Both the position numbers and the translations under genes were made by a program. From Aliiroseovarius sediminilitoris (GTDB taxonomy: Bacteria > Pseudomonadota > Alphaproteobacteria > Rhodobacterales > Rhodobacteraceae): a stretch of 64,000 nt of DNA. A model generated the notes under the pieces. It made no database searches. It saw nothing but the letters and a program-made list of their open reading frames with translations, and had not been told where the DNA came from. The stretch spans positions 248,001-312,000 of the forward strand of contig NZ_FOJB01000001.1 in NCBI RefSeq assembly GCF_900109955.1. The letters are read 5' to 3'. Position 1 is the stretch's first letter, and every line of letters starts with the position of its first letter. Shown here one piece after another: positions 1 through 64,000 of this stretch.

Positions 1-556
1 CGTTGATAACGCTTAGACTTTGCGCTTCTTCATAGTCGATGTAGAACGCCACCTGACCAGAGCGTTGTAGACGATCCTTGATCTTCAACTGAAAGCTCTT
101 GAATCGATAAAACAGCTTCTCGAATTCGTCCGGGATGAAACGCGCCGGTTGCTTGCGGGCATCGCTCTGGTCGCTCAACTGCCATTGGTCAGTCGCCATC
201 GCGATTCTGCGGGACACATAGGCGTCGACGGGGTTTCGGGTCAGCACGATCTTGGCGCAGCGCGGATCGTCGATCAGCGCATTGAATACACGCGGGTCAT
301 GGTCGTGAAAGAAGCGAAAACCCGGCAGACCGTCTGTTTCGGACTTCATTCGCTCCAACAGCAGCATCGGGTCCGCATCCCGCATCGCCACGGTGATGTC
401 AAACAGCACTTCTGTCTTTGGCGTCACCATGAAATACGGGTTGAACGCCTCGCCATAACATTTGAGGCCGGGAAACTGATCCAGATTGCTTTCCAGAAAG
501 TTTGAACCGGTGCGCATCTCGGCGAAAATGATGAAACAATCAAACGGGCCGGTCAT
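1..556 (-). CDS. Sulfotransferase family protein, 3' end cut by window edge
   Basis: The frame stays open from an ATG at 554-556 to base 1, giving 185 codons without a stop, so the C-terminus lies outside the window. The N-terminus reads 'IIFAEMRTGSNFLESNL', which fits the 5'-phosphosulfate-binding loop of Stf0/NodH-like sulfotransferases. 'LTRNPVDAYVSRRIA', near residue 115, fits the 3'-phosphate-binding motif. Such enzymes move sulfate from PAPS to a carbohydrate or lipid and release PAP. The start lies only 4 bp after the stop of the upstream glycosyltransferase, so the two are probably one operon, and the acceptor may be the glycan built by these neighbours (inference). The acceptor cannot be read from the sequence. 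Confidence 0.8.
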   Translation of the reverse strand, partial: MTGPFDCFIIFAEMRTGSNFLESNLDQFPGLKCYGEAFNPYFMVTPKTEVLFDITVAMRDADPMLLLERMKSETDGLPGFRFFHDHDPRVFNALIDDPRCAKIVLTRNPVDAYVSRRIAMATDQWQLSDQSDARKQPARFIPDEFEKLFYRFKSFQLKIKDRLQRSGQVAFYIDYEEAQSLSVIN

Positions 557-560
557 AAGA

Positions 561-2258
561 TCACTTCACCAGATAGGGTTTGCGCTGAATGCGGGTGGTG
601 GGCACAAGGTCATGCCCAGCCGGGAAATCACCCATCAGATAGGGATGCATCCCCTGATTCTTCAAATCCTGCAAAAATTGCCCAAAGCCGCGAAGAGGCT
701 TCATTTTTGGCATGCTCTGCAAAGCTCCGGTTTTCCGCGGGCCAATGTCATCCACCACGCTTTGCAGAGGCTCTGATGGATTCAGCACGAAATCGGCCAG
801 CGACCAGATTTGCGTGCGCGCCCGCGCATAGCTGGATCGCAGCGCAGTCAGGTGTTCGCTTTCAATCTTTTGCAAGCGCGCCGCCTCGCACCGGATGTCC
901 GAAAAGTTGCGGTTTGAATGAAACAGTGGCACCGCCCAGGCCCCGGATACGACATAAACGCGTGCGTTCGGGTCTTTGGCCATAACCCAGGACAGGTCTT
1001 GATTGTCCTTTGGTCCGTACTGAAAGCACTGGCGCTCGCCTCGCGTGTTCCATATCAGATTGGTCAGAAAGGCTTTGGGGTTATAGTCTCGCAGGCTGGC
1101 AGAATCGGTGAGCGCGCCGAAGAAGACCTGCGCACCGCCCGCAAAATGTGCTTTATCTTCGGCAAACAGGTGGCCGTGAACACGGGCGCTGATGGTATCG
1201 GCCAACCATTGGTCAAACCCTTCGAACAGTTCGGAAAACCCTTCCAGAACGGTATAGCGCGCGGCGGTTATGTTACCTTCATGCCCGGCCCGTGGAAAAC
1301 GGCTTGGCATATAAAGGCCAGGCCGTCCCTTCGTGCGCCTTTCGATGGCCTTGGTAAAGATTCGGTCGATCTTGCCGGGGTTGGGTTCGGCGCCGGTGAG
1401 GACGATCTTCTGTTCGGATAAAAAGCTGTCATACAACTTGTCTGCGTATCTCCACGCCTTGCGGGCAACAAAGCAATCGGACCGTCGCAACAGTTGCAGA
1501 TGGTCATCATGAAACACGTGTGGCTTCCCCTGAAAATCAAACTTTGACAGAGTCAGCGACCGGCTCTCGATCCGGGTCGAATGACGGCGGGTCAGGGTCT
1601 GATAATAGCTTTCATCAGGGATCCAGACGCGCCTGAAATATCGGTCATAGGCAGGTCGATGCGGATCGTTCAGGATCGCCGTCAGGGTGGCCCGCGTCAA
1701 ACACCACCACTGGCTGCCCAGATGCGGCACTATCCCATCCGGGATGGGGCGTTTGATCCTGAGCCTGCGCTGAATGCTGACGTATCGGTCGAACAGGCGG
1801 CGGTGTCGTTTCCACGAAAACGGAAACCGAAGCGTGAACCGTTCGATGTCCAGCCCGCCGATGGTCCACGGCACATCTTCGGTCGTGACGCTTTCGATAA
1901 AGTCGGTTTGCGGACGGTTGCTCAGATAAGACCGCATCTCGGAAACGGGGCGCAACGGCAGACAGCTACCAGATGCCAGCAGGACGTGTTTCACGTCGGG
2001 AAATGTCTCTAACATGGCTTCAGCGGCCGTCTGACTGGCCGCGACCAAGGACCATGTGCCCCATTCGCAGTGACGGCGTTTGCAGAACCGGACGTTGTCC
2101 AAATCACCCAACGCGGCAGTGAAATTTGCGAAGTCGTCACGCGACACAAAGGCATCGACATGCACGACGACGGGGCAGTCATGCGTCGCCCAATGGCGCA
2201 CCAACTGCTCGGCGCGATCAAGCGCGTCGTGCACCAGCATGACGATGCCAAGGCTCAT
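561..2258 (-). CDS. Core-2/I-branching type glycosyltransferase (GT14-like) with DUF5928-like C-terminal domain
   Basis: A 565-residue protein in two parts. Residues 1 to about 260 resemble beta-1,6-N-acetylglucosaminyltransferases of the Core-2/I-branching family: 'GIVMLVHDALDRAEQLV' opens the fold, followed by 'VVVHVDAF', 'LLASGSCLPL', 'GSQWWCLTR' and 'WIPDESYYQTL', all typical of that family. The remaining 300 residues match my memory of a roseobacter-specific extension (DUF5928). No signal peptide or membrane segment is evident, so a cytoplasmic or membrane-peripheral enzyme is likely. Its ATG overlaps the stop of the upstream GT2 gene by 4 bp (ATGA), suggesting translational coupling. 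It probably adds GlcNAc-like branches to an envelope glycan; donor and acceptor are inference. Confidence 0.8.
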   Translation of the reverse strand: MSLGIVMLVHDALDRAEQLVRHWATHDCPVVVHVDAFVSRDDFANFTAALGDLDNVRFCKRRHCEWGTWSLVAASQTAAEAMLETFPDVKHVLLASGSCLPLRPVSEMRSYLSNRPQTDFIESVTTEDVPWTIGGLDIERFTLRFPFSWKRHRRLFDRYVSIQRRLRIKRPIPDGIVPHLGSQWWCLTRATLTAILNDPHRPAYDRYFRRVWIPDESYYQTLTRRHSTRIESRSLTLSKFDFQGKPHVFHDDHLQLLRRSDCFVARKAWRYADKLYDSFLSEQKIVLTGAEPNPGKIDRIFTKAIERRTKGRPGLYMPSRFPRAGHEGNITAARYTVLEGFSELFEGFDQWLADTISARVHGHLFAEDKAHFAGGAQVFFGALTDSASLRDYNPKAFLTNLIWNTRGERQCFQYGPKDNQDLSWVMAKDPNARVYVVSGAWAVPLFHSNRNFSDIRCEAARLQKIESEHLTALRSSYARARTQIWSLADFVLNPSEPLQSVVDDIGPRKTGALQSMPKMKPLRGFGQFLQDLKNQGMHPYLMGDFPAGHDLVPTTRIQRKPYLVK

Positions 2259-3265
2259 GCCCAGTTTCCTTTCGACATCAGGCCCAGCATCTCAAGCTGG
2301 CGCCAGTTCAGATACTTCTCGCTCCAGTCGCACCACAGGTCGGTATCCTCGTTGGTGCCATCGTGATAGGCGCGGTATTCGTGACTGTTGGCATAGTGTT
2401 GCCCGCGCTTCAGTTCTTCCACCGACTTATCCTTGAATGTGTCCAGGAATTTGGCGTGCAGCAAGCAGCCCGAGGCTTTCTCACCGCCCCATTGATCATA
2501 GACAAGGTTCAGGCCCCGCGGCAAAAGCGCGTGGGTTGAACTGACATAGGTGTAGTTTCTGTTCCATTTCACCAGCGGAATCTTGTTCAGGGCGGGGGCC
2601 TTCTCGGGCTTGTCCCGAAAAAAGGCGCGGGCGCGGGGGCCGCCTTGTATCCACAGGTTTCCATATTTGGGATTCCTGGTAATGGTGTAGTTGCCGCTGT
2701 CAAACCAGTCCGCAACCTCGAACGGGTTTTGCCCGGAGACATAACTGAGACTGTGCATCGGACCTTTGGGATACATGTCCAGAAGCATGACGCCAAATGA
2801 TCTGACACCCGAATTGTCCAACCAGTCGGTCAGCGCCCGGATCGGACGCGTGTCGCAAAAGGGATAGATCAGGAATTCATCAGGATCGACCACTAGCGAC
2901 CAATGCCCATGGGCATATTTGCGTTGCAGCCATCCGGTCCAGTTCACGCCGAAATTGGCGTTCTTGTAGCTGGCGTCTGTGGACCACAACGAGACATCGG
3001 GCTGGTCTGCCAAATACGTGGGGCCGCCATCCTCCGATCCATTATCGACAAAGAAGAAATGGTTCACGCCAAGGTCGCGATAGTAGTTGAGGAAGAATGG
3101 AAGCCGGATACATTCATTGCGGATCGTCGAAAAGCACAGAATATCGTTTGGCGCGATAGCCTCGGTTCGATTGGCAATCTCGGTCAGTTCGCGCCGTTTG
3201 CGAAATGCCCGGATCTGGCATTGCTTGCGTTTCAGTCGCAGTCGGTATGATGTCCAGACGCCCAA
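2255..3265 (-). CDS. Glycosyltransferase family 2 (Glyco_tranf_2_4 type), first of a tandem pair
   Basis: A 336-residue protein. 'CFSTIRNECIRLPFFLNYY' followed by 'GVNHFFFVDNGSEDG' is the nucleotide-sugar entry of the PF13704-type GT-A fold. 'LVVDPDEFLIYP', near residue 125, supplies the DxD-like metal site. A basic N-terminus rich in Arg and Lys may bind membrane phospholipid. The start is TTG at 3263-3265, behind a GGGGA ribosome-binding site; it is supported because the next gene aligns from the same region ('W-[ST]-[SA]-YR' followed by basic residues). It is about 45% similar by eye to the protein encoded at 3306-4343, so the pair looks like a duplication. It overlaps the GT14-like gene by 4 bp. 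Substrate unknown. Confidence 0.85.
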   Translation of the reverse strand: MGVWTSYRLRLKRKQCQIRAFRKRRELTEIANRTEAIAPNDILCFSTIRNECIRLPFFLNYYRDLGVNHFFFVDNGSEDGGPTYLADQPDVSLWSTDASYKNANFGVNWTGWLQRKYAHGHWSLVVDPDEFLIYPFCDTRPIRALTDWLDNSGVRSFGVMLLDMYPKGPMHSLSYVSGQNPFEVADWFDSGNYTITRNPKYGNLWIQGGPRARAFFRDKPEKAPALNKIPLVKWNRNYTYVSSTHALLPRGLNLVYDQWGGEKASGCLLHAKFLDTFKDKSVEELKRGQHYANSHEYRAYHDGTNEDTDLWCDWSEKYLNWRQLEMLGLMSKGNWA

Positions 3266-3305
3266 GATCTTCCCCGTATCAAACTGGTATTACGCTATCA
3301 CTTGT

Positions 3306-4343
3306 TTAGGCCCAGCCGCCATTGGAAATAAGCCCCATTTCCATCAGCGGACGCCAGCCTTGATAGGCCACCGACTGGTCGTGCCACAGATCGGGTGCGG
3401 ATGAGAGCCAGTCGTAATAGGCATCGAAATCTTCGGGCTGTCCGAAATGCTCCTGCCGCATCTTCTCCTCGCGTGACCGGGTCACGACGTCCGGCAGGAA
3501 CTTTGTGTGCAAAAGCGCGCCTGACAAACGATCGTCGCCCGAAATGCACGCAGGTCCGTCCCAAGCGTGATTCAGGCGCGGCGGCAGCGCCGAATGGGTC
3601 GAGTTCAGATAGGCGAAGCGTCTATTCCAGTGCACAAGCGGCAACTTGTTCAGGGTCGGGGCGCGGGCGGGGTGGTCGGCAAAGAAAGCTCGATCACGCG
3701 GCCCGCCCTGCACCCACAGATTCTGCGCGGGGAATTGCCGCTGCGCCCGATAAGGAGCGGCATCGAAATACTGCAATATCTCGGTTGGATCCTGACCCGG
3801 CGTGTATGTCGCTTGGTCCAGCGGCCCCTTCGGATACATATCCAGCATCAACGCGCCCATCGCGGTAGCATTCGTTTGCGCCAGACGTGCGGTCAGATCG
3901 GACAGGGTCCGGGTATCGCTGTGAGGATAGACCAACAGCTCGTCCACATCGACGGTCAGGCACCAGTGACGATTCCCAAAACGAAACTGAAGCCATGTGG
4001 TCCAATCGACCCCGAAGCGCGACGCCTTGTAGCTGTCATGGGTACGCCACAAAGACACGTCGGGTTGGTCCGCAAGAAAGCCTTCGGACGCATCGTCGCT
4101 GTTGTTCAGAACGAACAGAAAATGCCCGACACCCAAGGTACGGTAATGGGTCAGGAAATGCGGCAACCGCGTGTATTCGTTGCGCGCTGTAGAAAAGGCC
4201 AGCACATGGTCGGGATCGATCCGGTCCGTGCGATCCACCACCGATTCAAGGTCGTGGCGCGACCGGACGGATCGCCAGATCAAACGGCGGCGCTTCCACC
4301 GCATCCGATAGGCTGACCACAGATCCCGTCCGTCCTCTCGCAC
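3306..4343 (-). CDS. Glycosyltransferase family 2 (Glyco_tranf_2_4 type), second of a tandem pair
   Basis: A 345-residue paralogue of the downstream gene. Shared blocks include 'AFSTARNEYTRLPHFLTHY', 'GVGHFLFVLNNSDDASEG', 'ADQPDVSLW', 'LTVDVDELLVYPHSDTR' and 'LMDMYPKGPL'-like segments in the same order. The metal motif is VDVDE where the sister has VDPDE. The start is a GTG at 4341-4343, six bases after the galU stop, with only a weak ribosome-binding site, so translation may depend on coupling to galU. The order galU, GT2, GT2, GT14, sulfotransferase on one strand suggests one polysaccharide-building transcription unit. The exact sugar transferred cannot be told from sequence. Confidence 0.85.
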   Translation of the reverse strand: MREDGRDLWSAYRMRWKRRRLIWRSVRSRHDLESVVDRTDRIDPDHVLAFSTARNEYTRLPHFLTHYRTLGVGHFLFVLNNSDDASEGFLADQPDVSLWRTHDSYKASRFGVDWTTWLQFRFGNRHWCLTVDVDELLVYPHSDTRTLSDLTARLAQTNATAMGALMLDMYPKGPLDQATYTPGQDPTEILQYFDAAPYRAQRQFPAQNLWVQGGPRDRAFFADHPARAPTLNKLPLVHWNRRFAYLNSTHSALPPRLNHAWDGPACISGDDRLSGALLHTKFLPDVVTRSREEKMRQEHFGQPEDFDAYYDWLSSAPDLWHDQSVAYQGWRPLMEMGLISNGGWA

Positions 4344-4349
4344 AGGGGA

Positions 4350-5246
4350 TTACTCGGCAGCCTTTTGCTGTGTAACGATATCATGGAGATAGTCGGAAAA
4401 CTCTTCCCGAAGCTCTTCACGCGCCATGCCAAAGGCAACAGTCGCTTGCAAAAAACCCGCTTTGGATCCGCAATCGAACCGCTGGCCACGGAACCGATAC
4501 CCAAACACATCGCGCCCCCGCTTGATTTCCGAGGCGATGGCGTCGGTCAGTTGAATTTCCCCCCCTGCGCCGCTTTTCATCTTGTTCAGACTGCGCAGAA
4601 CATCAGGCGTCAGGATATAGCGGCCAATCACTGCCAGGTTCGACGGCGCGTTTTCGATGGCTGGTTTTTCGACCATGCCCTTGACCGACACCATGGTGCC
4701 CATGTCCTGCTTCACGTCAAGGACGCCATAGGCGCTGGCCTTCTCGGCGGGCACCTCCATGGCGGCCACCATGCAACCCCCTGTTTCGCGATAGGCTTCA
4801 ACCATCTGTTGCAGACAGGGTTTTTCGGCGGCGATCACGTCATCAGGCAGGATGACCGCGAATGGTTCGTTGCCGATAAGACGGCGGGCGCACCAGACCG
4901 CATGTCCCAGCCCCAACGCCTTGTGCTGGCGTATATAGGCGATCGCGCCGCTTTCCATATTGGTGTCTTTCAGGATTTCCAACAGGGCGTCTTTGCCCTT
5001 TTTCCGCAATTCCTGCTCCAGAATGGGTGAATTGTCGAAATAGTCCTCAAGCGCGCCTTTGCCGCGTGATGTCACAAAAAGAAATTCCTTGATCCCCGCC
5101 GCGCGCGCTTCGTCGATTGCGTATTGGATCAACGGGCGATCGACCAGCGTCATGATCTCTTTCGGAATCGATTTTGTGGCGGGCAGGAAACGCGTTCCCA
5201 ACCCTGCGACCGGGAAAATGGCCTTGGTGACCTTTTTGTGCGTCAT
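4350..5246 (-). CDS. galU: UTP--glucose-1-phosphate uridylyltransferase
   Basis: Makes UDP-glucose from UTP and glucose 1-phosphate in the cytoplasm, the precursor for envelope glycans and, with galE (57373-58383), for UDP-galactose. The 298-residue product starts 'MTHKKVTKAIFPVAGLGTRF', and 'GLGTRFLPATKSIPKE' is the family nucleotide-binding signature. 'LPDDVI', near residue 135, and 'FRGQRFDCGSKAGF', near residue 260, are also diagnostic. The ATG at 5244-5246 follows an AGAGGTG ribosome-binding site; the frame stays open upstream to 5300 but that segment shows no homology. It stands at the head of the glycosyltransferase genes after a 239 bp gap, so the promoter is probably in that gap. Confidence 0.96.
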   Translation of the reverse strand: MTHKKVTKAIFPVAGLGTRFLPATKSIPKEIMTLVDRPLIQYAIDEARAAGIKEFLFVTSRGKGALEDYFDNSPILEQELRKKGKDALLEILKDTNMESGAIAYIRQHKALGLGHAVWCARRLIGNEPFAVILPDDVIAAEKPCLQQMVEAYRETGGCMVAAMEVPAEKASAYGVLDVKQDMGTMVSVKGMVEKPAIENAPSNLAVIGRYILTPDVLRSLNKMKSGAGGEIQLTDAIASEIKRGRDVFGYRFRGQRFDCGSKAGFLQATVAFGMAREELREEFSDYLHDIVTQQKAAE

Positions 5247-5485
5247 AAAACACCTCTGTCTTGACCGATCCGTCTGAATATACGTCCGATGGGCCAACAA
5301 ATAAATTACCTGTGCAGGCTTAAACTATATACCGAACACCAATGGGCGAAAAATCTGACAACTTCATGGCAATTGTTCACGATATTGGGTCAATCAGCGG
5401 CTTTTCTCAAGGTAATTCCATTTTTCGGCGAAAAGGTGCGGTCGATTGCCCGCTGCGTATGCGAAGCGTCGGCAATGGCGTCGAC
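5247..5485. other. Non-coding gap upstream of galU
   Basis: This 239 bp stretch lies between the kdsB stop and the galU start, both read on the minus strand. It is more AT-rich than the flanking genes and contains short A/T runs such as 5309-5335, which would suit a galU promoter, but I could not place convincing -35 and -10 boxes. The first 30 or so codons after the kdsB stop stay open in the same frame, without recognisable homology. I see no strong hairpin. Confidence 0.4.
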
Positions 5486-6289
5486 CTAGGCCATGCCAAG
5501 CTCGCCCAGGATGCGTTCGATTCTCGTGACATCTTCGGGGTTGTTCAATTCCCAGAACTGTTGCCCGCGCGCGTCGACTTCGACACATTGCACGGGGTGA
5601 TCCCTTTCCAGAAAGCGTAACTGCTCCAATCCTTCCAACTGTTCCAGCGGTCCGGGCGTCCAGCGCGCATAGGCTGCCAAGGCGGCGGGGCGATAGGCAT
5701 AGACGCCCACATGGTGAAACACCGGGGTCACGGTGTGATCGTCCCATGCGCCGTCTGCGACGTGCGGGATCACCTCTTTCGAAAAATAGAGCGCTTTGCC
5801 CTCGGCCCCGAACACCGCCGTTGTCGCCCCAACCCGCCCGGCGCGGCGGTCGTCAAGAAAGCCACCAAGGGCCCGGCCATCACATCGCAGAACCGGTGTC
5901 GCCATCTCGGCAATCGGGTGGGCGTTCAACGCAGCAATCAGATCCTCGACAAACCAGGGCGGCGTCAGCGGGGCATCGCCTTGCAGGTTCACCACAATAT
6001 CAAAGGCACCGCCCAACGCATCCAACGCTTCGGCACAACGCTCGGTGCCATTTCGACAGGTCGCAGATGTCATGACAACTTCGGCTCCGAAGCCTTCAGC
6101 CTCGGTGCGGATACGGTGATCATCTGTCGCAATGACAACGCGGTCCACACCGCCTACTGCCTGCGCCGCATCCCAACTGCGCTGGATCAGAGACTTTTCT
6201 TGCCCGGTCGCACCGCGCAGTGGCACCAGTGCCTTACCTGGATAACGGACCGAGGCGTAGCGCGCCGGGATGACGATCAGAACACTCAT
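5486..6289 (-). CDS. kdsB: 3-deoxy-manno-octulosonate cytidylyltransferase
   Basis: Activates Kdo to CMP-Kdo in the cytoplasm for lipopolysaccharide inner core (and, in some bacteria, capsule) synthesis. The 267-residue product begins 'MSVLIVIPARYASVRYPGKA', the classic KdsB/CMP-sugar synthetase start with the CTP-binding 'PARxxSxRxPGK' motif. 'VNLQGDAPLTPP', near residue 95, is the second nucleotide-binding block, and 'HVGVYAYRPAAL' and 'LEQLEGLEQLRFLE' are typical of the C-terminal half. Its length is normal. The start is an ATG only 3 bp after the cysQ stop, so the two genes are co-transcribed. Confidence 0.95.
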   Translation of the reverse strand: MSVLIVIPARYASVRYPGKALVPLRGATGQEKSLIQRSWDAAQAVGGVDRVVIATDDHRIRTEAEGFGAEVVMTSATCRNGTERCAEALDALGGAFDIVVNLQGDAPLTPPWFVEDLIAALNAHPIAEMATPVLRCDGRALGGFLDDRRAGRVGATTAVFGAEGKALYFSKEVIPHVADGAWDDHTVTPVFHHVGVYAYRPAALAAYARWTPGPLEQLEGLEQLRFLERDHPVQCVEVDARGQQFWELNNPEDVTRIERILGELGMA

Positions 6290-6292
6290 CCA

Positions 6293-7090
6293 TCAGGCTT
6301 TCTTCAGGTCGACCCCTGGGGCGTAGGCAATGAAAAACGGGTTGGCATAATCCGGCTTGCCATAGGTCAGCGGCGCATGGTCGTCAAAGCGCACCACATC
6401 TCCACCCGCGCCTTTCAGCACCGCATGTCCTGCGGCGGTGTCCCATTCCATCGTGCGGCCGACACGGGGATAGATGTCCGCTTCGCCCGTTGCCACCAGA
6501 CAGAATTTCAGCGAACTGCCCGCCGACCGCATGTCCTTGACGGCATATTTTCCGATGTAATCATCCGTGGCCTGATCACGGTGCGACTTTGAGGCCACGA
6601 CCATCAGCGCCGCATTATCCGGCGACGTGACAGAAATCGGGGACAGGGGCCCAACCGCGCCCCTATCGAAAGGGCCTTGTTCCTCGACACTGCTGCCATC
6701 GGCGCGGGTGAAGAACATTCGACCTTTTGCGGGGGCATAGACGACACCGCGAACGGGTGTGCCGTCCTCCACATAGGCGATGTTGACGGTGAAATCCCCG
6801 CGCCGGTGAATGAATTCCTTGGTGCCGTCCAAAGGATCAACGATCAAAAACGCGTCGGCCTGCTGCCCGTGGCTATCGGCTTGCTCTTCCGTCACCAACA
6901 ACACGTCTGGAAAGGCGTCTCGCAAACCCGCCGAGATCACGGCGTCAGCCGCTTCGTCGGCAGCCGTCACCGGGCTGTCATCAGACTTCGACCGGACATC
7001 AAAATCATCCGAATTGTAGATCTCCATTATCACATCACCAGCCGCAAGCGCCAGTTTGCGCATAACGCTTTCCAAACGGTCAAAATCCAA
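6293..7090 (-). CDS. cysQ: 3'(2'),5'-bisphosphate nucleotidase
   Basis: Hydrolyses 3'-phosphoadenosine 5'-phosphate (PAP) to AMP and phosphate, recycling the by-product of PAPS-dependent sulfotransferases and of sulfate assimilation. The metal-dependent phosphatase signature of the inositol monophosphatase superfamily is visible as 'DPLDGTKEF' (about residue 85) and 'WDTAAGHAVLKG' (about residue 210); 'SPVTAADEAAD' and 'TEEQ' supply other metal ligands. I chose TTG at 7088-7090 as start because a GGAG site sits 8 bp upstream and the resulting 265 residues match the family length; the frame is open to 7210 without homology. A sulfotransferase lies about 6 kb away on the same strand, a plausible PAP source. 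Confidence 0.92.
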   Translation of the reverse strand: MDFDRLESVMRKLALAAGDVIMEIYNSDDFDVRSKSDDSPVTAADEAADAVISAGLRDAFPDVLLVTEEQADSHGQQADAFLIVDPLDGTKEFIHRRGDFTVNIAYVEDGTPVRGVVYAPAKGRMFFTRADGSSVEEQGPFDRGAVGPLSPISVTSPDNAALMVVASKSHRDQATDDYIGKYAVKDMRSAGSSLKFCLVATGEADIYPRVGRTMEWDTAAGHAVLKGAGGDVVRFDDHAPLTYGKPDYANPFFIAYAPGVDLKKA

Positions 7091-7222
7091 GGTCTTGCTC
7101 CTTACCCGCCAAGCTGTGCGGCCCGGTTGATTACATAATTTCGCCCACTTATGATGATTGAGTAAAGGAACGGCAAGAATTCCCTGCGAGAATCCCCCCA
7201 TTGCGGGCAAAAAGGCAGCGCC

Positions 7223-8044
7223 ATGTTTGAAGTGAAAGTGAACAGAACCCGGTTGGAGGCTGCGGCCTCAATGGTGTCGGTGATCTATCACGCGACGGTC
7301 TATGACCTTCGAAAGTCACACCCAAATGCGATAGTCGGCCTGCTGATCAATATCCTTCAATCGCTTCTGATGGTCGCGATTTTCTTCGTGATGATAAGCG
7401 TGTTCGGCCTGAGGACAAGCGCCATTCGCGGGGATTTCCTGCTCTACATCATGTCGGGCATTTTCATCTTCATGACGAACATCAAAACCATGAAATCGGT
7501 GGCAACTGCGGCAGGCGCGACATCAACCATGATGCTGCATGGACCGATGAACACGCTCGTATCCATCACCGCAGCCGCCCTGGGGGCACTTTACCTGCAG
7601 ACCCTGTCCATCGTCGTGGTGCTTACGATTTACAGCCTGGCGTTCAAGCCGGTTGAAATATACGATCCGGGCGGGGCATTCATGATGCTGTTGCTCGGCT
7701 GGTTCAACGGCGTTTCAGTCGGCATCGTTTTCATGGCCCTGAAACCATGGTTCCCGCGATTCACGCAGGTCGCCACAACGCTTTACATGCGGGTGAACAT
7801 GTTTGCATCAGGCAAGATGTTTGTCGCGAACACTTTGCCGTTTTTCATGCTGGCCCTGTTTTCGTGGAACCCGCTGTTTCATATTATTGATCAGGCACGC
7901 GGCTATGCCTTCATCAATTATGTTCCGCATTACACAAGCTGGCAGTATGCACTGATCGTGTCGATCGTGTTGGCCTTTCTTGGCCTGCTGGGCGACAGCT
8001 ACGGCCGCAGGTATGTGTCGGCCAGTTGGGAAGCCCGGCGTTAA
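7223..8044 (+). CDS. ABC-2 type polysaccharide export permease, orphan
   Basis: A 273-residue inner-membrane protein with about six hydrophobic segments, the first near residues 36-62 and the last near 245-262. It resembles KpsM/Wzm-like transporters that flip capsule or O-antigen chains across the inner membrane. The N-terminus has an amphipathic stretch with basic residues before the first membrane segment ('VYDLRKSHPNAIVGLL'), typical of this family, and 'FSWNPLFHIIDQAR', near residue 213, matches the conserved periplasmic loop motif. No ATPase or periplasmic partner is encoded in the window, so the partner must be outside or elsewhere. It is divergent from cysQ (132 bp gap) and convergent with alkB, the two stop codons sharing the TTAA at 8041-8044. 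Confidence 0.8.
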   Translation: MFEVKVNRTRLEAAASMVSVIYHATVYDLRKSHPNAIVGLLINILQSLLMVAIFFVMISVFGLRTSAIRGDFLLYIMSGIFIFMTNIKTMKSVATAAGATSTMMLHGPMNTLVSITAAALGALYLQTLSIVVVLTIYSLAFKPVEIYDPGGAFMMLLLGWFNGVSVGIVFMALKPWFPRFTQVATTLYMRVNMFASGKMFVANTLPFFMLALFSWNPLFHIIDQARGYAFINYVPHYTSWQYALIVSIVLAFLGLLGDSYGRRYVSASWEARR

Positions 8045-8685
8045 ACCTCATCAGATGCGGTTGGTGCGATCTCGACCACACGAAGCGTCAGGTTGATCCG
8101 CCCACGGTCACGCAGAAGGTCGGAAGACCCAAAGCGCAAACGATCAATCCCGTGATAGGCCAGCCGCGAAGGACCGTCCAGCACCAGAACGTCACCGGAG
8201 CCAAGCCAAGCGGACTGCGTCGATCCCTGCCGCTTGATCCCGCCAATCCGAAACAGCGCATCATCGCCAAGGCTGATCGACACGACCGGAAACGAGAAAT
8301 CACCTTCGTCCCGGTCCTGATGCAGCCCCATCCGCGCACCATCGCCGTAATAGTTGACCAAACAACAGTCGGGCAGCCGATCCGCGCCTGACACAGCACG
8401 CCAGACCTCAAGCGCAAGGTCGGGGATTTCGGGCCAAGGCGCACCTGTCGGGTGGCGCGGCTCATAACGATAACCCCGCCGGTCCGACACCCAGCCCAGA
8501 CGTCCCGCCGATGTCATCCGCACAGACATCTGCTTGCCCCACCGCGTTTCGGGGTGGAAAAAAGGTGCAACAGACACCACATCGCGCAGTGCAGAAACAA
8601 GCGCTTCCTGTGTTGGGCGATCCAGCATCCCCTTGAAAAGCCTCGCCCCTGCCAGATCCATCGGGGGAATGTCGTGCGCAATCAT
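8041..8685 (-). CDS. alkB: Alpha-ketoglutarate-dependent DNA dioxygenase, AlkB family
   Basis: Repairs methylated bases such as 1-methyladenine and 3-methylcytosine by oxidative demethylation, using Fe(II) and 2-oxoglutarate. The iron ligands are visible as HxD in 'GLHQDRDEGDF' (near residue 125) and the distal His in 'AYHGIDRLR' (near residue 180). 'RINLTLRVV' near the end carries the Arg that holds 2-oxoglutarate, and 'NYYGDGARMGLHQD' is a typical AlkB block. I start it at the ATG 8683-8685 (214 residues) rather than the in-frame TTG two codons upstream. It shares its terminal bases with the convergent permease gene and is divergent from dnaK. I saw no ada-like neighbour. Confidence 0.92.
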   Translation of the reverse strand: MIAHDIPPMDLAGARLFKGMLDRPTQEALVSALRDVVSVAPFFHPETRWGKQMSVRMTSAGRLGWVSDRRGYRYEPRHPTGAPWPEIPDLALEVWRAVSGADRLPDCCLVNYYGDGARMGLHQDRDEGDFSFPVVSISLGDDALFRIGGIKRQGSTQSAWLGSGDVLVLDGPSRLAYHGIDRLRFGSSDLLRDRGRINLTLRVVEIAPTASDEV

Positions 8686-8738
8686 AGGCAAAACCCTGAA
8701 AATGACTCGTTTTTTGGCCCTTTGCGGCCCCTTGAACG

Positions 8739-8767
8739 CTTGCAGGCCCCATTTCCCCTACTTATAT
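8739..8767 (+). promoter_or_regulatory. Candidate RpoH-type promoter for dnaK
   Basis: CTTGCA at 8739-8744 is followed after 16 nt by CTTATAT at 8761-8767, close to the alphaproteobacterial heat-shock pattern of CTTG, 16-18 nt, then C(C/T)TAT-like. An overlapping CTTGAA at 8731-8736 and a CCCCATTT at 8747-8754 resemble the two halves of an enterobacterial sigma-32 site but are only 10 nt apart, too close to work together. A transcript from here would carry about 100 nt of leader before dnaK, including a hairpin at 8820-8848 (8 bp stem, one bulged base, 12 nt loop). Confidence 0.4.
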
Positions 8768-8877
8768 ACGCCCAGACGCCGGACTGGGGTACGCCCATTC
8801 GGTCAGAAATCTGGGATCAGGGGCCGATGCTTTGCAAGGTCGGCTCCCACAACATCGCCTAAGAGAGGATTTTGAGC

Positions 8878-10791
8878 ATGGCTAAAGTCATCGGTATCGA
8901 CCTCGGCACCACCAACTCTTGTGTTGCCATCATGGACGGCTCGCAACCGCGGGTCATTGAAAACGCAGAAGGCGCACGCACGACGCCTTCGATCGTCGCC
9001 TTCAAGGACGACGAACGCCTTGTTGGTCAGTCGGCAAAACGTCAGGCTGTCACCAACCCCGACAACACCGTCTTTGCAGTGAAGCGCCTGATCGGTCGCA
9101 ACATGCAAGACCCGGCTGTCGAGAAAGACAAGAAGCTTGTCCCTTACGCCATCGTAGATGGTGGCAATGGTGACGCATGGGTTGAAGCTGCCGGGCAGAA
9201 ATATTCGCCCTCGCAAATCTCGGCCTTCATTCTGGGCAAGATGAAAGAGACGGCAGAAAGCTATTTGGGTGAGGAAGTCACTCAGGCCGTGATCACCGTG
9301 CCCGCCTATTTCAATGACGCCCAGCGTCAGGCCACCAAAGACGCCGGCAAGATCGCTGGCCTTGAAGTGTTGCGCATCATCAACGAACCGACGGCTGCTG
9401 CACTGGCCTATGGCCTGGACAAGTCGGAAACCCACACCATCGCGGTTTATGACCTTGGCGGCGGCACGTTCGACGTGACCATTCTGGAAATCGACGACGG
9501 CCTCTTTGAAGTGAAATCCACCAACGGCGACACGTTCCTTGGCGGTGAAGACTTCGACATGCGCATCGTTCAGTATCTGGTCGATGAGTTCAAAAAGGAA
9601 AACCAGGTCGATCTGTCGAAAGACAAGATGGCCTTGCAACGCCTGAAAGAAGCCGCCGAAAAAGCCAAGATCGAGCTGTCCAGCTCGTCGCAGACCGAGA
9701 TCAACCAGCCCTTCATCTCGATGGGGTCGGATGGCTCGCCCTTGCACATGGTCATGAAGCTGACCCGCGCCAAGCTGGAAAGCCTTGTGTCGGACCTGAT
9801 CAAACGCTCGATGAAGCCCTGCCAGGCTGCGCTGAAAGACGCTGGTCTGTCGAAAGACGACATCGACGAGGTGGTTCTGGTCGGTGGTATGACCCGTATG
9901 CCGAAGGTCATCGAAGAAGTGTCGAAATTCTTCGGCAAGGAACCCCACAAAGGTGTGAACCCGGACGAGGTTGTGGCCATGGGTGCCGCCATTCAGGCCG
10001 GTGTTCTGCAAGGCGACGTGAAAGACGTTGTGCTTCTGGACGTGACCCCGCTGTCGCTGGGCATCGAAACGCTGGGTGGTGTGTTCACACGCCTGATCGA
10101 CCGCAACACGACGATCCCGACCAAGAAGTCGCAGATCTTCTCGACCGCGGAAGACAACCAGAACGCCGTGACGCTGCGCGTGTTCCAGGGTGAGCGTGAA
10201 ATGGCCGCCGATAACAAGATCCTTGGCCAGTTCAATCTGGAAGACATCCCGCCCGCACCGCGTGGCATGCCGCAGATCGAAGTGACCTTCGACATCGACG
10301 CCAACGGCATCGTGGAAGTGGGCGCCAAGGACAAAGGCACGGGCAAAGAGCAGAAGATCACCATTCAAGCCTCGGGCGGTCTGTCGGATGACGACATCGA
10401 AGCCATGGTGAAAGACGCCGAAGCCAATGCCGAGGCCGATAAGGAGCGCAAAGAGCTTGTCGAAGCCAAGAACCAGGCCGAAAGCCTGATCCATTCGACC
10501 GAAAAGGCGATGGAAGAGCATAACGACAAGGTCGACCCGACCACGATCGAAGCGATCGAGCTGGCCATTGCCGCGCTGAAGGATGTGATGGAAGAAGACA
10601 ATGCCGACAAGATCAAGTCGGGCATCCAGAACGTCACCGAAGCGGCCATGAAGCTGGGTGAAGCGATCTATAAGTCGCAACAAGAAGAAGCGGCTGGCGA
10701 AGAGCCCGAAGACGCCGATGGCCCTTCGGCGGTGGATGACGACATTGTCGACGCCGACTTCGAAGACCTTGACGACGAAAACAAGCGTTAA
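8878..10791 (+). CDS. dnaK: Molecular chaperone Hsp70
   Basis: ATP-driven chaperone that binds exposed hydrophobic peptides with DnaJ (next gene) and GrpE (encoded at 54044-54607). The 637-residue product starts '[20 protein letters not shown]', the phosphate-1 motif of the actin-like ATPase. '[19 protein letters not shown]', near residue 190, and '[13 protein letters not shown]', near residue 330, are the other Hsp70 signatures; the substrate-binding domain spans about 390-510, followed by an acidic lid. Start chosen at ATG 8878, behind GAGAGGA; a TTG two codons upstream is less likely. Codon use is strongly biased, as expected for high expression, which also leaves long empty frames on the opposite strand. 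Confidence 0.98.
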
Positions 10792-10806
10792 GTCTGAATA
10801 GGTAAC

Positions 10807-10834
10807 GGGCGGGGCTGCCCTTGCAGCCCTGCCC
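10807..10834 (+). other. GC-rich hairpin between dnaK and dnaJ
   Basis: GGGCGGGGCTGC (10807-10818) pairs with GCAGCCCTGCCC (10823-10834) around a CCTT loop: twelve base pairs including one G-U wobble. No U-run follows, so it is not a standard intrinsic terminator. It sits in the 63 bp between dnaK and dnaJ, 20 bp before the dnaJ start. Such intergenic stem-loops often protect the upstream message or lower expression of the downstream gene; which applies here is inference. Confidence 0.7.
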
Positions 10835-10854
10835 CCTCCCAAAGGGAGATTTCC

Positions 10855-11997
10855 ATGTCAAAGCGTGATTATTACGAAGTTCTCGGAGTGTCGAAGGGCG
10901 CGTCTGCGGAGGAGCTGAAAAAGGCTTACCGCAAGAAGGCAAAAGAGCTTCACCCTGATCGCAACTCGGACAACCCTGATGCCGAAGCCCAGTTCAAAGA
11001 GGCGAACGAGGCTTATGACGTGCTGAAGGATGCCGACAAGAAAGCGGCCTATGACCGGTTTGGGCATGCTGCCTTTGATGGCGGCATGGGCGGCCGTCCC
11101 GGTGGCGGGCACCATGGCGGCAATGGCGATTTCGCCAGTGCGTTTTCCGATGTGTTCGACGACCTGTTCGGTGACTTCATGGGCGGCGGTCGTGGCGGCG
11201 GCGCGCGCGCGCAACGAGGGTCTGATCTGCGCTATAACCTGCGTGTGACGCTGGAAGAAGCGTTCGCAGGGCTACAAAAGACCATCAACGTGCCGACATC
11301 CGTGTCCTGCGACGAATGCAGTGGCACAGGGGCCGAAGCGGGGGCCGAACCAACCGTTTGTCCGACCTGTTCGGGCATGGGAAAAGTGCGTGCCCAGCAA
11401 GGGTTCTTTACCGTCGAACGCACCTGCCCAACCTGTCAGGGCACCGGGCAGATGATCCAGAACCCCTGCAAAAGCTGCGGTGGCGCGGGCCGCAAGCACA
11501 AGGAACGCTCACTGTCGGTCAACATCCCGGCAGGGGTGGAAACCGGCACGCGGATCCGTTTGTCTGGCGAAGGCGAAGCCGGATTGCGCGGTGGTCCGAC
11601 GGGGGATCTGTATATCTTCATCGACGTGGCCGAGCACCCGATCTTCGACCGCGAAGGCCCGCATCTTCATTGTCGCGTGCCAGTCTCGATGGCCTCTGCG
11701 GCGCTGGGCGGCGATATCGAAGTGCCGACCATCGACGGCGGCCGGTCGCGGGTGAAAATCCCGGCGGGCAGCCAATCGGGGCGGCAGATGCGTCTGCGGT
11801 CAAAAGGTATGCCGGGCCTGCGGGGCGGGCCGCGTGGCGATATGTATATCGAACTTGCGGTGGAAACGCCGGTGAACCTGACCGCGAAGCAAAAAGAGCT
11901 GTTGCGCGATTTCGAAAAACTGTCGGAAGAGAACAATCCCGAAAGCTCATCCTTCTTCACCAAGGTGAAGAGTTTTTGGGACAGTATGAAAGGCTAA
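10855..11997 (+). CDS. dnaJ: Co-chaperone Hsp40
   Basis: Stimulates the DnaK ATPase and delivers substrates. The 380-residue product has the full class-A layout: a J domain at 1-70 with the essential 'HPD' in '[13 protein letters not shown]', a Gly/Phe-rich linker at about 75-120, a zinc domain at about 148-210 with four CxxCxGxG repeats ('CDECSGTG', 'CPTCSGMG', 'CPTCQGTG', 'CKSCGGAG'), and a C-terminal substrate-binding region. The ATG follows 'AAAGGGAG' with good spacing. Co-transcribed with dnaK across a 63 bp gap that holds a strong hairpin, so the two may be expressed at different levels. Confidence 0.98.
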
Positions 11998-12049
11998 CAA
12001 CCATGCGTTGTTAACCTTTCATTCACCACTTTTGGTGCAGTCTGCTCTC

Positions 12050-12823
12050 ATGACCGAGAGCAGACAATTCCAGTTCGATGAAATGCCACAGGCGCTGTTT
12101 GACGCAGACGAAGCGCCTGTTCTTCCGGTGGCGGTCAAGGACGGCAAACTGCCATCCTATATCAAGGACCACCGCAAACGCCTGCGCGATCGGTTCATGG
12201 ATGGCGGGGCGCAGGCAATGCCGGATTACGAAATGTTAGAGCTTGTGCTGTTCCGCGCCATTCCGCGACGGGATGTGAAGCCGCTGGCGCGCTGTCTGCT
12301 GGACACATTCGGCGATTTCAACCGCGTGGTGACGGCGCCCGTGCAGCGCCTGCGCGATGTGCCGGGGATTGGTGACGCTGTGATCACCGAATTGAAGATC
12401 GTGGAAGCCGCAGCGCAGCGCATGGCGCGCAGCCGTGTCATTCAGCGGCATGTGATTTCATCCTGGGATGCGGTGCTGGATTATTGCCACACGACCATGG
12501 CGCATCGCGACACTGAACAGTTCCGGGTGCTGTTTCTTGATCGTAAAAACGTTCTGATCGCGGACGAGGCGCAGGGGCAGGGCACCGTGGATCATGTGCC
12601 GGTCTATCCGCGCGAGGTGGTCAAACGGGCGCTGGAACTGAATGCCTCGGCAATCATCCTTGTGCACAACCACCCTTCAGGCGACCCCACGCCATCTGAT
12701 AGCGATATTCAGATGACACAGCAGGTGAACGACGCGGCAACCGCGCTGGGTCTGACACTGCATGACCATCTGATCATCGGCAAATCGACAGAGCTTAGCT
12801 TTCGCGGGTCGGGGTATCTATAA
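12050..12823 (+). CDS. radC: RadC family JAB-domain protein
   Basis: A 257-residue protein with an N-terminal helix-hairpin-helix part ('[13 protein letters not shown]', about residues 103-115) and a C-terminal MPN/JAMM metalloprotease-like domain. The metal motif reads '[14 protein letters not shown]' (about residues 205-218). Historically named for DNA repair, but the biochemical role of RadC proteins is not settled, and the JAMM motif suggests a hydrolase. I chose ATG 12050; an in-frame TTG at 12008 gives 14 more residues without clear homology. It ends 2 bp from the convergent binding-protein/OmpA gene, with no room for a separate terminator. Confidence 0.88.
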
Positions 12824-12825
12824 GA

Positions 12826-14385
12826 TCAGTCAACCCAGATTTCGACCCGACGGTTGACGCGGCGCCCCCATGCGCTGTCGTCACAGGCCATGGGCATCGC
12901 TTCACCAAACGCATCGACCTGAAGATCAACCCGGGTATCGTCGAAAGCCTCTAGCTGCGCCAAGACCTGCTTGCGCACGGCCGTGGCGCGTTTGCGGGCC
13001 AGATCAAGGTTTTGCGCCGCCGCGCCCTGTCCATCAGAGAACCCGACAAACACCATCTGACGCCCATCAAAACGCCCACTTTCCAAAGCCTTAGCCAGCA
13101 GCGCGACGTTGGAACGGGAAGGCGCATCCAACCGGGTTGAACCCCCTTGGAAGCGGAAGCTGATCGACAAGCGGTCCTTGCCGTCGAACATATCCACCAT
13201 GCGCTTCAACTCGGGCAGGGCCACTTCGTCACCGGCTGCTGAAACGGCGTTGGCCATACGATCCCCCTGATCCTGTATCGGAATACGCGTCAGCGCCTGA
13301 TCGACAAACCCGGCCCGGCGCGTCACGAACTGCGCGCTGTCGGTGCGAAGATAAGACAGAAACTCGCGCCCCAGAAGCGGCAGACGCCGCTCGGGCAGAT
13401 ACAGATACATTGGCATGGTCAGCGGATAATCTTCCGACTTGATCGACCGGGCCGATGCCTGCACGCGGAAGCCACAGGTGCCGGACAGTTGAACAACCTC
13501 GCCATTGCCGGGGCGCATGAAGGACGTGATCGCGATGCCGAACGGATCACGCGCGATGGCATCATTCAACGCTTTGGTCGACGGATGGAAGCGCACCCGA
13601 TCCGACAGGCTGACACCGCTTGCGGCGATGACTTGTTGCATGAAGGCAGGGCCAAAGCCTTCTTCGATATCCATCAGATAGGGCGTGATGGGGGCGTCTT
13701 CGCCGCCAAGCTCGCTCCAATTCCTGATCTTGCCGGCATAGATGGCCGCCAGTTGCGCAATGGACAGTTTGGTAACTGGATTACCCGGTGACACAACCGG
13801 CACCAGCGCATCCAGCGCGATCACCCGGCTTTGCCGCGCAATCCGCAGATCGCCCAACCCAGCCTCGCGCGCCATGCTGCGTTCACGGGTCGACGCCTGC
13901 CGCATCGACAGAACCATATCAGCCTGCTGCCCCAACAGATCTGCAAACCCTTCGGCGCTCGAGGTCAGCTTGATCGTTATGCGAGCCTGTTCCTGCCCGG
14001 AAACCCCATCATAGAGCGTGTAGAGCGTGCCGATCCCCAACACTTCTTCACGTTTGAGCGCATACCCTTCGCGCAGTGCGAAGCCTTCGACCAGGGCAGG
14101 AAACAACACCTCGCCCATCGCATAAGCTCCTGAAATGGTCAGTTCCGCCACAAACGGTCCAAGGTTTGGGCAACCCGGTCCCTCGCAGGTGACGCCGGAA
14201 CTGTCGACGGTCAGGATGCCAAACTCGGTATCCACCCGGTAGAACTCGCCATCGAAGGTCAGAAGGGTGCCGGTCAGCTCGATCTCGCCATCCCGAGAGG
14301 TCAGCGTTACATCGCCAGCGACAGCGGCCTGACCAGTTGCCAGCATCACATAGGCCATCGCGACGACCGCGCGCAAAATGTTCAT
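12826..14385 (-). CDS. Phosphate-binding-protein-like domain fused to OmpA C-terminal domain
   Basis: A 519-residue exported protein. Residues 1-25 form a signal peptide ('MNILRAVVAMAYVMLATGQA' then AVAGD). Residues of about 95-345 resemble PstS-type periplasmic binding proteins, with 'SPGNPVTKLSIAQLAAIYAG' and 'IRNWSELGGEDAPITPYLM' typical of that fold. Residues of about 400-519 are an OmpA-type peptidoglycan-binding domain: 'VFVGFSDGQGAAAQNLDLAR' supplies the Asp and 'ARKRATAVRKQV' the Arg that usually hold the peptide. Two Cys pairs are present in the N-terminal 60 residues ('TCEGPGCP'). The ATG at 14383-14385 follows GGGGGG. No pst transport genes are near, so it may be a wall-tethered ligand sensor or scavenger; function unproven. 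Confidence 0.78.
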   Translation of the reverse strand: MNILRAVVAMAYVMLATGQAAVAGDVTLTSRDGEIELTGTLLTFDGEFYRVDTEFGILTVDSSGVTCEGPGCPNLGPFVAELTISGAYAMGEVLFPALVEGFALREGYALKREEVLGIGTLYTLYDGVSGQEQARITIKLTSSAEGFADLLGQQADMVLSMRQASTRERSMAREAGLGDLRIARQSRVIALDALVPVVSPGNPVTKLSIAQLAAIYAGKIRNWSELGGEDAPITPYLMDIEEGFGPAFMQQVIAASGVSLSDRVRFHPSTKALNDAIARDPFGIAITSFMRPGNGEVVQLSGTCGFRVQASARSIKSEDYPLTMPMYLYLPERRLPLLGREFLSYLRTDSAQFVTRRAGFVDQALTRIPIQDQGDRMANAVSAAGDEVALPELKRMVDMFDGKDRLSISFRFQGGSTRLDAPSRSNVALLAKALESGRFDGRQMVFVGFSDGQGAAAQNLDLARKRATAVRKQVLAQLEAFDDTRVDLQVDAFGEAMPMACDDSAWGRRVNRRVEIWVD

Positions 14386-14472
14386 GGCGCCCCCCAACCC
14401 GTGCAAATCCCTTGCGCAATCATCCGAATTGGCGTGCGGGATTTCAACCACTGATGTTGTCAGCGCGACCGA

Positions 14473-17145
14473 TCATGCCAATCGACCGTGACAATGTTTG
14501 AACTTCTTTCCTGATCCGCAAGGGCAGGGATCGTTGCGTGACGGGTTGCCCCATGTCGCCGGGTTGGTTTCGTCAAACCCGTCCTTCGTATCCTGAGCTT
14601 CATCCGCAGCCTGCGCCAACGCCTTCTGCTGCTGGACCATCTGCTGCATCATCGCCTGCTGTTCTTCCTCGGACATCGGGCGAATCTGGGCCAGTTTCTT
14701 GGTCACATCGGCACGCAGACCATCCAGCAGGCTTTCGAACAACTGGAACGCTTCATTCTTGTATTCGTTCAGCGGATCACGTTGGGCATAGCCGCGGAAC
14801 CCGACGACCGAGCGCAGGTGATCCAGCGTCAGAAGATGATCGCGCCACTTGCTGTCGATCGTTTGCAGCACCAGTTGCTTTTCGATGGACCGCATGGTTT
14901 CTGGCCCGAAATCTGCGGCTTTCTTGGCCATGAAGGCGTCCGATGCATCGTAAAGCCGTTCGCGAATGCTGTCATCGTCCACGCCTTCCTCGGCGGCCCA
15001 GTCAATTACCGGGGCTTCGAAGCCCAGATTCTCGATCACCGCCGCTTGCAAACCCTGGGTATCCCACTGATCCGCATAGGATTTTGGTGGCATATGAACG
15101 TCAACCAGATCGTCAATCACCTGATGGCGCATGTCACCCACGATCTCGGACAGGTCTTCGGCTTCCATGATTTCCAGACGCTGACCAAAGATCGCTTTCC
15201 GCTGATCATTCATCACGTCGTCAAACTTCAGCAGTTGTTTACGAATGTCGAAGTTGCGGCCTTCGACCTTGGCTTGCGCACGCTCCAGTGACTTGTTCAC
15301 CCACGGGTGAATGATCGCCTCGCCTTCTTTCATGCCAAGGGTGGACAACACCTTTTCCAACCGCTCGGATCCGAAAATGCGCATCAGGTCATCTTCCAGC
15401 GACAGAAAGAACGATGATCGACCCGGGTCGCCCTGACGGCCGGAACGGCCGCGCAACTGGTTGTCGATCCGGCGGCTTTCGTGACGTTCGGTGGCCAGAA
15501 CGAACAGGCCACCGGCTTCTTTCACGGCTTGTTCATCCGCCTTGTGGGCGGCTTCAATCTCGGCGCGGATTTCGTCGGGGTTGCCATCAGGGTTGGCGGC
15601 AATCGCCTCCATCACCTTGAACTCAACGTTTCCGCCCAGCTTGATGTCGGTCCCCCGACCGGCCATATTCGTGGCGATTGTCACGGCGCCCAGCTTACCT
15701 GCGTCTGCAACGATCTGCGCTTCACGCTCGTGTTGGCGCGCGTTCAGAACGTCATGCTTGATGCCCGCTTCAGTCAAAAGCTGCGACAGCGTTTCCGATT
15801 TCTCAATCGAGGTGGTGCCGACCAGGATCGGCTGCCCTTTTTCGTTGGCGGTGCGGATTTCCTCGACCACTGCGCCATATTTCTCGCCCGTGGTACGATA
15901 GACGGCATCGTGCTCGTCCACCCGCGCAATGGGTCGGTTGGTCGGGATCTCTACCACACCCAAGCCATAGATTTCGTCGAATTCATCGGCTTCGGTCAGG
16001 GCCGTGCCGGTCATGCCGGACAACTTGTTGTATAAGCGAAAATAGTTCTGGAACGTCACAGATGCCAAGGTCACGTTTTCTGGCTGTGTCTTGCAGCCTT
16101 CCTTGGCTTCAATCGCCTGGTGCAGGCCTTCAGACATGCGGCGACCGGCCATCATGCGTCCTGTAAATTCGTCGATCAGCACAACTTCACCGTCGCGCAC
16201 AATATAGTCCTTGTCGCGCTGGAACAGCTTGTGCGCCCGCAAGCCCTGGTTGACGTGGTGAACGATGGTCGTGCTTTCCGGGTCGTAAAGCGACTGACCT
16301 TCAGGCAGCAGGCCGCGCGCATGCAGCACCTCTTCCAGAAACTCGTTGCCTTCCTCGGTAAAAGTGGCGCCACGGTTCTTTTCGTCAATGGTATAATGCT
16401 CTTCAGTCAGCTCTGGGATCAGCGCGTCGATGGTCACATAAAGCTCTGAGCGATCTTCGGACGGACCAGAGATGATCAGGGGCGTGCGCGCCTCGTCAAT
16501 CAGGATCGAGTCAACCTCATCCACGATCGCAAAATTATGACCGCGCTGATACATATCTTTCAGTTCGGATTTCATATTGTCGCGCAGATAGTCGAACCCA
16601 AGCTCATTGTTGGTCGCATAGGTCACGTCACAGGCATAGGCGGCGCGTTTTTCGTCATCTGCCTGATGCGGATAGACAACGCCGGTTGTCAGCCCCAACG
16701 CGCCATAAACCTTGCCCATCCAATCCGCGTCACGCCTGGCCAGATAGTCGTTCACCGTAACGATATGGACACCGTCGCCCGACAGCGCGTTCAGATAGGC
16801 GGGGAAGGTTGCGACAAGGGTTTTCCCTTCGCCGGTCTTCATTTCTGCAATGTTTCCACGGTGCAGGAAAATCCCGCCGATCAACTGCGTATCAAATGCC
16901 CGCAAGCCCAGCGCGCGTTTCGCAGCCTCTCGGCAGTTCGCGAAGGCTTCGGGCAGGATCGCATCCAGCTTTTCGCCGTCTGCGATGCGTTTTTTGAACT
17001 CTTCGGTCTTGGCGATGATGCCGTCATCCGTCAGGGCGGCAAATTCATCCTCAAGCGCGTTGATTTGTTCGACGATCGGGCGGGTCGTTTTGATCATTCG
17101 GTCATTGGGGGTGCCAAAGACCTTGCGCGCGATTTTTCCAAGCAT
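14473..17145 (-). CDS. secA: Protein translocase ATPase SecA
   Basis: Motor that pushes unfolded preproteins through SecYEG; secB (39409-39900) is its export chaperone. The 890-residue product starts '[20 protein letters not shown]'. Walker A is 'MKTGEGKT' (102-109) and the DEAD-like Walker B lies in '[19 protein letters not shown]', near residue 205. '[18 protein letters not shown]' and '[15 protein letters not shown]' are helicase motifs of the second ATPase half. The C-terminus ends in the zinc SEC-C motif '[13 protein letters not shown]', which binds SecB. The start at 17143-17145 follows GAGGC; the frame is open upstream to 17418, but family members start here. Divergent from the parvulin gene. 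Confidence 0.98.
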
Positions 17146-17324
17146 ATTTTCTTGCCTCAATGCGGTTCTGACGCTGGTGTGACCAGAGGGAACTTGCCCG
17201 TCCCTGCATGGCCCCCTATCTAGGGGCTCAAGAACCAGCGCTCTCAAGCCTTCAAGCGATGTAAGCGCCGGGTGTAAAACTGTCAATGTTGCCGGGGAAA
17301 CCGGCCTGATTTGAGGATAAAAAC

Positions 17325-18221
17325 ATGTTGAAACGCAACGCTCTTCTTTTGAGCTCCGCCTTGTCGGTCTGGCTGGCGCTACCACTGAGTGCCCAAGATA
17401 CCGGCACGACCGAGGCACAAACGGACATGCCAGAGGTCGAAATGATCGAGCTGACAGGCGACACGGTGATTGCCACCGTCAACGGTGAAGACATCACCAT
17501 GGCGCATCTGGTTGCTGCGCGGGCCAGCCTTCCCGAGCAGTTTCAGCAATTGCCCGATGATGTGCTGCTGCCGGGCATTGTCGAACAATTGATCCAGCAG
17601 GCGGTTTTGGGGCAAGCCATGGGCGAACTGAGCAACCGCGCCGAGATTCGTCTGGAGAACCAGCGTCGTGAACTGGCTGCCAATGAAAAGGTAGAAGAAG
17701 TAATCTCGGGTGCCGTGACCGATGAGGCTTTGCAGGCGGCATATGATACGGAATATGCCAATGCCGAACCGACACAGGAATTCAGTGCCGCTCATATCTT
17801 GGTCGAAACCGAAGACAAGGCGAAAGAACTGATCGAGGAACTGGACGGCGGGGCGGATTTTGCCGAGCTGGCGAAAGAAAACTCCACCGGCCCCTCGGGT
17901 CCAAATGGTGGCGATTTGGGCTGGTTTACTGCCGGTATGATGGTCAAGCCATTTGAAGATGCAGTGATGGGCTTGGAAGCTGGTGCCATTTCGGCCCCTG
18001 TCCAAACGCAGTTTGGCTGGCATGTGATCAAGCTGAATGAAACCCGGATGAAAGGCGCGCCGACGCTGGACGAAGTGCGCGACGAACTAAGCGCCAAAGT
18101 CGAGAACGACGCTGTCGAAGCTGCGCTGAAGGCGCTGCTGGATGCCGCAAAAATTGACCGCATCGCGCTTGAGGGGATCGACCCGGCCGCGTTGCGTGAT
18201 ATGACGCTTCTGGACAAGTAA
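17325..18221 (+). CDS. Parvulin-type peptidyl-prolyl isomerase, exported
   Basis: A 298-residue periplasmic foldase of the PpiC/SurA group. Residues 1-23 are a signal peptide ('[20 protein letters not shown]'). A SurA-N-like segment ('[18 protein letters not shown]', about 50-67) precedes a chaperone helix region. The parvulin domain spans about 145-240: '[15 protein letters not shown]', '[20 protein letters not shown]' and '[10 protein letters not shown]' are the conserved strands. It starts 8-9 bp after a GAGG site. Divergently arranged with secA and just upstream of argJ (18 bp), so it probably helps fold secreted proteins while sharing a transcript with argJ. Confidence 0.93.
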
Positions 18222-18239
18222 ACCAAAAAGGGTGTGGGC

Positions 18240-19541
18240 ATGGGAAAGAATGCCAAGATCAAGAAGCTGAAAAAGAAGCTGCGGAAGTTGAAAGCGCGAC
18301 TTGTCGCCGCACAGACCCATACCCATGCCATCGCACCGCTGGCGCCAAAAACCTTCCCCGACCTGCCGGTGATAGCAGGCGCGCGGTTCGCGGCGGCCAA
18401 GGCGGGGATCAAATATGCAGATCGGCTGGACGTCATGCTGGCCGAACTGCAACCCGGCACCTCCATCGCTGGCGTCTTTACCAGGTCGGCAACGCGGTCT
18501 GCCCCCGTGTTGGATTGTCAGGCCAAATTGGGGTCCGACACTTCCGAGGGTGCCGCGATTCTGGTCAATGCCGGAAACTCGAACGCGTTTACGGGTGCCG
18601 CCGGTGACGGGTCGGTTGACGCCATCACATCCGAGGTGGCCAGGGCGCTGTCGATTCCGAAAAACAGGGTCTATACTGCCTCAACTGGCGTGATTGGCGA
18701 GCCTTTGCCCCATGATCGCATTGTCGCACGGATTGATGAGATGGCAGGCACGTTGGTGCCAGACGGGCTGGAACAAGCCGCACAAGCCATTCGCACCACC
18801 GATACCTTCGCCAAAGGTGCCAAGGCCGAGGTCAAGATGGGGGATCGCACCGTCCATATTGCCGGGATCGGCAAAGGGTCAGGTATGATCGCACCTGACA
18901 TGGCAACCATGCTGGTGTTCATCTTTACCGACGCCAAAGTTGCGCAGGACGACCTGCAATCCATGCTGTCGGAGCTGACTGAAACGAGCTTCAACAGCAT
19001 CACGGTGGACAGTGACACCTCCACATCTGACACGCTTCTTTTGGCGGCCACCGGCGCTTCGGGCGTCGAGGTCAAGAAAGGCAACCAGGCATTCCGCACC
19101 GCTTTGCATGGGGTCATGCTGGATCTGGCACATCAGGTCGTGCGCGATGGCGAGGGGGCAACCAAATTCGTCGAGGTGCGCGTCACCGGCGCGAGATCCG
19201 ACACTGATGCTCGCACTCACGCACTGGCGATCGCAAATTCCCCGCTGGTGAAAACCGCAATTGCGGGCGAAGACCCGAACTGGGGTCGCGTGGTCATGGC
19301 GATCGGAAAATCCGGTGCCTATGCCGAACGCGACAAGCTGTCGATCCGGTTCGGGGATGTTCTGGTGGCCGAAGATGGCTGGGTTTCACCGCAGTATCGC
19401 GAGGAAGATGGCGCGGACTATATGAAACGGGACGAGCTTGTCATTGCCGTCGATCTGGGTGTTGGTGACGGCACTTCATCTGTCTGGACCTGCGATCTGA
19501 CCCATGGATACATTCAAATCAACGCTGACTATCGATCATAA
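18240..19541 (+). CDS. argJ: Bifunctional glutamate N-acetyltransferase / amino-acid acetyltransferase
   Basis: Arginine biosynthesis: transfers acetyl from N-acetylornithine to glutamate and can use acetyl-CoA. The 433-residue precursor is expected to self-cleave before the Thr of 'PDMATML' (about residue 220), giving alpha and beta chains. 'EDPNWGRVVMAIGKSGA', near residue 345, and 'NAGNSNAFTGAAG', near 110, are family motifs. Odd feature: before the usual start 'PLAPKTFPDLPVIAG' lies an extension of about 32 residues with a very basic 'KNAKIKKLKKKLRKLKARL'. No later in-frame ATG would remove it. I prefer ATG 18240 (AAAAAGGG 7 bp upstream) over GTG 18234. Confidence 0.95.
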   Translation: MGKNAKIKKLKKKLRKLKARLVAAQTHTHAIAPLAPKTFPDLPVIAGARFAAAKAGIKYADRLDVMLAELQPGTSIAGVFTRSATRSAPVLDCQAKLGSDTSEGAAILVNAGNSNAFTGAAGDGSVDAITSEVARALSIPKNRVYTASTGVIGEPLPHDRIVARIDEMAGTLVPDGLEQAAQAIRTTDTFAKGAKAEVKMGDRTVHIAGIGKGSGMIAPDMATMLVFIFTDAKVAQDDLQSMLSELTETSFNSITVDSDTSTSDTLLLAATGASGVEVKKGNQAFRTALHGVMLDLAHQVVRDGEGATKFVEVRVTGARSDTDARTHALAIANSPLVKTAIAGEDPNWGRVVMAIGKSGAYAERDKLSIRFGDVLVAEDGWVSPQYREEDGADYMKRDELVIAVDLGVGDGTSSVWTCDLTHGYIQINADYRS

Positions 19542-19560
19542 CGCGGGTTAGGGGCGTGGA

Positions 19561-19959
19561 ATGAAGGTTGTTCTTGTCTCGGCCGTGGCGCTGATCGACC
19601 GCGATGGTCGGGTGTTGCTGGCGCAACGACCCGAAGGCAAATCCATGGCGGGGCTGTGGGAGTTTCCCGGCGGCAAGGTTGAGCCCGGCGAGACGCCCGA
19701 GCACGCACTGATCCGTGAACTCAAGGAAGAGCTTGATATCGACACCTGGGCCTCTTGCCTTGCGCCGCTGACTTTTGCCAGCCACAGCTATGAGGACTTT
19801 CACCTTTTGATGCCGGTCTTTGCGTGTCGAAAATGGGAAGGCCAGCCAAAACCGCAAGAAGGTCAATTGCTTAGCTGGGCGCGTATAGACAAACTTCGAG
19901 ACTATCCCATGCCACCAGCCGACCTTCCGCTAATCCCCATTTTGCGTGACTGGCTGTAA
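19561..19959 (+). CDS. mutT: 8-oxo-dGTP diphosphatase, Nudix family
   Basis: Cleans the nucleotide pool by hydrolysing 8-oxo-dGTP to the monophosphate, preventing A:T to C:G transversions. The 132-residue product has a complete Nudix box: Gly at the start of 'GKVEPGETPEHALIRELKEE' followed by LDI, with the REL-EE metal-binding glutamates in place (about residues 39-61). 'LAQRPEGKSMAGLWEFPGG' precedes it as in MutT proper. It starts 19 bp after argJ and is probably in the same transcript. Confidence 0.92.
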   Translation: MKVVLVSAVALIDRDGRVLLAQRPEGKSMAGLWEFPGGKVEPGETPEHALIRELKEELDIDTWASCLAPLTFASHSYEDFHLLMPVFACRKWEGQPKPQEGQLLSWARIDKLRDYPMPPADLPLIPILRDWL

Positions 19960-20048
19960 ACCGCGCACATCTTGGCGAGAATATGTTCAAACACAAAATA
20001 CCTGCTATGGTTGCACCGAATCGTTGTCTATGAATTGGGAGAATTCTG

Positions 20049-20189
20049 ATGTTGCGGACGATTGTGCTTGGAAGTTGCGTAATGGTGCAGGGTCAGTATG
20101 TCCGGGATCTTTCAGACGGACGTATCGTCGTTCGGGTCGAAGATCGCTTGTTTTCGGGTCGCCCGGTTGACCAGCGCAAGGCAGCTTAA
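20049..20189 (+). CDS. Small uncharacterised protein, 46 residues
   Basis: An ATG frame of 46 codons, behind a clear GGGAG site eight bases upstream (in 20036-20040). It begins 'MLRTIVLGSCVMVQGQYVRD' and continues with 'GRIVVRVEDRLFSGRPV'. The composition is protein-like (hydrophobic start, alternating charged and beta-branched residues suggesting a small beta fold), and I recall similar short proteins in roseobacter genomes, though I cannot verify that here. The single Cys lies at residue 10. A strong intrinsic terminator follows 37 bp after the stop, supporting an expressed unit. The upstream 90 bp after mutT are AT-rich ('CAAACACAAAATACC'), so it may have its own promoter. No function is proposed. 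Confidence 0.65.
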   Translation: MLRTIVLGSCVMVQGQYVRDLSDGRIVVRVEDRLFSGRPVDQRKAA

Positions 20190-20226
20190 CCCATCACCGG
20201 TATTGATTGCCTGTTGGCGAACGAAT

Positions 20227-20255
20227 AAGGGGACGGTCAGACCGTCCCCTTTTTT
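20227..20255 (+). terminator. Intrinsic terminator after the 46-residue gene
   Basis: GGGGACGGT (20229-20237) pairs perfectly with ACCGTCCCC (20241-20249) around a CAG loop, extended by AA/TT and followed by a T-run (20250-20255). It ends the plus-strand mutT/small-gene transcript. Read on the minus strand it lies just beyond the infB stop, where the stem is the same but the U-run is poor, so it could serve both directions weakly. Confidence 0.9.
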
Positions 20256-20273
20256 GCATCCCGGCGCTGGGTG

Positions 20274-22775
20274 TTAATCCAGCGAGCGTTCGACTTCTTC
20301 ACGTTCGAAGATCTCGATCACGTCATTGGGTCGGATGTCGTCATAATTCTCGAACGCCATCCCGCATTCCTGACCTGACTGCACCTCTTTCACTTCGTCC
20401 TTGAAGCGTTTCAGTGTTTTCAACGTGCCTTCGTGGATCACCACGTTGTCCCGCAGCAAGCGCACACCAGCCGAGCGGCGCGCGACGCCTTCGGTGACAA
20501 GACAGCCGGCAACCTTGCCAACGCCTGACACTTTGAAGACTTCACGAATCTCGGCATAGCCGATGAAGTTTTCACGCACTTCGGCGGACAACAGACCCGA
20601 CGCCGCCGCTTTCACATCATCCACCAGATCATAGATGATCGAGTAATAGCGGATCTCGACGCCCTTCTGGTTGGCCGAATTACGCGCCGATGCGTTCGCA
20701 CGGACGTTGAAACCAATCACAGGCGCACCCGACGCTTCGGCCAGACCGATGTCGGATTCCGTGATCGCGCCAACACCATAGTGCAGCACGCGTACGCGCA
20801 CTTCGTCGTTGCCGATTTTCTCCATCGCCTGAACGATGGCTTCGGCGGACCCTTGAACGTCGGCTTTGACCAGAATGGGCAGCTCGGCGACATCTTCGTC
20901 GGCCTTCGCCTTTGCCATCATCTGCTCCAGCGTGGTCGCGGCACCTGCTGCTGCACGCTTGTCCTTGGCGGCCTGCTCGCGATATTCAGCGATTTCGCGG
21001 GCCTGCGCTTCGGTATCCACAACGTTCAGAACATCGCCCGCTTCGGGTGTGCCGTTCAGGCCAAGCACCTCTACCGGGACAGAAGGCCCGGCTTCCGACA
21101 CACGATCACCCTGATCGTTCACCAGCGCACGGACCTTGCCGTATTGTTCGCCCACAACGAAGATGTCACCCTGTTTCAGCGTACCGTTCTGCACCAGAAC
21201 GGTGGCCACAGGTCCGCGACCCACGTCAAGCTGCGCTTCGATCACAGCACCGGATGCGGCACGGTTCGGGTTGGCTTTCAGCTCAAGTATCTCGGCCTGA
21301 AGCGCGATGGCTTCCAGCAGTTCATCCAGCCCCTGACCGGTGATGGCCGACACCTCGACATCCTGCACGTCGCCCGACATCTTTTCGACAATCACTTCAT
21401 GTTGCAAAAGCTCGGCGCGCACCTGATCGGGGTTTGCCGCGGGTTTGTCACATTTGTTGATGGCGACGATCATCGGCACTTTGGCCGCCTTGGCGTGGTT
21501 GATCGCTTCGATGGTCTGCGGCATCACCGCATCATCGGCAGCCACAACCAGAACCACGATATCCGTGACCTGCGCCCCACGGGCACGCATCGACGTAAAC
21601 GCCGCGTGGCCGGGCGTATCAAGGAAGGACAGCACCGCGCCGCTATCGGTTCTGACCTGATAGGCCCCGATATGCTGGGTGATCCCGCCTGCTTCACCCG
21701 CCGTCACCTTTGCGTTCCGAATCGCATCCAGAAGCGAGGTTTTACCGTGGTCAACGTGACCCATGATGGTGATGACCGGCGGACGATCGACAAGGTCTTC
21801 TTCCTTGTCTTCGACCTGATCAATCACATCCTCAACATCGGCATCCGACACGCGTACGACCTTGTGGCCAAACTCCTCGATAATCAGTTCGGCGGTGTCT
21901 GCATCAATGGATTGGTTCTGCGTGACCATCATGCCCATGTTCATCAGCGACTTGACGACATCCGCCACGCGCTCGGCCATGCGAACGGCAAGCTCGGACA
22001 CCACGATGGCTTCCGGCAGCTGCACGTCACGAATGATCTTTTCGCGATCGACCTGTTCGCCCATCGCTTTCTGACGCGCGCGTTCCTGCTTGCGGCGCAT
22101 CGAGGCGACCGAGCGGTGACGATCGCCACCACCGCGCAGGGCCTGGTTCAGCGTCAGCTTGCCTGAACGACGGCCATCGTCGCGCGCCGCACCTTTGGTG
22201 TTGCGGTTCTGACGATCCGCGGCTCCGCCACGGTCATCTTTCTTGCGCGGGCCTGATGCTGCTTTCCCGGCGCCACGCTGTTCAGCAGCTTGGGCGGCGG
22301 CAGGATCAGCGGCAGGCGCCGGTTGCTTGACACTCTTCTTGGCTTCTTCGGCATCGCGCTTCTTGCGATCTTCCTCTTCAGCCTTCGCTTTCAGGGCTTC
22401 TTCGCGTTCACGCTCTTCGCGTTCTTTGGCCTCAGTCTCTTCGCGGCGGCGATTGCGTTCTTCCTCGCGCGCCTTTTCCTCGGCGGCGCGGGCTTCGGCT
22501 TCTTCCGTCTCGCGGGCCTTGGCGGCCTGCAAGGCTTTCATCCGGCGCTCCAGCTCGGCATCCGAAATGCCGGCGGGGCGTTTCTTTGGATCGCCCGCCG
22601 CAGGAGAGGTCGCACCAGCACCCGAAGCCGCACCCGGCTTGGGCACGACAACGCGCTTGCGTTTCGTTTCGACCACGACGTTCTTCGTCCGCCCGTGGCT
22701 AAAGCTTTGCTTTACCTGACCGGGGCGTGATCCGCCGCGCAGTCCCAGGGTTTTTTTGCCGTCATTATCGCTCAT
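20274..22775 (-). CDS. infB: Translation initiation factor IF-2
   Basis: GTPase that brings initiator tRNA to the 30S subunit and promotes subunit joining. The 833-residue product has a long charged N-terminal region with an Arg/Glu-rich coiled coil at about 85-150, then the G domain from about 330: '[14 protein letters not shown]' (G1), 'DTPGHAAF' (G3) and 'NKCDKPAA' (G4). Domains II-IV follow, with '[16 protein letters not shown]' and '[20 protein letters not shown]' typical of the C-terminal half. Its ATG overlaps the stop of the ylxR-like gene by 4 bp. Last gene of the rimP-nusA-ylxR-infB operon. Confidence 0.98.
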
Positions 22776-23410
22776 CTGGTCTTCGTACCTTTCCGGTGAC
22801 CGTTGCCACCGTCGCTATCTTGCACGCGCATCGCTTGTAGTTTCTTGGCTTCCTCTACAACACGGGATGCCAAACCACCAGACGCAAGCGCGCCATGTAT
22901 CACATTTTCACGCCCGAAGGCCATTCCCAGCTCATCCGCCGTCAGGCAGGTAAAGAACCGGTCGCGGCCGGGCGGTGGGCGGAGCTTCGACTTGCCCCTC
23001 TCGGACCCATCCGACGCCTGGATCAAGACCGCCGCTTGCTCCTTAACAAGCCAGTCTTTCACCTTTTCAAACCCGGCGACCGCACCCCCCGCTTTCCGCG
23101 CAAGGCTGATCAGGTGGACCACGCGTGCCGCCAGCGCCTTTTCAAGCATCGGCAGCAAATCACCGGGCACGGTCACTTGCTGTTTGGCCGCGCGGGAAAA
23201 CAATCCCTTGGTGGCGGCCTTTGTCAGCGCAGCACGGTCAGCAGACACCCAAATCCCACGACCGGGCAGTTTGCCAAGCAGGTCCGGCACAATCGACCCA
23301 TCCGGCCCGACGACAAATCGGATCAACCCGGCCTTGGGCTGGGTTTCTCCGGTCGCGATACAGCGCCGTTCCGGCTCTTCCGGCCCCTTGTTTTGACCAC
23401 CGCGCGTCAT
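22772..23410 (-). CDS. RNA-binding protein, YlxR (DUF448) plus L7Ae-like domain
   Basis: A 212-residue protein. The N-terminal 80 residues carry the YlxR/DUF448 signature ('[20 protein letters not shown]' and '[12 protein letters not shown]'). The second half resembles the L7Ae/YbxF ribosomal fold ('[19 protein letters not shown]', '[17 protein letters not shown]'). Alphaproteobacteria commonly have this two-domain form between nusA and infB. The C-terminus is basic ('[11 protein letters not shown]'). The stop overlaps the infB start (ATGA), and the gene starts 22 bp after nusA. An RNA-binding role in transcription-translation coupling is inferred from fold and context. Confidence 0.88.
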
Positions 23411-23432
23411 GCGCCGCCCCCGAGGCCTGAGA

Positions 23433-25049
23433 TCAGGCCTCGGCCTCCTCGGTTGCGTCGTCTTCGTCGGCTTCCTCTTCGGTCACGAGATCGGCGGGAT
23501 CGACCCAACCCAACAGGATGCGGGCCGTCATCACCATGTCTTGCGCCTGTTCCAGCGTGATGCCGAATTTTTCAAGCGAACCATCGTCCTTTGTCCGCTC
23601 GCCATCAACCGTGGTCCAGCCACCGGCCAGTTCCCAGTCGGCGCAGGTGGCAAAGTCTTCGAGCGATTTCACGCCATCTTCGGCCAGCGCTTCGATCATC
23701 TGCGGGGTCAGGCCTTCGAAGGCAATCAGGCTGTCTTCGACGCCCAGCGCGCGGGCGTTTTCCAGCGCCTTGGCATTCTGTGCTTCCAGATAGTCGCGGG
23801 CGCGGGCTTGAAGCTCTTCTGCCGTCGCGGCGTCGACACCGTCGATCACCAGCAACTCGTCAAGCTCCACATAAGCAACCTCTTCGAGGTTTGCAAATCC
23901 CTCGGACACAAGAAGCTGTGCGAAGAATTCGTCCAGATCCAGCGTGTCCATGAACAGCTTGGTGCGTTCGGCGAACTCGGCCTGACGACGTTCGCTTTCC
24001 TCGGCCTCGGTCATGATGTCGATGTCCAGACCCGTCAACTGCGAGGCCAGACGCACGTTCTGACCGCGACGGCCAATGGCCAGCGACAATTGCTCGTCAG
24101 GCACGACAACTTCGATCTTGCCGGCTTCTTCGTCCAGAACAACCTTCGAAACCTCAGCAGGCTGAAGCGCGTTCACAAGGAAGGTCGGCTGATCTTCGTT
24201 CCACGGAATGATGTCGATTTTCTCGCCCTGAAGCTCGTTCACCACGGCCTGAACGCGCGAACCACGCATACCCACACAGGCACCCACGGGATCAATCGAG
24301 CCATCATACGAGATCACGGCGATCTTCGCGCGCGAACCGGGGTCACGGGCTACCGCCTTGATCTCGATGATACCGTCATAGATTTCGGGAACTTCCATCT
24401 TGAACAGCTCGGCCATGAATTCAGGGGCAGTGCGGCTCAGGAAAATCTGCGGGCCACGGGCTTCGCGGCGCACATCCTTGATGTAGCAGCGGATGCGATC
24501 ATTCGGGCGATAGGCTTCGCGGCCGATCTTCTCGTTCCGGCGCAGGATGGCTTCGCCAGTGCCCACGTCAACGATGACATTGCCATATTCTTCGCGTTTG
24601 ACCTGACCATTGATGATCGTGCCGGCGCGGTCCTTGAATTCTTCATACTGGCGATCCCGCTCGGCTTCGCGGACCTTCTGCAAGATCACCTGCTTGGCGG
24701 ATTGGGCGGCAATTCGACCCATTTCAACCGGCGGCACTTCTTCCACGAATGTGTCACCAACCTTGGGGTCGTCCATGTATTGCCTGGCCTGATCGACGGT
24801 GAACTCGGCCTGATAATTCTCAAGCTCGTCATCCTCGACCACGGTGCGCACGCGGGTGAAAGTGGCGCGGCCCGTCTTGCGGTCGATTGCCACGCGAATG
24901 TCCATTTCCGCGCCATACCGCGACTTGGCGGCGCGTGCCAGACTTTCTTCCATCGCTTCGATCACCAGCGCCGGGTCGATCATCTTTTCGCGCGCGACAG
25001 CCTCGGCGGTCTGGAGCAGCTCCAACTGGTTTGCAGAAGTAATTGCCAT
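23433..25049 (-). CDS. nusA: Transcription termination/antitermination factor
   Basis: Binds RNA polymerase and affects pausing, termination and antitermination. The 538-residue protein has the N-terminal polymerase-binding domain (1-125), an S1 domain near 135-200, two KH domains ('GACVGMRGSRVQAVVNELQG', near 245, and 'AIGRRGQNVRLASQLTG', near 320) and the two acidic helix-hairpin-helix repeats seen in proteobacteria, ending in a Glu/Asp-rich tail. ATG 25047-25049 follows GAGGAGGA, four bases after the rimP stop. Since NusA itself modulates hairpin-dependent pausing and termination, the terminator-like hairpin ahead of rimP could be an autoregulatory target (inference). Confidence 0.98.
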   Translation of the reverse strand: MAITSANQLELLQTAEAVAREKMIDPALVIEAMEESLARAAKSRYGAEMDIRVAIDRKTGRATFTRVRTVVEDDELENYQAEFTVDQARQYMDDPKVGDTFVEEVPPVEMGRIAAQSAKQVILQKVREAERDRQYEEFKDRAGTIINGQVKREEYGNVIVDVGTGEAILRRNEKIGREAYRPNDRIRCYIKDVRREARGPQIFLSRTAPEFMAELFKMEVPEIYDGIIEIKAVARDPGSRAKIAVISYDGSIDPVGACVGMRGSRVQAVVNELQGEKIDIIPWNEDQPTFLVNALQPAEVSKVVLDEEAGKIEVVVPDEQLSLAIGRRGQNVRLASQLTGLDIDIMTEAEESERRQAEFAERTKLFMDTLDLDEFFAQLLVSEGFANLEEVAYVELDELLVIDGVDAATAEELQARARDYLEAQNAKALENARALGVEDSLIAFEGLTPQMIEALAEDGVKSLEDFATCADWELAGGWTTVDGERTKDDGSLEKFGITLEQAQDMVMTARILLGWVDPADLVTEEEADEDDATEEAEA

Positions 25050-25053
25050 GGGT

Positions 25054-25638
25054 TCAGTCCTCCTCGGAACCGGTGATTTCTTGAATTTCGTCAAATTGCG
25101 TTTCGTCGATCTGACCCGTGTCTTTACGCTGGTTCAGAACTTGGCGAATAAGGTCATCTGTCAGGACCAGCTTGGCCTCTGACAGCCAATCAAAATCAAG
25201 CCCAATGGTGACTGTTTCGCCTTTATTCTCGATCTCGATCAGCACGTCATTGCCATCGACACCCGCCAATTCGCCCTTGAAGCGCTTGCGGCCGTCGATC
25301 AGCTCGGATGTTTCGATCTTGGCAATGTAACCGCTCCAGTCCGCGAAATCTTTCAGGCGGGTCAGGGGGCGGTCAATGCCGGGCGAGCCGACTTCAAGCG
25401 TATAGTTATCGTCAATCGGGTCCTCGACATCCAGAACCGCGCTGACGGCGGTCGAAATCTCGGCGCACTGGTCGACTTCGATCCCACCATCGGGGCGTTC
25501 GGCCATGATCTGCAATGTGGGCGTATTGCCGCCCATCAGGCGCAGACGCACAAGTTCAAACCCCATCCCTTCGATCACGGGCTGGACGATCTCGGCAAGA
25601 CGCCGGTCTATGGCTGCTTTGGCAACAAGGTTGCTCAC
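25054..25638 (-). CDS. rimP: Ribosome maturation factor
   Basis: Needed for assembly of the 30S subunit. The 194-residue product has '[20 protein letters not shown]' at the start, '[20 protein letters not shown]' near residue 88 and an Sm-like C-terminal domain. About 40 extra residues at the end, rich in Asp, Glu and Gln, are usual for alphaproteobacterial RimP compared with E. coli. I favour GTG 25636-25638 as the start, since a GGAG lies six bases before it; the ATG at 25642-25644 touches that GGAG directly and would be poorly spaced. First gene of the operon; its start is 15 bases after the U-run of an intrinsic-terminator-like hairpin. Confidence 0.93.
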
Positions 25639-25653
25639 ACGCATCTCCAAAAC

Positions 25654-25677
25654 AAAAAAACGGGCCAGCGGGCCCGT
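25654..25677 (-). terminator. Intrinsic-terminator-like hairpin in the rimP leader
   Basis: Read on the minus strand, ACGGGCC (25677-25671) pairs with GGCCCGT (25666-25660) around CGCT and runs straight into seven U residues (25660-25654). Only 15 bases separate it from the rimP start, leaving no room for a promoter after it. Transcription of rimP-nusA-ylxR-infB must therefore cross it. It may also end the upstream pip transcript. A second hairpin at 25694-25716 (GCTTCGG/CCGAAGC) precedes it. Confidence 0.85.
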
Positions 25678-25693
25678 CGGAATTTCCGGTGGA

Positions 25694-25716
25694 GCTTCGG
25701 GGGTGGAGGCCGAAGC
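25694..25716 (-). other. Upstream hairpin of the rimP leader
   Basis: On the minus strand GCTTCGG (25716-25710) and CCGAAGC (25700-25694) form a seven-base-pair stem with a nine-base loop, 17 bases before the terminator-like hairpin. Its loop side contains CCUCC-like sequence. It could be a pause hairpin or half of an alternative fold, but I could not identify a clean antiterminator pairing by eye. Confidence 0.6.
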
Positions 25717-25732
25717 GCCGCTGTTGAAAGGG

Positions 25733-25761
25733 GATATAGGTCAGTTATCGGCGGGATGCAA
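25733..25761 (-). promoter_or_regulatory. Candidate promoter of the rimP-nusA-infB operon
   Basis: On the minus strand TTGCAT (25761-25756) and TATATC (25738-25733) are spaced by exactly 17 bp, a weak match to a vegetative promoter. Transcription would start near 25726 and give a leader of roughly 90 nt containing both hairpins. It lies just after the pip stop codon. Confidence 0.45.
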
Positions 25762-25771
25762 GCCGAGTCTG

Positions 25772-26761
25772 CTACGCCCCCAACGTATCGCGCTGCCGGG
25801 CCAGTTTTTCCATCGTGCGGATCAACTCGTCGGCGATGCCGCGCTCGGACAGTGCATGGCCCGCCATATGGATCATCCGCAGGTCAGAAGATGGCCAGCG
25901 TTGGTGCAGCCGATAAGCGGTTGTGGGGGGGCAAATCATGTCGTGGCGACCCTGCACGATGGTGCCGGGAATATGAGCAATCTTCGGCATATCCCGCAGA
26001 ATCTGGCCATCCGTCTCAAGAAACGCGCCATGGGTGAAATAGTGGTTTTCCAGCCGCGCAAAGGCGCGGGCGTAATCCGCCGGGCTGTCAATCATCGTCC
26101 CAGTGTTGTTGATCGAGGCCAGCGCATTTTCCCACCCGGTCCAAGCCTTGGCAAAGCGCGCCTCTTCGCCCGGATTGCCGGAAAACAGGCGCCGGTTATA
26201 AGCGGCGATCATGTCGTGGCGCTCGTCCTCGGGAATCAGGCTTTCGAAACGTTCCCACAATTCGGGCCAGAACCGGCCCGCCCCACCGCCATAAAACCAG
26301 GTCAATTCCGTCTGCGTGGCCAGAAAGACACCGCGCAGAACCAGCCACGCCACACGGGACGGGTGCGTTTGCGCATAGATCAGCGCCAGCGTCGCCCCCC
26401 AACTGCCGCCGAACACGACCCAGCGATCAACGCCAAGGGTCAGCCGGATATGTTCGATGTCCTGCACCAGATGCCATGTGGTGTTGGCCTCGATACTGGC
26501 ATGGGGGCGCGAGCGCCCGCAGCCGCGCTGATCAAACAGGATAATACGGTAATCATCAGGATCGAAGAACCGGCGCATCGCGGGTGACGACCCACCCCCC
26601 GGCCCGCCATGGAACACCACGACGGGGATGCCATGCGGATTTCCGCTTTGCTCGACATAGATGCGATGCCCATCACCCACATCCAACATGCGCCGATCAA
26701 ACGGGTCGATCGGGGGATGAAGCCTTGCAGTGGCGTTGTTTTTTCCCGCGGCCTTGTCCAT
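25772..26761 (-). CDS. pip: Prolyl aminopeptidase (proline iminopeptidase), peptidase S33
   Basis: Cytoplasmic serine peptidase removing N-terminal proline from peptides. The 329-residue alpha/beta-hydrolase has the oxyanion motif '[10 protein letters not shown]' (about residue 50), the nucleophile elbow '[10 protein letters not shown]' (Ser near residue 119), an Asp in '[13 protein letters not shown]' and the His in 'HMAGHALSE' close to the C-terminus. '[13 protein letters not shown]' is characteristic of this family. ATG start, 56 bp from the divergent ubiG. Downstream lies the rimP operon leader with its terminator. Confidence 0.94.
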
Positions 26762-26817
26762 ATGTCATCTATATATTGGCCGGGCCGCGCCCGCTATCAG
26801 AAAGAAAGACGCACGAG

Positions 26818-27570
26818 ATGAGCACTGACGCCCAGACTACCGTTGACCCTGCCGAAGTTGCCAAGTTCGAAGCCATGGCCGCCGAGTGGTGGGATCCGAC
26901 CGGCAAGTTCAAGCCATTGCACATGATGAACCCTGTGCGTCTGGATTATATCACCAACCAGATTGCCGCAGAGTTCGGGCGTGATCTGGTCGAGGTTGAA
27001 CCGCTCAAGGGTCTGCGCCTGCTGGACATCGGTTGTGGTGGCGGGTTGCTGTCCGAACCCATGGCGCGGCTGGGGGCCGAGGTTGTCGGTGCAGACGCGG
27101 CGGCAGGCAACATTCCGGTTGCACAGGTTCATGCCGAACAGATGGGTCTCGACATTGATTATCGCCACACCACCGCCGAAGCCTTGGCCGACGCAGGTGA
27201 ACAGTTCGACGTGGTTCTGAATATGGAGGTGGTGGAACACGTCGCCGACCCGCTGGCCTATCTGACCGCCTGTCAGAGACTGTTGAAGCCCGGCGGGCTG
27301 ATGGTGGCCTCGACCATCAATCGCAATCCGAAAAGTTTCATGGTCGCCATTGTGGGGGCCGAACATGTCATGCGTTGGTTGCCCAAGGGCACGCATGAAT
27401 GGTCGAAATTCATCACCCCGGAGGAGCTGGCCGATCTGATCGTCAAGGCAGGCCTGACCGAGGTTGACCGCAAGGGCATGGTGTTCAATCCGCTGAGGTG
27501 GAGCTGGTCAATCTCGGACCGCGATCTGTCGGTGAACTACGCGATGACCAGCGTGAAGTCGACAAACTAG
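26818..27570 (+). CDS. ubiG: Ubiquinone biosynthesis O-methyltransferase
   Basis: SAM-dependent enzyme doing both O-methylation steps of ubiquinone synthesis; acts at the inner membrane face. The 250-residue protein begins '[20 protein letters not shown]', and '[19 protein letters not shown]' is the signature substrate segment. SAM motif I is '[20 protein letters not shown]' (about 69-88). '[15 protein letters not shown]' and '[14 protein letters not shown]' confirm UbiG. The start is ATG 26818; the frame is open much further upstream without homology. Divergent from pip. Confidence 0.95.
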
Positions 27571-27620
27571 CGCGGCGGTCAAAATCTGCACCATCAGGTC
27601 GGTCGCAAATTCAACGAACC

Positions 27621-28067
27621 TCACTCCATATCGCTCAGAATCTGGCGCATCTCGCGCAAGACAGGCAGAACGTTGCGCACCTTGTCCGGACCGATTTTCG
27701 TGACCATGTTGCCGATGATCGGTGTGATTGCCTGCAACGCCGCGTCGCGCGCTGCCCGACCAGAGGGTGAGATCGTCACGAACTTGCGCCGCGCATCGTC
27801 CCAATCCGGCCGGATATGCACGTGTCCGGCCCATTCGAGCTTGTTCAGCGTGTTGGTCATGGCGCCCCGCGTCACGTGAAACGCCTTCGCCAATTGCGCC
27901 GGGCTTTTTTCGTCGTTCAGGCGGGCCAAATGATTCAGCACGGAAAAATGGCTCAGCTCCATCCCTTTCGGCAACGCCTTGGACAAGCGGTTGCGCGCCA
28001 GTTGATCGGCCATGAACATTTCACTGAACAGGGCGACCGAAAGGGTATCAACCGAGCTTTCTGACAT
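27621..28067 (-). CDS. MarR family transcriptional regulator
   Basis: A 148-residue winged-helix DNA-binding protein. 'HFSVLNHLARLNDEKSPAQL' leads into the recognition region 'AKAFHVTRGAMTNTLNKLEW' (about residues 60-80), and 'HIRPDWDDARRKFVTISPSG' is the beta wing. MarR dimers usually repress nearby genes and release DNA on binding small molecules. Its ATG shares one base with the stop of the nitrilase gene (TGATG), so it is co-translated with that gene, and perhaps regulates the amidase/glutaredoxin/comF run (inference). Ligand unknown. Confidence 0.88.
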   Translation of the reverse strand: MSESSVDTLSVALFSEMFMADQLARNRLSKALPKGMELSHFSVLNHLARLNDEKSPAQLAKAFHVTRGAMTNTLNKLEWAGHVHIRPDWDDARRKFVTISPSGRAARDAALQAITPIIGNMVTKIGPDKVRNVLPVLREMRQILSDME

Positions 28068-28885
28068 CAGGGGCCTTCAATTTCGCGATCATGGTCAAGC
28101 GACGGCACGCGTCGGCGCGACCTTCCCACGTCCGCAAGGTCAAGATCAACCATTGTGATGCCCGGCGTGTCCCCGCCATCTGCCAATACCTCGCCCCAGG
28201 GCGAGACAACCAGCGAGTGCCCGTGTGTGGCACGCGTCGGCCCGTTCTGCCCGCATTGCGCAGGGGCCAGAACAAACACTCCGTTTTCAATTGCACGGGC
28301 GCGCAACAGGCTTTCCCAATGCGCCTTGCCCGTCACGGGCGAAAAGGCGGCGGGCGTGGTGATGATCGTTGCGCCCGCTTTGGCGAGTTTACGATAGAGG
28401 TGCGGAAAGCGCATGTCATAGCAGATCGTCATACCGAGCTTGCCGAACGGGGTGTCCGCCACAACCGCTTTGCCGCCCGGACGATAGGCCGCGCTTTCGC
28501 GATAGGACTCGGTCTCGTCGATCTCGACATCGAACATGTGGATCTTGTCATAGCGGGCGGCGATCTTGCCTTCTGGCGTAATCAGGAAGGACCGGTTGGC
28601 AAACCGCCCGTCAGCGTCACCGGTCTTGAGCGCCAGCGACCCGATCAGCAGCCAGACGTCCAGCGCGGCAGCATCCGCCTGTATCGCGCTTAGGAACGGG
28701 TCGTCGGCTTCGTGGTGCAACACCGCTTGTTGGTGGCGGCGACTGACCGACAGGATATTACTGACCTCAGGGGTCAAAATGAACGTAGCCCCAGCCTCGG
28801 CGGCGTCACGGACCATGCGGCGCACGGTCTTCAGGTTGGCTTCGGGGTCTTCACCTGCGGTAAACTGGATCAGTGCCGTTTTCAT
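28067..28885 (-). CDS. Carbon-nitrogen hydrolase (nitrilase superfamily, Nit1/omega-amidase-like)
   Basis: A 272-residue cytoplasmic amidase. The Glu-Lys-Cys triad is visible as 'LTPEVSNIL' (Glu near 40), 'ARYDKIHMFDVEI' (Lys near 108) and 'GMTICYDMRFPHLYRKLA' (Cys near 150). The closest characterised groups are Nit1-type deaminated-glutathione amidases and omega-amidase; 'HMFDVEI' and 'CYDMRFP' favour this branch. Overlaps the MarR gene by one base and lies 3 bp from grxC, consistent with a thiol/glutathione housekeeping link (inference). Substrate not fixed by sequence. Confidence 0.88.
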   Translation of the reverse strand: MKTALIQFTAGEDPEANLKTVRRMVRDAAEAGATFILTPEVSNILSVSRRHQQAVLHHEADDPFLSAIQADAAALDVWLLIGSLALKTGDADGRFANRSFLITPEGKIAARYDKIHMFDVEIDETESYRESAAYRPGGKAVVADTPFGKLGMTICYDMRFPHLYRKLAKAGATIITTPAAFSPVTGKAHWESLLRARAIENGVFVLAPAQCGQNGPTRATHGHSLVVSPWGEVLADGGDTPGITMVDLDLADVGRSRRRVPSLDHDREIEGP

Positions 28886-28888
28886 ACT

Positions 28889-29146
28889 CTAATCCGCCAG
28901 TAAAAGGTCAAGCTTGCCACCGCGCTCCAAGGCGGCCAGATCGTCGTACCCACCAACATGGGTGTCGCCGATGAAGATCTGCGGCACCGTGTGACGCCCG
29001 TTCGCACGCTGCATCATTTCCTGCCGCTTGTCCGGGCTCATCACCACGTCGATCTCGTCAAACGACACGCCCTTGCTGTTCAAAAGACGCTTTGCGGCGT
29101 GACAATACCCACAAAGCTGCGAGGAATAGATGGTGACAGGCTGCAT
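28889..29146 (-). CDS. grxC: Glutaredoxin 3
   Basis: An 85-residue dithiol glutaredoxin: glutathione-dependent reductant of protein disulfides. The active site is 'CGYC' (residues 12-15) in 'MQPVTIYSSQLCGYCHAAKR'; 'HTVPQIFIGDTHVGGYDDL' holds the cis-Pro loop and glutathione-binding GG. Start at ATG 29144-29146, 8 bp after GGAG; the frame is open upstream to 29173 but the extra nine residues are not homologous. It sits between comF and the nitrilase gene on one strand. Confidence 0.95.
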   Translation of the reverse strand: MQPVTIYSSQLCGYCHAAKRLLNSKGVSFDEIDVVMSPDKRQEMMQRANGRHTVPQIFIGDTHVGGYDDLAALERGGKLDLLLAD

Positions 29147-29194
29147 GAAAGGCTCCGCGTCGTGACAGGCCAAGGTGGCCAGAACGTCCGAAAC

Positions 29195-29911
29195 CTATGC
29201 GCCCCGCGTCACGCGGGCAAGGGCCAGCACATTTACGTGATCCGCACCGGCCGCAAGACAGGCCCGTGTGGCGGCATCGAAACTGGCGCCCGAGGTCATC
29301 ACATCATCCACGAGCAACACGCGACGTCCTTCAAGCGAGCCGCTCTTCTTTGGGCGAGGGCGAATTGCCCCCCGCATGTTTTCGAAGCGTGTATCGACAT
29401 CCATGCCATCATGGGGGCGTGTTCGCTTTGGCCGCTGCAAGGCATCAGGTATATGCGCGAGGCCTGACGTCTTTGCCAGAAACCGGGCAAGCTCGGCCGA
29501 TTGGTTATACCGTCGGCGCAGCAGACGCGACCAGTGGATCGGCATCGGCACGATCAGGGTTTCGCGGCAAATCAATGGGGCGGCGGCACGGGCCAGCCAG
29601 GGGGCGGCGGCGCGGGCAAGCTCTGGCCGGTCGCCATGTTTAAGCGCCAGAACCAGCCGTCGAGCGTTACCGTCGTATATCATCGCGGCCCGACCCTGTT
29701 TCCAGGGCCGTTTCACGGTGAGGCAGGCATCGCAATGGATCGGCGTTCCTTCATCTTCTCCGGGCAAAGGGTCGCCACAAAGGTCGCAGGCAAGCCCCTC
29801 GATAAACGGGGTCTCGCGCCAGCACGCGCCGCAGAGTGCGAAATCCGCGTCTGTCGGCGCATCACAACTGATGCATTGCGGGGGATACAGAACGCCAAGC
29901 ACCGATTGCAT
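29195..29911 (-). CDS. comF: ComF family phosphoribosyltransferase-like protein
   Basis: A 238-residue protein named after a competence factor for DNA uptake. The N-terminus has two CxxC zinc-ribbon pairs ('CISCDAP', 'CGACW', then 'CDLCGDPL', 'CDACL'), and the C-terminal part has the type I phosphoribosyltransferase PRPP loop 'VLLVDDVMTSGAS' (about 190-202). 'MPIHWSRLLRRRYNQSAELA' is typical of ComF. Its ATG is only 30 bp from the divergent methyltransferase-like gene, so the two promoters must overlap or lie inside coding DNA. Whether it aids DNA uptake here is not shown by the sequence. Confidence 0.9.
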   Translation of the reverse strand: MQSVLGVLYPPQCISCDAPTDADFALCGACWRETPFIEGLACDLCGDPLPGEDEGTPIHCDACLTVKRPWKQGRAAMIYDGNARRLVLALKHGDRPELARAAAPWLARAAAPLICRETLIVPMPIHWSRLLRRRYNQSAELARFLAKTSGLAHIPDALQRPKRTRPHDGMDVDTRFENMRGAIRPRPKKSGSLEGRRVLLVDDVMTSGASFDAATRACLAAGADHVNVLALARVTRGA

Positions 29912-29941
29912 TTTCTTGCCTTCCTTCTATGGTCCGCGTCC

Positions 29942-30775
29942 ATGACACAGACCGACCCAAACACGCCCCCGCGCCTGACCGATCGCACGCAGCTGGCCCG
30001 CAATCGCCGTCGCGCCGCGCCTGACGGGCTGTTTCTGCAAACCCTTGCCGCAGGCGAGGTGAAGGATCGCCTGACAGAGGTTAACAGAACGTTTACCAAG
30101 CCCGCCGTCGTTACAGGTTTCGCCGATATCTGGGCGCACGCGTTCCCAAAGGCGAAAATCGTTGCGGATGACGACACGCTTAACCTTGAGGTCGGCGCAC
30201 ATGATCTGGTGATTCACGGGCTGTCTCTGCACTGGGCGAATGATCCGGTTGGGCAATTGATACAGGCAAAGCGGGCGTTGGTGCCGGACGGGCTGTTCGT
30301 CGGTGTGCTGTTCGGTGGTCAAACCCTGGCCGAGTTGCGCGCCGTTCTGGCCGAGATCGAGATCGAGATGACCGGCGGCTTGTCGCCTCGCATCCTGCCG
30401 ATGGGAGAGATCCGCGACCTTGGCGCGCTGTTGCAGCGGGCGGGCTTCGCGTTGCCGGTGGCTGACAGCGATCTGCGCGAAGTCTCTTATGAAAACGCCA
30501 CTGCGCTGATCCGCGATCTACGCTTGATGGGCGAACGAAATGCGCTGGATCAGAGACTGAATACGCCGCTCTCCCGCGCGTTTCTGTCCGCTGTGAATAA
30601 CCGCTATGCCAAACATTTCCCAGCGGGCGGTGGCCGCATCACCGCGAGCTTCGATCTGGTGTTTTTGACCGGCTGGGCACCCGATGACAGCCAGCCCAAA
30701 CCCCTGCGTCCCGGATCCGCTGCGGCGCGCCTGGCTGAAGCGTTGGGCACGGATGAGACCAAATTGTCCGATTGA
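29942..30775 (+). CDS. Methyltransferase-like protein (NDUFAF5/BioC-like) lacking SAM motif I
   Basis: A 277-residue protein whose second half matches class I methyltransferases of the NDUFAF5/BioC-like group: 'HDLVIHGLSLHWANDPVGQL', 'ALVPDGLFVGVLFGGQTLAE' and 'GFALPVADSD'. The region where the SAM-binding 'LDxGxGxG' strand should lie (residues of about 58-80) reads 'KPAVVTGFADIWAHAFP', with no Gly-rich loop and roughly 30 fewer residues than canonical members. It may be a catalytically dead or altered relative. The N-terminus 'DRTQLARNRRRAAPDGLFLQ' is conserved in the family. Start ATG 29942; hemH follows after 51 bp. Confidence 0.8.
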   Translation: MTQTDPNTPPRLTDRTQLARNRRRAAPDGLFLQTLAAGEVKDRLTEVNRTFTKPAVVTGFADIWAHAFPKAKIVADDDTLNLEVGAHDLVIHGLSLHWANDPVGQLIQAKRALVPDGLFVGVLFGGQTLAELRAVLAEIEIEMTGGLSPRILPMGEIRDLGALLQRAGFALPVADSDLREVSYENATALIRDLRLMGERNALDQRLNTPLSRAFLSAVNNRYAKHFPAGGGRITASFDLVFLTGWAPDDSQPKPLRPGSAAARLAEALGTDETKLSD

Positions 30776-30826
30776 CACCATTCCCCCAGCCCGCGATTGA
30801 TCCAAGGTGCGAAACGGAGCGTAGAT

Positions 30827-31861
30827 ATGACCATGAAAAAGCCAGCCGACCACCCCTCATTGCCCGCCCGCAAGGTTGGCGTTCTGTTCGCCAATCTGGG
30901 CACACCAGATGGCTATGACTACTGGTCCATGCGCCGCTATCTGAACGAGTTTCTGTCCGACAAGCGGGTGATCGACTATCCCGCGTGGAAGTGGCAGCCC
31001 ATTTTGCAAGGCATCATCCTGACCAAGCGGCCTTTTTCATCGGGCGAAGCGTACAAGTCGATCTGGAACGAGGATCTGGGTGAAAGCCCCTTGATGACAA
31101 TCACCAAGCAGCAAGTCACCAAGCTACGCGAAGGGTTGGAAAAGCGCTTTGGTGCGGAAATAGTCACAGATTTCTGTATGCGCTACGGCAACCCATCCAC
31201 CAAATCCAAGGTGCGGGACATGGTCGCGGCTGGCTGTGATCGCATCTTGTTCTTTCCGCTTTATCCACAATATGCGGGGGCAACGATGGGCACCGCGAAC
31301 GACCAGTTTTTCCGCGCCCTGATGGACGAGCCATGGCAACCTGCCAGCCGCACCATAGAACCCTATTTCGACGACCCGGCCTATATCGACGCGCTGGCCC
31401 GGTCGGTCGAACGCGGCTATACGGCGATAAAGAAGAAGCCCGATCTGCTGGTCGTATCCTACCACGGAATGCCCGAACGCTATTTGCAGCAAGGTGATCC
31501 GTATCACTGCCAATGCCAGAAAAGCACCCGCCTGTTGAAAGAGCGGTTGGGTTGGGGCGACGACGACATCACCACCACTTTCCAGTCGGTTTTTGGGCCT
31601 GAGGAGTGGCTGAAGCCTTACACGGTAAAAGAGGTCGCGCGCCTGGCCGAGAGCGGCAAGAAGAACATCGCCGTGATCGCGCCCGCGTTTTCGGCCGATT
31701 GCATAGAAACACTTGAGGAAATTCAGGAAGAGATTCAGGAGGCCTTTGTCGAGGCAGGCGGCGAAAGTTTCACCTATATCCCCTGCCTGAACGATGACGA
31801 CGCCCACATCGCAGCGCTGCTGGGTGTGGCTGAACGCAATCTGGCAGGCTGGCTTGAATAG
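30827..31861 (+). CDS. hemH: Ferrochelatase
   Basis: Inserts Fe2+ into protoporphyrin IX, the last step of heme synthesis, at the inner membrane face. The 344-residue enzyme has 'GVLFANLGTPDGYDYWSMRR' near the N-terminus, the metal-ligand His in 'VVSYHGMPERYLQQGDPY' (about residue 215) and the Glu of 'CIETLEEI' (about 292). 'FQSVFGPEEWLKPYT' is a family motif. ATG 30827 follows GGAG by 8 bp. With hemJ (43065-43514) the window holds two late heme steps. Convergent with the capsule-synthesis-like gene, 3 bp apart. Confidence 0.96.
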   Translation: MTMKKPADHPSLPARKVGVLFANLGTPDGYDYWSMRRYLNEFLSDKRVIDYPAWKWQPILQGIILTKRPFSSGEAYKSIWNEDLGESPLMTITKQQVTKLREGLEKRFGAEIVTDFCMRYGNPSTKSKVRDMVAAGCDRILFFPLYPQYAGATMGTANDQFFRALMDEPWQPASRTIEPYFDDPAYIDALARSVERGYTAIKKKPDLLVVSYHGMPERYLQQGDPYHCQCQKSTRLLKERLGWGDDDITTTFQSVFGPEEWLKPYTVKEVARLAESGKKNIAVIAPAFSADCIETLEEIQEEIQEAFVEAGGESFTYIPCLNDDDAHIAALLGVAERNLAGWLE

Positions 31862-31864
31862 TGT

Positions 31865-32785
31865 CTAATCCACCTGCCAACCGCGTTTTCGCAAGGTGCG
31901 CAAGATCTGACCCTCGCAATCCTCTGCATCGGCGCGGATCGCGTTCAGCATCGTGAACCAGTAAAGATAGCGATCGAACTCCGGTGCCATGGTCTGGACC
32001 GCATCGAACGCTTCTTGCGCGCCCAAATCATGCACATTGGCGGCGATATGGTGGAAATCTATCCGTCCAAACAGCACGGTGGGCTTGGCAAAGAAGTATC
32101 CAAACAATGCGGCGGATGAATTTTGTGATACGACAAACCGGCATGCGGTCAGCGCCTGCTTCATCTCTCCGGTCGTGACAGCCAAGTTGGACTGACGCGC
32201 GCGTAGTGTTTCAAGAGCCTCGTTTTCAGCTTGAGTGTAAGCCTCGGACGGATGTAGCCCGACCAGCACGGGTATGTCGGGGAACCGGGTCGCAACCTGC
32301 TCAACCATCTCGATTGGGCTGACGGCCTGAAAGCTACGATGGCTCAGCAGCCGGCCCTGCAATGGCACATATATGGGACCATCTTTGGTCACATGTGACG
32401 CAGCCCCCTGGAACAACCATCTGCGCCACTTGTCTGCCCAGGCTTTTGCCGTGTCGGGGTCGACCTCGGACGGATCGAACACCTTTTTTGAAACCTCGAA
32501 CTCCCACCGTTTGGACGAGGCTTCGATCCGCCAGAACGGATAAAAATAGCTGCGCCGCATGGTCAGCGCGTTGGCGTGCAGCGGATCATCCATCAGAAAC
32601 AGGGAATAGCCGTTGCGGGCGGCAGACGCCAAACGCTCCAAGTCACTATTCTTGCGATACTCGACCCGAAACCCGCGCTTCTCCAGCACCAATGCAATCT
32701 TGTTCACAAAGTTGAACTTGCCCTGCCGCGCGCGCTGTAACGGCTCGGGGTCAAGATAGACGCGTAGGATTTTTGCGACCGGCAT
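31865..32785 (-). CDS. Capsule polysaccharide synthesis-like protein (KpsC/KpsS-type fold), putative
   Basis: A 306-residue protein I cannot assign to a characterised enzyme. 'LVGLHPSEAYTQAENEAL', near residue 187, and 'VVSQNSSAALFGYFFAKPTV' (about 228-247) resemble the conserved C-terminal half of capsule-synthesis (PF05159) and other GT-B proteins, where a Ser and a small-residue turn hold the nucleotide sugar. 'YVPLQGRLLSHRSFQAVSP' also fits that family. No signal peptide or membrane segment is seen. It lies alone between hemH and hslV, divergent from hslV by 97 bp, away from the polysaccharide genes at the left end. A Kdo- or sugar-transferase role is inference. Confidence 0.55.
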   Translation of the reverse strand: MPVAKILRVYLDPEPLQRARQGKFNFVNKIALVLEKRGFRVEYRKNSDLERLASAARNGYSLFLMDDPLHANALTMRRSYFYPFWRIEASSKRWEFEVSKKVFDPSEVDPDTAKAWADKWRRWLFQGAASHVTKDGPIYVPLQGRLLSHRSFQAVSPIEMVEQVATRFPDIPVLVGLHPSEAYTQAENEALETLRARQSNLAVTTGEMKQALTACRFVVSQNSSAALFGYFFAKPTVLFGRIDFHHIAANVHDLGAQEAFDAVQTMAPEFDRYLYWFTMLNAIRADAEDCEGQILRTLRKRGWQVD

Positions 32786-32829
32786 GTCTGCACGCTAGCC
32801 CCCGATCCTGACAAGAACAAGCCGGGGTG

Positions 32830-32858
32830 CTTGTCTGGCCAGCCACCCACGTCCATAT
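32830..32858 (+). promoter_or_regulatory. Candidate RpoH heat-shock promoter of hslVU
   Basis: CTTGTC (32830-32835) and CCATAT (32853-32858) are separated by 17 bp, a good fit to the alphaproteobacterial RpoH pattern (CTTG, 17-18 nt, CCATAT/CTATAT). Transcription would begin near 32865, giving a leader of about 18 nt that contains the GGAGG before hslV. The upstream bases GACAAG (32811-32816) are an inverted copy of CTTGTC. Confidence 0.55.
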
Positions 32859-32882
32859 AGGGTGAAGATTAACGGAGGCGAC

Positions 32883-33440
32883 ATGGCAGATACGGATTTT
32901 CCCGGATGGCACGGCACTACAATCATTGGTGTGCGCAGGGGCGGTAAAGTGGTGATAGCAGGCGACGGACAGGTCAGCCTTGGTCAAACGGTCATCAAGG
33001 GAACGGCGCGCAAGGTGCGCAAGCTGTCACCCGGCGGGTTTGACGTGGTGGCGGGGTTCGCCGGGTCCACCGCAGATGCTTTCACCCTGCTGGAGCGTCT
33101 GGAAAAGAAGCTGGAAGCAACACCGGGGCAGTTGGCGCGCGCATCTGTTGAGTTGGCGAAAGACTGGCGGACGGACAAATATCTGCAAAAGCTCGAAGCC
33201 ATGCTGATCGTCACCGACGGTAAAGAGCTTTTGGTGATCACCGGCGCGGGCGACGTGCTGGAACCCGAACATGACGTGGCCGCAATTGGGTCGGGCGGCA
33301 ACTTCGCGCTCGCCGCCGCACGGGGCCTGATGGAAACCGATCTGGATGCGGAAGGTGTGGCGCGTAAGGCGATGGCGATTGCCGCAGACATCTGTGTTTA
33401 CACCAACGGCAACCTTACAGTCGAGGAGATCGGCGCATGA
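32883..33440 (+). CDS. hslV: ATP-dependent protease, proteolytic subunit HslV
   Basis: Threonine protease forming the core of the HslVU (ClpQY) proteasome-like complex. The 185-residue precursor is processed so that the Thr of '[20 protein letters not shown]' (first T at about residue 12) becomes the catalytic N-terminus. '[20 protein letters not shown]' is the conserved C-terminal block. ATG 32883 follows GGAGG. Overlaps hslU by 4 bp (ATGA), so subunit synthesis is coupled. Confidence 0.97.
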
Positions 33441-34744
33441 CCGACCTGACCCCCCGCGAAATCGTCAGCGAACTGGATCGCTATATCATCGGGCAAAAAG
33501 ACGCCAAGCGCGCGGTGGCCGTGGCGCTGCGCAATCGTTGGCGGCGCAAGCAGCTGACCGACGATTTGCGCGACGAAGTATATCCCAAGAACATCCTGAT
33601 GATCGGTCCCACCGGCGTCGGCAAGACCGAGATCAGCCGCCGGCTGGCCAAGCTCGCCCGCGCGCCGTTTATCAAGGTTGAAGCAACAAAGTTCACCGAG
33701 GTCGGATATGTCGGACGTGATGTCGAACAGATCGTGCGCGATCTGGTGGACGCCGCGATCATGCAAACGCGCGAGCACATGCGCGAGGATGTGAAAGCCC
33801 GCGCCGAAGCCGCTGCGGAAGAGCGGGTGATCGAAGCCATCGCCGGCACCGATGCCCGCGACAGCACGCGAGAGATGTTTCGCAAGAAGCTGCACTCGGG
33901 CGAGCTGGACGACCACGAGGTCGAATTGGAGATCGCCGACAGTTCAAACCCTATGCAAATGCTCGATGTGCCCGGCCAGCCGGGGCAGGGTATGGGTATG
34001 CTGAACCTTGGTGACATGTTTGGCAAAGCCTTCGGTCAGCGCACGGTGAAAAAGAAAATGACGGTGCGTGACAGTTATGACATTCTGATCTCGGACGAGG
34101 CCGACAAGCTGCTGGACGATGAAACCGTGACCCGTGCTGCGCTGGAATCTGTCGAACAGAACGGTATCGTTTTTCTGGACGAGATCGACAAGGTTTGCGC
34201 CCGCGCCGATGCACGAGGCGCCGATGTCAGCCGCGAGGGCGTGCAACGCGATCTGTTGCCCCTGATCGAAGGCACAACGGTGTCGACCAAGCATGGACCG
34301 GTGAAAACCGACCATATCCTGTTCATCGCCTCGGGCGCATTTCACGTGGCCAAGCCATCGGACCTTTTGCCAGAGCTTCAAGGCCGCCTGCCCATTCGGG
34401 TCGAGCTGCGTGCGCTGACGGAAGAGGATTTCGTGCGCATTCTGACCGAAACCGACAATGCGCTGACGCGGCAATATACGGCGCTGATGAACACAGAACA
34501 GGTGACGGTTGAATTCACGGAAAACGGCATCGCCGCACTGGCGCGGATTGCGGCAGAGGTCAATCAAAGCGTTGAAAATATCGGCGCGCGGCGGCTTTAC
34601 ACTGTACTTGAGCGTGTGTTCGAGGAGCTGAGCTTTACCGCCCCGGATCGGGCGGGCGACAAGATCGTCGTCGACAAGGCTTTCGTGGATCAGAACCTCG
34701 GCGAATTGATGACCGCCACAGATGTGAGCCGCTACATGCTTTGA
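33437..34744 (+). CDS. hslU: ATP-dependent protease, ATPase subunit HslU
   Basis: AAA+ unfoldase that feeds substrates to HslV. The 435-residue protein shows Walker A '[15 protein letters not shown]' (about 55-69), the pore and intermediate I-domain (about 110-240), Walker B '[15 protein letters not shown]' (about 242) and sensor region '[16 protein letters not shown]'. It ends '…[16 protein letters not shown]'-like ('[15 protein letters not shown]'), the C-terminal tail that docks into HslV. Start overlaps hslV. Confidence 0.97.
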
Positions 34745-34801
34745 TGTCTATGCAGACGCCAAATCCTCGGGTATCCAATAGCGGAACCCGGGGAGCGACG
34801 C

Positions 34802-35896
34802 GTGCGTATTGTTCATCACCTTGTCCTTATCTTGATGCTTGCCTCCTGCGCGCCGCGCGGGAAAATCACTTTGTTCCAGGGGGCGGCCGACACCGGCGAC
34901 CTGCAACGTATCTATGTGGGCACCACGCGCGAGATGGACGCCCAGGGCTTTCCAAGCGGCGGTCGCAGTCGCGAGTTGATTTTCGGGCAATACAACGTCT
35001 CGGTCCCGCCCGAGCGCGAGCCGGGCAGCATCGAATGGCCACGGCGCAAGACACCTGATCCGGCCAGGCACTTCCTGCTGGACAGTTTCCTGCCCCTGAC
35101 GACAGAGGGCGATTTCCGCACCGCGCTTCGCGGCGAGCTTGCTCATCGGCGGGCCGAACAGCGCACAGCGATCATTTTCGTGCATGGCTTCAACAACAAT
35201 TTCGCAGAAGGCCTGTATCGGTTTGCGCAGATATCCGAGGATTTGGATCTGCCATTCCTTCCGGTTCATTACTCTTGGCCCAGCGCTGGGCATCCGCTGG
35301 GGTATGGGTATGACCGCGATTCGATGTTGATCGCGCGCGACGGGCTTGAGGCAACGATCCGCGCGGTTGCCGCATCCGGTGCGGACGAGATTCTGTTGGT
35401 TGGGCATTCAATGGGTGCGCTGCTGGCCATGGAGACCATGCGCCAGATGACCATTGCCGACGGTCAAAACGGATTGCGTAAAATCAGTGGCGTCATCCTG
35501 ATATCGCCCGACATCGATATTGACGTTTTCCGCGCGCAGGCCGACCGGATCGGTGAACTGCCGCAGCCGTTTTATATCTTTACCTCGACCCGTGACATCG
35601 CGCTGCGCCTGTCTGCCGGCCTGACAGGACAAACCGCGCGTTTGGGCAACACAACCGACGTTCAGAAGCTGGCCGAACTTGACGTGACGATGGTTGATAT
35701 TTCGGCGTTCAGCGATGGCAAGATCGACCACGCGACCGCCTTGGCTTCGCCATCCTTCTTGCGCCTGCTACAGCGCGTGCCAGACCTTGGCACGGCATAT
35801 GGCGGCGATCCGTCAACGCGCGTTGGGCTTATTCCTGGCACGGTTCTGGTGGTTCAGAACGCAACGCGGCTGATCGTTACGCCCATCACGCAATAG
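34802..35896 (+). CDS. Alpha/beta-hydrolase lipoprotein, DUF900 family
   Basis: A 364-residue predicted lipoprotein: basic start, hydrophobic stretch and lipobox 'LMLASC' with Cys near residue 18. The hydrolase core has 'IIFVHGFNNNFAEGLYRFAQ' (about 122), 'YSWPSAGHPLGYGYDRDS' and the nucleophile elbow 'LLVGHSMGALLAMETM' (Ser about 201), all typical of DUF900. A His in 'SDGKIDHATA' (about 312) could complete the triad. GTG start behind GGGGAG; that site is partly inside a hairpin (CCTCGGGT 34765-34772 with ACCCGGGG 34786-34793). Probably an envelope esterase; substrate unknown. Confidence 0.82.
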   Translation: MRIVHHLVLILMLASCAPRGKITLFQGAADTGDLQRIYVGTTREMDAQGFPSGGRSRELIFGQYNVSVPPEREPGSIEWPRRKTPDPARHFLLDSFLPLTTEGDFRTALRGELAHRRAEQRTAIIFVHGFNNNFAEGLYRFAQISEDLDLPFLPVHYSWPSAGHPLGYGYDRDSMLIARDGLEATIRAVAASGADEILLVGHSMGALLAMETMRQMTIADGQNGLRKISGVILISPDIDIDVFRAQADRIGELPQPFYIFTSTRDIALRLSAGLTGQTARLGNTTDVQKLAELDVTMVDISAFSDGKIDHATALASPSFLRLLQRVPDLGTAYGGDPSTRVGLIPGTVLVVQNATRLIVTPITQ

Positions 35897-35899
35897 CGG

Positions 35900-36499
35900 T
35901 TAGCGTCGTCGGCGCAGATAGACGTAATACGCCCCTTGCCCACCGTGTTTCAGATGCGCTTCGGATATTTGAAGCACATATTGTTTCAGCGGCATGGTGT
36001 TCAGCCAATGTGGCACCTGATGGCGCAACACACCATGGCGTACGGGAATCGGCCCGCCATCGTCGCGATGCTTCCCTTTCCCGGTGATCACCAGAACCAA
36101 CCGTCGATCGGCAGCAGCAGCATCTAGGATGAACCGCACCAGCACGGGATGGGCCTGCGCAATGGTCATGCCATGCAGATCAATCCGCGCTTCTGGCGAC
36201 AGACGCCCCTTTTTCATCTTGCCGAAAATCTTGCGATCCATCGACACCGGCTGGCTGGCGACACTGTTGGACAGAGACGGGGCAAGATCATGGGGCTGGG
36301 CGTTTGGCTGGGCGCGCTGCCCAATCTGAAACGCCGGAGGTCTGGATTTTGGATGCGGCTTCCGTGACGCTGGCGCGGGCTTTGTGGTGGGAAGCTCGGT
36401 CAGCGGGCGGGTCGCCGCGTGCATCCGCTCGGTGCTGTCCGTCACCTTTTTCCACAACGCCCTGTCCTCGGCGCTCAGATGTCTGGGGCGGCGGGCCAT
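35900..36499 (-). CDS. Smr domain protein
   Basis: A 199-residue protein with a low-complexity Pro/Lys-rich N-terminal half and a C-terminal Smr domain: 'IDLHGMTIAQAHPVLVRFI' (LDxH-like site, about residue 107), 'LVLVITGKGKHRDDGGPIPV' and 'HGGQGAYYVYLRRRR' at the end. Smr domains have nicking endonuclease or RNA-cleaving activity in related proteins; the stand-alone YdaL/SmrA-like group is poorly characterised. Start 2 bp from the mltA stop, so it is the last gene of the Tim44-like/mltA/smr operon. Confidence 0.88.
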   Translation of the reverse strand: MARRPRHLSAEDRALWKKVTDSTERMHAATRPLTELPTTKPAPASRKPHPKSRPPAFQIGQRAQPNAQPHDLAPSLSNSVASQPVSMDRKIFGKMKKGRLSPEARIDLHGMTIAQAHPVLVRFILDAAAADRRLVLVITGKGKHRDDGGPIPVRHGVLRHQVPHWLNTMPLKQYVLQISEAHLKHGGQGAYYVYLRRRR

Positions 36500-36501
36500 T
36501 C

Positions 36502-37533
36502 CTATTCCTCGGGCAGGATGGCAAAGGCGCGCTGGATCGGCAGCAGAACCACCATGCGGCCTTCATCGCGAATCTGTCCTGCCAGACGCCCCGCGCGCTC
36601 ACCCGTGCCCCAGAATATGTCTGCACGCTGTGCGCCTTTGACCCGAGACCCGGTATCCTGCGCGACCATGAGGCGACTAAAAGGCTCTTTGCCTTTCTTC
36701 TCTAACCAGACAGGCGCGCCCAATGCGGTATATTCGGGATCCACCGCCACCGATCGATGCGCCGTGATCGAACGGTTCATCGCTCCTAGCGGTCCGCGAT
36801 CTGTCGCCACTTTCCCGATCACACGGAAGAACACATAGGACGGGTTGGACAACAGAAGTTCACGCCCCGCCTCGGGATTGCGTTTCACCCAATTCTGAAT
36901 GACCTGTTGCGAGACCTGATGTTCGTTATAGACACCCTGTCGGACCAATTCATTGCCTAACGACATGAGGTTGTGCCCGTTCGACCCCCCATACCCCAAC
37001 CGAATGGTGCCCCCTTCGGCCAGTCGAATGCGTCCAGAGCCCTGAATTTGCAGAAACTGAAGCTCAACCGGGTCTTCGACCCAGGCGATCTCTAGCCCGC
37101 GACCCTCAAGCGCGCCGCCCTCCTCGATCTCGCGCCGCGACAGCCAGACATCGCCCGATGTCAGTTCTGGCGGCTTTCGATACACCGGATAGCGATAGCG
37201 CGGCGATTGCGTGCGCGATCCGCGGATCTCGGGTTCATAATATGCGGTGAACAACGGGTCGTTTCCGTCGCGGATCAGGACGGGGCGAAAGAAAAGTTCG
37301 AAGAAGGTTTTGCCATCATCCTGTTGGGCGGCAAGGGCGCAGATGGGTCGCCATTGCGGATCATCCAGGTCGTGACAGGTGTCCAGGAACACTCCCAGCG
37401 CCTCTTGATGGTTGTCGCGGTCCCAACCATCAAGATCATCAAAAGAAAGAATTGTGATGTCGGCGTCATCCAGATCCGCCGATGCGGGCGTGCCCAAAAG
37501 GGCCAGCGCAAGTGCCAGCCCCCGAAACATCAT
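36502..37533 (-). CDS. mltA: Membrane-bound lytic murein transglycosylase A
   Basis: Cuts peptidoglycan glycan strands, forming 1,6-anhydromuramic ends. The 343-residue protein has a signal peptide ('MMFRGLALALALLGTPASA') without an obvious lipobox Cys, so it may be soluble in the periplasm. 'PLFTAYYEPEIRGSRTQSPR' (about 93) starts the MltA domain, 'LQIQGSGRIRLAEGGTIRLG' follows, and the 3D domain near the end gives 'MVAQDTGSRVKGAQRADIFW' with the catalytic Asp in the family position. The gene overlaps the Tim44-like gene by 4 bp. Confidence 0.93.
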   Translation of the reverse strand: MMFRGLALALALLGTPASADLDDADITILSFDDLDGWDRDNHQEALGVFLDTCHDLDDPQWRPICALAAQQDDGKTFFELFFRPVLIRDGNDPLFTAYYEPEIRGSRTQSPRYRYPVYRKPPELTSGDVWLSRREIEEGGALEGRGLEIAWVEDPVELQFLQIQGSGRIRLAEGGTIRLGYGGSNGHNLMSLGNELVRQGVYNEHQVSQQVIQNWVKRNPEAGRELLLSNPSYVFFRVIGKVATDRGPLGAMNRSITAHRSVAVDPEYTALGAPVWLEKKGKEPFSRLMVAQDTGSRVKGAQRADIFWGTGERAGRLAGQIRDEGRMVVLLPIQRAFAILPEE

Positions 37534-38189
37534 CCACCTGTGGCGACAAGCTGCCAGTTCGGGTTGTCAGACCCCATGACCCGCGCAAAGGTCCAGACGT
37601 CTTTCTGGCGTTTCACTTCGTTGGGGTTGCCTTCGATAATGTCGCCGCCCTTGTCGCGCACGACCGAAGTCAGTTCGCCGATAAACCGCACAGACACTTC
37701 GCCTTCGTTTGTGTCGGGGTTGAATTCAGCGTCGACAAGTTTCAGCTCTCGCAGACCAACGAAATTGGCGTCGACCGACAGGCCTTTCTTTTCACGCGCC
37801 TCTATGACCGAGGCGAAGGTCTCGTACACATCGTCGGCCAGGAAGGGCTTGATCTGGGCCAGATCTCCGGCTTCGAACCCCATCAGGATCATCTCGTACG
37901 CACCACGCGCACCGCCCAGAAATTCGCTGACGTTGAACGACGGTTCGGCACCCTTCATCGCGGCCAGTGCTTGCGCGGCCGAACTGCCTTCGGGAACGTG
38001 GTCGGTGATGTCGCTGTCGGGACCGCCTTGGATCACTTCAAGCTGGTCACGGCCAAGGCGGCGATCGTCGTTTCGCGTCACCACGGGCTTTTCGAATCCT
38101 TCACGCGTCCCAAGCACATCGCGCAGGCGTAAAATCAGAAACAGGGCAATTCCGGCAAGCACCAGAAGCTGGATCAGGGATGAGCTCAT
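37530..38189 (-). CDS. Tim44/TimA-like domain protein
   Basis: A 219-residue protein with one N-terminal membrane helix ('SLIQLLVLAGIALFLILRL', residues 4-22) followed by a variable linker and a Tim44-like domain from about 85 ('FLGGARGAYEMILMGFEAGD', 'LKPFLADDVYETF'-like segment, 'VVRDKGGDIIEGNPNEVKRQ'). It is the bacterial relative of the mitochondrial import-motor subunit and is typical of alphaproteobacteria, where it sits in the inner membrane. Bacterial function is not established; its position beside the export chaperone secB and fxsA is suggestive only. ATGA overlap with mltA. Confidence 0.9.
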   Translation of the reverse strand: MSSSLIQLLVLAGIALFLILRLRDVLGTREGFEKPVVTRNDDRRLGRDQLEVIQGGPDSDITDHVPEGSSAAQALAAMKGAEPSFNVSEFLGGARGAYEMILMGFEAGDLAQIKPFLADDVYETFASVIEAREKKGLSVDANFVGLRELKLVDAEFNPDTNEGEVSVRFIGELTSVVRDKGGDIIEGNPNEVKRQKDVWTFARVMGSDNPNWQLVATGG

Positions 38190-38294
38190 TTATACCTCTT
38201 TTCAAGCGCGATATGGAAACGCGTCAACCGGAGACATATGTAGGTGCTGAGCGGGGCCAAGTCCACCGTTCGAAACGAAAAGGAGGCCTGCCTT

Positions 38295-38804
38295 ATGTGG
38301 CTTTTTGCGCTGTTCATCGCCGTTCCACTGATCGAGATCGCCCTGTTCATTCAGGTTGGGGGGGCAATCGGCCTGTGGCCAACGCTTGCGATCGTTATTT
38401 TGACTGCTGTTGTTGGCACCCAGTTGATGCGCGCGCAAGGGGCTTTGGCGCTGTCACAACTGCGTGAAAGTTTTGGTCAACTGAACGATCCGACCGAACC
38501 ATTGGCCCATGGCGCGATGATCCTGTTCTCTGGTGCGCTTCTGCTGACGCCCGGTTTCTTTACCGACGTCGTGGGGTTTGCGCTGCTGATCCCTGCTGTG
38601 CGCCGCGCGGTTTACAACTGGGCGCGATCGCGCATTCAGGTTCGGACCTTCACAATGGGGCAAGACGGTCCACAACAAGGCCCACGACGTCCACATCACC
38701 CCGAGGATGACGTGATTGACGGCGATTTCACCGATGTGACGCCAGAAAAGAAACGCCCGACACATCCGGGCGTGGAGGGCCCCTCAGGCTGGACCAAACA
38801 CTGA
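38295..38804 (+). CDS. fxsA: FxsA family membrane protein
   Basis: A 169-residue inner-membrane protein named for a suppressor of phage-exclusion in E. coli. Hydrophobic segments lie near residues 1-20, 25-48 and 72-100. 'LFIAVPLIEIALFIQVGGAI' and 'LLLTPGFFTDVVGFALLIP' are the FxsA signatures. The C-terminal 60 residues are hydrophilic and acidic. ATG 38295 follows a consensus AGGAGG at ideal spacing. Its last 21 bp overlap the 3' end of idi on the opposite strand. Divergent from the Tim44-like gene. Confidence 0.9.
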   Translation: MWLFALFIAVPLIEIALFIQVGGAIGLWPTLAIVILTAVVGTQLMRAQGALALSQLRESFGQLNDPTEPLAHGAMILFSGALLLTPGFFTDVVGFALLIPAVRRAVYNWARSRIQVRTFTMGQDGPQQGPRRPHHPEDDVIDGDFTDVTPEKKRPTHPGVEGPSGWTKH

Positions 38805-39305
38805 GCTTGCGTGTCTGGACATGTAAATTTTCAGCCAGGGCGTGAAGGCATCAGGCGTCGCGGCGATCTTCTGTTCCAGTGTCGCCCGGTCAAGCCACTG
38901 CACCGCTTGTACTTCTGACGGATTCAGCGTGATGCCCGGTGTTTCATCGGTGTGGATAACGAACATGTCGACGACCTCGTGTTCGATCAGCCCGCCGCCA
39001 ACGTCGGCGCGATATTCCAGCCGCTCGACCCATTTGGGGTGAACCCCCGTGATCCCCAGTTCTTCCTCCAGCCGCCGGATGGCACAATCTCGCGGGTCTT
39101 CGTTCCAATGGGGGTGGGTGCAACAAGTGTTCGCCCATTTGTTCGGCGTATGATATTTGCCCGCCGCACGCTGCTGGATCAATACCTTGTCCGCGTGAAA
39201 CAAAAACACCGACACGGCCTTGTGTTTCATGCCTTCGACATGGGCGTGCAGCTTTTCAACCGGGGTAAGGGTGCCGTCTATCCAGGCGGGGATCATATCA
39301 GTCAT
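38784..39305 (-). CDS. idi: Isopentenyl-diphosphate delta-isomerase, type 1
   Basis: Interconverts IPP and DMAPP for isoprenoid synthesis (ubiquinone, and carotenoids or bacteriochlorophyll where present). The 173-residue Nudix-type enzyme has the catalytic Cys in 'NKWANTCCTHPHWNEDPR' (about residue 64) and the Glu-rich Nudix element 'CAIRRLEEELGITG'; 'RAAGKYHTPNKW' binds substrate. I start at ATG 39303-39305 because the frame upstream, open to 39425, is not homologous. It overlaps fxsA tail-to-tail by 21 bp, so no terminator separates them. Confidence 0.93.
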   Translation of the reverse strand: MTDMIPAWIDGTLTPVEKLHAHVEGMKHKAVSVFLFHADKVLIQQRAAGKYHTPNKWANTCCTHPHWNEDPRDCAIRRLEEELGITGVHPKWVERLEYRADVGGGLIEHEVVDMFVIHTDETPGITLNPSEVQAVQWLDRATLEQKIAATPDAFTPWLKIYMSRHASSVFGPA

Positions 39306-39408
39306 AGCGCCCAGATACCGCCAAACCGAGCGCGGTAAAACCCTTTGTTGAGGGTGCCGGGGCAAGGTGATAAGCACATGCCAACAGTTTTTCCCGAAGG
39401 AGAAGATC

Positions 39409-39900
39409 ATGGCCGAGGAAGCCAAAGCACAAACCCCCCCCGTTCAGCCCAAGATGCAGGTTCTTGGCCAGTTCATCCGCGACCTCTCGTTTGAAAACAT
39501 TCTGGCCCAGAAGGGCGTGCAGGGCGAAGTTCAGCCCGACATCAATGTTGAAGTCGCGCTGGATGCCAAGAAGCGTCCGGCGGACAACCAGTTCGAAGTG
39601 ATCTCGAAATACACAATCGGGTCGAAAAACAAGAACGGCGGCGAGCAGTTGTTCCTGATGGAGCTGGAATATGCCGGCATCTTTCAGGTCGAAAACGTGC
39701 CGGAAGATCAGATGCACCCGTTCCTGATGATCGAATGCCCGCGCATGTTGTTCCCCTTCGTGCGTCGCATCGTTGCCGACGTGACCCGCGATGGCGGCTT
39801 CCCATCTCTGAACCTGGATACCGTTGATTTCCTTGCGCTGTATCGCCACGAGATCGAACGACGTGTGGCTGCCGAACAGGGCGGTGCAAAGGTCAACTGA
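39409..39900 (+). CDS. secB: Protein-export chaperone SecB
   Basis: Keeps preproteins unfolded and hands them to SecA (encoded at 14473-17145). The 163-residue tetramer subunit has 'MQVLGQFIRDLSFENILAQ', 'LMELEYAGIFQVENVPEDQM' and 'HPFLMIECPRMLFPFVRRIV', the core SecB strands. ATG 39409 follows GAAGGAG. secB next to dnaQ-coaE-aroE-maf is the order also found beside the Caulobacter origin. Faces dnaQ tail-to-tail with a 15 bp gap. Confidence 0.97.
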   Translation: MAEEAKAQTPPVQPKMQVLGQFIRDLSFENILAQKGVQGEVQPDINVEVALDAKKRPADNQFEVISKYTIGSKNKNGGEQLFLMELEYAGIFQVENVPEDQMHPFLMIECPRMLFPFVRRIVADVTRDGGFPSLNLDTVDFLALYRHEIERRVAAEQGGAKVN

Positions 39901-39912
39901 TCCGGACCATCT

Positions 39913-39930
39913 AACCTAGCGATAGGTTTT
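39913..39930 (+). terminator. Weak hairpin between secB and dnaQ stops
   Basis: AACCTA (39913-39918) pairs with TAGGTT (39923-39928) around GCGA, a GNRA-type tetraloop, followed by only two further T. It overlaps the dnaQ stop codon. Stem of six base pairs and short T-run make it a marginal terminator for secB. Confidence 0.35.
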
Positions 39931-40647
39931 CCAGACAGCGCCGTCGCCCAGCTTTTCCACGAAAGCATCATGGGCGACGGCTTCTTCTTTTGTAATCTTT
40001 GATGATAGGGGCGTCGGGCGTTGTGTCGCGCGCCATGCGCCAGCGGCGCCCGGCCCTGCCGAGGCATCCTGATCAGGGGCCAGCACAAGATCAGGCTGCC
40101 GACCGCCGATCAGTTCCAGATACACCTCGGCCAGAATTTCACTGTCCAACAGCGCGCCGTGCAGGGTTCGGGATGAATTGTCGATGCCGAACCGGCGACA
40201 CAGCGCATCCAGCGACGCCGGCGCACCAGGAAACTTCTTGCGCGCGATGACCAGCGTGTCGGTGGCCTGTTCCCATGGGATCGCGGGCAGATCCATCCAT
40301 TTCAGCTCGGCATTCAGGAACTTCATGTCAAAGCTGGCATTGTGGATGACCAACCGGGCGTCGCCAATGAAATCGAGGAAAGCCTGACCGACCGTTTTGA
40401 ATACCGGTTTATCTTTCAACGTCACCTCGCCCGCCTGCGCCGCGCGGGGGGTCAGAAGCAAATCAGGCCCGATCCCGTGGACGCCAAACGCCTCGTCCGG
40501 CATGTCCCGCTCCGGGTTGATATATTGGTGAAAGGTCTTACCGGTTGGCATGTGGTTATAAAGCTCAAGACACCCGATTTCGACGATCCGGTCGCCGCCA
40601 TCCGGGTCAAACCCCGTGGTTTCCGTATCCAGCACAATCTCACGCAT
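39916..40647 (-). CDS. dnaQ: DNA polymerase III epsilon subunit (3'-5' proofreading exonuclease)
   Basis: Proofreads replication errors in the replicase core. The 243-residue protein shows the DEDDh exonuclease residues: '[17 protein letters not shown]' (Asp 7 and Glu 9), '[17 protein letters not shown]' (Asp near 105) and '[20 protein letters not shown]' (His and Asp near 162-167). The C-terminal region after residue 185 would contact the polymerase subunit. The start overlaps coaE by 8 bp. It lies on the leftward replichore of the proposed origin, transcribed away from it. Confidence 0.95.
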
Positions 40648-41239
40648 GGGACAAACGCTCCTTCACCTGGGCGACCACCGCTTTCACGGCGGCGCGCGCG
40701 TCTTCCAGTGTGTCCGTCGGGATCACCACATCCGCGCGCTTTCGTTTTTCAGCATCCGGCATCTGTTTTGCAAGGATTGCTTTGAACTGTTCCTCGGTCA
40801 TGGTGCTGCGCGCCAGAACCCGCTCCCGCTGCACATCAACTGGAGCCGAGGCAGCAACGACAAGGTCCACCTGCGCATCCGTGCCGGTTTCGAAAAGCAG
40901 GGGAATATCAAGCACCACAATCGGAGCTTCGGCATTGGCAATGAAGTCGGCCCGATCCTCTGCGACCAGCGGATGGACCACGGCTTCGATCCGTTTCAGT
41001 GCCGCTGAATCCCTGCCGATCCAGTCTTTCAACACACCCCTGTCCACTGCCCCGGCAACGATTGCCTCTGGGCAGATCGCGCGCAGTGGTTCAACCGCCG
41101 CCCCGCCGGGGGCATAGATACGGTGAACCGCCGCATCGGCATCCCAAACGGGCACGCCTTCTTGCGCAAACATGGCCGCGGTTGTGGATTTTCCCATGCC
41201 AATCGACCCGGTCAGACCAATGATGAACGGGTCGTTCAT
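40640..41239 (-). CDS. coaE: Dephospho-CoA kinase
   Basis: Last step of coenzyme A synthesis. The 199-residue kinase has Walker A '[18 protein letters not shown]' (about 8-25), '[18 protein letters not shown]' with the base-binding Asp residues, and '[10 protein letters not shown]' (about 112). '[20 protein letters not shown]' is the typical C-terminal block. Overlaps aroE by 4 bp and dnaQ by 8 bp, so the four genes maf-aroE-coaE-dnaQ are translationally coupled. Confidence 0.96.
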
Positions 41240-42072
41240 GGACCAAGCACCGCATTGCGCAGCGCATCATCGACCACCGGGCGTAGTCCGAACCAGCGTT
41301 CAAACCCCGGAACCGCCTGATGTAAAAGCATTCCAAGCCCGTCTACGGTGGCGCATCCGGCTTTCTCTGCCTCCTCCAGAAAATGTGTGCGCAGCGGCGT
41401 ATAGACCAGATCAGTGACCACAGCTTTGGGGTTGAACCCATCCAAGGGCACGCGGAAATCGGGTTTCCCCACCATACCAAGTGACGTGGTGTTCACAGCC
41501 GTCGTCGCTTCATCGAGCATATTGCCGGCTTGCAACCAGTCGAACACCTTGATCCGATTTCCAAACTCGGCCCGAAGTGCGTCGGACCGGGCGCGGGTGC
41601 GATTGGCCAGACGGATCTCGGGCACACCGACCTCGATCAGCGACGCGATAACGGCACGGGCAGCGCCACCGGCGCCAAACACGGCTGCCGGGCCCGTTTC
41701 CGGAGCCCAATCGGGCGCACCTTGGCGCAAATTTTCGGTAAATCCGTAACCGTCTGTATTATCAGCGTAAATCTTTCCGTCCGGGCGGAAGATCAGTGTA
41801 TTGGCCGCCCCGATCAACGCGGCACGATCGGTCACAGTATCGGCCATGTTCAGCGCCGTTTCCTTGTGCGGTATCGTCACGTTCACACCGACAAACCCCG
41901 CCTTTGGAAGCGTGCGAATGACTTGCGCAAAATCTTCGTTACTGACACGCATTGGAATATAAAACCCTGGTATCAAATTCGTCCGCAGCCAATGCCCATG
42001 CAAGCGGGGCGACAATGAATGCTCAATCGGGTCACCAATCACGCCAGCCAATGGGATACGTCGTTCACTCAT
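41236..42072 (-). CDS. aroE: Shikimate dehydrogenase (NADP+)
   Basis: Reduces 3-dehydroshikimate to shikimate in aromatic amino-acid synthesis. The 278-residue enzyme has '[17 protein letters not shown]' at the substrate site, the catalytic Lys in '[14 protein letters not shown]' (about residue 68), Asp in '[15 protein letters not shown]' (about 106) and the NADP loop '[17 protein letters not shown]' (about 129-145). '[17 protein letters not shown]' closes it. Overlaps maf by 4 bp and coaE by 4 bp. Confidence 0.97.
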
Positions 42073-42668
42073 ATTTCAAGATCTCCTCGCAAGATCAGGT
42101 ATGACAGCAGCTCTGTCAGCGGCAAACCCAGAACATTAAAATAGTCGCCATCCACTTTGGCAAACAGGCGAACGCCCTCTTCTTCCAGCTTGTAAGCCCC
42201 GACGGCGTGGCGAATACTGTTCCAATTGCGGGTGACATAACTGTCAATGTAGTCGCGCGACAGCTCTCGCATTCGCAGTCGCACAACACCCACATGTCGC
42301 CAGACCGCTTTGCCGTCCTGATACAGAACGGCTGCTGACAACAAGCGATGGGTCTGACCCGACATCATGGCCAGTTGCGCTTTCGCTTCCACTTCGTCCC
42401 GTGGTTTAGACAGAACCTCGCCCCCAAGTTCGGCAATTTGATCGCATCCAAGAACCAGACGACCCGGATTCTTCTCGCTGATTTTGCGCGCCTTGAATTC
42501 GGCCAGCGCGTCGGCAACGTCACGTGGGCTTGCGCCCTCTGCTTCCAATGACGCGCGGATGGTTTCTTCGTCGATTCGGGCGGGCTGCACGTCGATTTCA
42601 ACCTCGGCGTTGCGAAGCAATTGCGCCCGAATGTCCGAAGCCGATGCCAGGATCAGGGAAGTGGCCAT
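42069..42668 (-). CDS. maf: Maf-like nucleotide pyrophosphatase
   Basis: Hydrolyses non-canonical or modified nucleoside triphosphates; linked to septum control in some bacteria. The 199-residue protein begins 'MATSLILASASDIRAQLLRN', which holds the phosphate-binding 'SxR' site in a SASDIR form where many members have SxSxxR. 'LVLGCDQIAELGGEVLSKPR' (about 82-101) supplies the catalytic Asp, and 'HRLLSAAVLYQDGKAVWRHV' follows. It is the first gene left of the proposed origin, and its upstream DNA carries a DnaA-box-like sequence at 42679-42687. Confidence 0.92.
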   Translation of the reverse strand: MATSLILASASDIRAQLLRNAEVEIDVQPARIDEETIRASLEAEGASPRDVADALAEFKARKISEKNPGRLVLGCDQIAELGGEVLSKPRDEVEAKAQLAMMSGQTHRLLSAAVLYQDGKAVWRHVGVVRLRMRELSRDYIDSYVTRNWNSIRHAVGAYKLEEEGVRLFAKVDGDYFNVLGLPLTELLSYLILRGDLEI

Positions 42669-42678
42669 GTGATAACCC

Positions 42679-42687
42679 TGTGGAAAA
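42679..42687 (-). promoter_or_regulatory. DnaA-box-like site 1
   Basis: Minus-strand TTTTCCACA matches the TTATCCACA consensus at eight of nine bases. It is 11 bp upstream of the maf start, so it may also affect maf transcription. Confidence 0.5.
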
Positions 42688-42902
42688 ACTCTGTTTGTTC
42701 CGGTGTTCGGAAGTTCGGATAACACGTCCCTTACGACACAACTGGATAACTCACCTCTTTCCTAGGACAGTTTTCGGGATTGCTCCACTGGGGAAAGTGG
42801 TTTTCGCGAAGGTGAGGTTTTTCGCCCACCCTATCTTTTTATCCTATCGGTTGTCCTCAGCGTGTTATCGAGATTACCGCGATATAATAATGTGTTACAC
42901 TG

Positions 42903-42911
42903 TTATTCCCA
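42903..42911 (+). promoter_or_regulatory. DnaA-box-like site 2
   Basis: TTATTCCCA matches TTATNCACA at all but one position. Lies 24 bp before a second plus-strand box, in the AT-rich half of the gap. Confidence 0.5.
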
Positions 42912-42926
42912 CAAACCAATTTCCTG

Positions 42927-42935
42927 TTATCCACC
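42927..42935 (+). promoter_or_regulatory. DnaA-box-like site 3
   Basis: TTATCCACC matches TTATCCACA except for the last base. It is the best-matched plus-strand box, and weaker 7/9 copies occur at 42714-42722 and 42741-42749 on the minus strand. Confidence 0.55.
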
Positions 42936-43064
42936 TGTTTATAAAAGCAGGGACAACTCAATAATCCCCATTACTCACAACCCCTACATAAACATCATCT
43001 TTCTTTCTTCTTCTTTATTAATTTAAGAAGGGCGGGCCGGGTCAAGTAAACAGGGGTGCAAAGA

Positions 43065-43514
43065 ATGGGCGAATTTCTGGCCGATATTTATCCATGGACG
43101 AAATCGCTTCACATTATGTCGGTGATTGCATGGATGGCCGGGCTTTTCTATCTGCCACGCCTGTTTGTGTATCATACCGAGGTCGTCGGTTCAGGCAACG
43201 AAACGGATGACCTGTTTCAGACCATGGAGCGTCGTCTGCTCAAGGCGATCATGAACCCGTCGATGATAAGCACCTGGCTGTTTGGTCTGCTTCTGGTGTT
43301 GACCCCCGGCATTGTCGATTGGTCAATGATCTGGCCATGGGTCAAGGGTCTGTCGGTTATCCTGATGACGTGGTTTCACATGTGGCTTGGCGGGCGGCGA
43401 ATGGATTTCGTCGCCGGGACCAACACGCTGACCGGTCGGCGCTATCGGTTGATGAACGAGTTTCCGACCGTTCTGATGCTGGTCATCGTCTTCTCGGTTG
43501 TTCTGAAGTTCTGA
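43065..43514 (+). CDS. hemJ: Protoporphyrinogen oxidase HemJ
   Basis: Oxidises protoporphyrinogen IX to protoporphyrin IX in the inner membrane, replacing HemG/HemY in many alphaproteobacteria. The 149-residue protein has four hydrophobic segments; 'SLHIMSVIAWMAGLFYLPRL' carries the conserved His, and 'MERRLLKAIMNPSMISTWLF' the conserved Lys, both important in characterised HemJ. 'WFHMWLGGRRMDF' is a further signature. I start at ATG 43065 (AGGGG eight bases upstream) rather than GTG 43056. First gene right of the proposed origin; rho follows after 132 bp. Confidence 0.92.
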   Translation: MGEFLADIYPWTKSLHIMSVIAWMAGLFYLPRLFVYHTEVVGSGNETDDLFQTMERRLLKAIMNPSMISTWLFGLLLVLTPGIVDWSMIWPWVKGLSVILMTWFHMWLGGRRMDFVAGTNTLTGRRYRLMNEFPTVLMLVIVFSVVLKF

Positions 43515-43517
43515 GAT

Positions 43518-43558
43518 CGTTGACTCACATAGCAATCCGCCGTATGTGACGTTCAACG
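43518..43558 (+). other. Imperfect inverted repeat between hemJ and rho
   Basis: CGTTGA-C-TCACATA (43518-43531) mirrors TATGTGA-CGT-TCAACG (43543-43558): 13 pairs with a small internal loop and an 11-base apex. It starts 3 bp after the hemJ stop and 88 bp before rho, with no T-run. It may be a 3' stem for hemJ mRNA, part of the rho leader, or a protein-binding site. Confidence 0.6.
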
Positions 43559-43646
43559 CGGGCCGTCCGGCCACGCATGTTTCCCATTCCTACTTTGACC
43601 GCACTGCCGCGCGCATGCTGTCCTGAGGCAATCCCAGAGTATTCCC

Positions 43647-44918
43647 ATGTCCGATAACCGTCTGAACCTTGCAGAGCTGAAAGCCAAAAGCCCGAAAGAG
43701 CTTGTCGATATGGCTGAAGAGCTTGAAATCGAAAACGCCTCCACGATGCGTAAGGGCGAGATGATGTTCTCGATCCTGAAAGAACTGGCCGATGATGAGT
43801 GGATCATCGGCGGCGACGGCGTGTTGGAGGTGGTCCAGGACGGGTTTGGTTTCCTGCGTTCGCCGGAAGCGAACTATCTGTCTGGGCCAGACGATATCTA
43901 TGTCTCGCCAGATATGATTCGGCAATATTCGCTGCGCACCGGTGATACGATTGAAGGCATCATTCAGGCACCGGGCGAAAATGAAAACTACTTTGCCATC
44001 ACATCGGTCGAGAAGATCAATTTCGGAGACCCCGAACTGGCCAAACACAAGGTGGCATTTGACAACCTGACACCGCTTTACCCAGACGAACGTCTGAAGA
44101 TGGAGATCGAAGATCCCACCATCAAGGACCGGTCGGCCCGGATCATCGACCTTGTGTCCCCGATCGGAAAGGGTCAGCGGGCACTGATTGTTGCCCCGCC
44201 CCGGACCGGTAAAACCGTGCTGCTGCAAAACATTGCCCATTCGATCGCGACCAACCATCCCGAATGCTATCTGATCGTTCTTCTGATTGATGAGCGCCCG
44301 GAAGAGGTGACGGACATGCAACGGTCTGTGAAGGGCGAGGTCGTGTCTTCGACATTTGACGAACCCGCAACCCGTCACGTTGCCGTTGCTGAAATGGTGA
44401 TCGAGAAGGCGAAGCGGCTGGTTGAACACAAACGCGATGTGGTGATCTTGCTTGATTCGATCACACGGCTGGGTCGTGCATTCAACACGACCGTCCCGTC
44501 GTCCGGTAAGGTTCTGACCGGTGGTGTGGATGCCAACGCGCTGCAACGCCCAAAGCGGTTCTTCGGTGCGGCCCGGAATATCGAGGAAGGTGGATCGCTG
44601 ACCATCATCTCCACCGCGCTGATCGACACCGGCTCGCGGATGGACGAGGTGATCTTTGAAGAATTCAAAGGCACCGGCAACTCCGAGATTGTTCTGGATC
44701 GCAAGGTCGCCGACAAGCGCGTGTATCCGGCCATCGACATCCTGAAATCCGGCACCCGGAAAGAAGAGCTGTTGGTGGACGCAAAAGATTTGCAGAAAAG
44801 CTATGTTTTGCGGCGGATTCTGAACCCGATGGGCACCACAGACGCGATTGAATTCCTGATCTCGAAATTGAAGCAAACCAAGACGAACAGTGAGTTCTTC
44901 GATTCTATGAACACGTAA
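43647..44918 (+). CDS. rho: Transcription termination factor Rho
   Basis: Hexameric RNA helicase that ends factor-dependent transcripts. The 423-residue protein begins with the Rho N-terminal helix bundle ('[20 protein letters not shown]') and cold-shock-like RNA-binding domain ('[20 protein letters not shown]', about 58-77). Walker A is '[15 protein letters not shown]' (about 182), and '[20 protein letters not shown]' plus '[11 protein letters not shown]' are RecA-fold signatures. Length and C-terminus ('[15 protein letters not shown]') are normal. Upstream 132 bp hold an inverted repeat that could take part in rho autoregulation. Confidence 0.98.
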
Positions 44919-44946
44919 CTTATTGTTATAAAACAATGGGTTAATT

Positions 44947-46236
44947 ATGGATACGATCTATTCTCTTGCCAGTGCCCGGGGTAAATCGGGTGTCGCCGTG
45001 GTCCGGATTTCCGGGCCACATGCGTTTTTGGCTGCGCAAGGCATGGCGGGCGGTCTGCCGGCGATCCGCAAGGCAGGATTGCGCAATCTGAAGACAGCAG
45101 ATGGGCGCGTTCTGGACGAAGCTATTGTGCTGTGTTTCGATGATGGGGCCAGCTTCACGGGCGAGCCTGTGGTCGAGTTTCAGCTTCATGGCTCCACCGC
45201 TGTTGTGCGTGCAGTGCTTGATGAACTGTCAAGCTTCCCCGACCTTCGCCTGGCTGAACCAGGCGAGTTTACCCGACGCGCGCTGGAGAACGAACGTCTG
45301 GATCTGGCGCAAGTCGAAGGTCTCGCCGATCTTCTGGATGCGGAAACAGAAGCCCAGCGGCGGCAGGCCTTCAACATCCTGTCCGGCGCGTTGGGGGGGC
45401 TGGCAGAAGCCTGGCGCCGCGACCTGATCCGGGCAGCGGCGCTACTGGAAGCGACGATTGATTTTGCTGACGAAGATGTGCCGGTTGATGTGTCACCCGA
45501 AGTCGAGGCGCTTTTGGATGGCGTTCTGACGACGCTCCGATCCGAGACCGCCGGCACCCGTATTGCCGAGCGCATCCGCGATGGGTTCGAGGTCGCGATT
45601 GTGGGTGCGCCAAATGCGGGGAAATCGACCTTGCTGAATGCGCTTGCCGGACGGGACGCCGCAATCACTTCCGAGGTGGCTGGCACCACGCGTGACGTGA
45701 TCGAAGTTCAAATGGAGCTTGCAGGTCTTCCGGTGACGGTTCTGGATACGGCTGGCTTGCGCGAAGCTCAAGATGCTGTTGAAGCGATTGGCGTCGAACG
45801 GGCGCTTACGCGCGCGAAAGCCGCCGATCTGCGAGTGTTTCTGAAATCCGACATGGATGAGACCATGCCGTTGACGCCCGGAGCCGAGGATATCGTCGTG
45901 TATGGGAAGGCCGATCTGCGGAGTTCAAATGAGCTGGCAGTCTCTGGCCTGACCGGCAAGGGCGTTGATAAGCTTGTTGCCCGAATCGCATATTTGTTGG
46001 AAGACCGGGTCAAAGGGGCGGGTATCGCGACGCGTGCGCGGCACAGGGTTGCAATGGAACGCGCGCTGGCTGCTTTGGACGACGCTCGAATTGAGCTAGG
46101 ACACGGTCCAGATCGGGCCGAGTTTGCGGCGGAAGAAATTCGCACCGCCATTCGCGCCCTTGATAGTTTGGTGGGCCGTATCGATGTAGAGCATCTGTTG
46201 GATGAAATCTTTGCAAGCTTTTGTCTTGGGAAGTAA
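44947..46236 (+). CDS. mnmE: tRNA modification GTPase MnmE (TrmE)
   Basis: With MnmG (next gene) makes 5-carboxymethylaminomethyl-uridine at the tRNA wobble base. The 429-residue protein has the N-terminal formyl-THF-binding domain ('[20 protein letters not shown]'), a helical domain, the G domain with G1 '[14 protein letters not shown]' (about 218-231), 'GTTRDVI' and '[10 protein letters not shown]', and the essential C-terminal 'FCLGK' (Cys near 426). The G4 motif, normally NKxD, reads 'YGKAD', a Gly for Asn change. Two loci downstream carry parS sites. Starts 28 bp after rho. Confidence 0.97.
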
Positions 46237-46258
46237 CGGCGCGAATTTGGACATGGAG

Positions 46259-46274
46259 TGTTTCACGTGAAACA
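46259..46274. promoter_or_regulatory. parS: parS centromere site 1
   Basis: TGTTTCACGTGAAACA, a perfect 16 bp palindrome identical to the bacterial parS consensus. It overlaps the mnmG translation start: the favoured GTG start codon (46267-46269) is the right half of its central CACGTG. ParB, encoded 3.3 kb downstream, would load here as a CTP-dependent clamp and spread. Distance to the proposed origin is about 3.3 kb. Confidence 0.95.
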
Positions 46275-48135
46275 TCTGGATTACGATGTGATCGTTGTTG
46301 GCGGAGGTCACGCAGGCGCAGATGCGGCACACGCGTCTGCCCGCCTCGGTGCGCGCACCGCATTGATTACACTTCGCAAAAGCGACCTGGGCGTCATGTC
46401 TTGCAATCCCGCCATCGGCGGGCTTGGAAAAGGTCATTTGGTGCGAGAAATTGACGCGATGGACGGGCTGATGGGGCGTGTCGCCGACCGGGCGGGCATT
46501 CAGTTTCGCCTGCTGAACCGGCGTAAAGGGCCAGCAGTGCAAGGCCCGCGCGCGCAGGCCGACCGCAAACTGTACCGCGCCGCGATGCAGGCCGAGATTT
46601 CGAGGACGCCAAATCTGGTGGTCATCGAAGGCGAAGCGACTGATCTGGTGATGGATGGTCAGCGGGTCGCTGGCGTGGTCTTGCAGGATGGCAGCACGCT
46701 AGGATCGCACGCGGTCATCCTGACCACAGGCACCTTTCTGCGCGGCATCATCCATGTAGGGGATCAGCAAAGTGAGGGTGGCCGTATGGGGGATCGACCT
46801 TCGGTCAGGCTGGCCGAACGGATCGACGGTTTTGGCCTGCCGCTCGGGCGACTCAAGACCGGGACGCCGCCACGGCTGGACGGGCGCACCATCAACTGGG
46901 ATATTCTGGACAGCCAACCGGGGGACGACGACCCGGTGGTGTTTTCATTTTTGAACAACAAACCCGACGCCCGGCAGATTTCTTGTGGAATCACGCATAC
47001 CAATACCCAAACCCATGATATAATTCGTGAAAATCTAAAACGCTCCGCGATGTATGGCGGCCATATCGAAGGGGTAGGCCCACGATACTGCCCCTCAATC
47101 GAAGACAAGATCGTCCGGTTTGCTGACAAGGATTCGCATCAGATTTTTCTTGAGCCTGAGGGGCTGGACGATCACACCGTTTATCCTAACGGCATCAGCA
47201 CATCCTTGCCGGTCGAGGTGCAGGTGGCCTATGTCCGCTCAATCATCGGGCTTGAGAAAGCTGAGATATTACAGCCGGGCTATGCGATTGAATACGACTA
47301 TGTCGACCCACGATCTTTGACAGAGACGTTGCGGCTTCGCGATGTGCCAGGCTTGTATTTGGCGGGACAAATAAACGGGACAACCGGATACGAAGAAGCC
47401 GCCGCCCAAGGTCTGATCGCTGGTCTGAATGCGGCGCTGACCGCCCTGGATCGGGAGCCGGTCGTCTTTTCGCGCGCGAACTCGTATATGGGCGTAATGG
47501 TCGATGACCTGATCACCCGTGGTGTGACGGAACCATACCGCATGTTTACGTCGCGGGCAGAATACCGTCTGTCATTGCGAGCGGACAATGCTGACCAGCG
47601 CCTGACGCCACTTGCAATTTCACTTGGTTGCGCGGGCGAGCTGCGCCAGAAAGCCTTTGAAAACAAGGCTAAGGGCCTTTCACGGGCAAAAGAGGCGCTG
47701 ACGGAACGGGCGTTTACACCGCAAGATCTTGAAAAACTGGGAATGACAGTGCGCAAGGACGGCACAAAGCGCACCGCGTTCGAGCTTTTGGCATTCCCGA
47801 CCGTGGATTATGCGATGATCACGCAACTGGACCCATCGCTTGCAGACATACCGGATGATATCCAAACGCAGATTTCGCGGGACGCCATGTATGCGAATTA
47901 CATCGAGCGTCAGGCACGCGATGTGGAGGCGTTGCAGCGTGACGAAGCACACCGCATCCCCGATGATTTTCTGTATGAGGACCTCGAAGGGCTTTCGAAT
48001 GAATTGGCCAGCAAACTAACGCTTGCGCGCCCCAGAACGCTTGCCCAAGCGAGCCGCGTCGAGGGGATGACACCTGCCGCGCTGACCTTGATATTGGCCA
48101 GATTGCGTCGCGCAGGCCGAAAGCGGTCGGCATGA
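46267..48135 (+). CDS. mnmG: tRNA uridine-5-carboxymethylaminomethyl synthesis enzyme MnmG (GidA)
   Basis: FAD enzyme that partners MnmE in wobble-uridine modification. About 622 residues. The dinucleotide loop is '[19 protein letters not shown]' close to the start; '[20 protein letters not shown]' and '[18 protein letters not shown]' are MnmG signatures, and '[20 protein letters not shown]' is the C-terminal flavin block. Two GTG starts are possible: 46258 (adds three residues) and 46267. I prefer 46267, as GGAG at 46255-46258 is then eight bases away. Either way parS site 1 overlaps the initiation region, so ParB could compete with ribosomal or transcriptional access (inference). Confidence 0.95.
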
Positions 48136-48752
48136 CGGATCAGAGCGCGCTTGCGGGGCTTGATGTTTCACGTGAAACAATGGATCGGTTGAAGACCTAT
48201 GCGGCCCTGCTGGAAAAATGGAATCCCGCGATAAATCTTGTCGCCCCGTCAACGCTGTCATCCTTGTGGACCCGCCACTTTCAGGATTCCGCGCAGATAT
48301 TCGATTTGTCGCCGAAAGAAGTGGGGAAGTGGTGCGATATGGGCGCGGGCGGAGGTTTTCCGGGGCTGATTGTTGCCATTTTGGCCCATGAACGCGATCC
48401 TGACCGAAACACGATCTGCATCGAAAGCGATATGCGCAAGGCCACGTTTCTGCGAACGGTCGTGCGCGAAACCGGTGTTAAGGCTTCCATAATCTCTGAA
48501 CGAATCGAGGCGGTTGCGCCATCAGGGGCGGATGTGGTGTCAGCCCGGGCGTTGGCGTCGCTGGCCGAACTTTTGGGCTATGCGGATCGGCACTTGAAGC
48601 CGGGCGGGGTGGGGGTTTTCCTGAAAGGGGAAAATTACCGCGCTGAGGTCGAAGAAGCGCTTGAAAAATGGCAGTTTGAACTTGATACATATCCCAGCAA
48701 GACCAACCCGAACGCCGTTGTTTTGAAAATCGGAGATCTAGAACGTGCCTGA
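48132..48752 (+). CDS. rsmG: 16S rRNA (guanine527-N7)-methyltransferase RsmG (GidB)
   Basis: Methylates G527 of 16S rRNA; loss gives low-level streptomycin resistance in other species. The 206-residue enzyme has SAM motif I '[18 protein letters not shown]' (about 73-90), '[17 protein letters not shown]' and '[20 protein letters not shown]'. Its N-terminus '[20 protein letters not shown]' holds the peptide VSRET, encoded by parS site 2. Overlaps mnmG by 4 bp and parA by 8 bp. Confidence 0.96.
48164..48179. promoter_or_regulatory. parS: parS centromere site 2, inside rsmG
   Basis: A second exact TGTTTCACGTGAAACA, within codons 11-16 of rsmG, where it encodes VSRET. It is 1.9 kb from parS site 1 and about 5.2 kb from the proposed origin. 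The palindrome constrains the local protein sequence, which explains why this segment recurs in GidB proteins of organisms that keep parS here (established for several ParABS loci; the constraint argument is inference). Confidence 0.95.
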
Positions 48753-49548
48753 TATTATCAATGGCCATGGCCCGAAGATCATCGCGATCACAAATCAAAA
48801 AGGCGGTGTGGGCAAAACAACGACCACAATCAACCTGGGTGCCGCGCTGGCCGAGACAGGAAGCAAAGTGCTTTTGATCGACCTTGATCCGCAAGGAAAT
48901 GCCTCAACTGGACTAGGTGTTGAGGTCGCGGATCGGAAGCTCACAACATATGACCTATTGCTGGAAGAGGCGCTGTTGACGGACGTCCTGCAAGAGACCG
49001 ATGTCGAGAACCTGTTTATCGCGCCTGCAACCACTGATTTGTCCTCGGCGGATATTGAGCTGGTGTCGAATGAAAAACGCAGCCACCTGTTACATGACGC
49101 GGTGCGCGCGACGGGTTTAAGCCAGCTGGGTCTGGACTATATCCTGATTGACTGTCCGCCGTCGCTCAACCTTCTGACGGTCAATGCGCTGGTGGCCGCA
49201 GACAGCGTTCTGATCCCATTGCAAAGTGAATTTTTTGCGCTGGAAGGTCTTTCACAACTGATGCTGACCATTCGTGAGGTGCGCCAGACGGCCAATTCCA
49301 ACCTCCGGATCGAGGGGATCGTGCTGACCATGTTCGACACTCGAAACAACCTGTCCCGCCAGGTAGAGGCAGATGCCCGCGACAATCTGGGAGAGCTTGT
49401 GTTCGACACCATGATCCCGCGCAATGTTCGGGTCAGCGAAGCGCCGTCTTTCGCGTTGCCGGTTCTGATGTATGATCCCATGTCGAAGGGCAGTCAGGCT
49501 TATCGCGATTTGGCATCCGAACTGTCCATACGCAACAGAAGAGGCTGA
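48745..49548 (+). CDS. parA: Chromosome partitioning ATPase ParA (Soj)
   Basis: Deviant-Walker ATPase that forms a nucleoid-bound gradient pulling ParB-parS complexes apart. The 267-residue protein has 'NQKGGVGKTTTTINLGAAL' (about 17-35) with the signature Lys, 'LIDLDPQGNASTGLGVE' and 'YILIDCPPSLNLLTVNAL' (Walker B, about 131). GTG start inside the end of rsmG (8 bp overlap). parB follows after one base. Genes beside two parS sites and the proposed origin strongly support the chromosomal rather than plasmid type. Confidence 0.97.
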   Translation: MPDIINGHGPKIIAITNQKGGVGKTTTTINLGAALAETGSKVLLIDLDPQGNASTGLGVEVADRKLTTYDLLLEEALLTDVLQETDVENLFIAPATTDLSSADIELVSNEKRSHLLHDAVRATGLSQLGLDYILIDCPPSLNLLTVNALVAADSVLIPLQSEFFALEGLSQLMLTIREVRQTANSNLRIEGIVLTMFDTRNNLSRQVEADARDNLGELVFDTMIPRNVRVSEAPSFALPVLMYDPMSKGSQAYRDLASELSIRNRRG

Positions 49549-49549
49549 G

Positions 49550-50431
49550 ATGAGCAGGAACCAAAAACAACGTGGTCTGGGTCGCGGTCTGTCTGCGCTG
49601 ATGGCCGATGTCACAACCGAAGAAACGCCAAGCACGCAATCCCCGCGGCGCGCCGATCTTGTTGTGCCGGTGGAGAAAATTACGCCCAACCCAGAACAGC
49701 CCCGGCGTCAGTTCACTGAAGAGCAGCTGAATGATTTGGCCGCATCCATCCGCGAAAAGGGCGTGATCCAGCCTTTGATCGTCCGCCCCAAGCCTGGTGC
49801 GGACGGCGAGTACGAGATCGTCGCCGGCGAGCGGCGCTGGCGGGCGTCGCAAATGGCGCAACTTCACGAACTACCTGTTATCGTTAGAGAATATAGCGAT
49901 ACCGAGGCGTTGGAAGTCGCGATCATTGAAAACATCCAGCGCGCAGACCTGAACGCCATTGAAGAGGCCGCGGGCTATCGTGACCTGATGAATCGGTTTG
50001 GCCATACGCAAGAAAAAGTCTCGGAAGCGCTTGGTAAAAGCCGCAGCCACATCGCGAACCTGCTGCGGTTGCTGAACCTGCCTGACGAAGTGCAGGATTT
50101 TGTGAGAGATGGGAAGCTAAGCGCCGGACATGCACGCACCTTGGTAACGGCAGACAACCCGGTTGAATTGGCACGCCAGATCATCGCAAAGGGTTTGTCG
50201 GTGCGAGCCGCCGAGGCTCTGGCGAAATCACCGAAGCCAAACGCATCGAGACCACCGCGCCAAAAGGCCGAGAAAGATGCGGACACCCGTGCGCTTGAGG
50301 GTGACTTGTCCGCCGCCCTGGGAATGAACGTTCAGATTGATCACGCAGCAGGTGGGGAGAGCGGAACCGTTTCGGTGCGTTACGCCTCGCTAGACGATCT
50401 GGATACGCTGTGCGGAAAACTGTCGTCCTAG
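49550..50431 (+). CDS. parB: Chromosome partitioning CTPase/DNA-binding protein ParB
   Basis: Binds parS, clamps DNA in a CTP-dependent way and loads SMC. The 293-residue protein begins with the ParA-activating basic segment ('SRNQKQRGLGRGLSALMADV'), followed by the CTP-binding ParB/Srx fold with box II 'VAGERRWRASQMAQL' (about 107-121) and 'AIIENIQRADLNAIEEAAGY', then the helix-turn-helix 'EKVSEALGKSRSHIANLLRL' (about 162-181), and a C-terminal dimerisation region. ATG 49550 after 'GAAGAGG'. The stop shares bases with the convergent hemW stop in CTAG (50428-50431). Confidence 0.97.
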   Translation: MSRNQKQRGLGRGLSALMADVTTEETPSTQSPRRADLVVPVEKITPNPEQPRRQFTEEQLNDLAASIREKGVIQPLIVRPKPGADGEYEIVAGERRWRASQMAQLHELPVIVREYSDTEALEVAIIENIQRADLNAIEEAAGYRDLMNRFGHTQEKVSEALGKSRSHIANLLRLLNLPDEVQDFVRDGKLSAGHARTLVTADNPVELARQIIAKGLSVRAAEALAKSPKPNASRPPRQKAEKDADTRALEGDLSAALGMNVQIDHAAGGESGTVSVRYASLDDLDTLCGKLSS

Positions 50432-51585
50432 CCGGGAATCAATTCGCGAAGAATACCATTCAATACCGGGAGGCCCTTGTTGGTTGCCAGCAAGCTGTGG
50501 CCTTTGACGCGGATCAAGCCAAGATCGCTTAACTCGTTGATCTTGTTTGAATCTAACGTGAAGCCGAGTTGCCTATCAAGGCGATGAAGGTCTAAACCTT
50601 CCGTGGTGCGAAGCCCCATCAATAAAAACTCGGTGATCTGTTCATCGCGGGGCAGGGTGGCGCGCTGGCTTTCGCCCTGACCCGACGTTGCCGCCGACAA
50701 CCATCTTGCCGGGGCCAGCGCCGTTTCAGTGGCAAACCGCGCGCCGCCCAAAGTCAGTCGTCCATGCGCACCGGGACCGATACCCACCCAATCCCCAGAT
50801 CGCCAGTAAATGCGATTGTGCTGGCTTTCCTGTCCTGGCTTGGCGTGGTTCGATACTTCGTAGGCGGGCAGTCCGGCGGCGTCACACAGCGATTGCGTCA
50901 GGAAATACATGTCGGTTGCCAGATCTTCTTCGGGCAATCCGCGCAGTTTTCCCGCCTCAAATCGCGCGCCAAAAGCTGTTCCCGGCTCGACGGTCAGTTG
51001 ATACAGGGACAGGTGATCGGGGCCGTAATCCAGAGCTTCCTCAAGCTCGGCTTGCCAGGCGGACAGCGTCTGATCCTGTCGCGCATAGATCAGGTCGAAA
51101 CTGACCCGGTCAAACAGCGATTTCGCCAAGGTTAGAGCCTTTTTTGCCTCGTTGACCGAATGCAGCCTTCCCAGCCGCTTCAGATCCGGATCGTTCAGCG
51201 CCTGAATACCAATGGAGATCCGATTGACGCCCACTGCTCTGTAACCTGCGAAATTCTGCGCTTCGATCGAGCCGGGGTTGGCTTCCAACGTGATCTCAAT
51301 GTCGTTGGCGAAGGTCCAGTGTTGCGCGGCACGCTCAATAATCGCGCCGACCGTTGCGGGGGCCATCAGGCTTGGGGTGCCGCCACCAAAATAAATCGAG
51401 CCGAGCACACGATCCGGCGTTTCGGATGCATAGCGGTCGATTTCTGCGACATAAGCCTCAAGCCAGGCATCGTGGTCAATTGATGCGACGACGTGGCTGT
51501 TGAAATCGCAATAGGGGCATTTGGATTGGCAGAAGGGCCAGTGGACGTAAAGCCCGAAGCCACCGATCTGCCAATTCTCAAGCAA
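50428..51585 (-). CDS. hemW: Radical SAM heme chaperone HemW
   Basis: HemN-like radical SAM protein that inserts heme into target enzymes rather than oxidising coproporphyrinogen. The 385-residue protein carries the [4Fe-4S] motif 'CQSKCPYC' (about 19-26), '[20 protein letters not shown]' and '[20 protein letters not shown]'. HemW members lack the fourth N-terminal Cys of HemN, as here. The start is TTG at 51583-51585, overlapping the rdgB stop by 8 bp; no in-frame ATG precedes '[15 protein letters not shown]'. Its end overlaps parB in the CTAG at 50428-50431. Confidence 0.93.
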
Positions 51586-52186
51586 AGGCGCCCCGCACCA
51601 GTTTGGCGAAAGCGTCGGCGCGGTGACTCATCTGATGCTTTTTTGCGGGGGCCATTTCGCCGAACGTGATGTCATGGCCATCCGGGATGAAGATCGGATC
51701 GTATCCAAAACCCTTATCACCGCGCATGGGCCAAGTGAGCGATCCATCAACCCTGCCTTCGAAGACCTCGTCATGTCCATCAGGCCAGGCCAGACAAAGG
51801 GTGCAGCAAAACTGCGCTTTGCGTGGGTGAGGCGCGTTTTTCTCGTCCAGCAGCGCCCATGTCTTTTCCATTGCCGCCGGGAAATCACGGCCATTGGGGG
51901 TTTCGGCCCAATCTGCGGTATAAACGCCAGGCGCGCCGTCCAGTGCATCCACCATGATGCCACTGTCATCGGACAGCGCGGGCAGGCCAGAGGCGTTTGC
52001 GGCGAAATGCGCCTTGATCCGGGCGTTCCCGACGAAGGTGTCTTCGGTTTCCTCGGGTTCTTCCAAGCCAAGAGCGCCCGCAGACGTCACCGCGACCCCG
52101 AAAGGCTCTAACAAAGCAGAAATCTCGCGCAACTTTCCGTCGTTATGGGTCGCGATGACCAATTCCGTGCCCGTGAACTTGCGCAT
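51578..52186 (-). CDS. rdgB: XTP/dITP diphosphatase (non-canonical purine NTP pyrophosphatase)
   Basis: House-cleaning enzyme that removes dITP and XTP. The 202-residue Ham1/RdgB protein has '[20 protein letters not shown]' at the N-terminus (nucleotide-binding 'THNxGK'), '[20 protein letters not shown]' (catalytic Asp, about 75-80) and '[20 protein letters not shown]' (about 150). ATG 52184-52186 shares its first base with the rph stop (TAATG). Upstream open sequence to 52324 belongs to rph. Confidence 0.96.
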
Positions 52187-52896
52187 TAGCCCGTTGCCTC
52201 CAGCTGAGCGGCCACAAGCTCGGATACGCCTTTGTCGGCAAGATCCATCAGTTCGTTCATCTGATCGCGCGTGAAGGTGGATCCTTCGGCGGACATCTGC
52301 ACCTCGATCAGCTTCGGACCGCACAACACGAAATTGCCATCCACGCCGGCTTCTGAATCTTCGGGGTAATCCAGATCAAGCACCGGCTGACCGGCATAGA
52401 CACCACACGACACGGCGGCCACTGGATCCATCAGCGGGTCGGTGGTGATGTCTTTGGCCTTCAGCAGCTTGTTCACCGCCAGACGCAGGGCCACCCAACC
52501 ACCGGTGATCGCCGCACAACGCGTGCCACCATCGGCTTGAATGACATCGCAATCCACGGTGATCTGGCGTTCACCAAGCGCCACAAGGTCTATGCCAGCA
52601 CGCAGCGACCGCCCGATCAGGCGTTGAATTTCAACAGTGCGCCCGCCTTGCTTGCCCGACGCAGCCTCGCGGCGCATCCGAGACCCGGTGGAGCGGGGCA
52701 ACATCCCATATTCTGCCGTCAGCCAACCCTTGCCGGAATTGCGCAAAAATGGCGGCACGCGTTCTTCAAGCGAGGCGGTGCACAACACATGCGTGTCGCC
52801 CACTTTGATCATACAAGACCCCTCTGCATGCTTTGTTACTTCGGTCTCAATTGAAATCGGGCGCATTTGATCTAGATTCCGACCTGACGGGCGCAT
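52186..52896 (-). CDS. rph: Ribonuclease PH
   Basis: Phosphorolytic 3'-5' exoribonuclease that trims tRNA precursors. The 236-residue protein starts '[20 protein letters not shown]', the classic RNase PH N-terminus. '[20 protein letters not shown]', '[19 protein letters not shown]' and '[20 protein letters not shown]' are family signatures with the phosphate-binding Arg residues. ATG 52894-52896 follows GGGGGA. Head of rph-rdgB-hemW, divergent from hrcA. Confidence 0.97.
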
Positions 52897-52968
52897 GGGC
52901 TTCCCCCTTTGTTTCATGTTCAAAGGCGTGATACCCATGGCTCTGGCGAAAAGGCAAGGCGATTGCGT

Positions 52969-54033
52969 ATGGAAGACCGTCATGAACTGATGAATGACAT
53001 GAACGCCCGCTCGCGCGAGGTGTTTCGAAGTGTCGTTGAAAGCTACTTGAGCACGGGCACGCCTGTGGGGTCACGCACGCTGACCCGGTCGCTGACGGAA
53101 AAGGTCAGTGCCGCAACCATCCGCAATGTGATGCAGGACTTGGAATTTATGGGTTTGCTGGACAGCCCGCATGTTTCAGCCGGGCGCATTCCGACCGAGC
53201 TTGGCTTGCGCATGTTTGTCGACGGGCTGTTGGAGGTTTCCAATCTGGATCAGGGGGATCGTCAGAAGATAGATGAAACCGTCGGTAAAACAGATAACAA
53301 TATCAACACGATGATGGATCGTGTGGGGTCTGCGCTGTCGGGGATCACCGCCGGGGCCAGCCTGGTGCTGACCCCGAAGCACGAAGCGCCGATCAAACAT
53401 ATCGAGTTTGTGTCTTTGGGTGCGGACCGGGCTTTGGTGGTTCTTGTGTTCGCCGATGGTCGCGTGGAAAACCGTGTGTTCACGCCGCCCGCCGGGCAAA
53501 CGCCAGCGTCGATGCGCGAGGCTGCGAACTTCCTGAATGCGCTGGCCGAGGGCCGCACAATTTCAGAACTTCAAACCATCGTGACCCGTGAGATCAAGAA
53601 GCGGCGGCAGGAGCTGGACGTTCTTACACAGGATCTGGTCGAAAGCGGTGCGGCGTTGTGGGAAAACGAAGGCCAGCCTTACGAGCGGTTGATCGTGCGC
53701 GGACGGTCGAATCTGTTGGCGGAAGATGCGGAAGCCGCCGATCTTGAGAAGATCAAAACGCTGTTTGACGACCTTGAACGCAAGCGTGATATCGCGGAAT
53801 TCCTTGAATTGGCCGATCAAGGCGAGGGTGTGCGCATTTTTATTGGGTCCGAGAACAAACTTTTCTCACTTTCGGGTTCCTCTTTGGTGGTTTCCCCATA
53901 TATGAACGCTGATCGAAAGATCATTGGTGCGGTCGGGGTCATCGGGCCCACGCGATTGAACTATGGGCGGATCGTGCCCATCGTCGATTACACCGCGCAA
54001 TTGATCGGCAAGATGATCTCGGATCGAAGGTAA
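52969..54033 (+). CDS. hrcA: Heat-inducible transcription repressor HrcA
   Basis: Represses groESL and some other chaperone genes by binding CIRCE inverted repeats; GroEL keeps it active. The 354-residue protein has an N-terminal winged helix ('[20 protein letters not shown]', then '[20 protein letters not shown]') and '[20 protein letters not shown]' (about 62-81), the HrcA signature. A GAF-like middle and C-terminal '[19 protein letters not shown]' are present. I saw no CIRCE-like repeat upstream of this gene, grpE, dnaK or hslV, so its targets are probably outside the window. grpE follows after 10 bp. Confidence 0.96.
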
Positions 54034-54043
54034 AGGCGAAGAG

Positions 54044-54607
54044 ATGGCTGACGCAAAGAACGACGCAGTAGAGAACTTGGAAACGGCAATCGAAGAGCTG
54101 ATGACCGAGGAAGTAGAGATTGATTTGACCGAGGAAGAGCCGGTCGATGAATTGGCCGCCTTGCGCGCCGAACGGGATGAATTCAAGGATCGGTTCATGC
54201 GGGCGCTGGCGGATGCCGAAAACACGCGCAAACGTGGCGAGCGTGACCGCCGCGAGGCCGAGCAATACGGCGGGTCAAAGCTGGCACGCGATATGCTGCC
54301 GGTTTATGACAACATGAAACGTGCGCTGGAAGCTGCGGAAGATGCGGGCGACGGTGCGAAAGCGCTGGTCGAAGGTGTCGAACTGACAATGCGGTCGCTT
54401 CTGAACATCTTCGAGAAGCACGGGATCCGTCTTTTGTCGCCCGAGATTGGCGACAGGTTCGACCCCGAAGTGCACGAGGCGATGTTCGAAGCCCCCGCGC
54501 CCGGTTCCAAGGCCGGCGATATTATTCAGGTAATGGGCGAAGGCTTCATGCTGCATGATCGGCTGCTACGGCCCGCGCAGGTGGGCGTTTCGTCAACTCC
54601 GAAGTAA
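54044..54607 (+). CDS. grpE: Nucleotide exchange factor GrpE
   Basis: Releases ADP from DnaK and acts as a thermosensor. The 187-residue protein has an acidic N-terminus, a long helix with 'RALADAENTRKRGERDRREA' (about 53-72) and the beta domain 'HEAMFEAPAPGSKAGDIIQV' to 'GFMLHDRLLRPAQVGVS', which is diagnostic. Downstream of hrcA on the same message; ended by a strong hairpin terminator. DnaK and DnaJ are encoded at 8878-11997, over 42 kb away. Confidence 0.97.
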   Translation: MADAKNDAVENLETAIEELMTEEVEIDLTEEEPVDELAALRAERDEFKDRFMRALADAENTRKRGERDRREAEQYGGSKLARDMLPVYDNMKRALEAAEDAGDGAKALVEGVELTMRSLLNIFEKHGIRLLSPEIGDRFDPEVHEAMFEAPAPGSKAGDIIQVMGEGFMLHDRLLRPAQVGVSSTPK

Positions 54608-54631
54608 ATTACCCAGAATACAGAATTGAAG

Positions 54632-54657
54632 AAACGCCCCGAACCTGGGGCGTTTTT
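54632..54657. terminator. Bidirectional terminator between grpE and mutS
   Basis: AAACGCCCC (54632-54640) pairs perfectly with GGGGCGTTT (54647-54655) around a six-base loop, followed on the plus strand by more T. The mutS stop codon is immediately beyond it on the opposite strand, so it can end both convergent transcripts. Confidence 0.88.
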
Positions 54658-54659
54658 CG

Positions 54660-57308
54660 TCAGGTTTCCAGCTTTTCCCGAAGCTGATACAGAAGGTTCA
54701 GCGCCTCGATCGGGCTTAAGCTGTCGGGCTGAATATCGGCCAGAGCCTGCTCGATCTCTGACGGGCCGCTTGCGGCGGTCTGCTTCGGGGCGGGCATGGC
54801 GGCGAACAGCGGAAGGTCATCTATCAAGGCCTTTTGCCCGGTGCCTTCACGCTCGCCTTTTTCCAGCGCTTCCAGAACCGTGTTGGCGCGGGCAATCACG
54901 CTGTCGGGCAGTCCCGCCAGCTTGGCGACTTGAACCCCATAGGAGCGGTCCGCCGCGCCTTTGTGCACTTCGTGCAGAAAGATGACGTCGCCTTCCCATT
55001 CCTTCACGGCAATCGTGGCGTTTTCCACACCGTCCAGCTTGGCGGCAAGCTGTGTCATTTCGTGATAATGCGTGGCGAACAGGGCGCGACACTGGTTTAC
55101 ATCGTGCAAGTGCTCAAGTGTGGCCCAGGCAATCGACAACCCGTCATAGGTCGCGGTGCCGCGTCCGATTTCATCCAGGATCACCAATGCCCGGTCGTTT
55201 GCTTGGTTCAAGATCGCAGCGGTTTCGACCATTTCAACCATGAAGGTGGACCGGCCCCGCGCCAGATCATCCGACGCCCCCACGCGGCTGAACAATTGTG
55301 ACACAATGCCGATATGGGCAGACTTCGCAGGCACATAACTGCCGCTTTGCGCCAGCAGGGCGATCAATGCGTTCTGCCGCAGAAAGGTTGATTTACCGGC
55401 CATGTTGGGACCGGTCAGCAGCCAGATATCGGCATCGCGCTCTCCGTTGGACAAACGACAATCATTGGCGACAAATGGATCACCCGACCGCTTCAACGCA
55501 GCTTCGACCACGGGGTGACGCCCGGCCTGCACGTCGAAAACGCGACTTTCATCTACTGTCGGGGCGGTCCAGTTTTCGGATCGGGCGAGCGTTGCAAAAC
55601 CTGCGGCCACATCCAGTTCAGCCAAGGCGCGGGCGGTGTTCGCAATCTCGGCGGCCTGGGTCAAAACTTCCGCAACCAAGGTGGAATAGAGACGCTTTTC
55701 GATCTCCAATGCCCGATTGCCCGCATTCAAAATCTTGGTTTCCATATCGCTGAGCGCAACCGTAGTAAACCGCACCGCATTGGCCGTGGTCTGGCGGTGG
55801 ATGTAGTGTTCTGACAGCGGAGCGCCAAGCATCTTCTGCGCGTGGGTGGCGGTTGTCTCGATGAAATAACCCAACACGTTGTTGTGTTTGATTTTCAGGC
55901 TGCTGATGCCGGTATGGTCCGCATATTGGGCTTGCATACCGGCGATCACGCCGCGCCCCTCGTCGCGAAGCTGGCGCGCTTCGTCCAGATCAGCGTCATA
56001 GCCCGGTGCGATAAACCCGCCATCGCGGGCCAGAAGGGGCGGCTCGGCAACCAGCGCCTCACCCAGCAGATGCTTCAGGGCGTCATGCCCGGTCAACGCG
56101 CTTGCGGCGTCGGAAAGATTGTCGGGCAAATCCCGATCAGAAAGCATTGTGGCGATGTCTTCCGCCGCGGCGATCCCGCTGCGAATGGCTGTCAGATCGC
56201 GCGGGCCGCCACGATCCAGACCAAGGCGCGACAAGGCGCGGTCGATGTCGGGCACTTTGCGCAGCGCAGCCCGGACATCTTCGGTCAACCGGGACGCCTC
56301 TTTGAAAAACGTCACGCCATCCAGCCGCGCACGGATTTCCGCCAGATCGCAAGAGGGGCTGGACAGTCGCCGTTCGAGCAACCGCCCACCACCCGCCGTC
56401 GCGGTCCGGTCGATCACGGACAGCAGCGACCCGTCCCGCCCACCGGACAAGCTGTGGGTCAGCTCCAGATTGCGCCGGGTGGCGGCGTCGATTTGCATCG
56501 TGCCATGTGCCATTTCGCGCACCGGCGGGCGCAGCAGCGGCAGCTTCCCTTTCTGGGTAATGTCGAGGTATTCGACGATGGCACCCATCGCGCCCATTTC
56601 GGCACGAGAGAATGTGCCAAAGGCGTCCAGCGACCCGACTTTGAACAGATCCAGCAGGCGCTTTTCCCCGCTGGCGCTGTCAAATGCTGCGCGTCCTAAA
56701 TCGGTGCCGTCTGCGCCGGACTCAGAGACTAATTCACCCAATTCCGCGCTGAGATCGTCGCAGACCACCAATTCGCGCGGCGCTAAGCGCGCCAGTTCGG
56801 GGGACAGCCGCGTTCGATTGGATGGCATTACGCGAAACGCCCCGGTCGAGATATCGACCCACGCCAGCGCGGCGTCATCGCGCACTTCGTTATAGGCAGC
56901 CAGGAAGTTGTGGCGGCGGGCGTCCAGCAGACTTTCCTCGGTCAAGGTGCCGGGTGTGACCAGCCGAACGACGTCGCGCCTCACCACGGATTTCGATCCG
57001 CGCTTCTTGGCTTCGGCGGGGTCCTCCATCTGTTCGCAAACGGCGACCCGAAACCCTTTGCGGATCAGTGTCAGCAGATAGCCTTCGGCGGAATGAACAG
57101 GCACACCGCACATCGGGATGTCGTCACCCAGATGTTTACCCCGCTTGGTCAGGGCGATGTCCAGTGCGGCGGCGGCGGCAACGGCGTCGTCGAAGAACAG
57201 TTCGTAAAAATCGCCCATGCGATAGAACAAAAGGGCGTCGGGATAGCCATTCTTGATCTCAAGAAATTGCGCCATCATCGGCGTCACTTTGGCCGTCTTG
57301 TCGCTCAC
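54660..57308 (-). CDS. mutS: DNA mismatch repair protein MutS
   Basis: Recognises mismatches and recruits MutL. The 882-residue protein has the mismatch-reading 'FYRMGDFYELFFDDA' (Phe-x-Glu, about 29-43), the Walker A 'LTGPNMAGKSTFLRQNAL' (about 640), 'DLARGRSTFMVEMVETAAIL' and 'ILDEIGRGTATYDGLSIAWA' (Walker B, about 716). The start is GTG 57306-57308 behind GGGGGA; 'MSDKTAKVTPMMAQFLEIKN' is the expected N-terminus, and the open frame upstream to 57497 is not homologous. Ends in 'SPIEALNLLYQLREKLET', typical of the C-terminal tetramer helix. Confidence 0.98.
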   Translation of the reverse strand: MSDKTAKVTPMMAQFLEIKNGYPDALLFYRMGDFYELFFDDAVAAAAALDIALTKRGKHLGDDIPMCGVPVHSAEGYLLTLIRKGFRVAVCEQMEDPAEAKKRGSKSVVRRDVVRLVTPGTLTEESLLDARRHNFLAAYNEVRDDAALAWVDISTGAFRVMPSNRTRLSPELARLAPRELVVCDDLSAELGELVSESGADGTDLGRAAFDSASGEKRLLDLFKVGSLDAFGTFSRAEMGAMGAIVEYLDITQKGKLPLLRPPVREMAHGTMQIDAATRRNLELTHSLSGGRDGSLLSVIDRTATAGGGRLLERRLSSPSCDLAEIRARLDGVTFFKEASRLTEDVRAALRKVPDIDRALSRLGLDRGGPRDLTAIRSGIAAAEDIATMLSDRDLPDNLSDAASALTGHDALKHLLGEALVAEPPLLARDGGFIAPGYDADLDEARQLRDEGRGVIAGMQAQYADHTGISSLKIKHNNVLGYFIETTATHAQKMLGAPLSEHYIHRQTTANAVRFTTVALSDMETKILNAGNRALEIEKRLYSTLVAEVLTQAAEIANTARALAELDVAAGFATLARSENWTAPTVDESRVFDVQAGRHPVVEAALKRSGDPFVANDCRLSNGERDADIWLLTGPNMAGKSTFLRQNALIALLAQSGSYVPAKSAHIGIVSQLFSRVGASDDLARGRSTFMVEMVETAAILNQANDRALVILDEIGRGTATYDGLSIAWATLEHLHDVNQCRALFATHYHEMTQLAAKLDGVENATIAVKEWEGDVIFLHEVHKGAADRSYGVQVAKLAGLPDSVIARANTVLEALEKGEREGTGQKALIDDLPLFAAMPAPKQTAASGPSEIEQALADIQPDSLSPIEALNLLYQLREKLET

Positions 57309-57372
57309 CTTCGGTCCCCCGTGTTCCGGTTTGCGCCAGACTATGGCCTTCACTTCCCGGACGAAAGGGGCA

Positions 57373-58383
57373 TCAGGTGTTTTTGCGGCGCGAGACCCAG
57401 TTCCAGCTTGAGGCGCACATCTCATCCAGACCCAATTCCGCCTTGAAACCCAGGGTTTGCTCGGCCAGCTGCGTATCACCATAGACGCAAGCGACATCCC
57501 CGGCGCGGCGCGGGGCTATGCGGTAACGCAGTGTACGACCGGCGGCGCGCTCGTAGGCGCGCAGAACGTCCAGCACGGAATAACCGGTGCCGGTGCCAAG
57601 GTTCACCACATGGCCCGCGCCCGATGCCAGCAGCGCATCCAGCGACTGCACATGGCCGCGCGCCAGGTCCATCACATGGATATAGTCGCGAACACCGGTG
57701 CCGTCGGGCGTGTCATAGTCGTCGCCCCAGATCGAAAGCTGTTCCAGTTCGCCGGTGGCGACCTTTGCAATATAGGGCACCAGGTTGTTCGGAATGTCGT
57801 TGGGATCTTCGCCAATTAACCCGGTTTCATGCGCGCCGACCGGGTTGAAGTATCGAAGAACGCCAAACGCCCAGCGGTCATCCGATGCGGCAATCTGTTC
57901 CAGCGATTGTTCGCAGACCAGCTTCGTGAAGCCATAGGGGTTGTTGAAGCTGCGCGGCGCGGTCTCGTCGACCGGAAGGCGGGCAGGCTCACCATACACC
58001 GTCGCTGACGACGAAAAGACCAACGAGAATAATTCGGCCCGCTGCATTGCGCCCAGCAGGGAATAAAGCCCAACAATGTTCGTGTTCAGATAGTCCAGCG
58101 GCTTGTCAACGCTTTCCCCCACAGCCTTCAGCGCGGCGAAATGGATGACGGCCTGTATAGCGTGTTCGGAAAAGATGCGGTCCAGCAACGCGCCGTCCAA
58201 AACGTCGCCGACCACATGTTCGACGGGTGCGCCGGTGATGATCTCAAGCCGGTCAATCACGTCTTGGCGCGCGTTCGAGAAATTGTCGAGGATGACGGCC
58301 TCATACCCTGCGGCCTTCAGGGCGACATATGTGTGCGACCCGATGAACCCGGCGCCGCCTGTCAGCAGAATCTTTTGAACCAC
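57373..58383 (-). CDS. galE: UDP-glucose 4-epimerase
   Basis: Interconverts UDP-glucose and UDP-galactose, supplying galactose for envelope glycans (UDP-glucose from galU). The 336-residue SDR enzyme has NAD loop 'LLTGGAGFIGSHTYVAL' (about 5-21), the Ser-Tyr-Lys triad with 'SSSATVYGEPARLPV' and 'NNPYGFTKLVCEQSLEQI' (YxxxK near 148-152). 'GTGVRDYIHVMDLARGHVQS' is typical of GalE. The start is GTG 58381-58383, six bases after AAGAGG; the same bases form a partial parS-like GTTTCACGTG, judged chance. Divergent from maeB across 252 bp. Confidence 0.95.
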   Translation of the reverse strand: MVQKILLTGGAGFIGSHTYVALKAAGYEAVILDNFSNARQDVIDRLEIITGAPVEHVVGDVLDGALLDRIFSEHAIQAVIHFAALKAVGESVDKPLDYLNTNIVGLYSLLGAMQRAELFSLVFSSSATVYGEPARLPVDETAPRSFNNPYGFTKLVCEQSLEQIAASDDRWAFGVLRYFNPVGAHETGLIGEDPNDIPNNLVPYIAKVATGELEQLSIWGDDYDTPDGTGVRDYIHVMDLARGHVQSLDALLASGAGHVVNLGTGTGYSVLDVLRAYERAAGRTLRYRIAPRRAGDVACVYGDTQLAEQTLGFKAELGLDEMCASSWNWVSRRKNT

Positions 58384-58635
58384 GTGAAACCTCTTGTCCG
58401 TTGAAGCAGGTATAGGCTGGCTGCAAGAAAAAGGCACGCGGGAACCGAAGTGGTGAGGATGGGGGGCCAAGATGGCGCTAACATTCGGGTTATTGCTGGC
58501 CAACTCTTCATTGGTTTCTATAAATTGCAACAATCTGGCGTCAAACGACATAAAATTGCTTGGATAGCGGTTGAGGCCACCGCTCACCCCTTGTATGGGT
58601 TGGGCGTTCCAACCACTTCAAAAAGGCCGTAATTC

Positions 58636-60897
58636 ATGCCCAAAGCCAAGATCACGTCGGAAGAGGCGCTTGCCTTCCATTTGGACCCCATGCCGGGCAA
58701 ATTCGAAGTCACCCCCTCGGTCCCCATGACGACCCAGCGCGATCTGTCTTTGGCCTATAGCCCCGGTGTGGCCGTGCCATGCGAAGCCATCGCGGCCGAT
58801 CCTCAGACGGCTTATGACTATACGAACAAAGGCAACCTTGTCGCGGTGATTTCGAATGGGACGGCGGTTCTGGGGCTGGGCAATCTTGGTGCCTTGGCGT
58901 CAAAACCTGTGATGGAAGGCAAGGCGGTGCTGTTCAAGCGGTTCGCCGACGTGAACTCGATCGATATCGAGCTGGATACCGAAGATCCCGAGGCCTTCAT
59001 CGACGCGGTCAAACTCATGGGGCCGACTTTTGGCGGCATCAATCTTGAAGATATCAAGGCACCGGAATGCTTCATCATCGAGCAACGATTGAAAGAGGAT
59101 ATGGACATTCCGGTCTTTCACGATGACCAACACGGCACGGCGGTGATCTGTGCGGCGGGGTTGATGAACGCGCTGCATCTGTCCGGCAAGAAGATCGAGG
59201 ATTGCCGGATCGTTCTGAACGGCGCGGGTGCCGCCGGGATTGCCTGCATTGAACTGATCAAGGCCATGGGCGCCAAGCATGACAATTGCATCGTTTGTGA
59301 CACAAAAGGCGTCATCTATCAGGGTCGCAAGGATGGCATGAACCAATGGAAATCCGCCCACGCCGCCAATACCGACCTGCGCACGCTGGAAGAGGCGATG
59401 AAGGGCGCGGATGTGTTTTTGGGCGTGTCGGTCAAGGGGGCGGTGACGCAGGGCATGGTCGCCTCGATGGCCGACAACCCGGTGATATTCGCGATGGCCA
59501 ACCCGGACCCGGAGATCACGCCCGAAGAAGCGCATGAGGTGCGCAATGATGCCATTGTCGCCACCGGACGGTCGGACTATCCCAACCAGGTGAACAACGT
59601 GTTGGGTTTTCCCTATCTGTTTCGTGGGGCGCTGGACATCAACGCCCGCGCGATCAATGACGAGATGAAGATCGCCTGCGCCCGTGCGCTTGCCGAACTG
59701 GCGCGCGAGGATGTGCCGGACGAGGTCGCGATGGCTTACGGCAAGAAGCTGACTTTCGGGCGCGATTACATCATCCCGACGCCCTTTGATCCGCGCTTGA
59801 TTTATGTTGTGCCGCCGGCTGTGGCGCGGGCCGGGATGGTCACGGGCGTTGCGCGTCGTCCGATCATCGACATGGATGGCTATGAACAAAGCCTGAAGGC
59901 ACGGATGGATCCGACCGCCTCGATCCTGCGCGGGATCACGGCGCGGGCGCGTAAGAATCAGGCTACGATGATCTTTGCCGAAGGTGATACGCCGCAGGTG
60001 TTGCGGGCTGCGGTTCAGTACCAGCGCAATGGCTATGGTCGTGCCCTTGTGGTTGGTCGCGAAGAGGATGTGAAAGCCAAGCTGGAAGCTGAAGGGCTGG
60101 GCGATGCGGTGCGCGAGCTGCACGTGGTGAACGCGGCGAACACAGATCAAATGCCTCAATACAAAGAGTTCTTGTATGAGCGGCTGCAACGCAATGGTTT
60201 TGATCGCCACGACATCAACCGGTTGGCGGCTCGCGACCGGCATGTCTTTGCGGGACTGATGCTGGCGCATGGGCATGGGGACGGGCTGATCACCGGGGCG
60301 ACGCGCAAATCGGCCTATATTCTGGACCGGATCAACCATGTCTTTGACGCCCGCGCGACGGACGGAGCCGTAGGTGTCACCGCCTTGCTGCACAAAGGGC
60401 GGATCGTCCTGATTGCCGATACGCTGGTGCATGAATGGCCCGAGACCGAGGACCTGGCCAATATCGCCGTGCGCGCCGCGGCCGTCGCGCGCGGTCTTGG
60501 GCTTGAGCCGCGGGTGGCCTTTGTCAGCTTCTCGACCTTTGGCTATCCCAAGTCCGAGCGGGCCGAGAAAATGCACGAAGCCCCCGCCATTCTGGAAGCG
60601 CGCGGGGTCGATTTTGAGTTTGATGGCGAAATGACCGTCGATGTCGCCCTGAACGCAGACGTGATGGCGCATTACCCGTTCTGTCGTCTGTCGGGTCCCG
60701 CCAACGTGCTGGTGGTGCCCGCGCGGCATTCGGCGTCAATCTCGGTCAAGATGATGCAGGAGTTGGCGGGTGCGACAGTGATTGGCCCGATCCTGTCGGG
60801 CATTGATCAACCGATCCAGATTTGCTCGACCAATTCCACCTCGAACGACATTCTGAACATGGCGGTCTTGGCGGCGGCGCGGTTGGGCGAGAGATAA
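58636..60897 (+). CDS. maeB: NADP-dependent malic enzyme with C-terminal phosphotransacetylase domain
   Basis: Oxidatively decarboxylates malate to pyruvate, giving NADPH. The 753-residue protein is of the MaeB type: residues 1-430 are malic enzyme ('TTQRDLSLAYSPGVAVPC', 'VFHDDQHGTAVICAAGLMNA', 'LNGAGAAGIACIELIKAMGA' as NADP loop), and residues of about 440-753 resemble phosphate acetyltransferase ('GLMLAHGHGDGLITGATRKS', 'FCRLSGPANVLVVPARHSAS'), which in characterised homologues is regulatory and binds acetyl-CoA. 252 bp separate it from galE; TTGCAA (58525-58530) and CATAAA (58549-58554), 18 bp apart, are a possible promoter. Confidence 0.96.
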   Translation: MPKAKITSEEALAFHLDPMPGKFEVTPSVPMTTQRDLSLAYSPGVAVPCEAIAADPQTAYDYTNKGNLVAVISNGTAVLGLGNLGALASKPVMEGKAVLFKRFADVNSIDIELDTEDPEAFIDAVKLMGPTFGGINLEDIKAPECFIIEQRLKEDMDIPVFHDDQHGTAVICAAGLMNALHLSGKKIEDCRIVLNGAGAAGIACIELIKAMGAKHDNCIVCDTKGVIYQGRKDGMNQWKSAHAANTDLRTLEEAMKGADVFLGVSVKGAVTQGMVASMADNPVIFAMANPDPEITPEEAHEVRNDAIVATGRSDYPNQVNNVLGFPYLFRGALDINARAINDEMKIACARALAELAREDVPDEVAMAYGKKLTFGRDYIIPTPFDPRLIYVVPPAVARAGMVTGVARRPIIDMDGYEQSLKARMDPTASILRGITARARKNQATMIFAEGDTPQVLRAAVQYQRNGYGRALVVGREEDVKAKLEAEGLGDAVRELHVVNAANTDQMPQYKEFLYERLQRNGFDRHDINRLAARDRHVFAGLMLAHGHGDGLITGATRKSAYILDRINHVFDARATDGAVGVTALLHKGRIVLIADTLVHEWPETEDLANIAVRAAAVARGLGLEPRVAFVSFSTFGYPKSERAEKMHEAPAILEARGVDFEFDGEMTVDVALNADVMAHYPFCRLSGPANVLVVPARHSASISVKMMQELAGATVIGPILSGIDQPIQICSTNSTSNDILNMAVLAAARLGER

Positions 60898-60924
60898 CCT
60901 CAGCCGTTTGACCGGAATTGTCTC

Positions 60925-61818
60925 ATGCCTTTATCGTGGGGCATGGGATATGTTAAAACTCATTGGCGTGGACAGCAGCCCCTGAACCGCTCGTTCTGGG
61001 TCAATGGTGTTCTGTTGCGCCTGGGTGCCTACGGTGGTCTTGCGTTGTTGACCTGGGCGCAGCCCTTACCCAAAATCTTCCTGTTTGCCGCAGTCGCGGC
61101 CGATTTGATCGTGATGATCTGGCAGTCTGTCGGTTACTTTCGTGCGGCAGAGCACAACCTGTCAGGGTCCAGTTCGATGCTGCCGTTGTGGGGCGGAATG
61201 GTCGCGTTGATCGTGGCGGTCGCGGTCATGCTGTCACAGTGGTGGGGTCTGGTGCTGGCCGCCAATGCGCCGCCAGCGGAAGAACTTTATTCCGTCAAAA
61301 TGGAACGGATGCGCGCCGCGCAATATGTGCTGACCGTGGATGATGCCCGCAGCGCGGTGACGTTTAAGGGCGATCTGACACATGGGGTCACGAAGCGGAT
61401 GGCGGCGATTCTGGCGGAAAACGCCGGGCCTTCTACCGTTTATCTGGACAGTTCAGGCGGCAATATCTTTGAGGCACGCGGGCTGGCAAAGCTGATCACT
61501 TCAGCCAGGCTAGACACACATGTCGAAGAAAATTGTAGCTCGGCCTGCACAATCGTGTTTATCGCCGGGGCAACGCGAACCGCTGATCCAGATGCGCAGC
61601 TGGGCTTTCATGGCTATGCGCTGATGGACGCGGCAAAGCTGCCCCAGTTCGACATCGCAGAAGAACAAGAGCGTGACCGGTTGTTCTTCGTGCAGCAGGG
61701 GGTCAGCGATGAATTCGCCGCGCGCATCTATAACAGCCCGAACCGATCCATCTGGTTTCCCGCGCGTGATGAATTGCTCCGCGCCAATGTGTTGACCCAG
61801 GAATCCCAGCGCAAATAA
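60925..61818 (+). CDS. Membrane-anchored ClpP-like serine hydrolase (COG3904-like)
   Basis: A 297-residue protein of uncertain function. Three hydrophobic segments lie at about 27-46, 50-72 and 85-112. Basic residues before the first ('MGYVKTHWRGQQPLNR') suggest N-in, which would put the C-terminal domain (about 125-297) in the periplasm. That domain has the ClpP/crotonase pattern: 'YLDSSGGNIFEARGLAKLI' (oxyanion strand), 'CSSACTIVFIAGATRTADP' with the presumed nucleophile Ser followed by Ala-Cys, and 'GFHGYALMDAAKL' with a candidate His. Two Cys flank the Ser, possibly disulfide-bonded. It starts 27 bp after maeB. A membrane-bound periplasmic peptidase is inference. Confidence 0.68.
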   Translation: MPLSWGMGYVKTHWRGQQPLNRSFWVNGVLLRLGAYGGLALLTWAQPLPKIFLFAAVAADLIVMIWQSVGYFRAAEHNLSGSSSMLPLWGGMVALIVAVAVMLSQWWGLVLAANAPPAEELYSVKMERMRAAQYVLTVDDARSAVTFKGDLTHGVTKRMAAILAENAGPSTVYLDSSGGNIFEARGLAKLITSARLDTHVEENCSSACTIVFIAGATRTADPDAQLGFHGYALMDAAKLPQFDIAEEQERDRLFFVQQGVSDEFAARIYNSPNRSIWFPARDELLRANVLTQESQRK

Positions 61819-61849
61819 GAACACCCCGCCAAGATATGACGGAGTGTTC
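61819..61849. terminator. Putative hairpin terminator between the ClpP-like gene and icd
   Basis: GAACACCCCG (61819-61828) pairs with CGGAGTGTTC (61840-61849) with one mismatch and an eleven-base loop. It sits between convergent genes, right after the plus-strand stop and 20 bp from the icd stop. The T-run is poor on both strands, so efficiency is uncertain. Confidence 0.5.
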
Positions 61850-61869
61850 TGGCTTTGCAGCGCAGAAGG

Positions 61870-64000
61870 TTAACCGATGATGGCGTTCAGCGTGGCGCTG
61901 GGCCGCATCACTTTCGCCTTTTTCTCAACGCTCGGGTGGTAATAGCCACCGATATCGGCGGCCGGACCCTGAACCGCAGCAAGCTCGGTCAAAATTGCCT
62001 GTTCGCCGTCGGCCAAAGCTTTTGCGATGGGGGCAAACTCCGCCGCGATTTCAGCATCGTCGGTTTGCGCCGCCAGCGCCTCGGCCCAGTAGCGGGCAAA
62101 CCAATAGTGGCTGTCGCGGTTGTCCGGCTCGCCCACCTTGCGCGACGGCGAGCGGTTGTTGTCCAGAATGCCCTGTGTGGCATCTTCGGCTGCACGACCC
62201 AGAACACCCGCCTTGGCGTTGCCTTTCGCATCGGCCAGGAAGTTCAGGCTTTCGCCCAGTGCGCAGAATTCACCCATTGAATCCCAACGCAGATGGTTTT
62301 CTTCGACCAGTTGCTGAACGTGTTTGGGGGCAGATCCGCCCGCACCGGTTTCAAACAGCCCGCCGCCCTGCATCAGCTTCACGATCGACAGCATCTTGGC
62401 CGAGGTGCCAAGCTCCAAAATCGGGAACAGGTCGGTCAGATAGTCACGCAGAACGTTGCCTGTGATGGCGATCGAATCCTTGCCCGCGGTGATGGTTTCC
62501 AGCGATTGGCGGGTCGCTTCGCGCGGTGCCATGATCTGGAACTTATCGGCGACCCCGGCTGTTTTCAGCGCGGGTTCGACGTATTTGATCAGCTCGGCGT
62601 CATGGGCGCGGTTTGCATCCAGCCAGAAGATCGATTCAGACCCGGTCAGGCGTTGGCGGTCCATCGCAAGCTCGATCCAGTTTTCAATCGGCGCTTTCTT
62701 GACGGTGCAGGCGCGCCAGATATCTCCGGCTTCGACATTGTGCGAATGCAGGGTGTCACCGTTGGCCAGAACAATGCGAATGATGCCGTCTGCGGGGGCT
62801 TCGAAGGTTGTGGGGTGCGAGCCATATTCTTCGGCTTTCTGCGCCATTAGACCCACATTTGCGACGGCGCCGGCGGTGGTGACATCCAACTTTCCGTTCT
62901 CTTTGAAAAAGTTGATCGCTTCGTCATAGACGGTTGCATAACACCGGTCAGGGATCACGCAGTTGGTGTCGCCCTTTTTGCCTGCCGCGTCCCAGCCCTT
63001 GCCGCCTGCGCGGATCACGGCGGGCATCGAGGCGTCGATGATCACGTCCGATGGCACATGCAGGTTGGTGATGCCCTTGTCCGAATCGACCATATACATC
63101 GCTGGCCGTTCAGCAGTTACAGCCTTAATCGCGGCCATGATTTCGGCATCGTTTTCGACGCGTTCCAGCAAGTCGCCCATACCGGAGTTCGGGTTGACGC
63201 CCAGCGCCTCCAACCTACCGCCAAACTTGTCGAACACGGGTGCAAGCCAGGCCTTAACGGCGTGACCAAAGATAATCGGGTCCGAGACCTTCATCATCGT
63301 CGCTTTCATGTGAAGCGAGAACATGGTGCCATCTTTTTTGGTGTCTGCAATGGCGTCGGCAAGGAATGAACCCAGCGCGCGGGCCGACATGAACGTGGCG
63401 TCTGCAATTGTGCCTTCGTCCAGCGTCCAGCCGTCTTTCAGAACGGTAACGCTTCCGTCTTTGCCAACAAATTCGATCTTTGCATCACCGGCTTGCGTCG
63501 CGGTGATGGTCGCGGACTTCTCGTTCGCATAGAAATCATTGCCGGGCATGGACGAGACCTTGGTCTTGCTGTCTGACGACCAGTCACCCATCGAATGCGG
63601 GTTTTTCTGGGCGAAGTTCTTTACGGCCTTGGCTGCGCGACGGTCGGAATTGCCTTCGCGCAGAACCGGGTTCACCGCCGAACCCTTGATTGCGTCGTAA
63701 CGGGCGCGGATGGCTTTCTCTTCGTCGGTCCTGGGTTCTTCGGGATAGTCTGGCAGTTTGTAGCCCTGCGCCTGAAGCTCTTCCACCGCGGCCACAAGTT
63801 GCGGCACCGACGCCGAGATGTTGGGCAGCTTGATGACGTTGGCATCAGGCGTTTTCACCAGCTTGCCAAGCTCGGCCAGATCGTCGGGTTGGCGTTGATC
63901 TTCGGTCAGGTTTTCCGGGAAAGTCGCGATGATGCGCGCGGCAAGCGAAATGTCTTTGGTGCCAACAGTCACACCCGCTGCGGACGCAAAACGCTTGATG
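61870..64000 (-). CDS. icd: Isocitrate dehydrogenase (NADP+), monomeric type, 5' end cut by window edge
   Basis: Converts isocitrate to 2-oxoglutarate in the TCA cycle. The frame is open to base 64000 (about 710 codons); the monomeric IDH family is about 740 residues, so roughly 30 N-terminal residues are missing. '[20 protein letters not shown]', '[20 protein letters not shown]' and '[20 protein letters not shown]' are diagnostic of the monomeric type, unrelated in length to dimeric Icd. Near the C-terminus, '[20 protein letters not shown]' is the family ending. Convergent with the ClpP-like gene. Confidence 0.96.

Follow-up and report, generated by a model that had tools for sequence, protein, structure and literature searches.

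Origins of replication in the Rhodobacteraceae have been predicted with Ori-Finder across 101 genomes on the basis of a GC disparity minimum, a local GC minimum, DnaA boxes and the proximity of parAB, with eight strains presenting unclear origins being left out of the survey (Kopejtka et al., 2019; PMC6699656). In Caulobacter crescentus, the origin (Cori) is found between hemE and a DUF299/COG1806 gene, an arrangement proposed as the ancestral state (PMC1914354). TCCCCA is the hexamer of the Caulobacter W-boxes, which are weak DnaA sites (PMC4285127). Finally, the layout of the Bacillus subtilis basal unwinding system (BUS) comprises tandem boxes, a GC-rich spacer and a trinucleotide repeat (PMC8287927).

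The DNA considered here, termed the window, is a stretch of 64,000 bases (bases 248001-312000) of contig C1, the 3,043,064 bp main chromosome in a 3.41 Mb assembly of six contigs. Within the window, the 395 bp gap between maf and hemJ (42669-43063; C1:290.7-291.1 kb) had originally been predicted to be a probable replication origin. The skew minimum, the top-ranking cluster of DnaA boxes, low GC content, a dif-like site, parS and conservation across the genus and the family all agree with that assignment and, as judged from these sequence features, this gap is almost certainly the oriC of the main chromosome.

All four features relied upon in the Ori-Finder survey of the same family hold for the present gap; flanking genes, box layout and fixed spacing are not described in the available text of that report (Kopejtka et al., 2019; PMC6699656). 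Like Cori, the gap occupies a niche in the same conserved string of genes, contains mostly weak DnaA boxes together with TCCCCA, has an AT-rich element close by and has parS within 8 kb. Unlike Cori, it is not bordered by hemE or ppsR (COG1806/DUF299) and is devoid of CtrA, GANTC and matching IHF sites. With no described origin having been found for the genus, oriC would now be placed to within a few hundred bases, and the rule that it is the gap between maf and hemJ should help find oriC in other Rhodobacteraceae genomes, drafts included. The alignment is, moreover, ready for studies of constraint on DnaA-box spacing in Alphaproteobacteria with no visible CtrA site at the origin.

The gap and its flanking genes

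The gap is delimited on the left by the start codon of maf (CAT, 42666-42668) and on the right by the ATG of hemJ (43064). The product of maf (42069-42668, minus strand) matches PF02545, while that of hemJ (43064-43514, plus strand) matches PF03653 above the cut-off, with TIGR00701 being its top NCBIfam match, slightly below the cut-off. The best named relatives of the HemJ protein come from Aliiroseovarius species and share up to 89% identity with it, placing the organism within or close to this genus of the Rhodobacteraceae. The gap was originally described as both AT-rich and the site of a switch from leftward to rightward transcription, and both descriptions were borne out. Pfam and NCBIfam matches confirmed the identities of the leftward genes (a dnaQ-type exonuclease gene, coaE, aroE and maf) and of the rightward genes (hemJ, rho, mnmE, mnmG, rsmG, parA and parB). 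The GC content of the gap is 43.5%, as compared to about 58% in the surroundings. In a sample of the chromosome comprising forty 20-kb stretches and the window (864 kb, or 28% of the chromosome), only 0.03% of 395-bp windows presented a GC content below that of the gap.

A plus-strand ORF of 146 codons (42524-42964) overlaps the gap. Because this ORF has no Pfam match and is interrupted in 19 of the 21 genomes in the genus set, it was not considered to be a gene. An Rfam search of positions 42500-43700 returned zero RNA matches.

DnaA boxes

When compared with TTATCCACA, the gap contains no perfect DnaA box, two boxes with a single mismatch and a further eight with two mismatches. The original prediction had listed three one-mismatch boxes; the count is corrected to two, while the excess over chance that such boxes imply is real. 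Dinucleotide shuffles of the gap contained 0.12 boxes with up to one mismatch (p=0.002) and 1.47 boxes with up to two mismatches, with the ten boxes of the latter class seen in the gap being reached by none of 500 shuffles. The TTATCC copies noted at the same time are likewise present, with four such cores being counted. Upon summing box scores, the gap, with a score of 12, was the top 395-bp window in the 864 kb sampled, the runner-up scoring 7. Perfect copies of TTATCCACA were rejected as a marker of the origin, given that the genome contains 19 and the gap none.

At the left end of the gap, a conserved module, GATAACCCTGTGGAAAAACTCT (42671-42692, minus strand), recognized in both the alignments and the box scan, includes the one-mismatch DnaA box TTTTCCACA (42679-42687). 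The box scan also identified two weak DnaA-like boxes on the same strand, each with two mismatches, namely, TTATCCGAA (42714-42722) and TTATCCAGT (42741-42749). One of the two TCCCCA hexamers in the gap, corresponding to the Caulobacter W-box consensus (PMC4285127), is found at 42789-42794 on the minus strand. Further to the right, and now on the plus strand, lie the weak DnaA-like box TTGTCCTCA (42851-42859), which reads TTATCCCCA in most congeners and TTATCCACA in the family consensus, and the one-mismatch box TTATCCACC (42927-42935), kept in most congeners. These are followed by two abutting DnaA-like boxes on the plus strand, TAATCCCCA + TTACTCACA (42962-42979), which start the right conserved module and for which the family consensus is TAATCCCCA + TTATCCACA. 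Overall, boxes of the left group are on the minus strand, whereas the plus strand carries most of those at the right. The present genome has the fewest boxes with up to one mismatch, with two as compared to three to five in each of 20 congeners; it presents TTTTCCACA at the left and TTACTCACA in the right pair.

Position on the chromosome and proximity to parS

Over 104 contiguous kb (C1:228001-332000), cumulative GC skew reaches its minimum at window base 43013, in the AT-rich end of the gap. Coarse chromosome-wide skew, calculated from the approximately 0.86 Mb sampled, concurs, with its lowest point near 289 kb and its highest near 1.82 Mb. Such a location, at the bottom of the replicon's GC-skew curve, is as expected of an oriC. 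The original prediction had named a skew minimum elsewhere as a result that would speak against it, an outcome not encountered in either the 104 kb or the sampled chromosome.

Taking C1, a single contig, to be circular, the point opposite the gap was calculated to be at 1.812 Mb. A dif-like site, TCGCATAATCAGTATTATGTAAA, is found at C1:1833314, 21 kb from this point, and differs at two positions from a search pattern modelled on the general form of dif. Together with the skew maximum, this site puts the terminus opposite the gap. A second dif-like site, with one mismatch and hence better than that of the chromosome, was seen in the second contig of the same genome (C2:91761-91783). This contig may accordingly represent a chromid or plasmid relying on XerCD/dif.

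In the whole assembly, the 16-bp parS sequence was found within one mismatch at only two positions, both reading TGTTTCACGTGAAACA. The first (46259-46274) overlaps the start of mnmG and encodes VFHVKH (M/V-F-H-V-K-H), while the second (48164-48179) is within rsmG and encodes VSRET. These sites are 3-5 kb to the right of the gap and, together with parA and parB (48745-50431, plus strand; ParA-family and ParB-family NCBIfam matches), span the region 3-8 kb to its right, in agreement with the originally noted presence of parS and parAB within a few kb. The first parS occurs at the same offset in 59 of 72 Rhodobacteraceae loci and the second near the same place in about 60. Since both sites are inside coding sequence and conserved in position, certain conserved residues of MnmG and RsmG, a tRNA- and an rRNA-modification enzyme, respectively, would seem to be imposed by a centromere site.

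Origins linked to dnaA are common in bacteria, and dnaA (C1:393.7 kb) is only 103 kb from the gap. Nonetheless, the probability that replication begins beside dnaA is negligible. That gene is 103 kb removed from the skew minimum, the best box score in the sampled dnaA region is 5, as opposed to 12 in the gap, and parS and parAB instead adjoin the gap between maf and hemJ.

An AT-rich element at the right end of the gap

A probable DNA-unwinding element, consisting of CCCCTACATAAACATCATC, then a T/pyrimidine-rich run and then TTAATTTAAGAAG (42980-43030, plus strand), is assigned on the basis of duplex stability, the skew minimum and conservation. The 60-bp window beginning at position 42971 (42971-43030) ranked 21st of 172,308 sampled windows in terms of low duplex stability, and the skew minimum at 43013 falls within the element. 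The gap accordingly offers what is expected of an oriC, namely, an AT-rich and easily melted element adjoining the boxes.

At this end of the gap, the tandem pair of DnaA boxes precedes a short spacer rich in GC and then a trinucleotide repeat. This order is conserved and, as a lead, can be likened to that of the B. subtilis BUS, with (CAT)n being a candidate DnaA-trio-like repeat. At the same time, the repeat differs from its B. subtilis counterpart in that it reads 3'-TAG-5' rather than the consensus 3'-GAT-5'. The BUS rule calls for at least three NAN trinucleotides, a pattern to which the T-rich run conforms trivially. The phase of the repeat is TAG, and a strict 3'-GAT-5' trio reading fits one triplet only, the CTA beside the spacer.

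A mechanism for initiation at this site can be proposed. DnaA-ATP would bind the staggered and mostly weak boxes, those at the left being on the minus strand and the main ones at the right being on the plus strand, where they face the AT-rich element. A DnaA oligomer anchored at the abutting pair TAATCCCCA + TTACTCACA may extend across the GC-rich spacer into CTACATAAACATCATC and the T-rich element. Such an oligomer would melt the region of about 42985-43030, leading to helicase loading and two diverging forks, while ParB bound to the two parS sites would segregate the new origins.

Conservation and fixed spacing

Alignments included 21 genomes of the genus and 78 Rhodobacteraceae gaps, with locus L162 (short maf match) and locus L112 (contig end) being excluded from gap comparisons. 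The gap is conserved at the same place in relatives, being present between maf and hemJ in 21/21 genus genomes, where its length is 388-397 bp, and in all 79 assessable named loci. On average, gaps from the 20 congeners contain 3.85 boxes with up to one mismatch, as compared to 0.09 upon shuffling, while those from the 78 Rhodobacteraceae contain 2.90, as compared to 0.11. In 53 of 67 16-kb loci, the gap is the 411-bp stretch most dense in boxes.

Two modules stand out in the alignments. The left module, GATAACCCTGTGGAWAA, contains a minus-strand DnaA box for which the family consensus is TTATCCACA. The right module is organized as TAATCCCCA-TTATCCACA-GGCCCTACA-(CAT)n-T-rich run-TTTAAGAAG, beginning with the two abutting boxes. 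The left-to-right module distance is 288-290 bp in 20 of the 21 genus genomes. In 19 species, the interior between the modules measures 264-266 bp and presents about 54% identity and 0.009 gap events per substitution; locus L087, in which the left module begins inside the extracted stretch, was excluded from this test. By contrast, the hemJ-rho spacer, serving as sole control, varies from 118 to 137 bp, with 64% identity and 0.062 gap events per substitution. This deficit of indels in the interior suggests a constraint on spacing, with the effect size being provisional given the single control spacer.

That the length of the interior is kept while its sequence drifts is as expected if the boxes need a fixed helical register, in which they would be held by the fixed distance from the left box to the right pair. 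The same pattern has been described in enterobacterial oriC, with conserved boxes being separated by variable spacers of fixed length. It is conceivable, although on balance doubtful, that Rhodobacteraceae origins generally comprise a rigid spacer of about 265 bp, free in sequence yet held in length to within a base or two per genus, that keeps a left DnaA site in helical register with a right tandem-box/melting module. If so, this would be an order-specific architecture lacking CtrA and CcrM sites, derived by the stripping of ppsR, hemE and hemH from the locus ancestral to the Alphaproteobacteria.

The conserved spacing also bears on the idea that the gap is a mere divergent promoter region for maf and hemJ-rho, with its boxes serving DnaA as a transcription factor and the origin being elsewhere nearby. 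While maf and hemJ/rho need promoters in the gap, and while DnaA doubles as a transcriptional regulator in Caulobacter (PMC4468827), the gap contains a single sigma-70-like promoter match, the same as shuffles, and a genus-wide spacing of about 290 bp would not be expected of two promoters. With the 104-kb skew minimum falling inside the gap and its box score being unmatched in the 864 kb sampled, dnaA region included, this explanation is highly improbable, and assignment of the gap as oriC is preferred.

Gene order around the origin

The order maf-gap-hemJ was found in 79/79 named Rhodobacteraceae loci in which both genes could be read, an 80th, L112, being cut by a contig end. The oriC described here is as such ordinary for the Rhodobacteraceae. 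The absence of hemE and of a regulatory kinase gene from the borders of the gap had been correctly noted in the original prediction, yet the gene order there deemed a variant is the usual one in the family. In this genome, hemE maps to C1:2937141, at a distance of some 396 kb from the gap, next to what looks like hemC. The kinase is missing order-wide, with PF03618 (PpsR) being detected in none of 101 near-complete genomes of the order in a search in which the Caulobacter control was positive.

By contrast, most of the 20 loci drawn from other families of the class present a different order. In 17 of them, a stretch of approximately 0.3-3.3 kb lies between maf and hemE, which in 16 of these 17 is parted from hemJ by an interval of about 1 kb. 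The ORF upstream of hemE corresponds to PpsR (PF03618) in two tested cases, while that between hemE and hemJ encodes ferrochelatase (HemH) in one tested case. Most other Alphaproteobacteria examined present the order maf-[ppsR]-gap-hemE-[hemH]-hemJ. Comparison of the two layouts, with ppsR, hemE and hemH lost from the wider one, points to the origin having stayed in place as its old border genes left, a departure that, judging from gene order, is dated to the family ancestor or earlier.

In the present genome, hemH is found at 30869-31822, 11 kb to the left of oriC, and contains one of the 19 perfect copies of TTATCCACA (at 31261). In two loci from outside the family, L171 and L188, no ORF of at least 150 residues was detected between maf and hemE, and ppsR may thus have left the border of the origin more than once.

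The niche shared with Cori, along with the two TCCCCA hexamers, could be taken to mean that the gap is oriC but operates mainly as does Cori, under the control of CtrA and methylation. This is very unlikely. A scan of the gap revealed zero TTAA-N7-TTAA (CtrA), GANTC (CcrM) or WATCAANNNNTTR (IHF) sites, and no TGATCCACA G-box was found among those boxes in the gap with up to two mismatches.

Elsewhere in the family, the gaps of L141 and L159 (Donghicola mangrovi) each contain 11 GANTC sites in about 396 bp, as compared to zero to three in most of the family, making CcrM methylation control of the origin possible in that lineage.
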